DNA from: Tissierellia bacterium
GTDB lineage: Bacteria; Bacillota; Clostridia; Tissierellales; Sedimentibacteraceae
Assembly: GCA_012843025.1 (NCBI GenBank)
Contig: DURT01000009.1
Location: 1 to 56,178 of the forward strand
Reading direction: 5' to 3'
Length of the DNA stretch: 56,178 nucleotides
The notes under the pieces are model-generated. The model did no database searches. It was not told the DNA's origin and worked only from the letters and a program-made list of their open reading frames with translations. The translations under genes and the position numbers were made by a program. Positions 1 to 56,178 of the stretch are shown one piece after another. The stretch's first letter is position 1. The number at the start of each line of letters is the position of its first letter.

Positions 1-125
1 GAATAATAACCGACATTATCCATTTCTGAGAGAATGGGAAGAATTTCTTCCGTCTTCATCCTTGTTGCAATTAATGACTGATGGCCGTCTCTTAAAGATG
101 TTTCCGTTATCCTTAATCTTGACAT
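1..125 (-). CDS. Biotin-dependent carboxylase/decarboxylase alpha (5S) subunit, N-terminal fragment
   Basis: Only the first 41 codons lie in the window; the gene continues beyond base 1. The readable N-terminus runs MSRLRITETSLRDGHQSL and then ATRMKTEEILPI. This is the opening strand of the HMGL-like carboxyltransferase domain of pyruvate carboxylase subunit B, oxaloacetate decarboxylase alpha and methylmalonyl-CoA carboxyltransferase 5S. The TxxRDGHQS segment carries the metal-binding Asp of the TIM barrel. An AAAGGAGGAATT ribosome site precedes the ATG. Which of the three enzymes it is cannot be told from this fragment. Confidence 0.75.
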   Translation of the reverse strand, partial: MSRLRITETSLRDGHQSLIATRMKTEEILPILSEMDNVGYY

Positions 126-517
126 AATTCCTCCTTTAATTAATATTTTTATGTAAAACTTATTTTTCTCTTAAGATAATTAAGAGATTTGAAGAAAGTA
201 TGTAGTTTATATTCTTAGTTTTTATTATTCCAATATTCTTTATCTTGATGAAAATTGTGTTCCTATGATATAATACAAATTGCTATTAGTACATAAGGAC
301 AATAAGAGAAGCAATGCCTTATATAATACCATAAATTATTTGAAATTAAAATAGTTTGATTATAAAAATAATTTACATATTATTATATTTATGTTTGTGC
401 TTTCATAATATCATGTAAAATGAATATTGTACATATTATAAATAACCAATTTCGGCATATTGCCTTTAATAAAATAGTTATTTCAAACAAATATTTAATT
501 AATTTAGGTGGTGTAAA
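126..517. other. AT-rich intergenic region
   Basis: This 392-base gap separates the divergent carboxylase and Lrp genes. It is extremely AT-rich and holds no credible ORF. A possible sigma-A promoter reads rightward: TTGATG at 245-250, an 18-base spacer and TATAAT at 269-274. It lies about 240 bases before the Lrp gene, so any transcript would have a long leader. I see no riboswitch-like fold or clear operator. Confidence 0.4.
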
Positions 518-943
518 ATGGACCAGACAGATGCAAAAATTATAAGTATATTACAGCATGAAGGAAGAATCTCCATGAAGGATTTGGGAAAGAAAGTATC
601 CTTAAGTCCTCCAGCTGTAGCAGAAAGAGTAAAAAGATTAGAGGATATGGGCATAATAGAAGGTTATAGAGCTATAATAAACAATGAAAAGGTTGGTAAA
701 CCTATTTGCGTTCTAATAAATGCATCAATAAAACCTGAAAAACAGGACAGTTTTTTAGAATTTGCGAAAAAATCCGAAGAAATAGTGGAGTGTCATCACG
801 TTACGGGACCTCACAGTATGATTATGAAAGCCTATTTAAGAGAAATGACCCACTTGGAAGAATTAGTGGGGAAAATTCAGTTTTATGGACATACGGAAAC
901 CTATATAATTATGTCAAGTCCTATAGTCGGTAAAGAAATTTAA
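518..943 (+). CDS. Lrp/AsnC family transcriptional regulator
   Basis: This 141-residue protein has the full Lrp/AsnC architecture. An N-terminal winged helix-turn-helix covers about residues 1-55 (DAKIISILQHEGR, then LSPPAVAERVKRLEDMGII). A C-terminal RAM ligand-binding domain follows (about 65-135, with the CHHVTGPHSMIMKAY segment). Such proteins are amino-acid-responsive oligomeric regulators. The start codon follows TTTAGGTGGTGTAAA. The gene converges with and overlaps by four bases the 3' end of a DMT-family exporter, which could be a target, as Lrp-type regulators often sit beside amino-acid exporters. Effector and targets are unknown. Confidence 0.9.
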   Translation: MDQTDAKIISILQHEGRISMKDLGKKVSLSPPAVAERVKRLEDMGIIEGYRAIINNEKVGKPICVLINASIKPEKQDSFLEFAKKSEEIVECHHVTGPHSMIMKAYLREMTHLEELVGKIQFYGHTETYIIMSSPIVGKEI

Positions 944-1830
944 TTTTTTAACTTTACAAATAAATAGAATGATGAAGATATTATTAATAATCCTCCTATA
1001 ATAGATAACCAATCGGGAACTTCTTTTAAAAAAAAGTATCCTAATAGGGAGGAAAAAATAATATTTGAATAATCATAAATAGATATTTCTGATGCAGGAC
1101 ACCCCCTGTAGGCAAAGGTAAGAGCAATTTGCCCCAAGGCAGCAAACAATCCTAACAATATTAATAACAATAATTCATAAAAGTTTGGAAGAGCAAATTC
1201 AAAAAAGAAAAAAGGTATGCAACTTAAAGAAGATAAAAGTGAAAAATAAAACACAGTAGTATAAGGGCTTTCTTTATCACCGATTAATCTGATGAAAATA
1301 TAGGCGGCACCAGATAGAATAGCTGAAATAAATCCCGATAGGGCGGGAATAACAGAGAAATTAAACTGAGGCTTTATTACTAAAAGGGCACCTAGTACTG
1401 AGATTATAAGTACTAAAACCTTTGTTTTGTTGATTTCTTCTTTCAGAAGAAAATGTGCCAGTATCATTACAAAAACAGGAGACAGTTTATTAAGTATGGC
1501 AGCATCCGCTGCCAACATTTTTGTGGTAGCGTAAAAGAAAAATATTAAGCCTGTAAAACCGAATAAATAACGGTAGAAAAGATATTTTCGGTTTTCTTTA
1601 AAGCCCCAAAAATGCTCCATGTGTTTTTTGCCGTTTTTTATAAAAAATCCACGGGGACTGTCTATATTTTTCTTGATTATAAAGTAAGCTATAATAAGAC
1701 ATATAAAATTTCTGAAAAACACCTTTTCCATTAATGGTATTTGAGGCAATAACTTAACTATTATCTGCATTGCTGAAAAGGTAAGTGAAGAAAATAGCAT
1801 TAATAAAATTGACTTGTTTTTTAAATTCAT
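940..1830 (-). CDS. DMT (EamA) family transporter
   Basis: This 296-residue, highly hydrophobic protein has about ten predicted membrane helices in two EamA halves, the usual drug/metabolite transporter layout. Typical features are the early KLLPQIPLMEKVFFRNF segment and, at the end of the first half, AAILNKLSPVFVMILAHFLLKEE; the second half repeats the pattern (SIYDYSNIIFSSLLGYFFLKE). DMT proteins export amino acids, nucleotides or other metabolites. Its 3' end overlaps the Lrp gene tail to tail. The substrate cannot be read from sequence; an amino acid is a guess based on the neighbour. Confidence 0.85.
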   Translation of the reverse strand: MNLKNKSILLMLFSSLTFSAMQIIVKLLPQIPLMEKVFFRNFICLIIAYFIIKKNIDSPRGFFIKNGKKHMEHFWGFKENRKYLFYRYLFGFTGLIFFFYATTKMLAADAAILNKLSPVFVMILAHFLLKEEINKTKVLVLIISVLGALLVIKPQFNFSVIPALSGFISAILSGAAYIFIRLIGDKESPYTTVFYFSLLSSLSCIPFFFFEFALPNFYELLLLILLGLFAALGQIALTFAYRGCPASEISIYDYSNIIFSSLLGYFFLKEVPDWLSIIGGLLIISSSFYLFVKLKN

Positions 1831-1999
1831 GATTAACTCCCAAATGTTTATTTATAATATGCTCAAATAAAGAAGTATTATTAGTCAGAAAATTGGGGTA
1901 GGTCATCTTCAAAAAAAGACATAGAATATTTTTGAATCTATGTTATAATGATAAAGTTATAAGACAGACTTATTAGGCATTAAGAAATGAGGTGTACCA

Positions 2000-3601
2000 A
2001 TGATAAGAATTCAACAGGTAAAGCTACCTATAGAACATACAGAGGAAGATTTATATATAAAGGCGGCGGAAGCCCTAAGAGTTGAGATAGATAATATTAA
2101 GAAACTTTCTGTTTTCAGGAAGTCTGTAGATGCAAAAATAAAGAACGAAATACTATTTATATATACCTTGGATGTGGAAACAGACAGGGAAATAAAAATT
2201 TCAAAGAGAAATACCAATATTTCTTATGTGGAGCCCTTTGATTATGATTTGGATGCAAGTGGAGAAACAACTTTGAATAACAGGCCTGTGGTGGTGGGAA
2301 GTGGACCTTCGGGATTATTTTGTGCCCTTCTACTTGCAGAAAAAGGTTATAATCCTATAATCCTTGAAAGAGGAAAAAAGATGAAGGATAGAGTCAAGGA
2401 TGTTGAAAAATTCTGGAAGGATGGAAATTTAAATTTAAATTCCAATATACAATTTGGAGAAGGTGGTGCCGGAACTTTTTCCGACGGTAAACTTGATACT
2501 TTAATGAAGGACAGTTCCAAGAGAGGTAAAAAAGTATTAGATGAACTGATAGAGGCAGGTTCTCCGTTTGAAATTACATACCTTAACAAACCTCATATTG
2601 GTACGGATATATTAAGGAATGTTTTTGTTGATATCAGGGATAAAATAATAAGTTTAGGAGGAACTTTCAGATTTGAAGAATGTGTAACAGACATTAGTAT
2701 AAAAGATAATAAAATATATAGAGTTATTACGGAAAGCGATATTATAGAAACGGATGTATTGGTTCTTGCCATAGGTTCCAGTGCCCGAGATACCTATGAG
2801 ATGCTTAGTGATAAATTGACCATGGAGGCAAAACCTTTTGCCATAGGAGTAAGAGTAGAGCACCCTCAAAATATGATAAATGAGGCTCAGTACGGCAAAA
2901 TGGCAGACCATCCCAAATTAGGGCCTGCTGATTACAAATTTGTTCATAAATGCAGGAACGGAAGAAATGTTTACACCTACTGCATGTGTCCAGGAGGGGT
3001 AGTTACCGCTTCGGCTTCGGAGCCAGGGGGAGTTGTAACTAGTGGAATGGGTTTCTATGACAGGAACCTTGAAAATGCTAATGCTGCCCTTGTAGTTTCT
3101 GTAAACCCGGAAGATTTCGGAGGCTTAGAAGATCCATTAGCAGGTATAGAATTTCAGCGTAAGTGGGAAAGATTGGCCTATATGGAGGGAGGAGGAAATT
3201 ATCGTGCCCCTATACAGCTTTTTAAGGATTTTGCAGAAAAGAAAATTTCTCAAAGCTTTGGAGAAATCTATCCCACCTATAGGCCAGGTTGCAATTTTGC
3301 TAATTTGTGGGATTGTCTGCCGGAATATGTATGCGAAAGTTTAGTTGAAGGGATAACAGCTTTTGGAAAATTACTTACAGGCTATGACAGACCGGACACT
3401 TTGCTTACGGGAGTGGAAACAAGGACATCTTCACCTGTAAGAATTGTAAGAGACGAAGAAATGCAAAGTAATATAAGAGGAGTTTATCCCTGTGGTGAAG
3501 GTTCCGGCTATGCAGGTGGAATTATGTCTGCTGCAATTGATGGACTTAAAGTGGCGGAACAAATTATTAAAACTTACAAACCTTTAAAGGAAATGAAATA
3601 G
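2000..3601 (+). CDS. FAD-dependent dehydrogenase, COG2509 type
   Basis: The 533-residue protein has an N-terminal domain of about 75 residues, then a Rossmann dinucleotide motif (VVVGSGPSGLFCALLLAEKGY, about residues 97-117, followed by ILERG). A C-terminal FAD-binding segment reads GVYPCGEGSGYAGGIMSAAIDG. This is the layout of uncharacterised FAD-dependent dehydrogenases common in Firmicutes. A conserved CPGG motif lies mid-protein. An extended -10 box (TGTTATAAT, ending at 1949) lies 51 bases before the ATG and probably starts the housekeeping operon that runs through secA. The physiological substrate is unknown. Confidence 0.82.
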   Translation: MIRIQQVKLPIEHTEEDLYIKAAEALRVEIDNIKKLSVFRKSVDAKIKNEILFIYTLDVETDREIKISKRNTNISYVEPFDYDLDASGETTLNNRPVVVGSGPSGLFCALLLAEKGYNPIILERGKKMKDRVKDVEKFWKDGNLNLNSNIQFGEGGAGTFSDGKLDTLMKDSSKRGKKVLDELIEAGSPFEITYLNKPHIGTDILRNVFVDIRDKIISLGGTFRFEECVTDISIKDNKIYRVITESDIIETDVLVLAIGSSARDTYEMLSDKLTMEAKPFAIGVRVEHPQNMINEAQYGKMADHPKLGPADYKFVHKCRNGRNVYTYCMCPGGVVTASASEPGGVVTSGMGFYDRNLENANAALVVSVNPEDFGGLEDPLAGIEFQRKWERLAYMEGGGNYRAPIQLFKDFAEKKISQSFGEIYPTYRPGCNFANLWDCLPEYVCESLVEGITAFGKLLTGYDRPDTLLTGVETRTSSPVRIVRDEEMQSNIRGVYPCGEGSGYAGGIMSAAIDGLKVAEQIIKTYKPLKEMK

Positions 3602-3602
3602 T

Positions 3603-4832
3603 ATGAAAATAGCTGTTATAGGAGGAGGCGCCTCTGGACTGGTTGCGGCAATTGTTGCAGCAAGAAACGGTGCCCAAGTTTCTATTTACGAAAAATTAAA
3701 CAGAGTGGGAAAGAAAATTTTAGCTACGGGTAATGGCAGATGTAACTTTACTAATATGAACTTATGCTTGGATTGTTATCACGGCAATATAAAGAAGGCA
3801 CAGTCCGTAATGGAATTTTTTGATTTATATAAAACCTTGGAATTCTTTGAAGACTTAGGTATCCATCCCTATATAGATGAAAAAGGTAAGGTATATCCTA
3901 ATTCCCTTCAGGCTTCAAGTATATTGGATGTATTAAGGTATGAGCTGAAAAGGCTTAATGTTGAAGAAAAAACAGATTTTAATGTAAGGGAGTTAAGGAA
4001 AAGTAAAGACAAATTCAGTATTATAGGAACGGATACTGTAACGGCAGATCGGATTATATTGGCTACAGGAGGAAAGGCAAGTCCCCAACTAGGCTCTGAC
4101 GGAAAGGGATATGAATTGGCAAAGTCGTTTGGCCACTCAATTCTTGAACCTTTTCCTGCCTTGGTACAATTAAAATTGGAAGGAAAGTATTTCAAGAGAA
4201 TGGCAGGAATAAAGTTTGATGGTCTGGTTAAGGGATATTCAGGTGATAAATTAATTAGAGAAGAAGAAGGGGAAATACTATTTACTGACTACGGTATATC
4301 TGGACCTCCTGTTTTACAAATTAGTCGCAGAGTTATTGAAGAACTGTATAAGGGAAGGGAACCTTATATTGTTGTGGATATGTTTCCCCAGTATACCAAG
4401 ATAGCTCTTTACGATATACTTCAGGATAGATTCAGAAGAGTAGGCTATAAAACCCTTGAAGAGGGACTGATAGGTTTTATTAACAAAAAACTTATTCCCG
4501 TTATTTTATATGAAGCAGGTTTTGATAACTTAGATAAACTTTGCGGAAAATTAAATAAAAAAGAGATTTACAGAATAATAAATATTCTAAAGGAGTGGAA
4601 ATTTCCCGTCACCGGTCACAATTCATGGCAACAGGCACAATCTACTGCAGGAGGTGTGAACCTCAATGAGGTAAATCCCCAAACCTTAGAATCACAAAAG
4701 GTTAAAGGATTATATTTTGCTGGCGAAATACTTGATGTGGACGGAGACTGCGGAGGTTTTAACTTGCAATGGGCCTGGAGTTCAGGCTATACTGCGGGAT
4801 ATTATAGTTCAATAGATGGAAGGATAATATGA
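3603..4832 (+). CDS. HI0933-family flavoprotein (COG2081)
   Basis: This 409-residue flavoprotein starts with [20 protein letters not shown], a classic FAD-binding motif. The family signature [15 protein letters not shown] follows near residues 38-52, and a C-terminal segment reads [23 protein letters not shown]. These identify the HI0933/YhiN group, whose function is undefined. The gene starts one base after the preceding flavoprotein stop and overlaps secA by four bases, so it is translationally coupled in the operon. Confidence 0.88.
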
Positions 4833-7594
4833 TGAAAAGTTTTTTAAAAAAAATATTTGGTTCATACAGTGAAAAAGAAATTAAAAGATTAGAGCCTATA
4901 GTGGAAAAAGTCTTGTCTTTAGAAAAGGATATGGAACAGCTTTCTGACAGTCAATTGAGAGCTAAGACGGATGAATTTAAGGAGAGACTGAAAAATGGTG
5001 AAACGAAGGACGATATATTGCCAGAAGCTTATGCGGTGGTAAGAGAGGCTGCCTGGAGGGTACTAGGCCAAAAACACTACCGGGTTCAAGTATTAGGAGG
5101 AATAGTTCTTCACCAGGGAAGAATTGCGGAAATGAAGACAGGGGAAGGAAAAACTTTGGTTTCCACCTTACCTGTTTATTTAAATGCCCTTGATGGAAAG
5201 GGAGTACATGTGGTAACGGTAAATGATTACCTGGCAAAGCGAGATGCTGACTGGATGGGGAAGGTGCATAATTTCTTAGGTTTATCCGTGGGATGTATAG
5301 TCCATGGTATTACCAGGGAAGAAAGAAAAAATGCATACAATTCTGATATTACCTACGGTACAAACAACGAGTTTGGTTTTGACTATCTAAGAGACAACAT
5401 GGTTATCCGCAAGGAAGACATGGTTCAAAGGGATTTGAATTTCTGTATCATAGACGAAGTAGACAGCATACTTATTGACGAAGCCAGAACACCCCTTATT
5501 ATTTCTGGAGAAGGTGAAAAGTCAACTGAACTGTATGAATTGGCAAATAGATTTGTCCTGACACTAAAAGGAAAAATACAACTTCCAGAAGAGAAAAAGA
5601 CCAAGATGGATTACATGTTGGGTACCGTGGAAGAGGATGATACCGTTGATTTTATTGTGGATGAAAAAGCAAAGAATGTTACCCTGACGGCGAGGGGTAT
5701 AACTAAAGCGGAAAAATTTTTTAACCTTGAAAACTTAGCTGATCAGGAAAACATGGAAATATCTCACCATATTATTCAGGCTTTAAAAGCTAACAATATA
5801 ATGAAGAAGGATATAGACTACATTGTTAAAGACGGTGAAGTTTTAATCGTAGATGAATTTACTGGACGTATTATGTATGGACGTAGATATTCCAACGGAC
5901 TACACCAGGCTATAGAAGCAAAGGAAGGAATAGAAATAAGAAAAGAGTCCAAAACCCTTGCAACTATAACATTTCAGAACTATTTTAGAATGTATAAGAA
6001 ACTTTCCGGTATGACGGGAACTGCAAAGACGGAAGAAAATGAGTTTAGAGAAATTTACGGCGTAGATGTAATAGAAATTCCTACTAACAAAGAAGTAATA
6101 AGGCAAGACTTCCAGGATGTGATTTACAAGAATGAAGAAGCAAAGTTCAAGGCAGTTATTAATGAAATAATAGAAAAACATAAAACAGGCCAGCCAGTCT
6201 TGGTGGGAACCATATCTATAGAAAAGTCAGAATTACTAAGCAGAATGCTGAAAAAACATGGCATTAAGCACGAGGTATTAAATGCAAAACACCATGAAAA
6301 AGAAGCTGAAATAGTAGCTCAGGCAGGACGCTTAGGTGCTGTTACCATTGCTACCAATATGGCAGGAAGAGGTACGGACATAGTCTTGGGGGGAAATCCT
6401 GAGTTTTTGGCTAAAAATAAAATGAAATCAAAAGGATTTTCCGACGAACTTATTGCATTAGCAGATGGTTTTGATGAGACGGATGATCCAGAAATAATAG
6501 AAGTTAGAAAAGTATATAGAGAATTATTGGAAGAGTCCAAAAATGAATTAAGGGATGAACAGAACAAGGTAAAAGAATTAGGCGGGCTTCACATAATAGG
6601 TACGGAGCGTCACGAGTCTAGGCGTATTGACAATCAGTTAAGAGGACGTGCCGGAAGACAGGGTGACCCAGGATCAACCCGGTTCTATATATCCTTGGAA
6701 GATGATTTAATGAGACTTTTTGCCAGCGATAAGATAAAGGGTATAATTGATACTTTTAAGATGCCTGAAGATGAGCCCTTAGAAGCAGGAATGCTGACAA
6801 AAACCATTGAAACAGCTCAAGGTAGAGTTGAAGGAAGAAACTTTGACATAAGAAAGCATGTTCTACAATACGACAATGTAATGAATAAACAAAGGGAAGT
6901 TATTTATTCCGAAAGGAGAAGGGTACTCTTAGGCGAAAACTTAAAGGACCATATTTTCAACATGATAGATTCCTTAATAGAAAAAGGTATCAACATGTAT
7001 ACTACAGATGACAGAGATGTGGAAAATTGGGACTTAAAAGGCTTTACCAAGTATGTAGCCGATACTTTTTCACTCTTAATAAGTTTTGAAGGAATGGAGT
7101 TAGAAGAACTTTCCAAGGATCTGCTAAAAGAAAGAGTAATGACTGCTGTGGAGAGACATTATGCAAGGCAGGAAGCAGAGTTTGGTGAAGAAACTTTCAG
7201 AGAAGTGGAAAGAATTATACTTTTAAGAAATGTAGATACAAAGTGGATGGATCACATTGATGCAATGGATCAGCTAAGACAGGGTATAGGTCTTCGTGCC
7301 ATTGGAAATGAAGATCCTGTAAGAGCTTATCAAATAGAAGGATTTGATATGTTTGAAGAAATGACTGCTTCTATACAGGAAGACACGATAAAAATGCTTA
7401 TGCGTGTAAGACCTCAGGAAAAGCTTCAAAGAAAAGAAGTTGCTAAAATTACTGGCACTAGCGGAGGAAATTTAGACAATGTCGGTGGAAAACCTCAGAC
7501 AGTGGTCAGGAAAGAGAAAAAGGTAGGAAGAAATGATCCATGTCCTTGTGGAAGTGGCAAGAAATACAAGAAGTGCTGTGGAATAAATAGTTAA
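4829..7594 (+). CDS. secA: Preprotein translocase ATPase SecA
   Basis: SecA is the cytosolic and membrane-peripheral ATPase that drives proteins through SecYEG. The 921-residue length is normal. Visible features are the Walker A motif MKTGEGKTL at about residues 102-110, the DEVD Walker B, the helicase-type [14 protein letters not shown] segment and the [11 protein letters not shown] motif VI. The extreme C-terminus has the zinc-binding SEC-C motif [13 protein letters not shown], which contacts SecB or the ribosome. The start overlaps the previous stop; a second in-frame ATG directly follows the first. prfB follows directly, a secA-prfB order common in Firmicutes. Confidence 0.98.
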
Positions 7595-7608
7595 AAGGAG
7601 ATGATGAA

Positions 7609-8719
7609 GTGATAGATTGGTATGAAATTAAAGAAAGAATAAAAAGATTCAACGACATTTTAGACGAGGTAGGTGGGTCCCTTTGACTTGGAAAAGTTAA
7701 GGGAAGAAAATATTCTTTTAGAATCTGAGATGCATGAGCCTGATTTTTGGAACAATCAGGAAAGAGCTCAACTAGTATCTCAAAAACTTAAGCATAATAC
7801 AGATAAAATAGAGGAATTCAAAAGTTTGACTGAGCAGGTAGAGGAAATTGAACTTCTTATTGAAATGATACAGGAAGAAGAGGATGAATCTTATTTGCAA
7901 GAACTGTTAGAAAATATGGATGAGGCAGAAAAAAAACTCGAAGCTGCCCGAATTGTAGCCTTGTTAAGCGAGGAGTATGACGAAAACAATGCCATATTAT
8001 CCATTCATGCTGGGGCGGGAGGTACAGAAGCTCAGGACTGGGCAGATATGCTTTTTAGAATGTACACCCGGTGGATAGAATCTAAGGGATACAATATGAC
8101 AGTGTTGGATATACTTCCCGATCCAGAAGCAGGAATTAAAAGTGTTACTGTCTTGGTAGAGGGTACTAATGCCTACGGATATTTAAAATCAGAAAAAGGA
8201 GTTCACAGGATGGTTAGAATCTCTCCCTTTGATGCATCAAAGAAGAGACATACATCCTTTGCATCTGTTGACGTTATTCCTGAAATTAAGGATGATGTAG
8301 AAGTGGAAATAAACGAGTCAGACTTAAAGATAGATACTTTCCGTTCCAGCGGTGCAGGAGGTCAACATGTAAACACCACAGATTCTGCTATTCGTATAAC
8401 ACATATTCCCACAGGAATAGTAGTAACTTGTCAAAATGAAAGATCTCAGCACAAAAATAGAGAAACTGCAATGAAAATGCTGAAGTCTAAACTTTTGGAA
8501 ATAAAAAAAATGGAGAATAAAGAAAAAATAGAAGATATTCAGGGAAAATACAATCAAATTGCATGGGGAAGCCAAATACGTTCCTATGTATTTCATCCAT
8601 ACAACATGGTTAAGGATCATCGTACCAATGCAGAGACAGGAAACGTACAGGCTGTAATGGACGGCAACTTGGATATGTTTATGAATGAATATTTGAAAAT
8701 GAAAGCAAAGATGACCTAA
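7609..8719 (+). CDS. prfB: Peptide chain release factor 2, with programmed +1 frameshift
   Basis: RF2 terminates translation at UGA and UAA. Translation starts at GTG 7609 behind AAAAGGAGATGAT. Twenty-five codons later the zero frame hits CTT TGA C at 7681-7687. An internal Shine-Dalgarno-like AGGTGGG lies just upstream, the classic autoregulatory slip site. After a +1 shift on CTT, translation resumes at GAC 7685 and runs to 8719, giving about 369 residues, the normal RF2 length. The protein has the SPF anticodon-like tripeptide (RISPFDAS) and the catalytic GGQ loop (GAGGQHVNTTDSA). An annotation that starts inside the second frame loses the N-terminal domain. Confidence 0.96.
7669..7687 (+). 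promoter_or_regulatory. prfB +1 programmed frameshift site
   Basis: The sequence AGGTGGGTCC-CTT-TGA-C combines an SD-like element, a CTT slip codon and a poorly terminating UGA-C stop. When RF2 is scarce the ribosome pauses at UGA and slips by +1. The upstream frame opens with a good ribosome site and both frames join exactly at CTT, so this is a genuine recoding site and not a sequencing error. Confidence 0.95.
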
Positions 8720-8776
8720 CTCAGGGGCAATATTTTGGTGAATGAGAATAGGTAAATATCTATTGGGGAGAGAAGA

Positions 8777-11077
8777 ATGGTAAATATTATTAAAGTATTA
8801 AGTGAAGAATTTAATTTAAAACAGGTACAAATTGAAAATACGGTAAAACTAATAGATGAAGGGAATACAATTCCCTTCATTGCACGATATCGCAAGGAAC
8901 AGACCGGTTCTTTGGACGATGTAAAAATAAGAGAGATATACGAAAGACTTACTTATTTAAGAAACTTGGAAGCAAGGAAAGAAGAAGTTATCCGTTTAAT
9001 AGATGAGCAGGGTAAACTTACGGAAGAACTTAAAAATGAAATATTAAGCGCTGAAATTCTTCAGAGGGTGGAAGACTTATACAGACCTTATAAACCCAAA
9101 AAATCCACTCGAGCTTCCAAAGCTAAGGAAAAAGGTCTGGAACCTTTAGCAGAAATGATATTGGCACAAAATATTATGGAAGGCGATTTGGAGGAACTTG
9201 CAATAGCTTTCGTAAATGAAGAAAAAGGTGTCAAAAGTGTTAAGGAAGCTTATGACGGTGCTTGTGACATTATAGCTGAAACAGTTTCCGATAATGCGGA
9301 TTACAGGAAACATATAAGGGAAATATATGTAAGGGATGGAATATTAGTTTCGGAAGCCGTTGATGAAGAGGAGAAAACCGTTTATGAAATGTATTATAAT
9401 TTCCAAGAGGCGGTAAGTAAAATTGCAAACCACAGAGTATTGGCTATTAACAGGGGAGAAAAGGAAAAGAAATTAAAAGTAAAATTAAATACTCCAGATG
9501 AAAAAATTATAGATTATTTAAAATCCAAAGAAATTAGCAATGAATCTGCTATAACTACAGATTATTACATAGCAGCAATTCAGGATGGTTATAAGAGATT
9601 AATTGCTCCCTCAATTGAAAGAGAAATAAGAAATATGCTTACAGAAAGAGCTGAAGAAGAAGCTATAAAGGTATTCGGCAAAAATACCAAGAATCTTTTA
9701 ATGGCTCCTCCAGTTAAGGATGTAAGAATACTTGCCATAGACCCTAGTTACAGAACGGGTTGTAAATTGGCCGTGCTGGATGAAACCGGCAAGTTTTTGG
9801 AGCAGGGGGTAATATATCCTAATGAACCAAGAAATGAAGTAGAAGAATCACAGAAAGTAATGGCGGAATTAATTGAAAAATTCCAAGTAGATGTTATTAC
9901 TATCGGAAATGGAACAGCATCCAGAGAAACTGAGCAGGTCGTGGCGGATATGCTTTCAAAGTATACCTTTCCTAAGAAAGTAACTTATACAATAGTTAGT
10001 GAAGCAGGTGCTTCTGTATATTCAGCTTCAAAAACTGCTCAGGAAGAATTTCCCGACTTAGACGTTACAATCAGGGGAGCCATTTCCATTGGCAGAAGAT
10101 TACAGGATCCATTGGCGGAATTGGTAAAAATTGACCCAAAAAGTATAGGTGTAGGACAGTACCAGCATGATGTTAACCAAACGAAATTAGGCCAAGAGTT
10201 AGACGGAGTTGTGGAAGACTGTGTTAACAGTGTAGGGGTGGACTTAAACACTGCTTCTCCCGCATTGCTTCAATATGTTTCTGGAATAACAAAGACAATT
10301 GCGAGAAATTTAGTTAAATACCGGGAAGAAAACGGAAAGTTTGTAAATCGTAAGGAACTTATGAAGGTAAAAATGTTGGGAGAAAAGGCTTTTGAACAAT
10401 GTGCAGGCTTCTTAAGGATATCTGATGGAGACAATCCTTTGGATAAGACGGCTGTCCATCCGGAAAGTTATGAAATTGCGGAAAAACTATTGAAGAAACT
10501 AGGCTACACCTTAGAAGATGTAAGTAGTGGAAATATAAGGGATATTAATTCAAGGATATTGAAAATTCCTGTAAAAGAAGAAAGTAATCTAAAAATAACA
10601 GCTAAAAACACTCGACTTAAGGGACTGGAAGCTCTTTCTCAAGTAAAGTTTAGGGAAGATAAAAAGTCTCAGAAAGAAAAAATCAAGGAAAGAATAAACG
10701 TATTAGCTGAAGAATTCAATGTAGGTGTTCCCACCCTTACGGACATAATTGAAGAACTTAAAAAACCCGGAAGAGACCCAAGGGATGAAATGCCTAAAGT
10801 AGTATTTAGAAGTGATGTTGTTAAGTTTGAAGATCTAAAAGTTGGCATGAAGTTGACAGGAACTGTAAGAAATGTGGTGGATTTTGGAGCTTTTGTTGAT
10901 ATAGGAGTGAAACAAGATGGGTTGGTTCACTTATCGGAAATGAGTGACAAGTACATTAAAGATCCAATGGAAGTAGTACAGGTGGGAGATACGGTAAATG
11001 TAACTATAATCAGTATTGACAAGGAAAGGGAAAGAATTGGGCTCAGCATGAAGACAAAGAGGAGTAAAAATGATTGA
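8777..11077 (+). CDS. tex: Tex family RNA-binding protein
   Basis: The 766-residue protein shows the Tex arrangement. An N-terminal helical region contains IPFIARYRKEQTGSLDD. A YqgF/RNase H-like domain follows at about 315-450 (ILAIDPSYRTGCKLAVLDE), then tandem helix-hairpin-helix motifs (VDLNTASPALLQYVSGI and NRKELMKVKMLGEKAFEQCAG). A C-terminal S1 domain covers about 685-760 (GTVRNVVDFGAFVDIG). Tex proteins bind nucleic acid and act in transcription and translation quality control. The gene lies 57 bases after prfB, and its last eight bases overlap the next gene. Confidence 0.95.
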   Translation: MVNIIKVLSEEFNLKQVQIENTVKLIDEGNTIPFIARYRKEQTGSLDDVKIREIYERLTYLRNLEARKEEVIRLIDEQGKLTEELKNEILSAEILQRVEDLYRPYKPKKSTRASKAKEKGLEPLAEMILAQNIMEGDLEELAIAFVNEEKGVKSVKEAYDGACDIIAETVSDNADYRKHIREIYVRDGILVSEAVDEEEKTVYEMYYNFQEAVSKIANHRVLAINRGEKEKKLKVKLNTPDEKIIDYLKSKEISNESAITTDYYIAAIQDGYKRLIAPSIEREIRNMLTERAEEEAIKVFGKNTKNLLMAPPVKDVRILAIDPSYRTGCKLAVLDETGKFLEQGVIYPNEPRNEVEESQKVMAELIEKFQVDVITIGNGTASRETEQVVADMLSKYTFPKKVTYTIVSEAGASVYSASKTAQEEFPDLDVTIRGAISIGRRLQDPLAELVKIDPKSIGVGQYQHDVNQTKLGQELDGVVEDCVNSVGVDLNTASPALLQYVSGITKTIARNLVKYREENGKFVNRKELMKVKMLGEKAFEQCAGFLRISDGDNPLDKTAVHPESYEIAEKLLKKLGYTLEDVSSGNIRDINSRILKIPVKEESNLKITAKNTRLKGLEALSQVKFREDKKSQKEKIKERINVLAEEFNVGVPTLTDIIEELKKPGRDPRDEMPKVVFRSDVVKFEDLKVGMKLTGTVRNVVDFGAFVDIGVKQDGLVHLSEMSDKYIKDPMEVVQVGDTVNVTIISIDKERERIGLSMKTKRSKND

Positions 11078-11708
11078 TACGGTAATATTTGACTTTGACG
11101 GTACTTTAGCGGATACCACCCAACTGGTAATAAATTCTTTCAAGCATATTTATTATAAGTACTATAACAAGTGCGATGAAGAATATATTAGGGGTACATT
11201 TGGAGAACCATTGGAAGTAACCCTAAAAAGGGATTTCAGCAATTTCAAATACGAAGAAGTATTAGCCAGCTACAGGGATTATCAAGTAGATAAATTTGAA
11301 AAAGATGTAAAACTGTACGATACTGTGGAAGAGACACTAAATTATTTAAAAAACAATAATTTTAAGTTAGGTATTGCAACTTCCAGAGTAAGGGCATCTA
11401 CACTATGGGCATTAAAAAACTTTAAGATAGATAAATATTTTGAAGTAGTAGTAGCTGCTGATGATGTAATAAAGCATAAGCCTGATAAGGAACCTTTAAT
11501 TAAAGTAATTGAAGGACTTAATAGCAAGACTGAAAGCACCTTGTATGTGGGAGATTCAAAATATGACATGGAATGTGCCATTAATGCTCAGACTACTCCA
11601 GTTCTTGCAGGCTGGCATTCAAATTCAAAGATATTAGCTGAAAAATATAATGTAAAGCATGTTATAGATAAAATGTGGGATTTAATTCATATAATAAATG
11701 AAAAATAA
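11070..11708 (+). CDS. HAD-family phosphatase, PpaX/Gph-like
   Basis: The 212-residue protein begins with the HAD motif I DFDGTLADT, the nucleophilic Asp and acid/base Asp. It continues with motif II (IATSR), a Lys in KHKPDKEP and motif IV (VGDSKYDMECA). Its size and alpha-helical cap (about residues 15-80) fit subfamily IA enzymes such as phosphoglycolate phosphatase or pyrophosphatase PpaX. The eight-base overlap with tex and a hairpin terminator just downstream mark it as the last gene of the operon. The substrate is not determinable. Confidence 0.88.
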   Translation: MIDTVIFDFDGTLADTTQLVINSFKHIYYKYYNKCDEEYIRGTFGEPLEVTLKRDFSNFKYEEVLASYRDYQVDKFEKDVKLYDTVEETLNYLKNNNFKLGIATSRVRASTLWALKNFKIDKYFEVVVAADDVIKHKPDKEPLIKVIEGLNSKTESTLYVGDSKYDMECAINAQTTPVLAGWHSNSKILAEKYNVKHVIDKMWDLIHIINEK

Positions 11709-11714
11709 TAATAT

Positions 11715-11755
11715 CAAAAATAAAATCTGAAATATTATTTAGGATTTTATTTTTG
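11715..11755 (+). terminator. Terminator of the secA-prfB-tex operon
   Basis: A 13-base stem (CAAAAATAAAATC at 11715-11727 with its complement at 11743-11755) encloses a 15-base loop. It starts six bases after the HAD stop codon. The right arm itself is T-rich. Confidence 0.7.
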
Positions 11756-11803
11756 TGGATTGCGAAAAAATTAACAAAAATTAATATATAATATCATGAA
11801 TCT

Positions 11804-11813
11804 ATGTTATAAT
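11804..11813 (+). promoter_or_regulatory. Extended -10 promoter for crt-bcd-etfBA
   Basis: ATGTTATAAT provides a perfect TATAAT with the TGn extension, 28 bases before the crt start. A good -35 box is not apparent (TATATA at the expected distance), as is common with extended -10 promoters. Confidence 0.55.
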
Positions 11814-11841
11814 AAAGTAGAATATTTTTTCGGAGGTAACT

Positions 11842-12615
11842 ATGGAGTTTAAAAATTTGATATGGGAAAAAAATGAAGGAATTTGCACAATTAAAATTAA
11901 CAATCCCAAATCATTGAATGCTTTGAACATTGAAGTATTAAAGGACTTGGATAAAGCATTTGACTTGGCTGCTTCAGATGAAGAAGTATCAGTAATAGTG
12001 CTTACAGGAGAAGGCAAGGCATTTGTGGCAGGAGCAGATATTGCTTATATGAAAGAACTTAGTGTGGAAGAAGCAAAGGAGTTTTCTGAATACGGAGCTA
12101 AAATTTTCAGAAAAATAGAAACATTAAGCAAAACAGTTATTGCGGCGGTAAACGGCTTTGCTTTAGGTGGAGGATGTGAGCTTGCAATGGCATGTGATAT
12201 GAGGATAGCTTCAGAAAAAGCTAAGTTCGGGCAACCAGAAGTTGGTTTGGGAATTACACCAGGGTTTTCAGGAACTCAGAGACTTCCCAGATTAATAGGA
12301 TTAGGAAGAGCAAAAGAACTAATTTTAACTGGAAATCATATAGATGCTGAAGAAGCTTACAGAATAGGATTGGTTAATAAAGTAACTAACAAGGAATCCC
12401 TTATGGAAGAAACTTACGCCTTAGCCAAAAAAATACTGTCTAATTCAAAGGCTGCAGTAAGGTATGCCAAAGAAGCAATGAACCGAGGAATTGAGACAGA
12501 TATTGAAACAGGCATAGGAATTGAAGTGAATTTATTTGGACTATGTTTTGCACATGAAGATCAAAAAGAGGGAATGGGTGCCTTCCTAGAAAAAAGACGT
12601 CCAAATTTTAAATAA
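11842..12615 (+). CDS. crt: Enoyl-CoA hydratase (crotonase), 3-hydroxybutyryl-CoA dehydratase
   Basis: The 257-residue crotonase-fold protein has the CoA-binding and oxyanion-hole segments GKAFVAGADIAYMKEL and NGFALGGGCELAMACD. The two catalytic glutamates are at the expected places (GGGCE and GQPEVGLGI). In butyrate-forming clostridia this enzyme dehydrates 3-hydroxybutyryl-CoA to crotonyl-CoA. It is followed by bcd and etfBA, which supports that role. The usual hbd and thl genes of the bcs operon are not in this window. GGAGG precedes the ATG. Confidence 0.92.
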   Translation: MEFKNLIWEKNEGICTIKINNPKSLNALNIEVLKDLDKAFDLAASDEEVSVIVLTGEGKAFVAGADIAYMKELSVEEAKEFSEYGAKIFRKIETLSKTVIAAVNGFALGGGCELAMACDMRIASEKAKFGQPEVGLGITPGFSGTQRLPRLIGLGRAKELILTGNHIDAEEAYRIGLVNKVTNKESLMEETYALAKKILSNSKAAVRYAKEAMNRGIETDIETGIGIEVNLFGLCFAHEDQKEGMGAFLEKRRPNFK

Positions 12616-12727
12616 AGGTCTTGATATATTTAAGACAATAAAGTATAATAGGATTGTTCGTTTGATATTATAGTTAAAAACATATCAATTTAAATTGAAA
12701 CGACAAAAAATTTAAGGGAGTGAAGAC

Positions 12728-13867
12728 ATGAATTTTCAATTGAGCAAAGAACATGAAATGGCAAGAGAGTTGTTCAGATCATTTGCTGTTAACGAAGTAG
12801 AGCCATTAGCACAGGAAATTGATGAAGAAGAAAGGTTCCCGATTGAAACTGTAGAAAAAATGAAAAAATATGGTTTTATGGGTATACCCTTTCCAAAAGA
12901 ATACGGCGGACAAGGCTGTGATTATTTAACGTATGCTATGGCAGTAGAGGAGTTGTCCAAGGTTTGTGCAACTACAGGTGTTATAGTTTCTGCACATACT
13001 TCACTATGTGGAGGTCCTTTACTACAATTTGGTACGGAAGAGCAGAAAAAGAAATATTTGACTAAGGTTGCTTCAGGAGAATGGATAGGAGCTTTCGGTC
13101 TTACAGAACCAGGAGCTGGAACAGATGCTGCAGGTCAACAAACAAAGGCAGTCCTTGACGGCGATAACTATATACTTAATGGTACAAAAATATTTATAAC
13201 AAACGGCGGATATGCAGATTGCTACATAGTAATGGCTATGACTGACAAATCAAAAGGAACTAAAGGAATATCTGCATTTATAGTAGAGAAAGATTTCCCT
13301 GGTTTTTCTATTGGAAAGATAGAAGCAAAAATGGGTATCAGAGGTTCTTCTACAGCTGAGTTAGTTTTCGAAGACTGTGTAGTGCCTAAAGAAAACCTAC
13401 TTGGAAAAGAAGGACAAGGCTTTAAAATTGCTATGCAGACTTTAGATGCGGGAAGAATTGGAATTGCAGCTCAAGCTCTTGGAATAGCACAAGGTGCCAT
13501 AGATGAAACTGTGAAATACGTTAAAGAAAGAAAACAGTTTGGAAGAGCAATTGCTAAATTCCAAAACACACAATTCCAGTTGGCGGATATGCAGGCTAAG
13601 GTAGATGCAGCAAGATTATTAGTTTACAGAGCTGCATGCAATAAGGATGCTGGAAAGCCATTTGGTGTAGATGCAGCAATGGCTAAATTATTTGCAGCGG
13701 AAACAGCAATGGAAGTTACTACTAAGGCTGTTCAGCTTCATGGAGGATACGGATACACCAGAGATTATCCCGTTGAAAGAATGATGAGAGATGCAAAGAT
13801 AACAGAAATCTATGAAGGAACTTCAGAAGTTCAAAGAATGGTTATCAGTGCAAGTATGTTGAGATAG
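12728..13867 (+). CDS. bcd: Butyryl-CoA (short-chain acyl-CoA) dehydrogenase
   Basis: The 379-residue flavoenzyme has the acyl-CoA dehydrogenase signatures [13 protein letters not shown] (about residues 123-135) and [23 protein letters not shown]. The catalytic base Glu lies in [14 protein letters not shown] near the C-terminus. It reduces crotonyl-CoA to butyryl-CoA. Directly downstream etfB and etfA encode its electron-transferring partner; in Clostridia the Bcd-EtfAB complex couples this step to ferredoxin reduction by electron bifurcation. The 112-base gap after crt holds no obvious terminator, so the genes are probably cotranscribed. Confidence 0.95.
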
Positions 13868-13880
13868 GGAGGCTAAGACA

Positions 13881-14663
13881 GTGAATATAATCGTATGTAT
13901 AAAACAGGTACCTGATACAACAGAGGTTAGAATAGATCCAAAAACTAATACATTAATAAGAGAAGGCGTGCCCAGCATAATAAATCCTGACGACAAGGCA
14001 GGTCTTGAAGCTGCACTAAGATTGAAAGATGAATACGGAGCTCATGTAACAGTTTTAACCATGGGTATTCCTGCTGCAGAAGTTGCACTAAGAGAAGCAT
14101 TGGCAATGGGTGCAGACGAAGCAATTCTTATTACAGACAGAGCATTTGGAGGAGCAGATACATTAGCAACTTCAACAACAATTGCTGCTGCAATAAAAAA
14201 TCTGAAGTATGATTTAATTATAACTGGACGACAGGCAATAGATGGAGATACTGCCCAAGTAGGACCTCAAATATCAGAACACCTAAACTTGGTAAATATA
14301 AGCTATGCAGAAGAAATAAAAATAGAAGGTGACTACATTACTGTTAAAAGACAGTATGAAGATAGATACCACACTTTAAAAACTAAATTACCATGCTTAA
14401 TAACAGCTTTATCAGAATTAAATGAACCCCGCTACATGACACCTAGAGGAATTTTCGAAGCATATAGAGATAAAGAAGTTAAAGTTTGGAACTTAAAAGA
14501 TGTTGATGTTGATCCAGAATGTATAGGTTTAAAAGGCTCTCCTACTAAGGTTATAAAATCATTCACCAAGGGTGCTAAGAGCGCAGGTAAAGTATTTAAC
14601 TTAGACCCACAAGAATCAGCTGAACTGATAGTTGAAAAAATGAAAGAAAAATTTATTATTTAG
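13881..14663 (+). CDS. etfB: Electron transfer flavoprotein beta subunit
   Basis: This 260-residue protein begins MNIIVCIKQVPDT (GTG start after GGGAGGCTAAGACA). It carries GRQAIDGDTAQVGPQ, the flavin-binding loop characteristic of bifurcating EtfB proteins, near residues 117-131. It pairs with EtfA to pass electrons to Bcd. It sits 13 bases after bcd and 15 before etfA, so this is one transcription unit. Confidence 0.96.
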   Translation: MNIIVCIKQVPDTTEVRIDPKTNTLIREGVPSIINPDDKAGLEAALRLKDEYGAHVTVLTMGIPAAEVALREALAMGADEAILITDRAFGGADTLATSTTIAAAIKNLKYDLIITGRQAIDGDTAQVGPQISEHLNLVNISYAEEIKIEGDYITVKRQYEDRYHTLKTKLPCLITALSELNEPRYMTPRGIFEAYRDKEVKVWNLKDVDVDPECIGLKGSPTKVIKSFTKGAKSAGKVFNLDPQESAELIVEKMKEKFII

Positions 14664-14678
14664 TAGGAGGAGGACAAT

Positions 14679-15710
14679 ATGAATATTGCAGAATATAAAG
14701 GCATCTTTGTTTTTGCAGAACAAAGAGATCGAAAAGTACAAAAAGTAGCTTATGAATTAATAGGCAAAGCAAAAGAATTGGCAAAAGACCTAAACACTAC
14801 AGTAACAGCTGTATTGTTAGGCCATAACATGAAGGAAGAAGCAAAGAAATTATGTTATGCAGGTGCTGATAATGTAATATATGCAGACAACGAATTGTTG
14901 GATGAATACATGACAGAGCCCTATACTTATACATTGCATGAAATAATAATTGAAAAGAAACCTGAAATAGTTCTTTTCGGGGCAACAGCTATAGGCAGAG
15001 ATGTGGCTCCTAGAGTATCTGCAAGATTGAAAACTGGTCTGACTGCAGACTGTACAGGTTTGTCAATCCAACCAGATGATAAAAACGCAGAACAGTTGAA
15101 TTTAGCCATGACAAGACCTGCATTCGGTGGAAACTTAATGGCTACAATCGTAATAGGAAATCACAGACCACAAATGGCTACTGTAAGACCTGGTGTTATG
15201 CAGGCACAAAAATTTTCAGAATCAAATCCAGTGAACATTGAAGAATACAAAATAGATATACCTGCAGACAGGAAAAATGTTGAAATATTAGAAGTAACAA
15301 AAATAATTCAGCAAAGAATGAATATTGAAGATGCAAAAGTATTAGTATCCGGCGGTAGAGGAATGCACGGTCCTGAAAATTATGCAATGCTTGAAGAATT
15401 GGCAGACCTTTTAGGCGGAACAATTTCAGCATCAAGAGCAGCTGTAGATGCAGGCTGGGTTCCAAAAGACAGACAGGTAGGTCAGACAGGAAAGACAGTT
15501 AGACCAAATCTATACATTGCATGCGGTATTTCAGGAGCAATCCAGCACTTAGCAGGTATGGAAGAATCTGATTTCATTATAGCAATTAATAAAGATGAAT
15601 CAGCACCCATATTTGAAGTGGCAGATGTTGGTATAGTAGGAGACATATTCAAGGTAGTTCCCTTATTAATAGAAGAACTTAAAAAAGAACAAGCAGCTAA
15701 AATTCAATAA
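14679..15710 (+). CDS. etfA: Electron transfer flavoprotein alpha subunit
   Basis: The 343-residue protein has the alpha-subunit FAD signature near residues 225-290: SGGRGMHGPENYAML, then SRAAVDAGWVPKDRQVGQTG and LYIACGISGAIQHLAGM. With EtfB and Bcd it forms the crotonyl-CoA-reducing, ferredoxin-linked complex. It is the last gene before a strong hairpin terminator. Confidence 0.96.
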   Translation: MNIAEYKGIFVFAEQRDRKVQKVAYELIGKAKELAKDLNTTVTAVLLGHNMKEEAKKLCYAGADNVIYADNELLDEYMTEPYTYTLHEIIIEKKPEIVLFGATAIGRDVAPRVSARLKTGLTADCTGLSIQPDDKNAEQLNLAMTRPAFGGNLMATIVIGNHRPQMATVRPGVMQAQKFSESNPVNIEEYKIDIPADRKNVEILEVTKIIQQRMNIEDAKVLVSGGRGMHGPENYAMLEELADLLGGTISASRAAVDAGWVPKDRQVGQTGKTVRPNLYIACGISGAIQHLAGMEESDFIIAINKDESAPIFEVADVGIVGDIFKVVPLLIEELKKEQAAKIQ

Positions 15711-15718
15711 TCAATTAT

Positions 15719-15747
15719 AAGGAGCTGTCCCTAAGGACAGCTCCTTT
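15719..15747. terminator. Terminator between etfA and the SASP gene
   Basis: AAGGAGCTGTCC, a CTAA loop and GGACAGCTCCTT form a perfect 12-base stem. It lies nine bases after the etfA stop and ten before the end of the convergent SASP gene, so it probably serves both. Confidence 0.85.
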
Positions 15748-15757
15748 AACATTACTT

Positions 15758-16006
15758 TTACTTGGACTGCATACCGCCAGTTCCTGTAAATCCTCCACCA
15801 CTCATTTGCCTTTGAGCCATTTCAACTAATCTCTTAGTCATGTAGCCACCTACATAACCGTTTTGTCTTGCTGTTAGGTTTCCTTTATCTATCTGTTCAT
15901 AGTTAGTTAATCCTAATTCATTAGCGATTTCTGCTTTCATCTGGTTAAGTGCCTGTTTTGCTTCAGGAACTACTATATTGTTACTTCCGCTGTTGTTTGT
16001 TGCCAT
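15758..16006 (-). CDS. Alpha/beta-type small acid-soluble spore protein
   Basis: This 82-residue protein belongs to the family that coats and protects spore DNA from UV and heat. The core motif VPEAKQALNQMKAEIANELG contains the germination-protease recognition region. It is followed by the family motif GNLTARQNGYVGGYMTKRLV. The ends are Gly/Ser/Asn-rich, as usual. AGAAAGGAGAATAATA precedes the start. Upstream on the minus strand CAATAATA with a GATTA element about 16 bases earlier could be a sigma-G/F promoter, but the match is loose. The gene shows that the organism sporulates. Confidence 0.96.
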   Translation of the reverse strand: MATNNSGSNNIVVPEAKQALNQMKAEIANELGLTNYEQIDKGNLTARQNGYVGGYMTKRLVEMAQRQMSGGGFTGTGGMQSK

Positions 16007-16273
16007 TATTATTCTCCTTTCTTTTTGTTGTACTCATATTATTGTCAGTAAAGTGAAATTTAATCATGTAACTTATTGTTGTATTGGTAAAATATACTGG
16101 GCCCTATTAACCTGAAACTTTTATGTAACAGGTTATTTACAATGATTAAATTCAAATGAAAATCATTTTAAGGATGATTTTCTTAATCTTATTATTGACT
16201 GGGATGAATATATAATACATGGCAAATAATTGAACAAAAGTAATTGAAATGAAACTAAAATTTGTAAAATTCG

Positions 16274-16302
16274 AAAAAAAGCCCCTTAAAAGATTAAGGG
16301 GT
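16274..16302 (-). terminator. Terminator of the carboxypeptidase-regulatory-like gene
   Basis: On the minus strand CCCCTTAA, a TCTT loop and TTAAGGGG are followed by C and seven T. The left arm overlaps the stop codon of the gene it ends. Confidence 0.85.
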
Positions 16303-16815
16303 TAAAACATCTCTTGGATGAGGAGGAATATCTAATCTCTCCTCTATGACAGGTTCTCTTTGGATTTCTGAAACTGGAAGCATTGCTATTTCAAAGTCCA
16401 CTGTTGTACCGGGAAATATACGAATATTGTACACAACATTGGCAAAATATCCGGAAGCATCTACCCTAAGATTATAAGTCGAAAAATCATACATAGGTCC
16501 AACTATTTGTGTTCCTAAATCAGAAGCTATGGGTAGTTCCACTGTTACAGGACTTATAGTTGTAAATATGTGCATAATTGGAATGTCTCTTTGCATTCCA
16601 TCTGTTACATAAATTGTTATAGAGGAAGATTCTATGGGAGCTCTGGTAACTTCGTCTATTACATTAATTCTTATGAACCCAGTATTACCTGAATTTCTCA
16701 TCATATACGCATTATACGCAGGATATACGCTTTTAAAAGAAAATAGATCATTACACTTATTTACACGATAAGGTCTCATGTAAAAATTGAATTGGTTGGG
16801 ATATATATTTTTCAT
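16294..16815 (-). CDS. Hypothetical protein with carboxypeptidase-regulatory-like beta domain
   Basis: The reading frame is open from 16944, but AGAAAGGAAATATAAA directly before the ATG at 16815 marks the real start (173 residues). Residues about 45-150 look like a beta-sandwich carboxypeptidase-regulatory domain (GFIRINVIDEVTRAPI, then YNLRVDASGYFANVV and IFPGTTVDFEIAMLP). From memory, a similar domain opens several clostridial spore-cortex or peptidoglycan-binding proteins. That resemblance and the neighbouring SASP gene suggest a spore-envelope role, which is inference. No signal peptide or enzymatic motif is visible. Confidence 0.6.
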   Translation of the reverse strand: MKNIYPNQFNFYMRPYRVNKCNDLFSFKSVYPAYNAYMMRNSGNTGFIRINVIDEVTRAPIESSSITIYVTDGMQRDIPIMHIFTTISPVTVELPIASDLGTQIVGPMYDFSTYNLRVDASGYFANVVYNIRIFPGTTVDFEIAMLPVSEIQREPVIEERLDIPPHPRDVLTP

Positions 16816-16979
16816 TTTATATTTCCTTTCTATAACTGAATAATATATTCTTATTATATGCGCAATAATCGTTTTGTCTTTATAATAGGTAAATTTCCCC
16901 AGAGGAGATGGCCGGGAATTTGTATGTTTTGTGGAAGTAGTCAAAAAGAAAGAGGTCAGCGAACCTGACCCCTGCGATA

Positions 16980-18362
16980 CTACGTATTAATACTGTATTT
17001 CTTAATTTTATTATATAGACTACTTCGATCTATTTTCAACAATTTGGCTGCTGCTGATTTATTGCCCTTAGTTTCAGCTAAGGCCTTAATTATTCTGTCT
17101 TTTTCTACTTCACTTGTAATATCATTAAGAGAATCATTATCAGTAACAAGTTTTTTCTTGTTTTTATCTTTATACATTCTTGATAATAGAAAGTCAAAAT
17201 GCTCAACTTTTAATTGGCCAGAACCTGCTGATATACATGCCCTTTCAAGGACATGCATCAGCTCTCTTACATTTCCTCTCCATTCGTGATTATAGAAAAG
17301 TGAATATACATCCTTGCTGACATCAGCAATACCCAAGCCGTTTTCCTCGTTGATTTTATCTATAAAATGTTTGCATAGTAAGGGTATATCTTCTAAACGT
17401 TCACGTAGAGGAGGGATGTGAATTTCCACCACATTGATACGATAGTACAAATCTCGCCTGAATTTGCCTTCTTTAATAAGTTCCTCTAAGTTTTGATTTG
17501 TACTGCAAATAATTCGCACATCTAATTTTATTGGCTCTAGCCCTCCCACCCGTTCTAATTCGTTTTCCTGTAACACTCTTAGTAGTTTTGACTGTAAGTT
17601 TAAAGGCATTTCGCCGATTTCATCCAAGAGCAAGGTACCGCCATTTGCATGTTCAAATTTCCCGACTTTTCCTTCTTTTAGAGCTCCTGAAAAGGACCCC
17701 GGTTCATAACCGAACAATTCAGATTCTAATAGGTCTTTAGGAATTGCGGCACAGTTTATTTTTACAAAATTATTATTTCTTCTTTTACTTAATGCATGTA
17801 TGGCATTTGCGAAAACTTCCTTACCGGTACCTGTTTCTCCTGTAATTAGAAAGGTTAAATCAGATTCTGCAAATCTCTGAATAGTTTCCTTAATAGCCAT
17901 AATAGGTAGAGAATCACCAATTATGCTCCTTATGGAGTAGCGTTTAGTAGATAATTCTGATAATTGTTTTTTATAATTTAGATTTTCCTCTTGTAATTTT
18001 TTGATTTGCTGGTTTAGTATGGATACTTCGTCTAATTTATAGAAGGTGGCAGAGCTTATAACACCTATCACTTTGTTATTGTCAATGATGGGAATTCTAT
18101 TACAAACTACTGTTTTTCCATCCTTAAGAGTGAAAAGATGACCTATATCCTCTTTTTTAGTATCTAATACATGAGGTATTTCTGAATTAGGGATAATATC
18201 ACGAACGTGTTTTCCTATATATTCTTCATCAGTAACGCCTAATAACTCTTGGTAATTCTCACTTAGTAGTATAATTCGTCCTTCATTGTCCGTTATTACT
18301 GCATAATACAAGGACCTTAAAATTCTATAATAGAAATCATTTTTCAGAATGTTTCTTATCAC
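16980..18362 (-). CDS. Sigma-54-dependent transcriptional activator (PAS-AAA+-Fis)
   Basis: This 460-residue enhancer-binding protein has an N-terminal PAS sensor (about 10-110), a short coiled coil (112-138), an AAA+ domain (about 142-370) and a Fis-type helix-turn-helix (about 420-457, NKSAAAKLLKIDRSSLYNKI). Walker A is GETGTGKE at 175-182 and Walker B is GGTLLLDEIGE. The sigma-54-contacting loop reads GSFSGA at 222-227 instead of GAFTGA. The GTG start follows GAGGAGGATATAG. It is the third gene of the minus arm of a cluster driven by two divergent sigma-54 promoters, which it very probably activates; the PAS domain would sense the substrate. Confidence 0.93.
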   Translation of the reverse strand: MIRNILKNDFYYRILRSLYYAVITDNEGRIILLSENYQELLGVTDEEYIGKHVRDIIPNSEIPHVLDTKKEDIGHLFTLKDGKTVVCNRIPIIDNNKVIGVISSATFYKLDEVSILNQQIKKLQEENLNYKKQLSELSTKRYSIRSIIGDSLPIMAIKETIQRFAESDLTFLITGETGTGKEVFANAIHALSKRRNNNFVKINCAAIPKDLLESELFGYEPGSFSGALKEGKVGKFEHANGGTLLLDEIGEMPLNLQSKLLRVLQENELERVGGLEPIKLDVRIICSTNQNLEELIKEGKFRRDLYYRINVVEIHIPPLRERLEDIPLLCKHFIDKINEENGLGIADVSKDVYSLFYNHEWRGNVRELMHVLERACISAGSGQLKVEHFDFLLSRMYKDKNKKKLVTDNDSLNDITSEVEKDRIIKALAETKGNKSAAAKLLKIDRSSLYNKIKKYSINT

Positions 18363-18432
18363 CTATATCCTCCTCTAGGAACTTGTAACAATTACATATA
18401 TTATAACAGTAAAAACTAAAACTGCAAACTAA

Positions 18433-18858
18433 TTAATAACCAACCCTTGGCGGCAAAACAACAGCCTCTCCCTTTGTTACTTCAATTCCATCTTGGTTAG
18501 TGCATAAGGTGGTAAGCACTACTCTATTTCTGTCTTTAATTATTTCTTTAATTTCTACTGTCGAGGTAATAGTGTCGCCGAAATAAACTGGAGCTAAAAA
18601 GTTTAATGTTTGGGATTCATATATTGTTCCAGGTCCCGGAAGTTGTACTCCGATAACTGCAGATATTAAAGCAGCTGATAAAATGCCATGGGCTATTCTG
18701 CGCTTAAAATAAGTATTTTTAGCATATTCTTCATTTATATGGGCAGGGTTGATATCACCGCTTATACCTGCAAATAAATAAACATCAGTTTCAGTAATGG
18801 ATTTAGTAAAGGATGCTTTTTGTCCTACCTTCAAATTTTCAATTGAAAATCCTATCAT
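18433..18858 (-). CDS. MaoC-family (R)-specific enoyl-CoA hydratase
   Basis: The 141-residue hot-dog-fold protein has the catalytic dyad of the family, Asp35 and His40 (AGISGDINPAH), followed by AHGILSAALISAVIG. These are the hallmarks of PhaJ-type hydratases that interconvert trans-2-enoyl-CoA and (R)-3-hydroxyacyl-CoA. It lies between the BKACE gene and the sigma-54 activator, so the hydratase probably handles the acyl-CoA released by BKACE or a related thioester. A hairpin separates it from the BKACE gene. Confidence 0.88.
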   Translation of the reverse strand: MIGFSIENLKVGQKASFTKSITETDVYLFAGISGDINPAHINEEYAKNTYFKRRIAHGILSAALISAVIGVQLPGPGTIYESQTLNFLAPVYFGDTITSTVEIKEIIKDRNRVVLTTLCTNQDGIEVTKGEAVVLPPRVGY

Positions 18859-18881
18859 GTTTCCTCCTTTTAATAATGAAA

Positions 18882-18911
18882 ACTCCCCCCACCTTTATTG
18901 GTGGTGGGAGT
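18882..18911 (-). terminator. Intra-operon hairpin between BKACE and maoC
   Basis: On the minus strand a stem of 12 positions with one mismatch (18900-18911 with 18882-18893, six-base loop) is followed by TTTTC. It is GC-rich and would act as a partial terminator or 3'-end stabiliser, giving more BKACE than downstream message. Confidence 0.6.
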
Positions 18912-18915
18912 AGTC

Positions 18916-19764
18916 TTAAAATACTTTTCTTGTCAATCCAAATATTTGTCTTGCTTCATCGGGAGTAGCAACTTCTAAGTCTGCTTCCTCGATAAGTCTT
19001 TTTGCTCTTGCAACAAATTGAGCATTAGAATCTGCAAGAACACCTTTCTTATAATAAACATTGTCTTCCATACCTACACGGAGATGGCCCCCCATTGCAA
19101 TAGTTGCATACATTATGGGCAAGTGAGCTTTACCGATTCCACATGCTGCCCAAGTCGAACCTTCTGGAATTAAGCTCTTTAGAAAGACTAAGTTTTCTAT
19201 TGTTGCTGGAAGACCTCCCGGAGCTCCTAAAACAAATTGGAAATGTAAGGGTGCCTTTAGAATACCCTTGTTTAGATAATATAAGGCGTTATGAACCATA
19301 CCACCATCAAAGATTTCAATTTCTGGTTTAATGTTTGATTCTAAAAGTGCAAGACCTAATTTTTCCAAGAATCTTGGATGATTCTCAAATATAGTCCTAT
19401 GCATCCAGTTCATTGTTCCTGCATCATAGGATGCCATTTCAGGCAAGAGTTGCTGAAGGGGATATATTCTTTCTTCATCGCCAAAACCTACACTTCCTGA
19501 ACTAGTTATGTTGATGCAAACGTCACAATCCTTTTTAGCTCTGATTAATTCAACTGTTTCCTTATATTTTTCATAGTCTGTTGAAGGTGTACCATCATCA
19601 TTACGTACATGTATATGCACTATTGCTGCTCCAGCCTTCCATGCTTCATAGGCATCATCTGCAATCTCCTGAGGTGTGATCGATAGGTTAGGATTATCTT
19701 CTCTTGTTGGCCATGAGCCTGTAATAGCACAAGATATTACTCTTTTTCTTTTTAATTTGTCCAT
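18916..19764 (-). CDS. BKACE-family beta-keto acid cleavage enzyme
   Basis: BKACE enzymes condense a beta-keto acid with acetyl-CoA and release acetoacetate plus a new acyl-CoA. This 282-residue TIM-barrel protein has the zinc ligands His50 and His52 (VHIHVR), Glu233 and the catalytic Arg229 and Asp234 (HLRVGMEDN). At the position of Glu14 of the lysine-pathway enzyme Kce, remembered as contacting the substrate amino group, this protein has Trp18 (ITGSWPT). A 3-keto-5-aminohexanoate substrate is therefore unlikely. The ATG at 19764 follows GGAGGAAAAA; an ATG four codons earlier overlaps that ribosome site and is rejected. First gene behind a sigma-54 promoter. Confidence 0.9.
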   Translation of the reverse strand: MDKLKRKRVISCAITGSWPTREDNPNLSITPQEIADDAYEAWKAGAAIVHIHVRNDDGTPSTDYEKYKETVELIRAKKDCDVCINITSSGSVGFGDEERIYPLQQLLPEMASYDAGTMNWMHRTIFENHPRFLEKLGLALLESNIKPEIEIFDGGMVHNALYYLNKGILKAPLHFQFVLGAPGGLPATIENLVFLKSLIPEGSTWAACGIGKAHLPIMYATIAMGGHLRVGMEDNVYYKKGVLADSNAQFVARAKRLIEEADLEVATPDEARQIFGLTRKVF

Positions 19765-19805
19765 TTTTTCCTCCATAAATATAGTTTTGCTTACTTAATA
19801 TAATA

Positions 19806-19821
19806 GCAATACATGTGCCAA
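19806..19821 (-). promoter_or_regulatory. Sigma-54 promoter for the BKACE operon
   Basis: On the minus strand TTGGCAC-ATGTA-TTGCT matches the -24/-12 consensus exactly, with GG and GC twelve bases apart. The predicted start, about 12 bases past the -12 GC, leaves a leader of about 30 bases before the BKACE ATG. Confidence 0.9.
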
Positions 19822-19893
19822 GTTTATATAGTCTATAATATGTTTGAAATCAGCGAAACTAAGAAATATATAATAAAAAATTAGCACAAAAAT

Positions 19894-20012
19894 TGTAGAA
19901 AAATTAATCACAAAGCACAGATTAATGTAGAAATTTTCTACATTAATTAAATTTAAGCCATTTGTAAGCCTTGTAGAAAATCTAAACAATATTCGCTTGC
20001 TAAGTGTAGAAA
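19894..20012. promoter_or_regulatory. Four TGTAGAAA enhancer (UAS) sites between divergent sigma-54 promoters
   Basis: TGTAGAAA occurs at 19894, 19926, 19972 and 20005, always on the plus strand. The second copy is the left arm of a perfect 27-base palindrome at 19921-19947 (core TGTAGAAATTTTCTACA). The third has a weaker inverted partner (TCTAAACA). The spacings of 32, 46 and 33 bases are roughly three to four helical turns. They lie about 65-190 bases from both -24 elements, the normal range for enhancer-binding proteins. The product of the gene at 16980-18362 is the obvious candidate to bind. Confidence 0.75.
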
Positions 20013-20071
20013 CCAACAACACCAAGCATAAGCTTTTTTATAAAAACCATGGAAATTGCTCATTAATTTTC

Positions 20072-20088
20072 TTGGCACACTATTTGCT
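20072..20088 (+). promoter_or_regulatory. Sigma-54 promoter for the PanE-like/GntP operon
   Basis: TTGGCAC-ACTAT-TTGCT is a full -24/-12 match with GG at 20074-20075 and GC at 20086-20087. The expected start near 20098 lies about 29 bases before the ATG at 20127. Confidence 0.92.
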
Positions 20089-20126
20089 TTATATTTAAGC
20101 ACACAATATTTTTAGGAGGTTTCATA

Positions 20127-21152
20127 ATGAAAATAGCAATTTATGGTTGTGGTGCAATGGGTACTGTTTTAGGGGCTTACCTAAACAAAAATGGTCTTGA
20201 AGTTACATTAATTGATAACTATGTCGATCATGTAAATGCATTAAATGAAAAAGGAGCACGCATAATAGGATGTGCTGATCTTACCGTACCTGTAAAGGCA
20301 ATTACACCAGATCAAATGGAAGGAAAGTATGATTTAATTTTTCTTTTTACGAAACAAACGGCAAATGCAGAAGCACTTCCTCATATTAAACAGTTTCTTA
20401 ATGATGACAGCATAGTTTGTACATTGCAAAATGGTGTTCCTGAATATAGTGTTGAAGAATATATAGGGGGAAACAGAACAGTAGGCGGAACTGTTCTTTG
20501 GGGAGCAACTTTTATCAGTCCAGGAGTATCTGAGGTTACTCAAGACGTTACTTCAGGAGATATTTTGTTTGATATAGGAGAAATAAGAGGGGGAATTACA
20601 GAACGAATAAAAAAAGTTGCTCAAGTTCTTGAATATATGGGTCCTGTTACTATAGTAGAGAACTTAATGGGAGCACGTTGGTCTAAACTCTTGCTTAACA
20701 GCTGCATGAGTGGAATGTCAGCAGCTATGGGTTCTATTTTTGGAGACATTTTAGATAATCCAAAGGCAAGTGCTTGTTTAAGTTATATTGCAAGTGATAT
20801 CATAAATGTTTGTGAAAAGGCAAAGGTTGATTTAGAAGGTGTTATGGGAATGGAAATGGTGGACTTTGGTAAAGTTGACACTAAGGAAGATTTTGAAAAA
20901 TCTCAAAATTGTTTTAGAAAGTTCTATGCTGATAAATTAACAGCTAAGGCAAGTATGCTTCAAGATTTGGAAAAAGGTAAGAAGACAGAAGTTGAGATGA
21001 TAAATGGATTTGTTGTGGACCAGGGTAAAAAATATGGAGTTCCAACACCTTATAATGATATAGTTGTTAAAATTATCAAAGGTATAGAAAATAAGGAATT
21101 ACCATTAAGTATGGATAATCTAAAATTCTTTGAATTGCCAGAGTTTAATTAA
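20127..21152 (+). CDS. PanE/ApbA-family 2-dehydropantoate 2-reductase-like protein
   Basis: The 341-residue protein has the N-terminal NADP-binding Rossmann motif IYGCGAMGTVLGAYL and the ApbA C-terminal helical domain. A conserved lysine (ARWSKLLLNSCM, about residue 192) is the likely catalytic general acid. True PanE reduces ketopantoate in CoA synthesis, but this copy is induced by a sigma-54 promoter, coupled to a GntP-type permease and divergent from a BKACE gene. A catabolic 2- or 3-hydroxy acid dehydrogenase working on the imported substrate is more likely. AGGAGGTTTCATA precedes the ATG. Confidence 0.82.
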   Translation: MKIAIYGCGAMGTVLGAYLNKNGLEVTLIDNYVDHVNALNEKGARIIGCADLTVPVKAITPDQMEGKYDLIFLFTKQTANAEALPHIKQFLNDDSIVCTLQNGVPEYSVEEYIGGNRTVGGTVLWGATFISPGVSEVTQDVTSGDILFDIGEIRGGITERIKKVAQVLEYMGPVTIVENLMGARWSKLLLNSCMSGMSAAMGSIFGDILDNPKASACLSYIASDIINVCEKAKVDLEGVMGMEMVDFGKVDTKEDFEKSQNCFRKFYADKLTAKASMLQDLEKGKKTEVEMINGFVVDQGKKYGVPTPYNDIVVKIIKGIENKELPLSMDNLKFFELPEFN

Positions 21153-21216
21153 TTAAACTCTGCATTCAGAAAAAATTAAATAAACTAACATAAAAAATAA
21201 TAATTAAGGAGAAAAT

Positions 21217-22539
21217 ATGAACACATTTGCTATAATAGGACTTATTTTAGCTGTATTGGTACTGGGTGTTGCAGCTTACAAAGGCTGGGGAGCTCTTACT
21301 TCAACTTTATTAGCGTCTTTAGTAGTTATTCTTACAAGTGGGATGAATATATGGGAAGGCTTTTCAAACTTTTATATGCAAGGTTATACAGGAGCCTATG
21401 CAAGTTTCTTCCTGATGTTCTGTTGCTCAAGTTTGTATGCTAACTTCATGAATGTTTCTGGTAGTGCAACTTCTATTGCATATCAGTTTATTGATTGGTT
21501 CGGAAGGCAGAAAGTACTACTGGTATGTTTTGTAATAACTTTAGTGTTAACTTACGGGGGAGTAAGTCTCTTTGTTGTTGTATATGCAATGGCGCCTATT
21601 ATGTTTACACTTTTTAAAGAAGCAAACTTACCAAGACATTTAACAATGGCTATAATTATTGCCGGTTCAGCTTCATTATCGATGACTGCTCTTCCAGGCA
21701 CACCAGCACTTACTAACGTTATACCTACTCAATTTTTAGGAACAACATTAACTGCAGCTCCCATTTATGGAATAATCGCATCAATAGCATTTTTCGTCAT
21801 GATCGTATTTTATTTGAATTACTGCGAAAAGAAGGCAAGAGCTAATAATGAATACTGGACCTATCCAGAAGGTGTAGATCCTTCAAAATATGAAATTCAG
21901 GATCGTAGTCTGCTACCATCATCAATAAAAGCATTTTTACCCATGATAATATTAATGACAATCATAATAGTAGGAAGCAGATTAGGACTTAATTCTACAA
22001 TGCTTGCTACTGGTGCAATGTTAGCTGGTACCTTGACTGTATTTGTTTTAAACATTGATAAGTTTAAGGGACAAGATATGAAAAAAATTATATCAACTGG
22101 CTTAGAAGGCGGTATAGGTGGTATAGGCGGCTATGCAGGAGTTGTTGCTTTCGGATCAGTAGTATCAAATTCAGAAGCATTTACTTCAATAGTTGACTGG
22201 GTTCTAAGTATGCAAATGAATCCATATGCACAGGGAGCATTTGCTACCATGGTGGTATCTGCAGTAACAGGATCCTCCTCTGGCGGATTAAGAATCATGT
22301 TTACTGCATTTGCCGATGGATTTTTAACATCTGGTGCAAACTTAGAGTTATTGCATCGTTTGGTAAGTATAGCGGCAGGTGCTTTGGATACCTTACCACA
22401 TTCACCAGGATTATTCCTGATGTTTGCAGTACTGGGTCTTACTCACAAAGAAGCATATAAACATGTATTCTGGACAACAGTGGTAATACCGACAATTATT
22501 ACATTGGTATCTTTGGCAGTATTTATAATGTTCTTCTAA
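21217..22539 (+). CDS. GntP-type organic acid permease
   Basis: This 440-residue membrane protein has about twelve hydrophobic segments. Motifs include SASLSMTALPGTPALTNVIP and SAVTGSSSGGLRIMFTAFAD, and near the end GALDTLPHSPGLFLMFAVLG. This is the pattern of the GntP family, which imports gluconate, 3-hydroxybutyrate and other hydroxy or keto acids by cation symport. It is the second gene of the sigma-54 operon, 64 bases after the PanE-like reductase gene, and is followed by a terminator. Context points to a short hydroxy or keto acid as substrate. Confidence 0.85.
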   Translation: MNTFAIIGLILAVLVLGVAAYKGWGALTSTLLASLVVILTSGMNIWEGFSNFYMQGYTGAYASFFLMFCCSSLYANFMNVSGSATSIAYQFIDWFGRQKVLLVCFVITLVLTYGGVSLFVVVYAMAPIMFTLFKEANLPRHLTMAIIIAGSASLSMTALPGTPALTNVIPTQFLGTTLTAAPIYGIIASIAFFVMIVFYLNYCEKKARANNEYWTYPEGVDPSKYEIQDRSLLPSSIKAFLPMIILMTIIIVGSRLGLNSTMLATGAMLAGTLTVFVLNIDKFKGQDMKKIISTGLEGGIGGIGGYAGVVAFGSVVSNSEAFTSIVDWVLSMQMNPYAQGAFATMVVSAVTGSSSGGLRIMFTAFADGFLTSGANLELLHRLVSIAAGALDTLPHSPGLFLMFAVLGLTHKEAYKHVFWTTVVIPTIITLVSLAVFIMFF

Positions 22540-22577
22540 TAAAATTAACGTAAACTTATCTTAAGTATCTTATAAAC

Positions 22578-22610
22578 AAAAGGACCTAGGCTCTCTAAGG
22601 TCCTTTTAAC
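22578..22610 (+). terminator. Terminator after the GntP permease gene
   Basis: AAAAGGACCT (22578-22587) pairs with AGGTCCTTTT (22598-22607) over a ten-base loop. It starts 38 bases after the stop codon. Confidence 0.8.
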
Positions 22611-22751
22611 TTGGATATAAAGGCCTCAGTACAAGATTTCAGCATTCCATTTTATTAGCATATCTGATAAAATATAAGAAATACATTAAGGTGGCTGTGG
22701 CCTTTAGGGATTAATAAGGCGATGTGAAATTAATAATTGTACGGAGGATTT

Positions 22752-22973
22752 ATGGAGAGAAAAATTAATACTTTTTCATGTCCACTGTGTGGACAAGAAA
22801 TGGAAGAAGGATATGTCCATTCAAGGAAGCAAATATTGTGGTCAGATGATCCAAAAGAGAGATTGTACGACTTATATGATGAAAATTTAGTTCCAATGGC
22901 AATAAGAAGATCTATTAAAGTTCCTGGCTTAAGATGTAAAGAATGTAAAGTTGTTTTGTTTGAATATGAATAA
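22752..22973 (+). CDS. Small zinc-ribbon protein
   Basis: The frame is open from a TTG at 22737, but ACGGAGGATTT directly before the ATG at 22752 sets the start (73 residues). Two cysteine pairs, CPLC near the N-terminus and CKEC near the C-terminus, should form one zinc ribbon. The sequence between has GYVHSRKQILWSD and ends LRCKECKVVLFEYE. This fits a family of small bacterial zinc-ribbon proteins of unknown function (PF20097-like, from memory). It may be cotranscribed with the flavoprotein gene 27 bases downstream. Confidence 0.7.
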   Translation: MERKINTFSCPLCGQEMEEGYVHSRKQILWSDDPKERLYDLYDENLVPMAIRRSIKVPGLRCKECKVVLFEYE

Positions 22974-23000
22974 TGTTTAAAGGAAATTGGAGGTATATTA

Positions 23001-23579
23001 TTGAAATACTTAATTTTGATGGGTAGTCCTCGGAAAAATGGAAATACTCACGAACTAGTAAAACCCTTTATGGAGGAACTCAAAACAAACAACAATCAGT
23101 GTGAAATACTGTGGCTTTATGATATGAATATTAAACCTTGCCTAGCGTGCCGCGTTTGTCAAAATTACTGGACAAGCTTTGGATGTGCAATTAAAGATGA
23201 GGCACAGATAGTATTTGACAAAATTTTAGAAAGCCATGTAATCATTTTGGCAACTCCTATTTATTCATGGTATTGTACTCCTCCCATGAAGTCTATGATG
23301 GATCGTATGGTATATGGAATGAACAAGTATTATGGAGATGAAAAGGGTCCATCCCTCTGGGCGGGGAAGAAAGTTGCCCTCATAACAACATGCGGCTACA
23401 GACCGGAAAAGGGTAGTGATCTATTTGAAGAGGGAATAAAGCGTTACTGCAAACATTCACAGTTAAATTATATAGGGATGTTAGTGGAAAGACATTTGGG
23501 ATATAATACAGAATTTATTACGGAAGAAAAAATTAATAATGCTCGATTGTTTGCCAGAGAATTAATGATGTTGCAATAA
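23001..23579 (+). CDS. Flavodoxin-fold NAD(P)H/FMN oxidoreductase, iron-sulfur flavoprotein-like
   Basis: The 192-residue protein begins MKYLILMGSPRKNGNTHELV, the phosphate-binding loop of NADPH-dependent FMN reductases. The cysteines in CLACRVCQNY, with a fourth eight residues later, follow the compact motif of iron-sulfur flavoproteins (CX2CX2C plus one more), suggesting a [4Fe-4S] cluster. Residues 88-94 (TPIYSWY) form the second FMN loop. It starts with TTG after TTGGAGGTATATTA. Such proteins move electrons between ferredoxin and small acceptors; the partner is unknown. Confidence 0.82.
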   Translation: MKYLILMGSPRKNGNTHELVKPFMEELKTNNNQCEILWLYDMNIKPCLACRVCQNYWTSFGCAIKDEAQIVFDKILESHVIILATPIYSWYCTPPMKSMMDRMVYGMNKYYGDEKGPSLWAGKKVALITTCGYRPEKGSDLFEEGIKRYCKHSQLNYIGMLVERHLGYNTEFITEEKINNARLFARELMMLQ

Positions 23580-23624
23580 TTGGAATGTTTAGTATATAAT
23601 AGTAGAAACAATATATGAAAGGCA

Positions 23625-24452
23625 GTGGTATCTGAGTTGAAAAAGTTGAAGTTGTATGGTTTCAATAATCTTACTAAGTCCCTTAGTTTTAATATTTATG
23701 ATATTTGTTACGCAAAAACCTTAAGGGAGCAAAAAGAATATATTGAATATATTGACGAGCAATATAATTCTGAAAGGTTGACACAGATTCTAACCAGGGT
23801 AACAGAAATTATAGGAGCAAATATCCTTAATATTTCAAAGCAAGACTATGACCCACAGGGAGCTTCTGTTAATGTCTTGATAGCAGAAGGGGCCATGTCA
23901 AGTGATGAAATAGACCCTTCCTGTAATCAGGGAAAGCTTTACAATAATTTAGAGCGGGAGACCATACATGCTCATTTAGATAAAAGCCACGTAACAGTGC
24001 ATACTTATCCTGAACACCACCCAGAAAAAGCTATTTCAACATTTCGGGTTGATATAGATGTTTCCACTTGCGGTCAGATTTCTCCTCTTAACGCTTTAGA
24101 TTATTTAATTGATAGTTTTGATTCAGATATAATTATCATTGACTACAGAGTAAGAGGCTTTACCAGGGATTTAAAGGGAAAGAAATTATTTATTGATCAC
24201 GAAATTAAATCTATACAGGATTATATAGATAAAGAAACATTGAAAAAGTATGATGCTGTTGATATGAATGTTTTTCAGTCCAATACTTTTCACACAAAGA
24301 TGATAATAAAGGAAATTGACCTTAATAATTATTTATTTAACAGGGATGCAGAAGAATTGTCCATGAAAAAAAGATTGGAAATCAAAGATAATTTAAGAAA
24401 AGAAATGATTGAAATTTTCAATGGTATGAACATATATCAGGAGGAAGGATAA
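23625..24452 (+). CDS. speD: S-adenosylmethionine decarboxylase proenzyme
   Basis: SpeD makes decarboxylated AdoMet, the aminopropyl donor for spermidine. This 275-residue protein is of the long E. coli type. Its self-cleavage site is in [15 protein letters not shown]: Lys120-Ser121, with the Ser becoming the pyruvoyl group. Flanking segments [10 protein letters not shown] and [20 protein letters not shown] agree. The start is uncertain: GTG 23625 is very close to AAAGG, whereas TTG 23637 matches the family N-terminus (MKKLKLxGFNN) but lies 14 bases from it. The stop touches the speE start. Confidence 0.94.
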
Positions 24453-25298
24453 ATGGAATTGTGGTTTACGGAATATTATACGGAAAATGTGAAATTTTCA
24501 ATAAAAGTTGACAAACATCTCAAGAGTATACAGAGTGACTTTCAAAAAATAGATATTTTTCAGACTCCTGAATTCGGCAAAATTTTGGTTATTGACGGTT
24601 ATTTAATGTTGACGGAAAGAGATGAATTCATATATCACGAAATGATAGCTCATGTACCCATGGCGGTGGCCCCTATTAAGAATATACTTGTAATAGGTGC
24701 GGGAGACGGAGGGACAGTGAGGGAGCTGACCAAGTACCACCATATAGAGAGAATTGATATGGTTGAAATTGATAAAATGGTGGTAGATGTATGTATGGAA
24801 TTTATCCCTCAAACATCATGCAGATTAAAAGATAAGAGGGTGAATCTGTATTTTGAGGATGGATTGAAATTCGTTAAAACAAAGGAAAATGAATACGATT
24901 TAATAATTGTAGATTCTACTGATCCCATAGGGCCTGGAGCGGAGCTTTTCACTTTAGAATTTTATGAGAACTGTTTTAGAGCTTTAAAAGATAAAGGGAT
25001 ACTTGTCAATCAGCATGAAAGTCCCTATTATAAAGGCGATGCTGAGGCAATGCAAAATGCTCATAGAAAATTAAAGAAAGTTTTCCCTATTGCCAAAGTT
25101 TATCAAGCTCATATTCCTACCTATAGTTCCGGCCACTGGCTTTTTGGATTTGCATCTAAGAAGTATGATCCTGTATTGGATTTGAAAGAAGAAAGTTGGA
25201 ATTCTCTTCACTTAGAAACATATTATTATAATACTGAGCTTCACAAAGGTGCGTTTGCCATCCCTAATTATGTTAAAAAGTTATTGGAGGAATCCTAG
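24453..25298 (+). CDS. speE: Spermidine synthase (polyamine aminopropyltransferase)
   Basis: The 281-residue protein transfers the aminopropyl group from decarboxylated AdoMet to putrescine. It has the Rossmann motif ILVIGAGDGGTVREL, the acidic VEIDKMV loop, EDGLKFV and the catalytic DSTDPIGPG loop near residues 152-160. It begins directly after the speD stop and is followed by a Crp/Fnr gene overlapping by one base. Ornithine and arginine decarboxylase genes are not in the window, so putrescine must come from elsewhere. Confidence 0.96.
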   Translation: MELWFTEYYTENVKFSIKVDKHLKSIQSDFQKIDIFQTPEFGKILVIDGYLMLTERDEFIYHEMIAHVPMAVAPIKNILVIGAGDGGTVRELTKYHHIERIDMVEIDKMVVDVCMEFIPQTSCRLKDKRVNLYFEDGLKFVKTKENEYDLIIVDSTDPIGPGAELFTLEFYENCFRALKDKGILVNQHESPYYKGDAEAMQNAHRKLKKVFPIAKVYQAHIPTYSSGHWLFGFASKKYDPVLDLKEESWNSLHLETYYYNTELHKGAFAIPNYVKKLLEES

Positions 25299-25972
25299 TG
25301 ATTAATGATGAGGGTTTAACCTACTTAAAAGAACATTTAAATTTTTGGGATAAATTAAATGACAAAGAAAAACAGCTTTTGATAAACAACGTCTCTTCTG
25401 TTAAATATAACAAGGGAGAAAATCTCCACGGCGGAGACAAAAACTGTGTAGGACACTTATTAGTAAAAACAGGTGAGTTAAGGGTATATATTCTGTCTGA
25501 AGAAGGAAGAGACGTTACATTATATCGATTGGTACCAGGGGACACCTGTGTTTTATCTGCTTCCTGCGTTTTAAATCATATAAGCTTTGATGTGATGATT
25601 GATGCAGAACAGGAAACAGAGGTTCTGCTGCTAAATATTGGCGCTTTTAGTAAATTGAAAGAGAGTAATATCCATGTTGAGAATTATGCTTATAAAGTTG
25701 CGGCAGACAGATTTTCAGACATAATGTGGGCAATGGAACAGATATTGTTCACAAGTTTTGAGAAAAGACTGGCAGTATTTCTCTACGATGAAATGGTTAA
25801 AAATAAATCTAATAAAATTAATCTTACTCATGAGCAAATAGCAAGATACGTAGGAAGTGCCAGAGAAGTTGTTTCCCGCACCTTAAAAAACTTTGAATCT
25901 CAGGGTATTTTGAAGTTATCAAGGGGGAAATTAAGTATTATAGATAAAGAAAAATTGAGATCTTTAATTTAG
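25298..25972 (+). CDS. Crp/Fnr family transcriptional regulator
   Basis: The 224-residue protein has an N-terminal cyclic-nucleotide-like beta-barrel (about 15-120, GELRVYILSEEGRDVTLYRL) and a C-terminal winged helix (about 150-220, LTHEQIARYVGSAREVVSRTLKNFE). The barrel lacks the Crp cAMP-binding Arg-Ser pair as far as I can see. It contains CVLSASCVL, so it may sense redox or a small ligand. The GTG start overlaps the speE stop codon, so it is cotranscribed with speDE and may control polyamine synthesis. It converges with the LuxR gene. Confidence 0.88.
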   Translation: MINDEGLTYLKEHLNFWDKLNDKEKQLLINNVSSVKYNKGENLHGGDKNCVGHLLVKTGELRVYILSEEGRDVTLYRLVPGDTCVLSASCVLNHISFDVMIDAEQETEVLLLNIGAFSKLKESNIHVENYAYKVAADRFSDIMWAMEQILFTSFEKRLAVFLYDEMVKNKSNKINLTHEQIARYVGSAREVVSRTLKNFESQGILKLSRGKLSIIDKEKLRSLI

Positions 25973-25987
25973 AATCGGAAAACATTA

Positions 25988-27547
25988 TCAATCAACTATA
26001 TCTATTCCTAATTCTTTAAGCATTTCAACATAAAGGACAAGCTCGTCCTTGGAAGTAATGTTTAATTTTGAATAAATATGTTTGGTATGAGTTTTAATTG
26101 TATTGATGCTTAAACATAAAGTTTCTGCAATTTCTTTAGCGTTGTATTGTTGAGCATATAAGTTGAATACTGAGCGTTCTGCTGGAGAAAGAGTCTTAAT
26201 GTTTTTCAAAAAGTCATTGAGAATTTGCGAATTGTGATCGGTCTCTTTTTTGCTGTGAGTGTTCTTGCTTGAAAGAAATTCTATTAATTCATCGATTTCT
26301 AATACATTTGTTTTAACTTTTTCTCTTGGATTGTTTTTGATTATATCTATACCCTTGTTGATGGGAATTATATAGTACTTACTTAAGATGAAGGATACAA
26401 TAATACCAAGCAACATTAAAATTGTACATATAAATACTATTTTCATATTTGTATTAACAATATAATTATTTACATCATCTCGGGGAACCATTAAGGCTAA
26501 CGCCCATTGATTATCAGCAAACAAGGAATTTTCAGGATACATTTTTAAATTCTCATGGTATCCAATGAAGCTACTTTCATCATTTTCATAAGTGTAGAGG
26601 GATCTTTTTCCACTTGAAATTATTAAATTACCCTGACTTAGCAAGTTTCTTGCGGAGTAGCCTCCAGACAATAAGGACCCCTCCGTCTGTAATGCATTAT
26701 TTACAAGAGGTGAAATTAAACAGAAAATCCTATTATACATACTGTTGTCAGGCATATTTGAAAGTTTAAAAAGCATGGAGCTAACATCAAACCCACATAC
26801 TCCAAAAACATTTCCTTCAGTATCCATAAGTGGGACAGAACACATAATGATTTTCTCGTTAGTTTCAGGAAAAATGAATGCTGGGCTCCAATAGTATAAA
26901 CATGTTAAGGAGTTGTTTTCTTTTCTTGCTTTGTCTATTACAGGATGATAATAGGGGGCATCTGTTACGTTAAATTCCATTCTCCATTGGGGATGAAGAG
27001 GCAGGGAATTTCTATATGCAATTTTAGCATTACCTCTTAAAACATAAATAGTAGGACTTGAAGAATTAACTATATTTGGTTCCATATTTTTCAAATAGAG
27101 TCCTGCTTTGGAATATTCAGAATTAGGAAGTTTTTCATTTACTGTTGCATCTAAGACAAAAAAAGCACCACTACTTTTAGACTTTTGCAAATAAAGAATT
27201 ACATGGTTAAGTTCATTGGATACAATTTCCTCCAAAAGAGTTGGATTATTTACCAAGTCCAAAGTATTTAAATTTTTTTCCCTTAAATGGCTTTCTATAT
27301 TTAAAGATAAAGACCGGGAAAATCCTACCGCTTCAGCAGCTAAATTTTCATAAAACTTACCAGCATCTTTTATTATATGGGCGTGTTCATCTCTTATGAA
27401 GGTTTCACTTCTTCCTAATCCAGCCGTAATATTGCCGGATACCAGGAAAATTATCAGCACACCTAAGAGCATAGTTAGGACAAGGATTATTAAGAAAAAG
27501 AATAATCTTAGGCGCATGGTAAATTTGATTTTATCTTTAATATTCAA
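25988..27547 (-). CDS. Membrane-anchored LuxR-type regulator with extracellular sensor domain
   Basis: The 519-residue protein has a membrane helix near residues 11-35 and a large extracytoplasmic region of about 320 residues that resembles a double Cache sensor (EGNVFGVCGFDVSSM fits the usual final strands). A second helix follows (IVFICTILMLLGIIVSFIL), then a linker and a C-terminal LuxR/GerE helix-turn-helix (about 455-510, AKEIAETLCLSINTIKTHTKHIYSKL). It would bind DNA while held in the membrane. TTG 27547 lies five bases after AGGTGGG and overlaps the end of the upstream binding-protein gene by 11 bases, so the two are translationally coupled and probably partners. Confidence 0.82.
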   Translation of the reverse strand: MNIKDKIKFTMRLRLFFFLIILVLTMLLGVLIIFLVSGNITAGLGRSETFIRDEHAHIIKDAGKFYENLAAEAVGFSRSLSLNIESHLREKNLNTLDLVNNPTLLEEIVSNELNHVILYLQKSKSSGAFFVLDATVNEKLPNSEYSKAGLYLKNMEPNIVNSSSPTIYVLRGNAKIAYRNSLPLHPQWRMEFNVTDAPYYHPVIDKARKENNSLTCLYYWSPAFIFPETNEKIIMCSVPLMDTEGNVFGVCGFDVSSMLFKLSNMPDNSMYNRIFCLISPLVNNALQTEGSLLSGGYSARNLLSQGNLIISSGKRSLYTYENDESSFIGYHENLKMYPENSLFADNQWALALMVPRDDVNNYIVNTNMKIVFICTILMLLGIIVSFILSKYYIIPINKGIDIIKNNPREKVKTNVLEIDELIEFLSSKNTHSKKETDHNSQILNDFLKNIKTLSPAERSVFNLYAQQYNAKEIAETLCLSINTIKTHTKHIYSKLNITSKDELVLYVEMLKELGIDIVD

Positions 27548-28919
27548 ATTCCCACCTCTGAGCGATAAATTCTTCAAACAATTTGTTTACATGGTTAAAT
27601 GCCTGTTCTTCGTCCATAGAATCCAATAAGTTTAAATATTCTTCTCTGCACCTTAGTGTATAGTCTTTTATGTCTTTATTGAAGATATTCTGCAGTTCAT
27701 CAAAGTTTATAATTATTGGAGTGTAAAAAAATGTATAATCTTCAGACATTTCTTTTATGGCATCAAGGAGTATTTTCACCTTTTCATCGGTAATTGAACT
27801 TCCTTCGTTTACAATATTAATAGCTTCATTTGTTACAGGGAGATATCCTGTTGATGATATAAATCTTAAATTCTGTTCAGGAGCAGTGAACCATTTGAGA
27901 AAGATTCCTGCTGCATATTCTTCTTGTTCGTTAGATTTTATGATGCTCATACCTCCACCCCGCTGAATTGCTACTTTCTCTCCACCTTCAACAACTGGGT
28001 ATGGCAAAATCAGGTAAGATGCTGGTTCTGTAAGATTATCACTGTATGTAACCGTAGGAGAATAAAAAAGCACTCCTGCGGTTGATCCAATACTTGCAAC
28101 AACACTACCAGTTTTAATAAGATCTGATCCGTATCCATCATATATTGCAGTATAGCCTTTTACTGCAGGTTCGAAATATAGATTCCGAAAACTTTTAAGA
28201 CCCTTAGAAGATAAGTTAAGTTTTTCGTCTATAATTAAATCTTCATCTATTTGTCTGTATATTGTTTGAGCCATATTAAAAAGAGAATCGTATGTTATAA
28301 ATGTTTTTCCGTCGTTTTCAATATCAGGGGTCTTTGCATCAGTCCATTTGTAATACTCTTTTGCAACATTAAGAATTCCTTCAAAAGTATACAAATCTTT
28401 ATAACTAACATCTGTTTCTTTCATAAATCTGTTAAAAATTGTAGTGTTTATAAACATAACTTCTGTTGATTTTGCTGTTGGAAACACATAAAGATTTCCG
28501 TCAGGAAGCCTTCCCTCTTCCAAAAACTCAGGGATGTACATTGATAGTTCTTCATCAGAAAATTGTGATTCAATAGTAGATAGTAATCCCTTTTCCACAA
28601 GCATTAATGCAGTATTAGGGTACAGGGTCGTAATATTTGGAAGCTCAGGGGCACCAGGCTCATCATTAACGATCATCTTTAATTTTTCATGTATTGTTGC
28701 TGAACCAGAGATAGCAGTAACATTTATAATAATACCTTTTTCCTTGCCAACTGTATCATTAAATTCATCTATGAGGCTATCCATTGTTTCTTTCATTAAA
28801 CCGCCATAGTTATGCCATAAGTTTATGGTTACTGGCTTACTTGCATTTAGCAGATTATTTTTATTACATCCTGATAATAGCAGGGTAGCAATTACAAAAC
28901 AAACAATAATTCTTTTCAT
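27537..28919 (-). CDS. Extracellular solute-binding lipoprotein (family 1)
   Basis: The start is the ATG at 28919 behind AGGGAGTTTTTT, giving 460 residues; the frame runs open 19 codons further upstream without a ribosome site. Residues 1-18 form a lipoprotein signal ending in the lipobox LLLSGC. The mature part begins with VTINLWHNYGG and looks like a sugar-type ABC binding protein (SSTGYLPVTNEAI and AGIFLKWFTAPEQN are typical). No permease or ATPase genes lie nearby. It overlaps the membrane-bound LuxR gene, so it may present ligand to that regulator, not to a transporter; this is inference. Confidence 0.85.
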   Translation of the reverse strand: MKRIIVCFVIATLLLSGCNKNNLLNASKPVTINLWHNYGGLMKETMDSLIDEFNDTVGKEKGIIINVTAISGSATIHEKLKMIVNDEPGAPELPNITTLYPNTALMLVEKGLLSTIESQFSDEELSMYIPEFLEEGRLPDGNLYVFPTAKSTEVMFINTTIFNRFMKETDVSYKDLYTFEGILNVAKEYYKWTDAKTPDIENDGKTFITYDSLFNMAQTIYRQIDEDLIIDEKLNLSSKGLKSFRNLYFEPAVKGYTAIYDGYGSDLIKTGSVVASIGSTAGVLFYSPTVTYSDNLTEPASYLILPYPVVEGGEKVAIQRGGGMSIIKSNEQEEYAAGIFLKWFTAPEQNLRFISSTGYLPVTNEAINIVNEGSSITDEKVKILLDAIKEMSEDYTFFYTPIIINFDELQNIFNKDIKDYTLRCREEYLNLLDSMDEEQAFNHVNKLFEEFIAQRWEFEY

Positions 28920-28947
28920 AAAAAACTCCCTGAAAACATTTGTGATA

Positions 28948-28976
28948 ATTATACCATATATTATATATGCTTCCAA
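28948..28976 (-). promoter_or_regulatory. Sigma-A promoter of the binding-protein/LuxR operon
   Basis: On the minus strand TTGGAA, a 17-base spacer and a perfect TATAAT with a TGG extension lie about 29 bases before the binding-protein ATG. Confidence 0.7.
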
Positions 28977-29027
28977 GTAAAATAAATGTAGAATAACCCT
29001 GAATTCATACTAAATAATTCTTTGAAT

Positions 29028-29071
29028 ATCACCCTTGGGGTGATTACAATTGTTCTGACTATATATATAAT
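29028..29071 (+). promoter_or_regulatory. Inverted-repeat-controlled promoter of the small lipoprotein gene
   Basis: ATCACCCTTGGGGTGAT (29028-29044) is an inverted repeat covering the expected -35 region. TATAAT begins 21 bases after it (29066-29071), and the ATG lies 27 bases further. The same arrangement, with one base changed in the repeat, is found before the S-layer protein gene at 34511. Confidence 0.7.
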
Positions 29072-29098
29072 AAAATAAAGAATATATAGGGAGGGAAT

Positions 29099-29587
29099 AT
29101 GAGAAGGGTAGCTTTTATTCTTATAATTATTGTTTTGATTTCATTATTTACTGGCTGTGGAGCAAAGCAAAAGATGGAAGAGAAGGTAGCGGAAAAAATA
29201 ATTGAGAAAACTTTAGGTGGTAATGTAGACATAGACGGGGAGGAAGTAACCATTAAGACAGAGGAAGGCAATGTGACATTCGGTAATACGGAATGGCCTA
29301 CTTCGGAGTTGTCCAGTAAGGTTCCTGAGTTTAAAAATGGGAAAATTGTTAGTGTTGTAAATAGTGAAGCATATTTTATGGTAATAATCGAAGAAGTAGA
29401 AGTTGATGACTTTATGGATTATTATGAAAAAGTAAAAGGGGAATTTAATCAGGAATCTTACGAAACAAAATCAGAAGACACAATAGCCTACATGGGCAAA
29501 AATAATGAAGAAATAAGCATCATTATATCATACTCCCTAAATGATAATACAGCATCAATTACCAGTTCATTGCCAGAAAAAGAATAA
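29099..29587 (+). CDS. Small lipoprotein of unknown function
   Basis: The 162-residue protein has a lipoprotein signal (MRRVAFILIIIVLISLFTGC, lipidated Cys20). An acidic, beta-rich mature domain follows, including GNVDIDGEEVTIKTEEG. The central segment TEWPTSELSSKVPEFKNGKI recalls clostridial lipoproteins of unknown role. No enzymatic motif is visible. AGGGAGGGAAT precedes the ATG. Its promoter shares a nearly identical inverted repeat with the convergent S-layer gene, so both are probably expressed together at the cell surface. Confidence 0.8.
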   Translation: MRRVAFILIIIVLISLFTGCGAKQKMEEKVAEKIIEKTLGGNVDIDGEEVTIKTEEGNVTFGNTEWPTSELSSKVPEFKNGKIVSVVNSEAYFMVIIEEVEVDDFMDYYEKVKGEFNQESYETKSEDTIAYMGKNNEEISIIISYSLNDNTASITSSLPEKE

Positions 29588-29634
29588 GAACCCCACAATT
29601 TATGTTGAGTATCTGAGAACCTTGTAGACAAAAT

Positions 29635-29670
29635 AAAAATGCATTTTAGGATATCCTAAAATGCATTTTT
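29635..29670. terminator. Bidirectional terminator between lipoprotein and S-layer genes
   Basis: A perfect 36-base palindrome (arm AAAAATGCATTTTAGGAT) ends in a T run on both strands. It sits between two convergent genes. Confidence 0.88.
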
Positions 29671-29681
29671 GATGAAATAAG

Positions 29682-32600
29682 TTAATTTATGAAATCCAAG
29701 TATCTGAGCATACGTTCAATTATAGCCGAAGCTTCGGCTCGGGTAGCATTTTCATTAGGGTCAAATTCTTTTGTATCCCTTCCCATAATTATGCCTGCAT
29801 CTACACAAATTGCTGTGCATTCTTTAGCGTATTCATCAATTGTTGAACTGTCAACAAACATTGATAGAATCTCATCTGTATTCTTTGGAGTTACTTCCTT
29901 GCCAACAAATTTAATTGCGTTGTTAATCATAACTGCCATATCTTTTCTTAAGATTCTTTCGTTCGGATAGAATTTTCCATCACCTCTTCCGTTGATTAAA
30001 CCTGCTGCATAAGCCCTAGCTATATCTTCTGCATACCATCCGCTAACATCATCAAAGTTCATAGTTCCTTCTTCTTCGGTAATACCAAGAGCCCTCGTTA
30101 TCATTACTGCAAATTCAGCTCTTGTTACATAGTCATTAGGTGCAAATACTCCTTCGTTTTTACCAAAGGCAATATTTCTTGCAGCTAATTTTTCTACATT
30201 GGTCCTTGACCAATGGTTTGTTATATCGTTAAATGTCTTAGGATTGTTTACTATAGCAAATATACCATTGCCACGGTATTTTATTCTTGCAGTACCAGCA
30301 TGAAATACTGAAGGAGCAAATGTAAATTCGTTATCCTCAATTAATTTCATGGCAGTTGTTGAATAGGCATCCACTTTGTTTAATTCTTCTATTGTACGTT
30401 CAACATACATATCATAGCTGTCAATATTTACAGCCTTTGTTTTGCCTTCTATACTTACTTCGAAATCTACCAATCCGGATACCACTTTACCGCCTAATTT
30501 ATCAACTGCTAGCATGGCAGAATCAATTAAATCTTTATCTGTAACTTTAGTTAATATAATGTTAACTTTAGAGTTGGATATTTTATTTATTTCTTTTAAA
30601 ACTTCTTCTGAATTTAGAGGAAGATTGTAGGAAGCGGCATCCCATACTAGTTGCAATGTACCCTCTTGATTTTTACTGGAAATTTGATTATAGTAGCTTC
30701 CCAAGAGCCAAAGCTTTGCATTTTCTCCTGTCTTTGTTGCTTCGAATGAATATATGCCTCTATTTGAAACCAAGTCTTCAGCATAAATATCCTTTACAAC
30801 CTCTCCATCAACTATTATTTGGCCGATGATAACAGGTTTTACCGGACCGCCACCACCAGAAGGTTGTGATTCTGTTTTCTTATAAACTTCTACATTAGTT
30901 ATAGCACTTAAGGTAGTAGGAACGCCGTTTATACTTGTTGCGTAAATAGCGCTGACAGTTGTTGTTCCAACTTTAATTCCTTTTATTGCACCGCCTGTTG
31001 ATATGGTAGCTATACTTGTATCCCCTGAAAAATAAGTGACCTTGTCGTAATTAATATCTACATATTCTATACCATCAAAATAATTTAATTTTGTTGGTAC
31101 TGTTTCGCCAACTGTTACACTATACAAACCTTTTTCAAATTTCAATTCAGGCTCTTTTGGTTCAATTACTTCTGCCCTAAAAATTCTATAGCCTATGCTG
31201 TTTGTATATTTAGCTAATTTTTGCAATCCCAATTCTTGTGGGTCGTAGGTACCTTCTTCTGGTACATGTTTATGTTCATATGCAATGAGGATAGAACCTT
31301 CATTGTCTCCGGCAATTTCAATTATCGTTGATTCACTTAATTGGTCTCTATTATGTTCATTATCATCGGTATAGAATGCATTTCCTATAGGCCTTCCGAT
31401 ATTGTCAATATACTGAAGCCTTGCATAGTAAGGAACATCATTATCTTCAGTAAAAGAAACCCAAGCACAAAGCATATTTCCCTTGCCATCTCTGTATGTG
31501 GCAGGAGAATCTGGATAGCTTATTTCATCGCTAGTTGCAATTATAAATGGATCATCAACTTTTTTTGGTATAAGTTCATCATTTATTTCTATATATTGTC
31601 CTTTAGATAAGTAGATAAGCCCTTCTTCACCGTAATCTTCTTCAAGCCAAGTAAGTAAAAACTGATTTTTATCATCATTAAAATTATTTAATGAAACATA
31701 TGGATTCATTGCATTCTCACCAAATTCGATAAAACCATTTTCAGGTACTTCTCCTGAAGATTTTACAATTTGTGCTTCATTAGCACCCAATGAGTAATAT
31801 CCCCAAGTTACAATATATACATCAGTTAATGGATCATAACTAGCTTTTGGAAAGTACTGATTTTTACTTTCGCTTAAAGCAAAGTTATTAGTTGTCATAG
31901 TATCTTCAGAGTTTATTAATCTTCCGTAAATAACAGGGCGCTCCTGCTCCAAGTACAATTTTTCCTGCATCCATACTAATAAAAATTGGCCGTCTTTACC
32001 ATATGTTAAATCTGGATAAGTTTCTGAATAATAATCATCTTCCTCTTTATTTCCAGAAACGTAAAAAGGATCTCCTAAGATAGGATTATGAATATCACTT
32101 TCATTTATCTTTACAGTACGAGCTTTTAAATAGGTTCCTCCATCGCCGTATGATTCTGACCATACTACTAAGAAACAATCATTTTTTGCGTCATATGCGA
32201 CGGTTGGCGTTTCATTATATATGGAGCTATTGTAAATAATAAATTTATTACTTACTACTTCTCCGGCGCTATTTAATATTTCTCCGCAAATATAATAATT
32301 AGCTACATCATTTTCAAAACAATTAAAAACACTTAGGTAATAATTATTACCATATGATATATCTGGATTACTAAGTACAAAATAAGAAAATTCTCTACCA
32401 ATAATCCTATATGCAACTTCATTTTCATATTTTGTTATATAAGCAATTATATTTTGGTAACTATTTTCACCATCGTAACCATAGTCACCGCTTATTGCAA
32501 TAGGCATTCTTGAAACATTTATATTATCACCAGAATCATCGTCTGTGTAGAATGGAGAGCCTTTAGGTTTAGCATTACCATCTATATAACATAATTCTGC

Positions 32601-34511
32601 ATAGCAGTCACCTTCTGCCTTAAATAAATCCCATACGGTCAGCATATTTCCAAAACCGTCAAAATATGAGGCGGGATGATCCAAATAATAACCATCATGA
32701 GGTTCACGGATTTTTAATTGATCCATTTTAGGTACTGGTTCTAAATAATTGGCTCCTGGATTATTATTCAGGTCAAAGTATTGACCGTATATGTCGTCAT
32801 TTTCCCAAGTAACAAAGAAAAGGTCGTTATTATAATTATATGCTACATTAGGATCCATTCCTTCTCCCACAGTGATAATATTAGAAACATGCGCCTTATT
32901 CTCTTCTTCTGACCACTTGACCCCGCATGCCTCTATATATTCCCCATTATCTTCACTTTCCCATGCAACTAAAAATGCCTTTTGGCTTTTACTATAGAAT
33001 ATAGAAGGGTATCTGTTTACTCCACTGGTTTTTATATCAAATTTTGAACCTTTTAATGAACCATCTGCGTCAAGAAATTGACCACAAATTTTATAAGTAT
33101 CATCACTTTCTAACCAAACTAGTAAATATTCATTATTGTCGCTATCAAATGCTATTTTTGGCGTTTTGATTCCATAATCTGAATCATCGAAGGACAGGGT
33201 GGCTACATTAAAGGGTTCTATTGTTATATCTCGATATTGATAAGCTTCATTATATTTAATTCCAGCAGCCCGTACATAATCAGTATCTGAATTTTCAATC
33301 CCGTTTTGAACCCAAGTAACAAAGAATTCATCACGTTCAGGATTGAAAACTACGCTTGGATTTGATAAATCAATTCCATCCTCATCATAAAAATTATCTA
33401 TTAAAAATCTATATCCGATAGGTTCACCGTCTTTACCTACAAATTCTCCGACAATTCTATTATATGGTAAGTCTTCGTTTATTGAAAGATGTTCGAAAAC
33501 ACACAGGTATACGTTATTAGTTGAATCATATGCCAATGCTGGATTGTCACAATTGTTGTTATATGACGCAGTTCCGTATATAACAAATGATAGCTTGATA
33601 TCATTACAATTCTTAGTAGTTATTTCATTTAAGGGTATTTTAAACTCATAGACCTTATGCTCATAATCAACTTTATCGGTGTAGGTGAATTCAGTATTTC
33701 CCCAATTTTTTTCCAAAACTGAAACTTTGAATTCTTTTATTCCTTCATCAGTATTTACATAAACCTTTGCATAATCCTTGTCGCCATCAAAAGTATTGTC
33801 TGTCGTTACATCCATGGTTACATATAAATTCTCATCATCATTCATAACCCAAAAATATGTGTCCCCTGCAGGGTGGCCTGAATCAGGTATTCTGTAATCT
33901 TTTATGAAAGGTTCTAAGTTTTGGACCTCGTCTAAAACTCCATCAACTTTTACAGTTCCAATATTGCTTCCTAAAGTATAGGTGTAAAAATCTTTGATTT
34001 CCTCTTTAAATTTAAAGTTATTTTCAGCAGGAAATTGGATTGGTTGTGTACTTATTACTTCATTTTCTATTCTACCGGTAACACTTAGAATTCCTCTGCC
34101 ATTACTTGTTTCAAATTCCAATATAATACCGTCTTTCACCGGTGTTACATCCAAATCTTCTTTTGAAAGCTTATTTAACACCTTACTCTTGGTACCGTTT
34201 GCCTTAAAAGCTGTTGCACCGTCGAGGAATACTGAATCAAGATAAGCTGCTCCACCACCCTTTTGAGTAATTTTAATTAGAGTATTTTTGTTACTTTGGT
34301 GTTCCCCTAAATCAAGTTCTTTTGTTTCTTGGAATTTTCCATAAGCAAGGCTGCCTAGGTTTACCCAGCTATCCCCCATCTTTGATTCGATAGTAAACAT
34401 TCCGTTGAAATCTTTGTTTGTTTTTTCGGGTAGTTCTAAGGGTTCAAAAGCAAAAGCCTGAAAAGGAACTACCATCATAAAAATCAAAATAAATACTAAA
34501 GCCTTTTTCAA
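29682..34511 (-). CDS. Large S-layer-anchored surface protein with repeat domain
   Basis: The 1609-residue exported protein starts at TTG 34511 after GGAGGTG. A signal peptide ends near AFA at residue 22. A beta-rich region with a CBM9-like stretch (GTVKVDGVLDE, then TYFWVMNDDENLYVTMDV) fills about 150-330. About 12 or more degenerate repeats of roughly 45-60 residues follow to about 1130, each built on NPxxxYDxxxxxYLVxW, probably a beta-propeller. A BIG2-like domain (SIATISTGGAIKGIKVGTTTVSA) precedes a Gly-rich hinge. Three SLH modules (about 1420-1609) anchor it to the cell-wall polymer. The ligand is unknown; an environmental polymer is a guess. Confidence 0.88.
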   Translation of the reverse strand: MKKALVFILIFMMVVPFQAFAFEPLELPEKTNKDFNGMFTIESKMGDSWVNLGSLAYGKFQETKELDLGEHQSNKNTLIKITQKGGGAAYLDSVFLDGATAFKANGTKSKVLNKLSKEDLDVTPVKDGIILEFETSNGRGILSVTGRIENEVISTQPIQFPAENNFKFKEEIKDFYTYTLGSNIGTVKVDGVLDEVQNLEPFIKDYRIPDSGHPAGDTYFWVMNDDENLYVTMDVTTDNTFDGDKDYAKVYVNTDEGIKEFKVSVLEKNWGNTEFTYTDKVDYEHKVYEFKIPLNEITTKNCNDIKLSFVIYGTASYNNNCDNPALAYDSTNNVYLCVFEHLSINEDLPYNRIVGEFVGKDGEPIGYRFLIDNFYDEDGIDLSNPSVVFNPERDEFFVTWVQNGIENSDTDYVRAAGIKYNEAYQYRDITIEPFNVATLSFDDSDYGIKTPKIAFDSDNNEYLLVWLESDDTYKICGQFLDADGSLKGSKFDIKTSGVNRYPSIFYSKSQKAFLVAWESEDNGEYIEACGVKWSEEENKAHVSNIITVGEGMDPNVAYNYNNDLFFVTWENDDIYGQYFDLNNNPGANYLEPVPKMDQLKIREPHDGYYLDHPASYFDGFGNMLTVWDLFKAEGDCYAELCYIDGNAKPKGSPFYTDDDSGDNINVSRMPIAISGDYGYDGENSYQNIIAYITKYENEVAYRIIGREFSYFVLSNPDISYGNNYYLSVFNCFENDVANYYICGEILNSAGEVVSNKFIIYNSSIYNETPTVAYDAKNDCFLVVWSESYGDGGTYLKARTVKINESDIHNPILGDPFYVSGNKEEDDYYSETYPDLTYGKDGQFLLVWMQEKLYLEQERPVIYGRLINSEDTMTTNNFALSESKNQYFPKASYDPLTDVYIVTWGYYSLGANEAQIVKSSGEVPENGFIEFGENAMNPYVSLNNFNDDKNQFLLTWLEEDYGEEGLIYLSKGQYIEINDELIPKKVDDPFIIATSDEISYPDSPATYRDGKGNMLCAWVSFTEDNDVPYYARLQYIDNIGRPIGNAFYTDDNEHNRDQLSESTIIEIAGDNEGSILIAYEHKHVPEEGTYDPQELGLQKLAKYTNSIGYRIFRAEVIEPKEPELKFEKGLYSVTVGETVPTKLNYFDGIEYVDINYDKVTYFSGDTSIATISTGGAIKGIKVGTTTVSAIYATSINGVPTTLSAITNVEVYKKTESQPSGGGGPVKPVIIGQIIVDGEVVKDIYAEDLVSNRGIYSFEATKTGENAKLWLLGSYYNQISSKNQEGTLQLVWDAASYNLPLNSEEVLKEINKISNSKVNIILTKVTDKDLIDSAMLAVDKLGGKVVSGLVDFEVSIEGKTKAVNIDSYDMYVERTIEELNKVDAYSTTAMKLIEDNEFTFAPSVFHAGTARIKYRGNGIFAIVNNPKTFNDITNHWSRTNVEKLAARNIAFGKNEGVFAPNDYVTRAEFAVMITRALGITEEEGTMNFDDVSGWYAEDIARAYAAGLINGRGDGKFYPNERILRKDMAVMINNAIKFVGKEVTPKNTDEILSMFVDSSTIDEYAKECTAICVDAGIIMGRDTKEFDPNENATRAEASAIIERMLRYLDFIN

Positions 34512-34539
34512 AAAAACACCTCCAACTTATATTTCCTAA

Positions 34540-34590
34540 ATTATATAATTGTATCCTATATATTAAAATCACCCTAAGGGTGATTTTAAT
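34540..34590 (-). promoter_or_regulatory. Inverted-repeat-controlled promoter of the S-layer protein gene
   Basis: On the minus strand the repeat ATCACCCTTAGGGTGAT (34568-34584) forms the core of a 29-base palindrome (34562-34590). TATAAT follows 22 bases later (34540-34545), and the TTG start lies 28 bases beyond. The repeat matches 16 of 17 bases of the one before the lipoprotein gene at 29099, with the same spacings. Confidence 0.7.
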
Positions 34591-34662
34591 GTAAGGAATG
34601 AGGGTTATTTTTGTAAAAGGCTACTGTTGCAATTAAAAAACCTGAAAGCCACACAAGAATTA

Positions 34663-36006
34663 TTATTTTTTAAGTTTATGTTCCTTAATGAAATTTTGCA
34701 AAATTTCATTAAGACTTGGACCCTCTATTTCATCTAATTCATAATGGACACGGGTACAAGGTTTATTAATATTGATAACTCTTCCTAAATCAATAGGAGT
34801 GCCTATTATTACAGAATCGCAGTCGGTATTGTTAATGGTTTCTTGTAAATCCTTTAATTGTTGTTCGCCGTAGCCCATTGCAGGCAGCAAGATACCAATA
34901 TTAGGATAAATATTAAAAGTATCTTTAAGCTTCCCAACAGTATAGGGACGGGGGTCTACTATTTCTTTAGCTCCATATCTTTCAGCTGCAACGGTACCAG
35001 CACCTAATTTCATTTCACCGTGAGTCAATGTAGGACCGTCTTCAACTACTAATACCCTCTTGCCCTTAATAAGTTCCGGATTATCTACGGTGATTTTGGA
35101 TTCAGCTTTGACTAGGGTAGCTTTAGGATTTACTTTTTTAATATTATTTTCTACTAGGGCAACAGCTTCTGGACTGGCGCTGTCAATTTTATTTATAACT
35201 GCGACATCAGCTAATCGCAAACTTACTTCTCCAGGATAGTAGCTTAGTTCATGACCAGGACGGTGGGGGTCCACCACAGTAAAGGCTAGGTCGGTTTCAT
35301 AGAAGGAAAAGTCGTTATTTCCTCCATCCCAAAGAATTACATCACATCCATCTGGATCATTTTCTGCTGACCGCAGTATATCTTCATAATCTACCCCTGC
35401 ATAAATAATATTTCCTCGCTCTACATGGGGTTCATATTCTTCCATTTCTTCTATTGTACAATTATGCTTTTTTAAATCATCTACTGTTGCAAATCTTTGA
35501 ACTCTTTGTGCAACTAAATCTCCATAGGGCATAGGGTGCCTTATAGCAATTACTTTAAGACCATTTTCCATTAAAATTTCGATAATTTTTCTTGATGTCT
35601 GGCTTTTTCCCGAGCCTGTTCGCACGGCACAAACGGAAATTACTGGTTTAGTACTTTTAATTGAAGTGCTCTTAGGTCCAAGAAGTCTAAAGTCTGCACC
35701 TGCTGCATTTACAATGGCAGAAAGGGCCATTACTGTTTCGTATTTTACATCACTGTAAGCGAATACACATTCATCTACTTTCAATTCTTCTATTAATTCA
35801 GGTAACTTATCCTGGGAATAAATTGGTATTCCTTGAGGGTATAATTTACCTGCTAATTCAGGGGGATATTTTCTGCCATCAATATCCGGTATCTGGGCAG
35901 CAGTAAATGCTACTACATTGTATAGATTATTATTCCTATAATATGTGTTGAAATTATGAAAGTCACGACCAGCTGCACCGATTATAATTACATTTTTTTT
36001 GCTCAT
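34663..36006 (-). CDS. Cyclic 2,3-diphosphoglycerate synthetase-like GTPase/ATPase
   Basis: The 447-residue protein opens with a Rossmann-like segment (NVIIIGAAGRDFHNFNTYY). A P-loop follows near residues 127-139 (SVCAVRTGSGKSQTS), then IAIRHPMPYGDL and VILWDGGNNDFSFYETDL. It matches the family annotated as cyclic 2,3-diphosphoglycerate synthetase after the methanogen enzyme that makes an osmolyte and thermoprotectant. Bacterial members are widespread in anaerobes and mostly uncharacterised. I see no linked 2-phosphoglycerate kinase gene. It stands alone, with about 150 bases to the S-layer gene downstream. Confidence 0.82.
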   Translation of the reverse strand: MSKKNVIIIGAAGRDFHNFNTYYRNNNLYNVVAFTAAQIPDIDGRKYPPELAGKLYPQGIPIYSQDKLPELIEELKVDECVFAYSDVKYETVMALSAIVNAAGADFRLLGPKSTSIKSTKPVISVCAVRTGSGKSQTSRKIIEILMENGLKVIAIRHPMPYGDLVAQRVQRFATVDDLKKHNCTIEEMEEYEPHVERGNIIYAGVDYEDILRSAENDPDGCDVILWDGGNNDFSFYETDLAFTVVDPHRPGHELSYYPGEVSLRLADVAVINKIDSASPEAVALVENNIKKVNPKATLVKAESKITVDNPELIKGKRVLVVEDGPTLTHGEMKLGAGTVAAERYGAKEIVDPRPYTVGKLKDTFNIYPNIGILLPAMGYGEQQLKDLQETINNTDCDSVIIGTPIDLGRVININKPCTRVHYELDEIEGPSLNEILQNFIKEHKLKK

Positions 36007-36140
36007 ATATCTTCTCCCTTTTTAATATTTATTCACCATATTTTACACCTGCTATATTAATTTGTAAAGAATAAAAATGAAAAAATAATCAAAAATATTA
36101 ATTTTAATTCCTTGTTTCTCAGTATGTCCATTAATAAGTT

Positions 36141-36173
36141 AAGCAAAAAAGCACTAAGATTACTTAGTGCTTT
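36141..36173 (-). terminator. Terminator after the sirtuin gene
   Basis: On the minus strand AAAGCACTAAG, a TAAT loop and CTTAGTGCTTT are followed by three more T. It begins six bases after the sirtuin stop. Confidence 0.85.
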
Positions 36174-36178
36174 GATAT

Positions 36179-36886
36179 TTATAAGTATTCAAAAACTTTG
36201 CCAATGCTGTCTTTAATAACCAGGTCAGCTTTATAGTCCATTTGTGTTGATGATTTATTGATTAATATTAGCTTACTTCCATTGAAGTAGTTAATAAGAC
36301 CTGCTGCTGGATAAACTATTAAGGATGTTCCTCCCACAATTAAAACATCTGCTTTCTCAATATACATAATGGACTTTTCTAAAATATCGCTGTTGAGACT
36401 TTCTTCATATAAAACCACATCAGGCTTCACTGTTCCCCCACATTGGCACTTAGGGATTCCCTTAGATTCCACCATAAAATTAACATCATAAAATTTTCCA
36501 CATTTCATACAATAATTACGGTGGACAGAGCCATGAAGCTCCAAAACATTTTTACTACCCGCTGCTTGGTGAAGGCCATCAATATTTTGAGTAATAACAG
36601 CTTTAACCTTTCCTTCCTTTTCAAGTTCCGCCAATTTAATATGAGCAGGATTTGGCTTTGCATCTAAAAAAATCATTTTATTTACGTAGAAGTCATAGAA
36701 TTCTTCAGGGTGTGATTTAAAAAAACTATAAGAAACCATTGTTTCAGGGGGATACTTGTACCTTTGGCTATATAAGCCATCCACACTTCTAAAATCAGGA
36801 ATTCCGCTTTCTGTTGAAACTCCTGCGCCACCAAAAAAAACTATGTTATTGCTTTGAGAAATAATTTTTTTTAATTCAGTATACAT
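36179..36886 (-). CDS. cobB: NAD-dependent protein deacylase (sirtuin)
   Basis: The 235-residue Sir2 protein has the NAD-binding motif FFGGAGVSTESGIPDFRS, the catalytic TQNIDGLHQAAGS with LHGSVHRNYC (His as general base) and a four-cysteine zinc site (CMKC, then CQC in KCQCGG). It removes acetyl or acyl groups from lysines and is often paired with acyl-CoA metabolism. It starts 11 bases after the TraX-like gene behind AGGAGGAAGT, so both lie in one operon ending at the hairpin downstream. Confidence 0.95.
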   Translation of the reverse strand: MYTELKKIISQSNNIVFFGGAGVSTESGIPDFRSVDGLYSQRYKYPPETMVSYSFFKSHPEEFYDFYVNKMIFLDAKPNPAHIKLAELEKEGKVKAVITQNIDGLHQAAGSKNVLELHGSVHRNYCMKCGKFYDVNFMVESKGIPKCQCGGTVKPDVVLYEESLNSDILEKSIMYIEKADVLIVGGTSLIVYPAAGLINYFNGSKLILINKSSTQMDYKADLVIKDSIGKVFEYL

Positions 36887-36897
36887 ACTTCCTCCTA

Positions 36898-37554
36898 TTA
36901 TATTCGATATGTACTAATTAAATAAAATATAAACAAATGTAAGGGGTAGGCTATGTAGAAACTCATTTGAAGGGCTTTATTTTTAATACCTATTTTATAG
37001 TTGTAAAAATAAATTAAAAACAATGAAAGAACAGAAAATTGTTGTATCCGACCTAGCGACAGATTAGTTAATAGCATTACTAAAGCAATTATAGAAAATC
37101 TTTTTTTCTTCGGAAAGCTTCTTGTATAGTAAAATGCGAAAATATATATAATTCCTACAAACTGATAGTCCGTTCTCAATAGACTGGATAAAACACATGC
37201 AGTTACAATAATAAGAGAATCGTTTAAATTCTTTTTGTCCTTCTTATCTAATAAGTAGATAGTAATCAATCCTATAAATAATGTGAAAAGTATGTTTTGA
37301 TGTTCAAATCCAATGTTGTTGAAGAATGCTAAATCGAATGGTATTTCAGAAATAATGGCGAAAATTAACAGTCTTCCTGCGTATTTTTTTACATTACGGG
37401 TGTGAGCATAGCCTTCAACTAATAGAAAGCAATATATGGGAAAAGCCAATCGTCCTATTATTCTATAGATATATACCTGGCTTTGAAAAATTGCACCATA
37501 ATGATCAATTATCATGGTTAAAAGAGCAATTGATTTAAGTATTAAACTGTTCAT
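36898..37554 (-). CDS. TraX-family membrane protein
   Basis: The 218-residue protein is strongly hydrophobic, with about seven membrane helices. It starts with LKSIALLTMIIDHYGAIF and RIIGRLAFPIYCFLLVEGY, the signature of the TraX family (acyltransferase-like). E. coli TraX acetylates F pilin, but chromosomal homologues in Firmicutes are common and lack any conjugation context, as here. It precedes the sirtuin gene by 11 bases. Its acyl-transfer activity and target are unknown. Confidence 0.82.
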   Translation of the reverse strand: MNSLILKSIALLTMIIDHYGAIFQSQVYIYRIIGRLAFPIYCFLLVEGYAHTRNVKKYAGRLLIFAIISEIPFDLAFFNNIGFEHQNILFTLFIGLITIYLLDKKDKKNLNDSLIIVTACVLSSLLRTDYQFVGIIYIFAFYYTRSFPKKKRFSIIALVMLLTNLSLGRIQQFSVLSLFLIYFYNYKIGIKNKALQMSFYIAYPLHLFIFYLISTYRI

Positions 37555-37677
37555 TTGATCACCTTAAGATATTTCTATATTGATTATATCATTTAACTAG
37601 ATAATATCAAGAAAAGCATTTCAAAAATAACAACACACCCAATAACCCAATCGGAAATTGAGCCTTGTTTCTTTGCA

Positions 37678-37705
37678 ATAAAAAAAGGCAGGTGACTGCC
37701 TTTTT
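37678..37705 (-). terminator. Terminator of trxA
   Basis: On the minus strand AAAAAGGCAG, a TCAC loop and CTGCCTTTTT plus one more T make a textbook intrinsic terminator, 45 bases after the trxA stop. Confidence 0.85.
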
Positions 37706-37749
37706 ACAATTTTATGGAGGTTTTTTAGGAGTTCCATAGGGTACAGCTA

Positions 37750-38058
37750 CTAGGCTAACATTTTTAATATTGATTCTTTAGGTCTTACACCGACCATTTT
37801 ACTTACCACCTTACCATCTTTTATCACTGCTAAGGTAGGTATGCTCATAATGCCGAAAGCAGATGCTAATTCAGGTTGCTCATCTATGTTAATTTTTCCA
37901 ACCTTTGCATCAGTGGCTTCCCTGGCAATTTCATCTATTACAGGTGAAATCATTCTGCAGGGACCGCACCAGGCTGCCCAAAAGTCTAAAAGTACAGGTT
38001 TATTTGAATTTAAAACTTCTTTTTCGAAGTTGTCGTTTGTAATATTTATTGCGCTCAT
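37750..38058 (-). CDS. trxA: Thioredoxin
   Basis: The 102-residue protein has the active site WAAWCGPCRMISP and the conserved cis-proline segment MSIPTLAVIKDGKVV. It is a general disulfide reductant. The start chosen is the ATG at 38058, nine bases after AAAGGAG; in-frame ATGs upstream overlap or precede the ribosome site. The gene is monocistronic, with a terminator downstream. A 13-base palindrome (GTAACCCGGTTAC at 38119-38131) lies between it and the divergent unknown gene. Confidence 0.95.
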   Translation of the reverse strand: MSAINITNDNFEKEVLNSNKPVLLDFWAAWCGPCRMISPVIDEIAREATDAKVGKINIDEQPELASAFGIMSIPTLAVIKDGKVVSKMVGVRPKESILKMLA

Positions 38059-38181
38059 GATCATATCTCCTTTACTCATTATTATGATTTAATTATAAAA
38101 AATTCTATGTTTATTACAGTAACCCGGTTACAAAAGCATTAAATTCTATTTAAGGGTCATACTAATAAAGAGGAGGTTTAG

Positions 38182-38478
38182 ATGAAAGAACTATATTTAA
38201 AAACAGAACATGGATTAATCCCATTAGATGAAAAGATAATTGAGAAGTATAAACTGAAAGTTGGTAGGAAATCCCCTTTTACACGTTGCTATGTTGTAGA
38301 TAAAAAAGGAAATTACAAAATAGACAATGAAGAAAAAGTTGAAGTGACCGTTGACCAAATGCCAGAAGGTGAAGGATTGGAAGATGACGAAATTGTAGAA
38401 TTTTCCGAAACAGGAGCAATTTTATCTCAGTCTGAAATTATAGACTTTTCGCAAGGAACAGATTCTGATAATACTTAG
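38182..38478 (+). CDS. Hypothetical acidic protein
   Basis: I do not recognise this 98-residue protein. It has no signal peptide or membrane segment. The N-terminal half is mixed in charge (LKTEHGLIPLDEKIIEKYKL, then GRKSPFTRCYVVDKKGNYKI). The C-terminal half is strongly acidic, rich in Glu, Asp and Ser. AAAGAGGAGGTTTAG precedes the ATG, and a clear terminator follows, so it is a genuine monocistronic gene. Confidence 0.6.
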   Translation: MKELYLKTEHGLIPLDEKIIEKYKLKVGRKSPFTRCYVVDKKGNYKIDNEEKVEVTVDQMPEGEGLEDDEIVEFSETGAILSQSEIIDFSQGTDSDNT

Positions 38479-38484
38479 CTGTTG

Positions 38485-38510
38485 GGAAGCATAGAAAGCT
38501 TCCTTTTTTT
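38485..38510 (+). terminator. Terminator after the acidic hypothetical gene
   Basis: GGAAGC, an ATAGAAA loop and GCTTCC are followed by seven T. It begins six bases after the stop codon. Confidence 0.88.
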
Positions 38511-38518
38511 ATTTTATC

Positions 38519-38574
38519 TTGACAATTGAGCAAGTATTCAATTATAATAGAAACAGTTGAACGATTGCTCAATT
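38519..38574 (+). promoter_or_regulatory. cadC-type promoter with paired operators
   Basis: TTGACA (38519-38524), an 18-base spacer and TATAAT (38543-38548) form a strong promoter. AATTGAGCAAGTATTCAATT at 38524-38543 and AGTTGAACGATTGCTCAATT at 38555-38574 are inverted copies of each other, one in the spacer and one just downstream of the -10. The metal-responsive ArsR protein encoded next is expected to bind them and repress its own operon. Confidence 0.8.
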
Positions 38575-38600
38575 AATCAGGTGTATAAGGGGAGGATATA

Positions 38601-38990
38601 TTGAAAAAAGAAGATATTGTTTGCGATTGCGAAGCAATTCATGAAAATATTGTAAATGAAGTAAAAAAGAGAATGCCTAAGGACGAAGATATTTATGATT
38701 TGTCTGATTTTTTTAAGGTGTTAGGTGATAGCACTAGAATGAAAATAATATGGGCATTAGACGAAAGTGAAATGTGTGTATGTGATATTGCGGTTTTGCT
38801 GAATATGACTAAATCCGCCATATCTCACCAATTAAGAGCTTTGAGAAATGCCAATTTGGTAAAGTTCAGAAGAGAAGGAAAAACAGTTTATTATTCCTTA
38901 AAGGATGACCACGTAAGAGATATATATGAAATAGGTATGGAGCATATAAAAGAAAAATATTTGGGAGGACATAATGAAAAAGACATTTAA
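38601..38990 (+). CDS. ArsR/SmtB-family metal-responsive repressor (CadC-like)
   Basis: The 129-residue winged-helix protein has the CadC cysteine set: Cys8 and Cys10 near the N-terminus, and Cys59 and Cys61 in the MCVCDIA recognition region. It also has the helix-5 site of CzrA (DDHVRDI, then EHIKEKY). It should release DNA on binding Cd, Pb or Zn. TTG is the start, after AGGGGAGGATATA. Its end overlaps the HMA gene by 17 bases, forming a compact efflux operon with the ATPase. Confidence 0.93.
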   Translation: MKKEDIVCDCEAIHENIVNEVKKRMPKDEDIYDLSDFFKVLGDSTRMKIIWALDESEMCVCDIAVLLNMTKSAISHQLRALRNANLVKFRREGKTVYYSLKDDHVRDIYEIGMEHIKEKYLGGHNEKDI

Positions 38991-39195
38991 ACTTGAAGGG
39001 TTAAATTGCGCCAATTGTTTGGCTAAGATGGAAAGAAAAATAAGCAAACTTAAAGGTGTAACAAACGTATCATCTAATTTTTTTACAGCAAAAATGATTA
39101 TTGAAGCAGATGAAGATTTTATGCCCGAAATAGAAGAGGCTGCATCAAAGATTGTAAAAAAATATGAGCCACAGGTTGTGTTTACTGTTGAGTAG
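38974..39195 (+). CDS. Heavy-metal-associated (HMA) domain protein
   Basis: This 73-residue single domain has the ferredoxin-like HMA fold, with the metal-binding NCANC motif (CxxC) after GLN. It corresponds to the N-terminal metal-binding domain normally fused to CadA-type ATPases but is a separate gene here, overlapping the repressor upstream and ending 12 bases before the ATPase gene. It probably loads metal onto the ATPase or buffers it. GGGAGGACATA precedes the ATG. Confidence 0.9.
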   Translation: MKKTFKLEGLNCANCLAKMERKISKLKGVTNVSSNFFTAKMIIEADEDFMPEIEEAASKIVKKYEPQVVFTVE

Positions 39196-39207
39196 CAGGA
39201 GGGCATC

Positions 39208-41037
39208 ATGAAAAAAATGCTTTGGCGCTTAATTATAAGTTCAATATTTTTCATATTGGGAATATTTATAAACAGTAGCAATGCTAAATTAATTCTATTT
39301 GCAGCAAGCTATATTCTTGCCGGGGGAGACGTTGTAAAAAGGGCTATTTACAACATAAAAGAGGGAGAAGTATTTGACGAAAACTTTTTAATGTCAGTTG
39401 CATCTTTAGGAGCATTTTTAATAGGTGAAGCTCCAGAAGGTGTTGCTGTAATGCTATTCTACCAGGTGGGAGAAATATTTCAGGACTATGCTGTGGGACA
39501 GTCAAGAAGATCAATTGCAAGTTTAATGGATATTCGTCCTGACTACGCCAATGTTAAGGAAGGAGATAAGCTAATAAAGAAAGATCCCGAAGATGTAAAA
39601 ATAGGAGATATTATTGTAATAAAGGCAGGAGAAAGGGTACCCTTAGACGGTATTATTACGGAGGGGAGCTCCATGGTGGATACTTCTGCACTAACGGGTG
39701 AGTCTGTGCCCCGAGATGTAGGAGAAGGAAGTGAAATTCTAAGTGGATGTATTAACATAAACGGGGTAATTACTGTTAAAGTCACCAAAGAATACAAGGA
39801 ATCCACAGTAAGTAAAATCTTGGACCTAGTGGAAAATGCCAGCAGTAAGAAATCTCAACCTGAGAAATTTATTACTAAGTTCGCAAGAATTTATACCCCA
39901 ATCGTTGTGGGCATTGCTGTTATTCTTGCAATAGTACCTCCTTTGATAATTAAAGAGGCAACTTTCAGCCAATGGATTTACAGATCCTTGTCATTTTTAG
40001 TTGTTTCCTGTCCCTGTGCCTTGGTTATTTCTGTTCCTCTAAGTTTTTTTGGAGGAATAGGAGGGGCATCAAAGAAGGGGATTTTGGTAAAAGGGGGCAA
40101 TTATTTGGAATCCATGGCGAAAACGGAAATTGTAGTTTTTGACAAGACAGGAACCCTTACTAAGGGAGTATTCAAAGTACAAAAGATTGTGGCAGAGAAT
40201 TCTCCGGAAGAAGTCCTTAGATTAGCAGCCTATGCTGAAAACTATTCTAATCATCCTATATCTATATCCCTGAAAGAAGCATATAACAAAGAAATTGACA
40301 GTAAACTTATATCCGATGTAGAGGAAATTTCCGGCCATGGTGTTTCTGCTCTTGTAGACGGTGTTAATGTATTAGTAGGAAATGATAAGCTTATGAATAA
40401 ATATAGTATTCCCTACAGTAAGTATATACTGCCGGGGACAGTGGTACATGTTGCTAAGGATGGTAATTATGCAGGCTATATTTTAATTTCAGATGAAATT
40501 AAGGAAGATTCCCATAAAGCTATTAAAGGATTAAAAGATCAAAACATTAAAGATATAGTTATGCTTACAGGAGATAACAAGTCTTCAGGTGAGAATACTG
40601 CTAAGGAATTGGGCATTAAAAAAGTTTATACAGAGCTTCTTCCTGCTGATAAAATAGAAAAGGTTGAAGAATTAATATCTCAAAAATCAGAAAAAGGTGT
40701 ATTAATGTATGCAGGGGATGGTATAAATGATGCTCCGGTACTAGCAAGAGCCGATGTTGGTGTTGCTATGGGAGGTCTTGGATCAGATGCAGCAATTGAA
40801 GCAGCTGATGTGGTAATTATGACAGATGAGCCGTCAAAGATAGTACAAGCTATAAGAATTTCACAAAATACTTTGAAAATTGCATATCAGAATATTATTT
40901 TTGCCATATCTGTAAAAGTGTTAATATTGCTTTTAAGCAGTATTGGATATGCCAGCTTGTGGGCAGCTGTATTTGCTGATGTGGGAGTGACTTTTATAGC
41001 TATATTAAATGCAATGAGAGCCCTAAAACAAAAGTAA
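39208..41037 (+). CDS. cadA: Heavy-metal P-type ATPase (Zn/Cd/Pb export, CadA-like)
   Basis: The 609-residue pump has TGES at 163-166, the transmembrane metal site CPC at 268-270, the phosphorylated Asp312 in DKTGT and the hinge motif GDGINDAP. The HP locus reads NHPIS. CPC plus the CadC-like regulator favours Zn, Cd or Pb over Cu. It lacks the N-terminal HMA domain, which is the separate gene just upstream, so it is shorter than typical CadA proteins (around 700 residues). A hairpin terminator follows. Confidence 0.93.
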   Translation: MKKMLWRLIISSIFFILGIFINSSNAKLILFAASYILAGGDVVKRAIYNIKEGEVFDENFLMSVASLGAFLIGEAPEGVAVMLFYQVGEIFQDYAVGQSRRSIASLMDIRPDYANVKEGDKLIKKDPEDVKIGDIIVIKAGERVPLDGIITEGSSMVDTSALTGESVPRDVGEGSEILSGCININGVITVKVTKEYKESTVSKILDLVENASSKKSQPEKFITKFARIYTPIVVGIAVILAIVPPLIIKEATFSQWIYRSLSFLVVSCPCALVISVPLSFFGGIGGASKKGILVKGGNYLESMAKTEIVVFDKTGTLTKGVFKVQKIVAENSPEEVLRLAAYAENYSNHPISISLKEAYNKEIDSKLISDVEEISGHGVSALVDGVNVLVGNDKLMNKYSIPYSKYILPGTVVHVAKDGNYAGYILISDEIKEDSHKAIKGLKDQNIKDIVMLTGDNKSSGENTAKELGIKKVYTELLPADKIEKVEELISQKSEKGVLMYAGDGINDAPVLARADVGVAMGGLGSDAAIEAADVVIMTDEPSKIVQAIRISQNTLKIAYQNIIFAISVKVLILLLSSIGYASLWAAVFADVGVTFIAILNAMRALKQK

Positions 41038-41046
41038 TAGATAAGA

Positions 41047-41082
41047 AGAGATATATCTTATAGATATGTCTCTAATTTTGTT
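41047..41082 (+). terminator. Terminator of the cad-type operon
   Basis: AGAGATATATCT and AGATATGTCTCT pair over a TAT loop with one G-U pair. AATTTTG follows. It lies about ten bases after the ATPase stop. Confidence 0.75.
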
Positions 41083-41141
41083 CACTGGAAATAAAAACTA
41101 TGGTATAATTATCATAAATACCTTAAGTAGGGGAGGATAGG

Positions 41142-42047
41142 ATGGAGTTTAAAAATTTCCAAGAATTGATTGACAGTGTTCAGAAAAGCCAGTCAAAGAA
41201 AAGGGTTGCTGTTGCAGCTGCCCATGACGAACACACTTTGGAAGCTGTTTTTAAAGCCTATGAGGACAAATTAGTTGAACCAGTTTTAGTAGGGGATAAA
41301 AACAAAATTATACAGATACTTAATAATCTTAATGTGGAATTTGACCATGAAAGCATTATTAGCGTCGAAAACGATATCCAAGCGGCAGAAAAAACAGTGG
41401 AATTAATTAATGAAAAGAAAGCAGACTTTATAATGAAAGGAAAACTCCAAACAGCGGACTTATTAAAAGCAGTAGTTAATAAAGAAAAGGGTATCAGGAC
41501 AGAAAGAATAATGTCACATTTAGCAATTTTGGAAGTGCCTTCTTACCATAAACTTATAGCTGTAACTGACGGTGGAATGGTACTATATCCAACCTTAGAA
41601 GAGAAGAAACAAATTTTAGAAAATGCTGTTGACATCTTTATAGCAATGGGGTACCAATGCCCGAAGGTTGCAGTACTTACTGCGGTGGAAACCGTAAATC
41701 CTAAAATGCAGGAAACTTTAGATGGGGATACTTTAAAAAAGATGAACCAATCAGGTGAAATAAAAAATTGTATAGTAGAAGGTCCAATATCAGCAGACTT
41801 AACTTTCAACAAAGAGTCGGCTAAAATTAAAGGGTTTGAAAGCCCCGTAACGGGAGAAGCAGATATATTGCTGGTTCCAAACATAGCAACAGGAAATATT
41901 ATGAGTAAAATATTATTAGAGCTGGCAGGGGCAACTATGGCGGGGATAGTTTTAGGGGCTAAGGTTCCTATAGTACTGACTTCTAGGGGAGCTACAACAC
42001 AGGAAAAATACTTGTCCTTAGTTTTATCTGCTTCAACAGTAAAATAA
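41142..42047 (+). CDS. ptb: Phosphate butyryltransferase
   Basis: The 301-residue protein belongs to the phosphate acetyl/butyryltransferase family, which converts butyryl-CoA and phosphate to butyryl phosphate. Visible motifs are PVLVGDKNKI, FIMKGKLQTADLLKAV and the C-terminal NIATGNIMSKILLELAGATMAG. Its length matches clostridial Ptb. An extended -10 (TGGTATAAT ending at 41109) drives it as a single gene. The expected buk is absent nearby; a divergent acetate-kinase relative lies 1.2 kb downstream. It would finish the route begun by crt-bcd-etfBA. Confidence 0.88.
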   Translation: MEFKNFQELIDSVQKSQSKKRVAVAAAHDEHTLEAVFKAYEDKLVEPVLVGDKNKIIQILNNLNVEFDHESIISVENDIQAAEKTVELINEKKADFIMKGKLQTADLLKAVVNKEKGIRTERIMSHLAILEVPSYHKLIAVTDGGMVLYPTLEEKKQILENAVDIFIAMGYQCPKVAVLTAVETVNPKMQETLDGDTLKKMNQSGEIKNCIVEGPISADLTFNKESAKIKGFESPVTGEADILLVPNIATGNIMSKILLELAGATMAGIVLGAKVPIVLTSRGATTQEKYLSLVLSASTVK

Positions 42048-42051
42048 TTTA

Positions 42052-42110
42052 GGGGACATTCCTATATCTTCGGAGAATATCTAAGATAGAGGTGTGTCCC
42101 CAAATCTTTT
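42052..42110 (+). terminator. Long hairpin between ptb and the CBS gene
   Basis: GGGGACA at 42052-42058 pairs with TGTCCCC at 42095-42101. Further paired blocks (CCT with AGG, TATCTT with AAGATA) extend it to a stem of about 19 base pairs with small mismatches. AAATCTTTT follows. It serves the convergent ptb and CBS genes. Confidence 0.75.
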
Positions 42111-42113
42111 GTC

Positions 42114-42539
42114 TTAACTGAACCTGTTTGCAGATGGCATGGATATGTTTTTAAGGGCCACTTCAGCATTATCCTGCAGCTTTGGCTCTAAGGAAATATC
42201 CCCTAAAGCTACCATTCCCACTAAGGAGTTGTTTTCAACAACCGGAAGCCTGCGAATTTGTTTTTCACTCATTATTCTTACCGCCTCATGGACATCCATG
42301 TCAGGAGTACCAACTACAGGATTTGGTGTCATAATGTCTTTTAACTGCCTGTTACTTTGACCTGAAGCCACTGCTCTTAACGTAATATCTCTATCTGTGA
42401 CAATCCCAACCACACTGGAATCGCTACATATGGGTATTGAGCCGATGTTGTAATCTTTCATTAATTGTGCAGCTTTTTCAACTGTATCCGTTGTATTTAA
42501 ACTAACTACATGTCTTGACATTATATCTCTTAATTTCAA
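42114..42539 (-). CDS. CBS-domain protein
   Basis: The 141-residue protein consists of two CBS motifs (about 5-60 and 70-125): DIMSRHVVSLNTTDTVEKAA with VGIVTDRDI, and DIMTPNPVVGTPDMDVHEAV with VGMVALGDI. Such pairs bind adenosine nucleotides and sense energy state. The start is the TTG at 42539, eight bases after GGAGG; an upstream TTG overlaps that site. No effector domain is attached, so the partner is unknown. Confidence 0.88.
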   Translation of the reverse strand: MKLRDIMSRHVVSLNTTDTVEKAAQLMKDYNIGSIPICSDSSVVGIVTDRDITLRAVASGQSNRQLKDIMTPNPVVGTPDMDVHEAVRIMSEKQIRRLPVVENNSLVGMVALGDISLEPKLQDNAEVALKNISMPSANRFS

Positions 42540-42670
42540 GTATGTCACCTCCAAGTATATATTCCCTCAAATTTCTATATGTATTCACAATTATTAAAAT
42601 TGATGAATTGAAATGTTTTAAAATTTCTTTACCGGGTATCTATATCTAAAGATTATAAAGGAGGAAGTCA

Positions 42671-43165
42671 ATGAGTACTGTAAAATGGAACGGAAGAAAT
42701 TTAATTAAAACAATCGCAGAAAATGAAAAAGCGGCAACTAAGTTGTATAGGGCAATTGCTGCAGAAGCAAGAATAGGTGAGCAGTTTTTTGAGTTATTAG
42801 CTAAAGATGAAGAGAGGCATGAAAAAATTTATAACGCTTTACTTGAAAAATTTACAAAAAGTAATATGGATTTGGAGCTTGAAGAATCTGATGCCGAATA
42901 TGTTGATATATTAATTGAAAACAACACTTTGTTTGATGATGAACTAATTGAAAAAGCCAAAAAAATATTCACCAAGTCCCAAATATTTGATATAGCTGAA
43001 AGAGCTGAAAGAGATGCCGTTTTGTTTGTTACCGAATTACAAAGACTTTATCCTGATTTAGCAAAAGAAGAAATGGAAATCATACTTAAGGAAGAGAAAG
43101 CTCACCTGAAAAAAGTATTAGAAAGAAAAAGAGATAGCCAGCCAATGTTTGGAAGAGGTATGTAG
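42671..43165 (+). CDS. Ferritin-like (rubrerythrin-type) diiron protein
   Basis: The 164-residue, mostly helical protein has two repeats of the diiron pattern: Glu in AAEARIGEQFF with DEERHEK, and ERAERDAVLF with EEKAHLK. This is the rubrerythrin-like ferritin domain without the C-terminal rubredoxin domain. These proteins handle peroxide or store iron in anaerobes. It is a single gene with AAAGGAGGAAGTCA upstream and a terminator downstream. Confidence 0.85.
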   Translation: MSTVKWNGRNLIKTIAENEKAATKLYRAIAAEARIGEQFFELLAKDEERHEKIYNALLEKFTKSNMDLELEESDAEYVDILIENNTLFDDELIEKAKKIFTKSQIFDIAERAERDAVLFVTELQRLYPDLAKEEMEIILKEEKAHLKKVLERKRDSQPMFGRGM

Positions 43166-43182
43166 TTCATGGACAAGCTTTC

Positions 43183-43219
43183 AGTGTGCCAGATAGATTA
43201 TCAGGCGCACTTTTTTTGC
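43183..43219 (+). terminator. Terminator of the ferritin-like gene
   Basis: AGTGTGCC (43183-43190) pairs with GGCGCACT (43204-43211) with one G-U pair, followed by a run of T. Confidence 0.85.
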
Positions 43220-43227
43220 TTTATTAA

Positions 43228-43256
43228 TTGATAGTTTAAAAAACATAGGGTATAAT
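43228..43256 (+). promoter_or_regulatory. Sigma-A promoter of the acetate-kinase-like gene
   Basis: TTGATA (43228-43233), a 17-base spacer and TATAAT (43251-43256) lie 26 bases before the ATG. Confidence 0.75.
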
Positions 43257-43282
43257 CAAATAAAAACTATAGGTGAGGTAAA

Positions 43283-44458
43283 ATGAATATCTTAATATTA
43301 AATTGCGGAAGCTCTTCTATTAAGTTTCAAGTAACAAAAATGCCCCAATACCATGTATTAGTACAAGGAAGGGTAGAAAGAATTGGATACGATGATGCCA
43401 TATTTATTAACTCAATCAACAAGGACAAAACAGTTCAACCTGTTAAGAATCACGAGGAAGGAATTAATTTAATATTAAATAGTCTTTTTAACAATACCAG
43501 TATAAGCAAAGATAATATTGATGCTATCGGACATAGAGTTGTTCAGGGGGGAGACAAGCAGAATGAATCTGTAATGATTGATGATCAGGTTATCGACTAC
43601 ATAGAGAGTATAAAGGAACTAGCACCTCTTCACAATCCGAATCATTTAGCAGGAATTTATGCATGTAAAAAACTATTACCTAGTGTACCTCAAGTTGCAG
43701 TTTTTGATAACGGATTTCATATGTCATTGCCAAAATCTACATATATTTATGGAATTCCCTATGAGTACTATGAAAAACACAGGATAAGAAGATACGGATT
43801 TCACGGTATAGCTTTCAGAAGTATGGCTGAAGAAGTGGATAAGATATTGAAGGATTCCCATAAGAACTACAAAATAGTAAACCTTATGTTAGGAAGTGGC
43901 ACTACTGCTAATGCTTTAAAATATGGGAAATCAATTGAAGTAAGTACTGGATTTACCCCTCATGAAGGTTTGATTCAGTCAACCAGAGCTGGGGATATAG
44001 ATGTGGCAGCAATACTCTACTTAATGAAAAAAGAAAACCTTACTATAGAAGAAGCGGATGAATTAATCAATAAGAAGAGCGGTTGGAAAGGCTTGTCGGG
44101 AATTAGTAATGATATGAGAGAAATTTACGAAGCCTCTGAAGAGGGAAACGAAAGAGCAAGGCTTGCTATTGATGTAGCCTGCCACAGATTTAAAAAATAT
44201 GTTGGAGCTTACAGTGCCATAATGGAAGGTATAGACATTTTGGTGTTTTCAGGAGGAGTAGGTGAAAATGCTTTCTATATAAGGGAAAAAGTATGTAAGG
44301 GATTGGAGTTTATGGGAATTGAAATAGATGAAGACAGGAATAAAAACAATGAGAAAATAATCAGCAAAGATACATCAAGAGTTAAAATACTGGTTGTAAA
44401 TGCTAATGAAGAAAAAATAATTGCAGAAGATACATATAAAATATGCAGCAGTAAGTAG
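43283..44458 (+). CDS. Divergent acetate kinase-family protein
   Basis: The 391-residue protein aligns along its whole length with acetate kinase (ASKHA fold). It keeps Asn7, Arg85 (HRVV), His117 (PLHNP), Asp142 (FDN), His174 (GFHG), Arg235 and the C-terminal NANEE Glu. But the segment HLGNG of normal enzymes reads MLGSG, so the phosphoryl-transfer His and Asn (His208 and Asn211 of the Methanosarcina enzyme) are Met202 and Ser205. GTSH is GIAF. It may use another acyl group or phosphoryl donor, or be a regulatory relative. A function as partner of Ptb is possible but unproven. Confidence 0.8.
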   Translation: MNILILNCGSSSIKFQVTKMPQYHVLVQGRVERIGYDDAIFINSINKDKTVQPVKNHEEGINLILNSLFNNTSISKDNIDAIGHRVVQGGDKQNESVMIDDQVIDYIESIKELAPLHNPNHLAGIYACKKLLPSVPQVAVFDNGFHMSLPKSTYIYGIPYEYYEKHRIRRYGFHGIAFRSMAEEVDKILKDSHKNYKIVNLMLGSGTTANALKYGKSIEVSTGFTPHEGLIQSTRAGDIDVAAILYLMKKENLTIEEADELINKKSGWKGLSGISNDMREIYEASEEGNERARLAIDVACHRFKKYVGAYSAIMEGIDILVFSGGVGENAFYIREKVCKGLEFMGIEIDEDRNKNNEKIISKDTSRVKILVVNANEEKIIAEDTYKICSSK

Positions 44459-44505
44459 GAGCTAAGTAGTAATAAGAAAAGCGGAAACCAAAGGAGAAGT
44501 GGGGT

Positions 44506-45483
44506 ATGAGTTTAATAATAGAATCTTCAGCTAAGCTAATAGGTAAAATGCGGTTAGGAAAAGAAGTATATGTAGCACAAGGAACTATCCTTCGTTCAAA
44601 TAAGGATTCTGTTAAAATAGCTAATCAAACATGGATATTAGAAAATTCTGTCTTAATAGGTACGGAAGAGTTTCCTTTAAGGGTAGGAAGTAAGACTGTA
44701 TTCGGACACAAATGTATAGCCATAGGGGCTGAAATAGGTAATCTTTGTGAGATAGGAAATGGTGTAATAATGCTTCCCGGTTCTAAAATAGGAAATATGT
44801 GTATTTTCGGTGAAGGAACTATAATTCCTGAAGGGGCGATAATTCCAGATGAATCAGTAGTTGTAGGACGTCCAGGAAGAATAATAAGAAAGTTAACCGA
44901 GGATGACAAAAACATGATTAAAAGAATGCGAGACAATAATATAACATTATCTCCATATAAAGAAAATCTAGTAAATGAAAGGTTAGGTGAGGAAATGGGA
45001 ATTCTGCATAAGTATAAGGACAAATATCCAAATGTGGCAGAATCAGCAATAATATTCGAGACAGCAGAAATTACAGGAGATGTAATAATTGGAGATAATT
45101 CAATCATAGGTTCAGGAGTTAAAATAATCGGCAATTCCCACGGTCCAGTTAGAATAGGAAACAATGTTCAAATACTTGAGAATACTGTATTACATCTATT
45201 GCCTGATAATGAATTAATAATAGAGGACAATGTTACAATAGGTCCTGGCTGTATTATCCACGGTACAACTATAGGTGCAAATACTATAATAGAATCCGGT
45301 TCCATAGTATGCGATTACAGCAAATTAGGAAAAAACACCTTGGTAAAATCGGGTACCCTAGTAAAACAAAGGAGTATTTTTGAAGACAATGCAATATTAG
45401 AAGGTTATCCAGCCAAGGTCGTAGGAGAAAATACTCATTTCTTGGATAAACCTGTATGGGCAATAAATGTTGAACATATATGA
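44506..45483 (+). CDS. Duplicated left-handed beta-helix (gamma-carbonic-anhydrase-like) protein
   Basis: The 325-residue protein consists of two hexapeptide-repeat halves (about 10-130 and 180-320) joined by a charged helix. Each half resembles a gamma-carbonic-anhydrase monomer. The three zinc histidines of that family are split between halves: the N-half keeps only the GH position (His68), while the C-half keeps the LH and HG positions (His230 and His252) and has Pro247 where GH should be. A metal site across the interface could be rebuilt from both halves. It follows the acetate-kinase-like gene by 47 bases behind AAAGGAGAAGTGGGGT. Confidence 0.78.
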   Translation: MSLIIESSAKLIGKMRLGKEVYVAQGTILRSNKDSVKIANQTWILENSVLIGTEEFPLRVGSKTVFGHKCIAIGAEIGNLCEIGNGVIMLPGSKIGNMCIFGEGTIIPEGAIIPDESVVVGRPGRIIRKLTEDDKNMIKRMRDNNITLSPYKENLVNERLGEEMGILHKYKDKYPNVAESAIIFETAEITGDVIIGDNSIIGSGVKIIGNSHGPVRIGNNVQILENTVLHLLPDNELIIEDNVTIGPGCIIHGTTIGANTIIESGSIVCDYSKLGKNTLVKSGTLVKQRSIFEDNAILEGYPAKVVGENTHFLDKPVWAINVEHI

Positions 45484-45540
45484 AACTACTGGTATAATGT
45501 TGCTTATATTCAAACCTATTAACTAGCTGGGAGGAGTAGA

Positions 45541-46191
45541 TTGCAAAAAAATTGTTTCGTTTCATGGAGCGGTGGCAAGGATTCCTGTTTAGCATTGTAT
45601 AAAGCAATGGAGTTAGGGTATAATCCCGTTAAGTTGTTCACCATGTTTGGTTTAGAAGATATAAGTTCTTCCCATAGACTGAATGAAAAAGTTATTAAAT
45701 CCCAAGCAAAGTCTATAGGGATTGACTATATAATAGGTAAAGCATCCTTTAATGAGTATGAAAAAGTATTTGTATCTAATCTTAGAATATTTAAAGAAGA
45801 GGGAATAAATTACGGAATATTCGGTGATATAGATCTCTATGAACATAGACAGTGGGAAGAAAAAGTATGTGATAAAGCATCGATGGAAGCTGTCTTACCC
45901 CTTTGGAACAGGGACAGAAAAGAAATAGTGAAGGAATTTATTAAATTAGGATTTAAAGCAAAAATTGTAGTAGTCAACACTAAAATGTTGGACACAAAAT
46001 TTTTAGGACAAGATTTAAGTATCCCTTTATTAGAAGAAATTGAAAAAAACGGGGCAGATCCATGTGGCGAAAACGGGGAGTACCATACAGTGGTTTATGA
46101 TGGCCCAATATTTAAAAATCCAGTGGATATAGAGTTTGACTATACCGTAATTCCCATAGAAGACACATGGGCACAAATTAAAGTACAATGA
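45541..46191 (+). CDS. PP-loop ATPase, diphthine--ammonia ligase-like (COG2102)
   Basis: The 216-residue protein begins with SWSGGKDSCLALYKAM, the adenylate-forming PP-loop. The C-terminal CGENGEYHTVVYDGP motif is typical of the Dph6/COG2102 group. Eukaryotic members amidate diphthine; bacteria lack diphthamide, so the bacterial target is unknown. TTG start after GGGAGGAGTAGA. An extended -10 (TGGTATAAT near 45490-45498) may give it its own promoter. The NifU-domain gene follows. Confidence 0.85.
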   Translation: MQKNCFVSWSGGKDSCLALYKAMELGYNPVKLFTMFGLEDISSSHRLNEKVIKSQAKSIGIDYIIGKASFNEYEKVFVSNLRIFKEEGINYGIFGDIDLYEHRQWEEKVCDKASMEAVLPLWNRDRKEIVKEFIKLGFKAKIVVVNTKMLDTKFLGQDLSIPLLEEIEKNGADPCGENGEYHTVVYDGPIFKNPVDIEFDYTVIPIEDTWAQIKVQ

Positions 46192-46210
46192 TATGAATAT
46201 GGAGTGTAAA

Positions 46211-46492
46211 ATGATAGGAAAAATAGAAAAAGTTTTGGATAAGTACGTTAGGCCTCAATTGGCACAACACTATGGAAATGTAAAGGTGCTAAGCTTTGAA
46301 AATGGGGTTTTGAAAGTTAAATTAGAAGGTCAGTGTAGCAACTGTCCTTCAGCAAGGTTTACTGTTGAAGATGTAATTGAAAAGGAAATTAAAGAACACG
46401 TTCCTGAGGTAGAAAGAGTTGCTTTAATAGAAGGAGTAAGTGACGAATTAATGTCCTTTGCAAGAAAAATACTAAATAAGGAATCACAGTGA
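46211..46492 (+). CDS. NifU C-terminal domain protein (Fe-S scaffold/carrier)
   Basis: This 93-residue protein is a stand-alone NifU-like domain with the CSNCPSARFTVEDVIEKEI motif, whose two cysteines bind an iron-sulfur cluster. The start at ATG 46211 follows GGAGTGTAAA; an ATG six codons earlier lies before that site. It lies 19 bases after the PP-loop gene and its stop abuts the next gene, so the three are cotranscribed. Confidence 0.9.
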   Translation: MIGKIEKVLDKYVRPQLAQHYGNVKVLSFENGVLKVKLEGQCSNCPSARFTVEDVIEKEIKEHVPEVERVALIEGVSDELMSFARKILNKESQ

Positions 46493-46753
46493 ATGAACAT
46501 AGGAATTAAATACTGCGGTGGATGTAATTCTATTTTTGATAGAATTGAAATTGTAAACAAAATTAAGAAAATTTTTAAAGAAGAAAACTTTGAATATGCA
46601 AAGGAAGGCGACTCTTACGATATTGTCTTGGTAGTAAACGGCTGTACCAGAGCATGTGCAGACCATTCAGCATTAAAAGGACATAAAATTTTCATAAACT
46701 CAGAATCAGATTTTCAAAAAGCGGTAAATTTAATATATGAGCATAAAAAATAA
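46493..46753 (+). CDS. Small Cys-motif protein of unknown function
   Basis: The 86-residue soluble protein has an N-terminal CGGC pair (GIKYCGGCNSIFDRIEIV) and a second pair in NGCTRACADHSA. A segment SYDIVLVVNG sits between like a central beta strand. Similar YCGGCNP-type small proteins occur in anaerobes near redox enzymes, from memory; here Pro is replaced by Ser. The four cysteines could hold a metal, an Fe-S cluster or a disulfide. It directly follows the NifU gene, which hints at Fe-S chemistry. Confidence 0.65.
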   Translation: MNIGIKYCGGCNSIFDRIEIVNKIKKIFKEENFEYAKEGDSYDIVLVVNGCTRACADHSALKGHKIFINSESDFQKAVNLIYEHKK

Positions 46754-46780
46754 AACTCAGGTTTATACTTGAGTTTTATT
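46752..46780 (+). terminator. Terminator after the Cys-motif gene
   Basis: AAAACTCA and TGAGTTTT form an eight-base stem extended by two further pairs, ending in ATT. It begins at the stop codon. Confidence 0.75.
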
Positions 46781-46826
46781 ACCGTAAGGATATGAGATTT
46801 AATAAAATAAAGAAAGGAACATAGAT

Positions 46827-47240
46827 ATGAAGATAGCAGTTATTGATGGAATGGGCGGTGGAATTGGGTGTCAAATTGTAGAAAGGTTAAAACCTTTTAA
46901 AAATAATGATGTTGAAATTATTGCATTAGGAACAAATTCTTCAGCTACTTCCAATATGTTAAGGGCTGGCGCTGATAATGGGGCTACAGGAGAAAACGCA
47001 ATAGTTTGGATGAGTGGTAAAGTTGATATAATAATAGGACCTTTAGCAATTATATCGGCTAATTCAATGATGGGAGAAATTAGTCCCAAAATGTCCTTGG
47101 CAATTGCAAGTAGCGATGCAAGAAAATTATTGCTTCCAGTAAGCAAGTGCAATATTGATATTATTGGCCTTGAGGATCTGCAATTTAAAACGATCTTTAA
47201 TGAGTTGGCAGAAACTATAAAAAAAATTATAAATGAGTAA
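46827..47240 (+). CDS. DUF3842 family protein
   Basis: The 137-residue protein begins MKIAVIDGMGGGIGCQIVERL and contains GTNSSATSNMLRAGADNGATGENA and GPLAIISANSMMGEISPKMS. This glycine-rich Rossmann-like pattern is the DUF3842 family of Clostridia, with no known function. The N-terminal GxGGGIG suggests nucleotide binding. AAGAAAGGAACATAG precedes the ATG. Terminators before and after mark it as monocistronic. Confidence 0.8.
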   Translation: MKIAVIDGMGGGIGCQIVERLKPFKNNDVEIIALGTNSSATSNMLRAGADNGATGENAIVWMSGKVDIIIGPLAIISANSMMGEISPKMSLAIASSDARKLLLPVSKCNIDIIGLEDLQFKTIFNELAETIKKIINE

Positions 47241-47270
47241 AAATCGAGTAAATAAATTTAATTTTACTTA

Positions 47271-47295
47271 AGGGGCTTAAGCCCCTGTTATTTTG
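47271..47295 (+). terminator. Terminator of the DUF3842 gene
   Basis: AGGGGC, a TTAA loop and GCCCCT are followed by GTTATTTT. It is 30 bases after the stop codon. Confidence 0.8.
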
Positions 47296-47346
47296 CAAAA
47301 AAAGTTAAATATTAAACAAATTGTTAAAAGCAAATCAAAAAACCTC

Positions 47347-47425
47347 TTGACATAATTGTATACAATCAATATAATTAGCATACAATAAAAAACATTTGAA
47401 AAATATATATAGGAATTGTATCCAA
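47347..47425 (+). promoter_or_regulatory. Strong sigma-A promoter with GntR-type palindromes upstream of abfD
   Basis: Consensus TTGACA (47347-47352), a 17-base spacer and consensus TATAAT (47370-47375) form a near-perfect promoter. The spacer contains the palindrome ATTGTATACAAT (47355-47366). A variant, ATTGTATCCAAA, lies at 47414-47425, and a half-site CATACAAT at 47379-47386. TTGTATACAA-type palindromes are typical operators of GntR/FadR-family repressors. No such regulator gene is in the window. The transcript leader would be about 85 bases. Confidence 0.75.
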
Positions 47426-47466
47426 AAATTTCAAAATGTATTCATTAATAGAAAGGAAGTAATTAT

Positions 47467-48918
47467 ATGGCTTTAATGACAGGTGAACAGTACATAGAAA
47501 GCATTAGAAAAATGAATATGCAGATTTACATGTTTGGTGAAAAGATTGAAAATGCTGTTGACAATCCTATACTAAGACCATCATTGAATTCTGTAAGAGC
47601 AACATATGATTTGGCACAAATGCCTGAATATGAAGACTTAATGACTGCAACATCATCCATTACAGGAGAAATAATCAATAGATTTACTAATATTCACCAA
47701 AGTACAGATGATCTTATTAAAAAGGTAAAAATGCAAAGATTGATGGGGCAAAAAACTGCTTCCTGTTTCCAAAGATGTGTTGGTATGGATGCTTTTAATG
47801 CAGTATACAGCACGGCTTATGAAATTGACAAAGCGCATGGTACAAAATATTTCGAAAACTTTGTGGAATATATGAAGTATGTACAGGAAAATGACTTAAC
47901 AGTAGACGGAGCCATGACAGATCCAAAAGGTGATAGGTCATTATCCCCAAGCAAGCAATCAGATCCAGATTTATATTTACGTGTAGTTGAAAGAAGAGAA
48001 GATGGGGTTGTAGTAAGGGGAGCAAAGGCTCATCAAACAGGAATAACCAACTCACATGAAGTATTAGTTATGCCTACTATAGCAATGTCCCCAGAGGATA
48101 AGGATTATGCTATAGCTTTTTCTGTGCCTGTTGATACAGAAGGAATAATAATAATAGTTGGACGTCAATCCTGCGACACAAGAAAATTAGAAGGTTCAGA
48201 TATAGATGTAGGAAACAGTGAATTTGGCGGAATGGAAGCCCTAGTTGTTTTTGATGATGTGTTTGTACCAAATGAGAGAATATTCTTAAATGGAGAAACA
48301 GAATTTGCAGGTGTGTTGGTAGAAAGATTTGCAGGATATCACAGACAGAGTTATGGTGGCTGTAAAGTTGGAGTAGGAGATGTTTTAATCGGAGCTGCAG
48401 CGCTTATGGCAGATTATAACGGTGTACAAAAGGCTTCTCATATAAAGGACAAGCTAATAGAAATGATACATTTAAATGAGACATTGTATAGTTGTGGAAT
48501 TGCTTGTTCAGCAGAAGGACATAAGACAGAGTCAGGAAACTATTTAATAGATTTATTGTTAGCTAATGTATGCAAGCAAAATATAACCAGATTCCCATAT
48601 GAGATAGCAAGGTTAGCTGAAGATATAGCAGGTGGATTAATGGTGACAGCTCCTTCAGAAAAAGACTTAAGAGATCCTAAGATAGGACCATATATAGAAA
48701 AATACTTAGTTGGCATTGAAGGAGTTTCTGTAGAAAACAGATTGAGAGTACTTAGACTTATTGAAAACTTGACCTTAGGAACAGCTGCAGTTGGCTATAG
48801 GACAGAATCAATGCATGGAGCAGGTTCGCCTCAAGCCCAGAGAATAATGATATCAAGACAAGGAAATCTAAATGCGAAAAAAGAGTTAGCTAAGTCAATT
48901 GCTAAAGTTAATGAATAA
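47467..48918 (+). CDS. abfD: 4-hydroxybutyryl-CoA dehydratase / vinylacetyl-CoA isomerase
   Basis: The 483-residue protein belongs to the HpaB-like flavoprotein family and closely follows clostridial AbfD. The [4Fe-4S] ligands are present: Cys100 and Cys104 (CFQRC), His292 and Cys299 (YHRQSYGGCK). The enzyme dehydrates 4-hydroxybutyryl-CoA to crotonyl-CoA by a radical mechanism and contains FAD. It supplies crotonyl-CoA to the bcd-etfAB complex found elsewhere in this window. The 4-hydroxybutyrate CoA-transferase and dehydrogenase normally adjacent are missing. AAAGGAAGTAATTAT precedes the ATG. Confidence 0.92.
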   Translation: MALMTGEQYIESIRKMNMQIYMFGEKIENAVDNPILRPSLNSVRATYDLAQMPEYEDLMTATSSITGEIINRFTNIHQSTDDLIKKVKMQRLMGQKTASCFQRCVGMDAFNAVYSTAYEIDKAHGTKYFENFVEYMKYVQENDLTVDGAMTDPKGDRSLSPSKQSDPDLYLRVVERREDGVVVRGAKAHQTGITNSHEVLVMPTIAMSPEDKDYAIAFSVPVDTEGIIIIVGRQSCDTRKLEGSDIDVGNSEFGGMEALVVFDDVFVPNERIFLNGETEFAGVLVERFAGYHRQSYGGCKVGVGDVLIGAAALMADYNGVQKASHIKDKLIEMIHLNETLYSCGIACSAEGHKTESGNYLIDLLLANVCKQNITRFPYEIARLAEDIAGGLMVTAPSEKDLRDPKIGPYIEKYLVGIEGVSVENRLRVLRLIENLTLGTAAVGYRTESMHGAGSPQAQRIMISRQGNLNAKKELAKSIAKVNE

Positions 48919-49075
48919 AAAGTAGTACTTTAGATGCAGAGTATGTAGTGGATATACTAAATAATTAAAATATATCTAAACTATATATTGTTAGGAGATG
49001 ATATATGACTGTCTCATAATTTTCAAAATAGTTTAAAACTACTTAAATTATTAACATTAAAAGAGGAGATATTCT

Positions 49076-49555
49076 ATGAAAGTTTTAAAATGGTTAGATA
49101 AAAACTTTGAAGAGAAAGCAATGTCCGTGCTACTTTGGGCAATTGTGGTAATTATGTTTATCCAAGTTATAATGAGATATGTATTTAAATCTTCTTTAGC
49201 TTGGTCAGAGGAAGTATCTAGATATTTGTTCATATGGATGGTATTTACAGGCATAAGTTATGGTGTGAAAAATGGTCTGCATATGAAAATAGATTTATTA
49301 GAGTATTTTGTTCCTAAGTTAAAAAAACCCTTAGGAATAATTGCTGATTTAGCATTTTTTATTTTCACATGCTATATGATTAAACCTGGAATAAATGTAG
49401 TAAAAGCAATAAAAGCTTCTGGACAGACTAGTCCTGCTGGCGAAGTACCCATGGAAATAGTTTATACCAGTTTGTTAATTGGTTTTACACTTGTTGTAAT
49501 TAGAATTATACAAAAATACGTACTAATGTTTACGAAGAAGGGAGAACAACAATGA
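49076..49555 (+). CDS. dctQ: TRAP transporter small permease (DctQ)
   Basis: The 159-residue protein has four membrane helices and the DctQ signature SLAWSEEVSRYLFIWMVFTGISYGVKNG. With DctM and DctP it forms a sodium-driven importer for organic acids. Its gene overlaps dctM by four bases. It is the first gene of the TRAP set, 157 bases after abfD. Confidence 0.93.
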   Translation: MKVLKWLDKNFEEKAMSVLLWAIVVIMFIQVIMRYVFKSSLAWSEEVSRYLFIWMVFTGISYGVKNGLHMKIDLLEYFVPKLKKPLGIIADLAFFIFTCYMIKPGINVVKAIKASGQTSPAGEVPMEIVYTSLLIGFTLVVIRIIQKYVLMFTKKGEQQ

Positions 49556-50838
49556 TAGGTAGTGTGTTTGTAATACTTTTTGGATCTTTGTTCATAGGAA
49601 TTCCAATAGCAATTTCGTTAGGATTTACAGCATTATCAGCATATTTTTTAGATCCTACGCTACCTTCTAATGCAGAATACGCATTTAGAACTATGATAAC
49701 AGCATTGGATTCATATTCTTTATTAGCTATTCCCTTGTTCATATTGTCTGGTAATATAATGGCACAGGGAGGAATTTCAAGAAAACTGTTTAACTTCTTT
49801 GCATACTTCATAGGTGATAGAACTGCAGGTATGCCAATTGCGGCCATAATAACTTGTTTATTCTATGGAGCAATTTCTGGCTCTGGGCCAGCTACAGTTG
49901 CTGCAGTAGGAGCAATGACAATCCCTATTTTACTAGATTTAGGATATGATAAGAATTTTGTAGTATCAATGATTGCCGTTGCAGGTGGATTAGGAGTTAT
50001 AATACCTCCCAGTATACCCTTTATAATCTACGGCCAGTCAACAGGGGCATCAGTGGGTAATCTGTTTATAGCGGGAGTGCTACCTGGAATATTAATAGCA
50101 TTCTGTATGATAATATATGCTTACTTCTTCTGTAAAATGAAAGGGGAAGATAAGGAAAAATTACGTGCGAATGCAAAGGAGTTAAGATCAAAAGGTTTCA
50201 TAGAAATGTTTAAAGATAGTTTCTGGGCACTTTTAACTCCAGTAATAATACTTGGTGGTATTTATAGTGGTATAGTGACACCTACTGAAGCAGCAAATAT
50301 ATCAGTTGTCTATGCAATTATTGTAAGTATATTCATTTATAAGAGTATTAAAGTCAAAGATTTATCTAAAATTATGGCTGATACTGTAGCAACAGCAGCT
50401 CCTATATTGCTAGTTGTTTCAATTGCGACAGTATTCGGAAAAGTACTTACATTAATGCAGGCTCCTGTAATAATTTCGAACCTAATTACGGGTACATTTA
50501 CAACTAAGGTATCAGTATTATTGGCAATTAATGCAATCTTGCTATTTGTTGGTATGGTTATGGACACTACTCCGGCTATATTAATACTAGCACCAATCTT
50601 CATGCCTATAATTTCATCTATAGGTGTAGACCCAATACATTTCGGTGTTATTATGGTTGTTAACCTTGCTATAGGATTTGTAACACCTCCAGTAGGTATA
50701 AACTTGTTCGTTGCAAGTTCAATGACAGAAATACCTGTTCTACAAATAGCCAAAAATGCAGCGCCATTTATTATGGCGTTTATAGTAGCACTATTGCTAA
50801 TAACATTCATACCAGCAATAAGTATGGCATTAATTTAA
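49552..50838 (+). CDS. dctM: TRAP transporter large permease (DctM)
   Basis: The 428-residue protein has about twelve membrane helices. Motifs such as FGSLFIGIPIAISLGF, FYGAISGSGPATVAAVG, GGLGVIIPPSIPFIIYG and NLAIGFVTPPVGINLFVA are diagnostic of DctM. It is the transport channel of the TRAP system, working with DctQ and the periplasmic-type binding protein encoded next. Substrate specificity lies in DctP. Confidence 0.96.
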   Translation: MIGSVFVILFGSLFIGIPIAISLGFTALSAYFLDPTLPSNAEYAFRTMITALDSYSLLAIPLFILSGNIMAQGGISRKLFNFFAYFIGDRTAGMPIAAIITCLFYGAISGSGPATVAAVGAMTIPILLDLGYDKNFVVSMIAVAGGLGVIIPPSIPFIIYGQSTGASVGNLFIAGVLPGILIAFCMIIYAYFFCKMKGEDKEKLRANAKELRSKGFIEMFKDSFWALLTPVIILGGIYSGIVTPTEAANISVVYAIIVSIFIYKSIKVKDLSKIMADTVATAAPILLVVSIATVFGKVLTLMQAPVIISNLITGTFTTKVSVLLAINAILLFVGMVMDTTPAILILAPIFMPIISSIGVDPIHFGVIMVVNLAIGFVTPPVGINLFVASSMTEIPVLQIAKNAAPFIMAFIVALLLITFIPAISMALI

Positions 50839-50947
50839 GTAACATAATGATTAAGACATTAAAGAAGTAATAAATAAATTTAATATATAAATTTATTTAT
50901 ATAAAATTATTTCTAAAAAAATTATTTCTAAAAATATTTGGAGGAAA

Positions 50948-51997
50948 ATGATGAAGGCAAAAAGAATTCTAACAATTTGTTTAGCAGCAATTTTAATTTT
51001 CAGCTTGGCTGCTTGTTCAAATCAGGCTTCAACTGATGGAAACAATAATGGTAATGCAGATGCAGATGTAAAAACTATAACATTTGCCCATGCAACAGCT
51101 GAAGGTACTTCGACAAATGATGGAGCACTTAAATTCAAAGAGTATGTAGAAGCAAACAGTAATGGAAAATTAAAAGTAAATGTTTATCCTAATGCACAAT
51201 TAGGAGGAGACCGTGAGTTAATAGAAAATACTCAAAATGGATCAATTACAGCTATGTTATCATCACCAGCACCTCAGGTTAGCTTTGTTCAAGCAGCAAC
51301 AGTATTTGACTTACCCTTTGTATTTGAAAGCATGGAGCATGGAAGAAAAGTATTTAATGATCCAGATTTCATAGCTGCAATTTCTAAAAAGTATGCAGAG
51401 GCAGGTTTTCACTATTTAGGAGCATCCGCTCAAGGGTTTAGAACATTAACATCCAATAAAAAAGTAACTTCTTTAGAAGACTTGAAGGGACTTACTATTA
51501 GAACAATGGAAAATAAATTCCATTTAAAAACATGGGAATTATTAGGAGCAAATCCTACACCTTTAGCCTTTAATGAATTGTATACAGCTTTACAGCAAGG
51601 AACAGTTGATGCCCAGGAAAATCCTATTGAACTAGTTCATTCACAAAAATTCTATGAACAACAGAAATATATAATGGATACAAATCACATTATCCAGTCT
51701 AACGCATGGATTATGAACAAAGCATTCTATGATAGCTTATCAGATGACTTAAAAGCTGTTGTAGATGAAGCAGGAAGATTGGCTGTAGAAACTGCAAATA
51801 GAGTAAGTGACGAAAAAGAACCTGGCTATATTGAAACAATATCAAATTTTGGATGCGAATTTGTAAATGTTTCTGATGAAGAGATAGCGAGATTCCAAGA
51901 AGCAGTTAAGCCAGTTTATGAAGAAATCAGAGCAGCAGCAGATGCAGAAACTTATGATGCATACATGAATGCAGTAGAAAAGTATAAAAGCAACTAA
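50948..51997 (+). CDS. dctP: TRAP transporter substrate-binding lipoprotein (DctP)
   Basis: The 349-residue protein has a lipoprotein signal ending in LAAC (lipidated Cys near 23), followed by an Asn/Asp-rich linker. The mature DctP fold starts ITFAHATAEGTSTNDGALKF. The conserved carboxylate-binding Arg is in GLTIRTMEN, and FNELYTALQQGTVDAQENP is the family signature. The ligand is therefore a carboxylic acid. Two ATGs stand side by side at 50948 and 50951 after GGAGGAAA. A strong hairpin follows, which probably raises its message level over the enzymes downstream. Confidence 0.95.
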   Translation: MMKAKRILTICLAAILIFSLAACSNQASTDGNNNGNADADVKTITFAHATAEGTSTNDGALKFKEYVEANSNGKLKVNVYPNAQLGGDRELIENTQNGSITAMLSSPAPQVSFVQAATVFDLPFVFESMEHGRKVFNDPDFIAAISKKYAEAGFHYLGASAQGFRTLTSNKKVTSLEDLKGLTIRTMENKFHLKTWELLGANPTPLAFNELYTALQQGTVDAQENPIELVHSQKFYEQQKYIMDTNHIIQSNAWIMNKAFYDSLSDDLKAVVDEAGRLAVETANRVSDEKEPGYIETISNFGCEFVNVSDEEIARFQEAVKPVYEEIRAAADAETYDAYMNAVEKYKSN

Positions 51998-52018
51998 ATA
52001 AATCAGTTTAATAGTACT

Positions 52019-52060
52019 TGTATAATTACAGAAAGACTTATGCCTTTCTGTAATTATACA
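52019..52060 (+). terminator. Hairpin between dctP and the LarA-homologue gene
   Basis: A perfect 17-base stem (52019-52035 with 52044-52060, eight-base loop; right arm CTTTCTGTAATTATACA) follows the dctP stop by 21 bases. No T run follows, so it is more likely an attenuator or a 3'-end stabiliser protecting dctP mRNA within the operon. Confidence 0.7.
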
Positions 52061-52089
52061 CAATAAATTATGTAAGGAGATTGCTATTT

Positions 52090-53382
52090 ATGGATGCTAT
52101 CAGAAGTATGTTAGATCATATCGAAATTCCAAAATTTGCTCGCATTCGTCAACATTTTGATGATACTAAAATTGAAAATATTGAAGAAGAGATAAAAAAA
52201 CAATTTAACAGCGAGAAAATTAGAGACATAATTAAAGAAGGACAGACAATTGGTATTACAGTAGGTAGTCGTGGTCTTGCTAACTTAAAAGAAATAGTTA
52301 AATATATATGCGATAATATTAAAAGCAAAGGTGCTACACCAGTTATTTTGCCCAGCATGGGTAGCCATGGTGGTGCAGTTGCAGAAGGACAAGCTGATTT
52401 TGTCAGAGGACTTGGAGTTACTGAAGAGTTTGTTGGTGCAGAAATAAGAGCAGGAATGGAAGTAATTCAGTTAGGTACTACAGAGGAAGGATATCCTGTT
52501 TATTATGATAAAATAGCTAGTGAGTTAGATGGGGTAATAGTCTTGGGTAGAATAAAAGCCCATACAGATCTTGAAGGAGATATAGAAAGCGGCTTACATA
52601 AGATGATAGCAGTTGGTTTAGGAAACCATCTAGGAGCTCAAGTAGTACATGCTAGGGGACTTGACAAGGCAGTTCCAAGAGTTAAGTCTATAGCCAGATA
52701 TGCATTAAAAAATTCGAATATAGTATTTGGTGTTGGTTTGATAGAGAATGCTTATGATGAAACAAGCGAAATAGTGTTTTTGCCCGCAGCAGAAATTGCT
52801 GAAACTGAAGCTAGTTTGCTAGCCAAATCAAAAAAACAACTTCCCAGATTCTTGTTCAATGATATTGACGTACTCATAGTTGATCAGATAGGGAAAAATA
52901 TTAGTGGAAATGGCATGGACCCTAACGTAATCGGCAGAGGAATGATTGGTTATAAGAATAAGGAAATACGAATAAATAAAATTGTGACTTTAGATACATC
53001 TGAAGAGTCCGGTTCAAATGCATTTGGAGTAGGATTATCTGATATAACAACTAAGAGAATTTTCAACAAACTAGAAACTGAAGCTATGTATACAAACGCC
53101 ATTACAGCAATTGCAATTAACGGAGTAAGAATACCTATAGCAATGGACAGTGATAAATTGGCAATACAGTTAGCTATTAGAGCTGTATGTGCTGAAGAAC
53201 CAGAAAAAATCAGAATTGCAAGAATAAAGGATACGTTGAGTTTAAGTGAAATATACGTTTCCGAAAGTTTAGTTGAAGAACTTAAAGGAAACGAAAATAT
53301 AGAAATTATAAGCGACCTAGAAGAGTTTGAATTTGATGAGTTAGGAAATTTACTGAATGAATATAAATGTGACAGAATATAA
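52090..53382 (+). CDS. LarA-family (DUF2088) nickel-dependent racemase/epimerase homologue
   Basis: The 430-residue protein has the LarA-type motifs VGSRGLANLKEIV, LPSMGSHGGAVAEGQ and GRIKAHTDLEGDIESGLHKM. The histidines in SHGG, KAHT and LHKM, with the Lys, correspond to the region that holds the nickel-pincer nucleotide in lactate racemase. Characterised homologues racemise or epimerise 2-hydroxy acids, including aldonates such as gluconate. With the TRAP importer and sugar-acid-type dehydrogenases around it, an aldonic acid substrate is plausible. ATG 52090 fits AAGGAGATTGC better than the TTG at 52081. No larB, larC or larE is in view. Confidence 0.82.
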   Translation: MDAIRSMLDHIEIPKFARIRQHFDDTKIENIEEEIKKQFNSEKIRDIIKEGQTIGITVGSRGLANLKEIVKYICDNIKSKGATPVILPSMGSHGGAVAEGQADFVRGLGVTEEFVGAEIRAGMEVIQLGTTEEGYPVYYDKIASELDGVIVLGRIKAHTDLEGDIESGLHKMIAVGLGNHLGAQVVHARGLDKAVPRVKSIARYALKNSNIVFGVGLIENAYDETSEIVFLPAAEIAETEASLLAKSKKQLPRFLFNDIDVLIVDQIGKNISGNGMDPNVIGRGMIGYKNKEIRINKIVTLDTSEESGSNAFGVGLSDITTKRIFNKLETEAMYTNAITAIAINGVRIPIAMDSDKLAIQLAIRAVCAEEPEKIRIARIKDTLSLSEIYVSESLVEELKGNENIEIISDLEEFEFDELGNLLNEYKCDRI

Positions 53383-53399
53383 ACAAAAGGGGTGGAATA

Positions 53400-54428
53400 A
53401 TGAAAGCTGTTGTATATGAAGGCCCAAAAATTTTAACATACAAAGATATACCAGATGTTACTCCCAAGGCTAACGAAGTGAAAATAAAAGTAAGAGCTTG
53501 TGGAATTTGCGGAAGTGATGTTCACGGATACTTAGGTATTACAGGAAGAAGAATTCCCCCTGTAGTGATGGGACATGAGTTTTCTGGTGAGATTGTTGAA
53601 TTAGGTGAAGATGTAGTTAATCTAAAGGTTGGAGACAGAGTAGCAGCCTATCCAATTGACTTCTGTGGCGAATGTGAAATGTGCAATAAAGGTGATGTAC
53701 ACTTATGTTTAAATAAGAGAGCATTTGGTGTTTTAGACATAGATGGAGCATTCGCTGAATATATTTGTGTGCCTGCAAAAGTCTGCTTTAAACTTAATGA
53801 TAATGTTTCATACGTTGTGGGCAGCATTATGGAGCCATTAGCTGTTTCTTATAGGGCAATTTCTCATCTTGGAGATTTAAGTGGAAAGGACGTCCTAATA
53901 GTAGGTGCAGGTACAATTGGTTTGTTAGCGCTAGCCTGCGTAAAGATTCAGAATCCGAATAGAATATTTGTATCTGATCTAAGTAATGAAAGATTAGAAA
54001 TAGCAAAACAAATGGGTGCGGATATTGTTATCAACCCTGCAAATGAGGATTTTCAAAAAATAATAATGGCTGAAACAAATAACAAAGGTGTTGATGCAGT
54101 TGCTGAAGCCGTTGGAGTTGCAGCTACTGTTAAACAAGGACTTGATGTCATGGCATTTGGAGGTTCAGCCGTATGGATTGGTATAAGCTCTAAGGTGATA
54201 GATCTTGAAATGCAGCAAATTGTAACTAGAGAGCTAACAGTTAAAGGATCATTTCTATATGGTTTTGAAGAATTTAAAAAAGTTGTTAAAATTCTCAATG
54301 AAGGGAAAATGGATATTACACCATTGTTAAGCAAAGAAATCACACTTGCAGAACTTCCTGAAACTATGAAACATATGTCTGAAACCTCAGAGGGTTATAT
54401 TAAAATTACAGTAGTTAATAACGATTAA
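53400..54428 (+). CDS. Zinc-dependent MDR alcohol/polyol dehydrogenase
   Basis: The 342-residue medium-chain dehydrogenase has catalytic zinc ligands in CGICGSDVHGY and GHEFSGEIVELG. The structural zinc site has four cysteines in CGECEMCNKGDVHLC. The NAD-binding motif is VLIVGAGTIGLLALACV (about 166-182). It resembles sorbitol, galactitol-phosphate or L-idonate dehydrogenases. It sits 17 bases after the LarA homologue behind AAAGGGGTGGAATA and just before a gluconate-5-dehydrogenase-like SDR, a pair that would suit hexonate oxidation. Confidence 0.92.
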   Translation: MKAVVYEGPKILTYKDIPDVTPKANEVKIKVRACGICGSDVHGYLGITGRRIPPVVMGHEFSGEIVELGEDVVNLKVGDRVAAYPIDFCGECEMCNKGDVHLCLNKRAFGVLDIDGAFAEYICVPAKVCFKLNDNVSYVVGSIMEPLAVSYRAISHLGDLSGKDVLIVGAGTIGLLALACVKIQNPNRIFVSDLSNERLEIAKQMGADIVINPANEDFQKIIMAETNNKGVDAVAEAVGVAATVKQGLDVMAFGGSAVWIGISSKVIDLEMQQIVTRELTVKGSFLYGFEEFKKVVKILNEGKMDITPLLSKEITLAELPETMKHMSETSEGYIKITVVNND

Positions 54429-54446
54429 TAAATGGAGGAAAACAAA

Positions 54447-55211
54447 ATGGATTTATTCTCCTTGAAAGGAAAAACAGCAATTGTTATAGGGGGTAGCAAG
54501 GGATTAGGTAAAGGTATAGCAACTGGATTCTCAACTGCTGGTGCAAATGTAGTAATCAGTAGCAGAAATCAAGCTGATCTCGATGCTGCTAGTAGGGACA
54601 TTAGCAACAAGACAGGAGGAGTTGTTAAAGGAATAGCTTCTGACATAACGTCTGTTAAAGCATGTGAAGAATTAGTAGAAAAAGTTGTTGCTGAATTTGG
54701 TCAAGTTGACATTCTGGTTAACGGTGCAGGTTTAAATATTAGGAAACCTGTAATTGAGTTTACAGAAGAAGATTGGGATAAGGTATTAGATGTACAGCTA
54801 AAATATGTTTTCTTCATGGGTCAAGCTGTTGCTAAACAAATGATAGAAAAGAATATTAAAGGGAAAATAATTAATATTTGCTCTCTAAACAGTGAATTAG
54901 GACTTAAAAACATGGTAGCCTATGTAGCAGCTAAGGGTGGAGTTAAACAAATGACAAAGGCCATGGCACATGAATTAGCACAGTATGGAATAAGCGTAAA
55001 TGCTATTGGACCTGGCTACTTTGAAACAGAAATGACCAAGCCTATATTTGAAAATCCCGATAATATTAGAAGGTTTAAAGAAAGAATACCTTTCGGTAGA
55101 ACCGGTTTACCTGAGGACTTAATAGGAACTGCTATATTCTTAGCTTCACCAGCTTCAGACTACATTGTTGGACAAACAATTTATGTAGATGGTGGTTATT
55201 TAATAAACTGA
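54447..55211 (+). CDS. Short-chain dehydrogenase, gluconate 5-dehydrogenase-like
   Basis: The 254-residue protein starts MDLFSLKGKTAIVIGGSKGLGKGI, the SDR cofactor motif. It has LVNGAG (NNAG-type), a Ser in NICSLNSELGL and the catalytic YVAAK. It ends VGQTIYVDGGYLIN. The best memory match is the IdnO/Ga5DH group, which interconverts 5-ketogluconate and gluconate. The ATG at 54447 is preceded by GGAGGAAAACAAA; an ATG five codons earlier overlaps the ribosome site and is rejected. It is cotranscribed with the MDR gene. Confidence 0.92.
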   Translation: MDLFSLKGKTAIVIGGSKGLGKGIATGFSTAGANVVISSRNQADLDAASRDISNKTGGVVKGIASDITSVKACEELVEKVVAEFGQVDILVNGAGLNIRKPVIEFTEEDWDKVLDVQLKYVFFMGQAVAKQMIEKNIKGKIINICSLNSELGLKNMVAYVAAKGGVKQMTKAMAHELAQYGISVNAIGPGYFETEMTKPIFENPDNIRRFKERIPFGRTGLPEDLIGTAIFLASPASDYIVGQTIYVDGGYLIN

Positions 55212-55256
55212 GAAATAATAATAAAATATGACATAATGTCAAAAAGGAGCATACTT

Positions 55257-55640
55257 ATGAAATTAATGCATACAAAATTGCCAGAATTTATAAGGAAGAT
55301 GAAAGCAATAGCAGCAAAAGCTAGTTCAGTATATAAAGAATGTGATGTTGTTGGATTAGAAAACCTTGATACTGCAAAAATGCAGTCAAATAGAACTGGA
55401 AGGATCGAAAGAGCTGTAGAGGATATAACAAAACATGAAGATGTATATAGAGTAGAAGTTGCAGTTATCCCCCGTATTCCGGAATCAATGCACTGTGCTG
55501 TAATAAGAGGTTTTGACAAAGATGGAAAGCCAGTTCATGCAATTTTAGAAACAATTAACATCCTTCATCCGACTGTAGATGTATTGATTCATGATTGTCC
55601 AGACGTTATAGACAGAAGACCGTCAATTGGTAAACATTAA
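55257..55640 (+). CDS. Unrecognised conserved-looking protein
   Basis: I do not recognise this 127-residue protein. The ATG at 55257 follows AAAAAGGAGCATACTT, so the in-frame codons before it are not used. It is soluble. Its first half is helical and basic (LPEFIRKMKAIAAKASSVY) and its second half is beta-rich (EVAVIPRIPESMHCAVIRGF, then VHAILETINILHPTVDVLIH). It ends in RRPSIGKH. The MHC, HP, HDCPD and GKH segments could hold metal or catalytic residues. It sits between the SDR gene and another unknown gene, both at operon spacing, so it may be a subunit of a new enzyme. Confidence 0.65.
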   Translation: MKLMHTKLPEFIRKMKAIAAKASSVYKECDVVGLENLDTAKMQSNRTGRIERAVEDITKHEDVYRVEVAVIPRIPESMHCAVIRGFDKDGKPVHAILETINILHPTVDVLIHDCPDVIDRRPSIGKH

Positions 55641-55653
55641 TATTTGGAGGCAT

Positions 55654-56178
55654 ATGATGAGTAAACTAAAGTATAAAATTATTCCAGAGGGAATGTTAAA
55701 AGGATATTATATTCCTGTTTCAGCAGTGTTCATTGATTATGCAGATGTAAAGGCGTGTAATCTAACTATGCGTGAAGCCTGCGAAATAGTAGCAGCAGAA
55801 ATTCCAGGACCTGCAGGAATAAATATGTTTGATATGACAGCTACTACAACAAACAGCAACGGCTTAATGTTAGATGGCGGTATGGTTTGTATAGCAGCAT
55901 CAGATTACGGTAAGATCAATGATGAATTTGGATATATGGAAATGGTAGAAGTACCATATTCAGAAGAATTAATTAAAGAAGAGCCCCATTTAAAACAATG
56001 GGATAAATTATTTCCAGGAAGAAAGCTATACATGGGACCAGATCCTGACAGAAAAACAATACCAATTCACAATGCAGTTTTAACAGGCAGAGCTGGGAAC
56101 AACAACTCAGGAACTGAAATGATGCATTTCATAAATATGGAAGAACTAATTTTACCAATAACCGGTCAGCTTGAAATA
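55654..56178 (+). CDS. Unrecognised protein, N-terminal part (truncated by window end)
   Basis: An open frame of 175 codons runs off the window. Two ATGs stand together at 55654 and 55657; the second has better spacing from TTTGGAGG. I do not recognise the family. Notable segments are FIDYADVKACNLTMREACEI, GPAGINMFDMTATTTNSNG and GGMVCIAASDYGKIND, then LFPGRKLYMGPDPDRKTIPI and VLTGRAGNNNSGTEMMHFIN. It lacks a signal peptide and membrane helices. It follows the 127-residue unknown gene by 13 bases, so the two probably form one enzyme or pathway step of the TRAP/LarA-homologue cluster. Confidence 0.6.
   Translation, partial: MMSKLKYKIIPEGMLKGYYIPVSAVFIDYADVKACNLTMREACEIVAAEIPGPAGINMFDMTATTTNSNGLMLDGGMVCIAASDYGKINDEFGYMEMVEVPYSEELIKEEPHLKQWDKLFPGRKLYMGPDPDRKTIPIHNAVLTGRAGNNNSGTEMMHFINMEELILPITGQLEI

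Follow-up and report, generated by a model that had tools for sequence, protein, structure and literature searches.

Paired putative activator sites in a predicted bidirectional sigma-54 control region at a BKACE locus of Tissierellia

A DNA stretch of 56,178 nucleotides (the window; contig DURT01000009.1 of the Tissierellia bacterium assembly GCA_012843025.1) was analysed. Between a gene for a beta-keto acid cleavage enzyme (BKACE) and a divergent gene for a ketopantoate reductase-like dehydrogenase, two outward-facing sigma-54 promoters flank four 17-bp sites arranged as two pairs. Judged from its sequence, this region is very probably a bidirectional, enhancer-driven sigma-54 control region run by the locally encoded activator.

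Divergent promoters and the genes of the two arms

Two -24/-12 elements were located, both TTGGCAC-N5-TTGCT with 0 mismatches and both pointing outward: TTGGCACATGTATTGCT on the minus strand at 19805-19821, in front of the BKACE-MaoC(-EBP) arm, and TTGGCACACTATTTGCT on the plus strand at 20072-20088, in front of the ApbA/PanE-like-permease arm. Each has the GG at -24, the GC at -12 and the fixed spacing of sigma-54 promoters. Both had been proposed in the initial annotation, with the minus element placed one base off (at 19806), and both are real. Scans of the organism's own genome (2.2 Mb), which were pattern-based only, gave three exact matches to TTGGCAC-N5-TTGCT, two of them being the window promoters, and 19 matches with at most one mismatch vs two for the reversed control pattern. 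Absence of rpoN, named beforehand as evidence against such promoters, was looked for; the sigma-54 gene is encoded in the genome (PF04552, E 1.9e-64). The two outward elements are kept in all 10 intergenic regions examined, the window included. Transcription starts were placed at about 19794 (minus promoter) and about 20099 (plus promoter); these are positions set from the -12 GC, not measured ends, and all site distances count from them.

The BKACE gene occupies 18916-19776 on the minus strand (Pfam PF05853, 4.7e-105; alignment to 2y7d). Its first ATG (19776) overlaps the ribosome-binding sequence GGAGG, so translation probably starts at the ATG at 19764, and both predicted leaders are then about 28-30 nt long. 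It is followed on the same strand by a gene for a MaoC-type (R)-specific enoyl-CoA hydratase (18433-18858; PF01575), whose nearest solved structures, 5cpg and 1iq6, are (R)-specific enoyl-CoA hydratases. The plus-strand arm consists of the ketopantoate reductase-like (ApbA/PanE) dehydrogenase (20127-21152; PF02558/PF08546) and a permease (21217-22539). The permease has no significant Pfam match of its own; it is probably GntP/CitMHS-like according to its homologues, one of which scores above the GntP_permease cut-off while the others match CitMHS weakly. An acyl-CoA dehydrogenase with EtfBA is encoded at 12728-15710 of the window. In three related loci (L066, L067 and L068) an acyl-CoA dehydrogenase gene is the next one after the permease; EtfBA comes after it in L068, the locus whose contig extends that far.

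Predicted paired activator sites and their geometry

Five copies of the octamer TGTAGAAA lie between the promoters (plus strand, 19894, 19926, 19972 and 20005; minus strand, 19935-19942), the minus-strand copy being additional to the four counted in the initial annotation. The whole window holds 11 copies vs 3.99 expected from shuffles. The five octamers make up four 17-bp sites, all recovered by a motif model and the first two also in a leave-clade-out test. Pair 1 consists of site 1 (TGTAGAAAAATTAATCA, 19894-19910) and site 2 (TGTAGAAATTTTCTACA, 19926-19942), centred about -108 and -140 from the minus start. Pair 2 consists of site 3 (TGTAGAAAATCTAAACA, 19972-19988) and site 4 (TGTAGAAACCAACAACA, 20005-20021), centred about -119 and -86 from the plus start.

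The motif obtained iteratively from the ten regions is a degenerate 17-bp dyad of the TGT-N11-ACA type, with the approximate consensus TGTAGANAWTNTMWWCA. TG at positions 1-2 and CA at positions 16-17 are nearly invariant, T3 and A15 are present in about 73%, and palindromic matches per site average 4.6 of 8 vs 2.5 for random 17-mers of the same regions. The sites have the form of the TGT-N10-12-ACA enhancer class, being inverted repeats upstream of the promoter with centres at -84 to -152. TGTAGAAA-N-TTTCTACA, previously proposed as the binding motif, describes sites that are conserved and nearly locus-specific, but is only the most symmetric extreme of the dyad, most sites being imperfect. 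The perfect 27-base palindrome reported earlier was found at 19921-19947, around site 2. At its core is the perfect 17-mer TGTAGAAANTTTCTACA, for which the genome has no second copy. The palindrome was ruled out as a special element, since the orthologous loci retain the 17-bp core but not the 27-bp extension.

The centres of paired sites are 32 or 33 bp apart in 10 of 10 regions, one member of one pair (L075) being degenerate. When the motif was learned without the tested clade, the best 32/33 pair of each region was reached by none of 300 dinucleotide shuffles. At the plus promoter (ketopantoate reductase-like arm), all ten regions have a site centred between -84 and -87 and its partner between -117 and -119. 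Distances differ among loci for the pair nearest the minus promoter: four loci have it at about -87/-119 and a fifth at -88/-121, one locus has -97/-130, the window and genomes G020 and G010 have -106 to -109 and -138 to -141, and the second copy of genome G007 has -120/-152. The minus promoter's pair in the window is therefore about 20 bp more distant than in the compact relatives. The distance classes (about 87, 97, 108 and 120 bp) correspond to 0, 0.95, 1.97 and 3.14 turns of 10.5 bp, which for four classes is only suggestive of helical phasing at the minus promoter.

Six relatives have one pair only, equidistant from both promoters in five of the six, and there this pair would have to serve both promoters. 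Four loci (the window, those of G020 and G010, and the second one of G007) have two pairs, one nearer each promoter. The single shared enhancer set of the initial annotation would therefore hold literally only in the six relatives, the window itself having a pair near each promoter. A tree of the neighbouring dehydrogenase implies at least two changes between the one-pair and two-pair states and gives no direction for them.

Conservation, specificity and the activator gene

Nine further loci, from eight genomes of the genus, show a readable divergent arrangement, in most cases with the same neighbouring genes. The left arm opens with BKACE or MaoC across loci; in G015, the BKACE gene is placed behind the activator, and the short contig of the second G007 locus yielded no BKACE. 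Eight other genomes of the genus encode activator orthologues with 65-85% identity. Among them is that of Sedimentibacter saalensis DSM 13558, whose cluster on contig L005 matches the one of G018 (L067). The copy of G010 is internally deleted. The orthologous PAS-AAA+-Fis activator is present in every cluster, two copies being damaged. Site conservation in syntenic loci, whose absence would have counted against the earlier prediction, was clear: the paired sites are kept in every locus. Identity between loci is 67-94% for promoters and sites and 41-79% for the other spacer, a contrast inflated by choosing the site boundaries with the motif itself. All loci come from one genus and are thus not fully independent.

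A scan of 25 genomes of the genus for the pair pattern gave 17 rows vs 3 for the reversed control, and 13 of the 17 fell at these loci. Across 249 genomes of the order, matches outside the genus resembled chance coding matches and were about as many as in the control, so the paired-site rule rests on one genus. A scan of the own genome for single consensus sites, allowing 3 mismatches, was uninformative (157/151 matches vs 160/147 for the control). The best single match elsewhere (G000:C40, L093) was rejected, as it lies within a coding frame with no -24/-12 element near it. One further row of the genus scan lies outside the cluster: a thiolase gene of G007 (L085:1402-1550, contig C2) has an upstream pair 33 bp apart, at -118/-151 of its own TGGCAT-N5-TTGCT element. 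It is likely an extra regulon member, and a thiolase would fit the regulon because BKACE is expected to make acetoacetate.

Paralogous BKACE/PanE-like/permease clusters were seen at L069:3990-4490 and L074:13440-14010, with three sigma-54 elements each, two of them divergent. Neither TGTAGA pairs in these stretches nor pairs of the motif near the promoters were found. The activators of these clusters have the recognition helix RSILYDK vs RSSLYNK in the orthologues. The L069 BKACE scores 405 of 430 bits for 3,5-dioxohexanoate:acetyl-CoA acetone transferase. In L076 and L077, no sigma-54 element was found within the stretches examined.

The activator gene of the window (16980-18362, minus strand) encodes a PAS-AAA+-Fis protein with the features of bacterial enhancer-binding proteins (EBP): PF00158, PF02954, the Walker A sequence GETGTGKE and GSFSGA, a variant of the GAFTGA loop. 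From its Pfam domains and genus orthologues, it is the predicted binder of the sites. Its predicted housekeeping promoter is marked by the extended -10 TGTTATAAT at 18400-18408 (minus strand). TGnTATAAT is present in the gap before the activator gene in all nine loci tested (exact in seven, with one mismatch in two). A terminator-like hairpin stands ahead of the activator in G003-type loci (seen in L066, its sequence kept in L067, L068 and L070). The BKACE-MaoC gap of the window contains a strong hairpin and then TTTT (18882-18911, minus strand; -22.2 kcal/mol, z -4.25), possibly an attenuator or partial terminator inside the arm. Because of its own extended -10 and the preceding hairpins, the activator would have its own expression, to which the sigma-54 arm may add by read-through, and it is probably independent of a sigma-54 loop of its own. 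It does lie downstream in the BKACE arm, as the initial annotation had it, but given its own conserved extended -10, sigma-54 feedback is not required.

Several features around the activator gene were recorded separately. In G010 (L075:8922-9803), the activator is a single open frame of 294 codons that lacks the greater part of the AAA+ domain, through either a real deletion or an assembly error, and promoters and sites are kept. In the second cluster copy of G007 (L071:2090-3416), it is disrupted near the DNA-binding end. The sites persisting beside these two damaged activators could reflect recent decay, assembly error or another binder. Complementary GACCTC...GGAGGT segments, possibly a leader structure, lie ahead of the activator gene in G014 (L072:9090-9220; fold z -3.86) and G015 (L073:8696-9011). 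Downstream of the window activator, a 216-codon frame (16294-16944) has no Pfam or NCBIfam match, and a GC-rich hairpin with a T-rich tail separates the two.

Proposed control and likely substrate

Built on the elements, their conservation, pairing, distances and specificity, a scheme of binding, activation, looping, signal and substrate can be proposed. Sigma-54 RNA polymerase would wait at both outward promoters. Its own housekeeping promoter would supply a low level of the activator, whose dimers would bind the TGT-N11-ACA-type dyads, which are paired three helical turns apart. A signal, probably the substrate or product, would activate the PAS domain; the protein would then oligomerise on a pair and, by DNA looping, open the promoter at a distance of about 85-140 bp. 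Of the window's pairs, pair 2 (19972/20005) would act on the ApbA-permease promoter and pair 1 (19894/19926) on the BKACE-MaoC promoter; in the six relatives the single pair would do both jobs. Both arms would be induced together. Their products would probably import a hydroxy acid and oxidise it, after which BKACE would cleave the 3-keto acid with acetyl-CoA and MaoC would dehydrate the resulting (R)-3-hydroxyacyl-CoA toward the butyrate pathway.

The same sites could be explained with a dedicated pair for each promoter and no sharing, the window then being two ordinary sigma-54 promoters placed back to back. Each pair of the four two-pair loci is at a fitting distance from its promoter, which gives this reading a real chance, if rather short of an even one. 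Against it stand the single-pair relatives, where one pair would have to serve both sides, and the far pairs of the window, which are still less than 250 bp away and within the usual enhancer range. A positive loop of the activator on itself through the minus sigma-54 promoter is suggested by the position of its gene, which in most loci comes after BKACE-MaoC in the same orientation. We consider such a loop unlikely in view of the extended -10 in nine loci, the hairpins ahead of the activator in G003-type loci and the strong hairpin between BKACE and MaoC in the window.

It is very unlikely that the sites are bound by a regulator other than the adjacent activator, such as a repressor or another sigma-54 activator. 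The genome does encode about a dozen sigma-54 activators, and the sites persist in G010 and the second G007 locus despite the damaged adjacent gene. However, the sites accompany this orthologue and are not found in the paralogous clusters with a different recognition helix, the pair pattern is nearly confined to this locus, and paired dyads at -86/-118 are typical of sigma-54 enhancers. Control of both promoters by the adjacent activator is thus the reading retained here.

The gene sets probably break down a hydroxy/keto acid. The nearest solved relative of the window BKACE is Kce of lysine fermentation, in which Glu14 binds the 5-amino group of the substrate; triacetate acetoacetate-lyase (TAL) has Trp at this place (PMC10470551). 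The window enzyme has Trp22 at the position of Glu14, shared with CsTAL, which points to a non-amino substrate. Its scores lie below both NCBIfam cut-offs (331.5 of 382 bits for Kce; 229.9 of 430 bits for TAL, NF053538). Two other BKACE copies of the genome are above the Kce cut-off, one of them adjoining 3,5-diaminohexanoate dehydrogenase. Identity with Kce proper was rejected on the score, on Trp22 and on these two copies. The most economical guess for the substrate, possible rather than probable, is a 5-hydroxy-3-oxo acid, since its cleavage would give acetoacetate and an (R)-3-hydroxyacyl-CoA that could be dehydrated by a MaoC whose nearest solved relatives are (R)-specific. The ketopantoate reductase-like enzyme, if lysine and phloroglucinol fermentation are taken as the analogy, more likely oxidises the hydroxy acid to the keto acid cleaved by BKACE, which makes the 'reduction arm' of the initial annotation doubtful.

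A more comprehensive picture is tentative and, taken as a whole, rather doubtful. In most of the genus, the single equidistant pair would be a strictly symmetric switch; two pairs are present in the window clade and in one of the G007 copies. Shared pairs would have given way to dedicated ones, or the reverse, at least twice, and the spacing would have changed by whole helical turns only. The pathway itself would be the hydroxy analogue of lysine fermentation (3,5-dihydroxyhexanoate to 5-hydroxy-3-oxohexanoate, then to acetoacetate and (R)-3-hydroxybutyryl-CoA, the latter to crotonyl-CoA).

Related systems are known. In E. coli, FhlA controls the divergent sigma-54 operons hyc and hyp through TGT/ACA-type enhancers; these are formate hydrogenlyase genes, and the activator gene is elsewhere in the cluster. 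A reconstruction of Clostridiales sigma-54 regulons described 39 activator groups, fifteen of them with TGT-N10-12-ACA enhancers; multiple sites are frequent, and some of the groups include gntT-bcd-etfAB or maoC operons (PMC6615313). With EBP regulons such as those of CrbR, XcgR, PrdR and AhcR, the present loci share the Fis-type DNA-binding domain, TGT/ACA dyads, several sites per promoter, an activator adjoining its targets and fermentation/butyrate genes (PMC6615313). The strict 32-33 bp site pairs are a feature of the present loci, no BKACE or PanE-like target operon is named for any of the 39 groups, and the main text mentions neither Sedimentibacter nor divergent promoters (PMC6615313). 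The orp system of Desulfovibrio vulgaris likewise has two divergent sigma-54 operons, palindromic sites and a linked activator, DVU2106, with its own sigma-70 promoter, as predicted for the window activator. In the orp system, that promoter overlaps a binding site of the activator, forming a negative loop; it also requires IHF, and its genes have to do with cell division (PMC3897727). Kce and the triacetate acetoacetate-lyase of phloroglucinol degradation carry out the dehydrogenase-fed, BKACE-family cleavage of a 3-keto acid with acetyl-CoA that is also proposed here (PMC10470551); unlike both, the window BKACE is partnered with a MaoC hydratase. TGT-N10-12-ACA enhancers and divergent sigma-54 operons with a linked activator are thus known, and what is new here is the orthologous group, whose geometry is unusually clear.

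To the sigma-54 regulons of fermentative Firmicutes, these loci add a well-defined activator group with a testable predicted site and a strict geometry. They also form a natural series (one shared or two pairs; about 87, 97, 108 and 120 bp) for the study of enhancer sharing between divergent promoters, and they point to a BKACE pathway with a putative, probably non-amino substrate.
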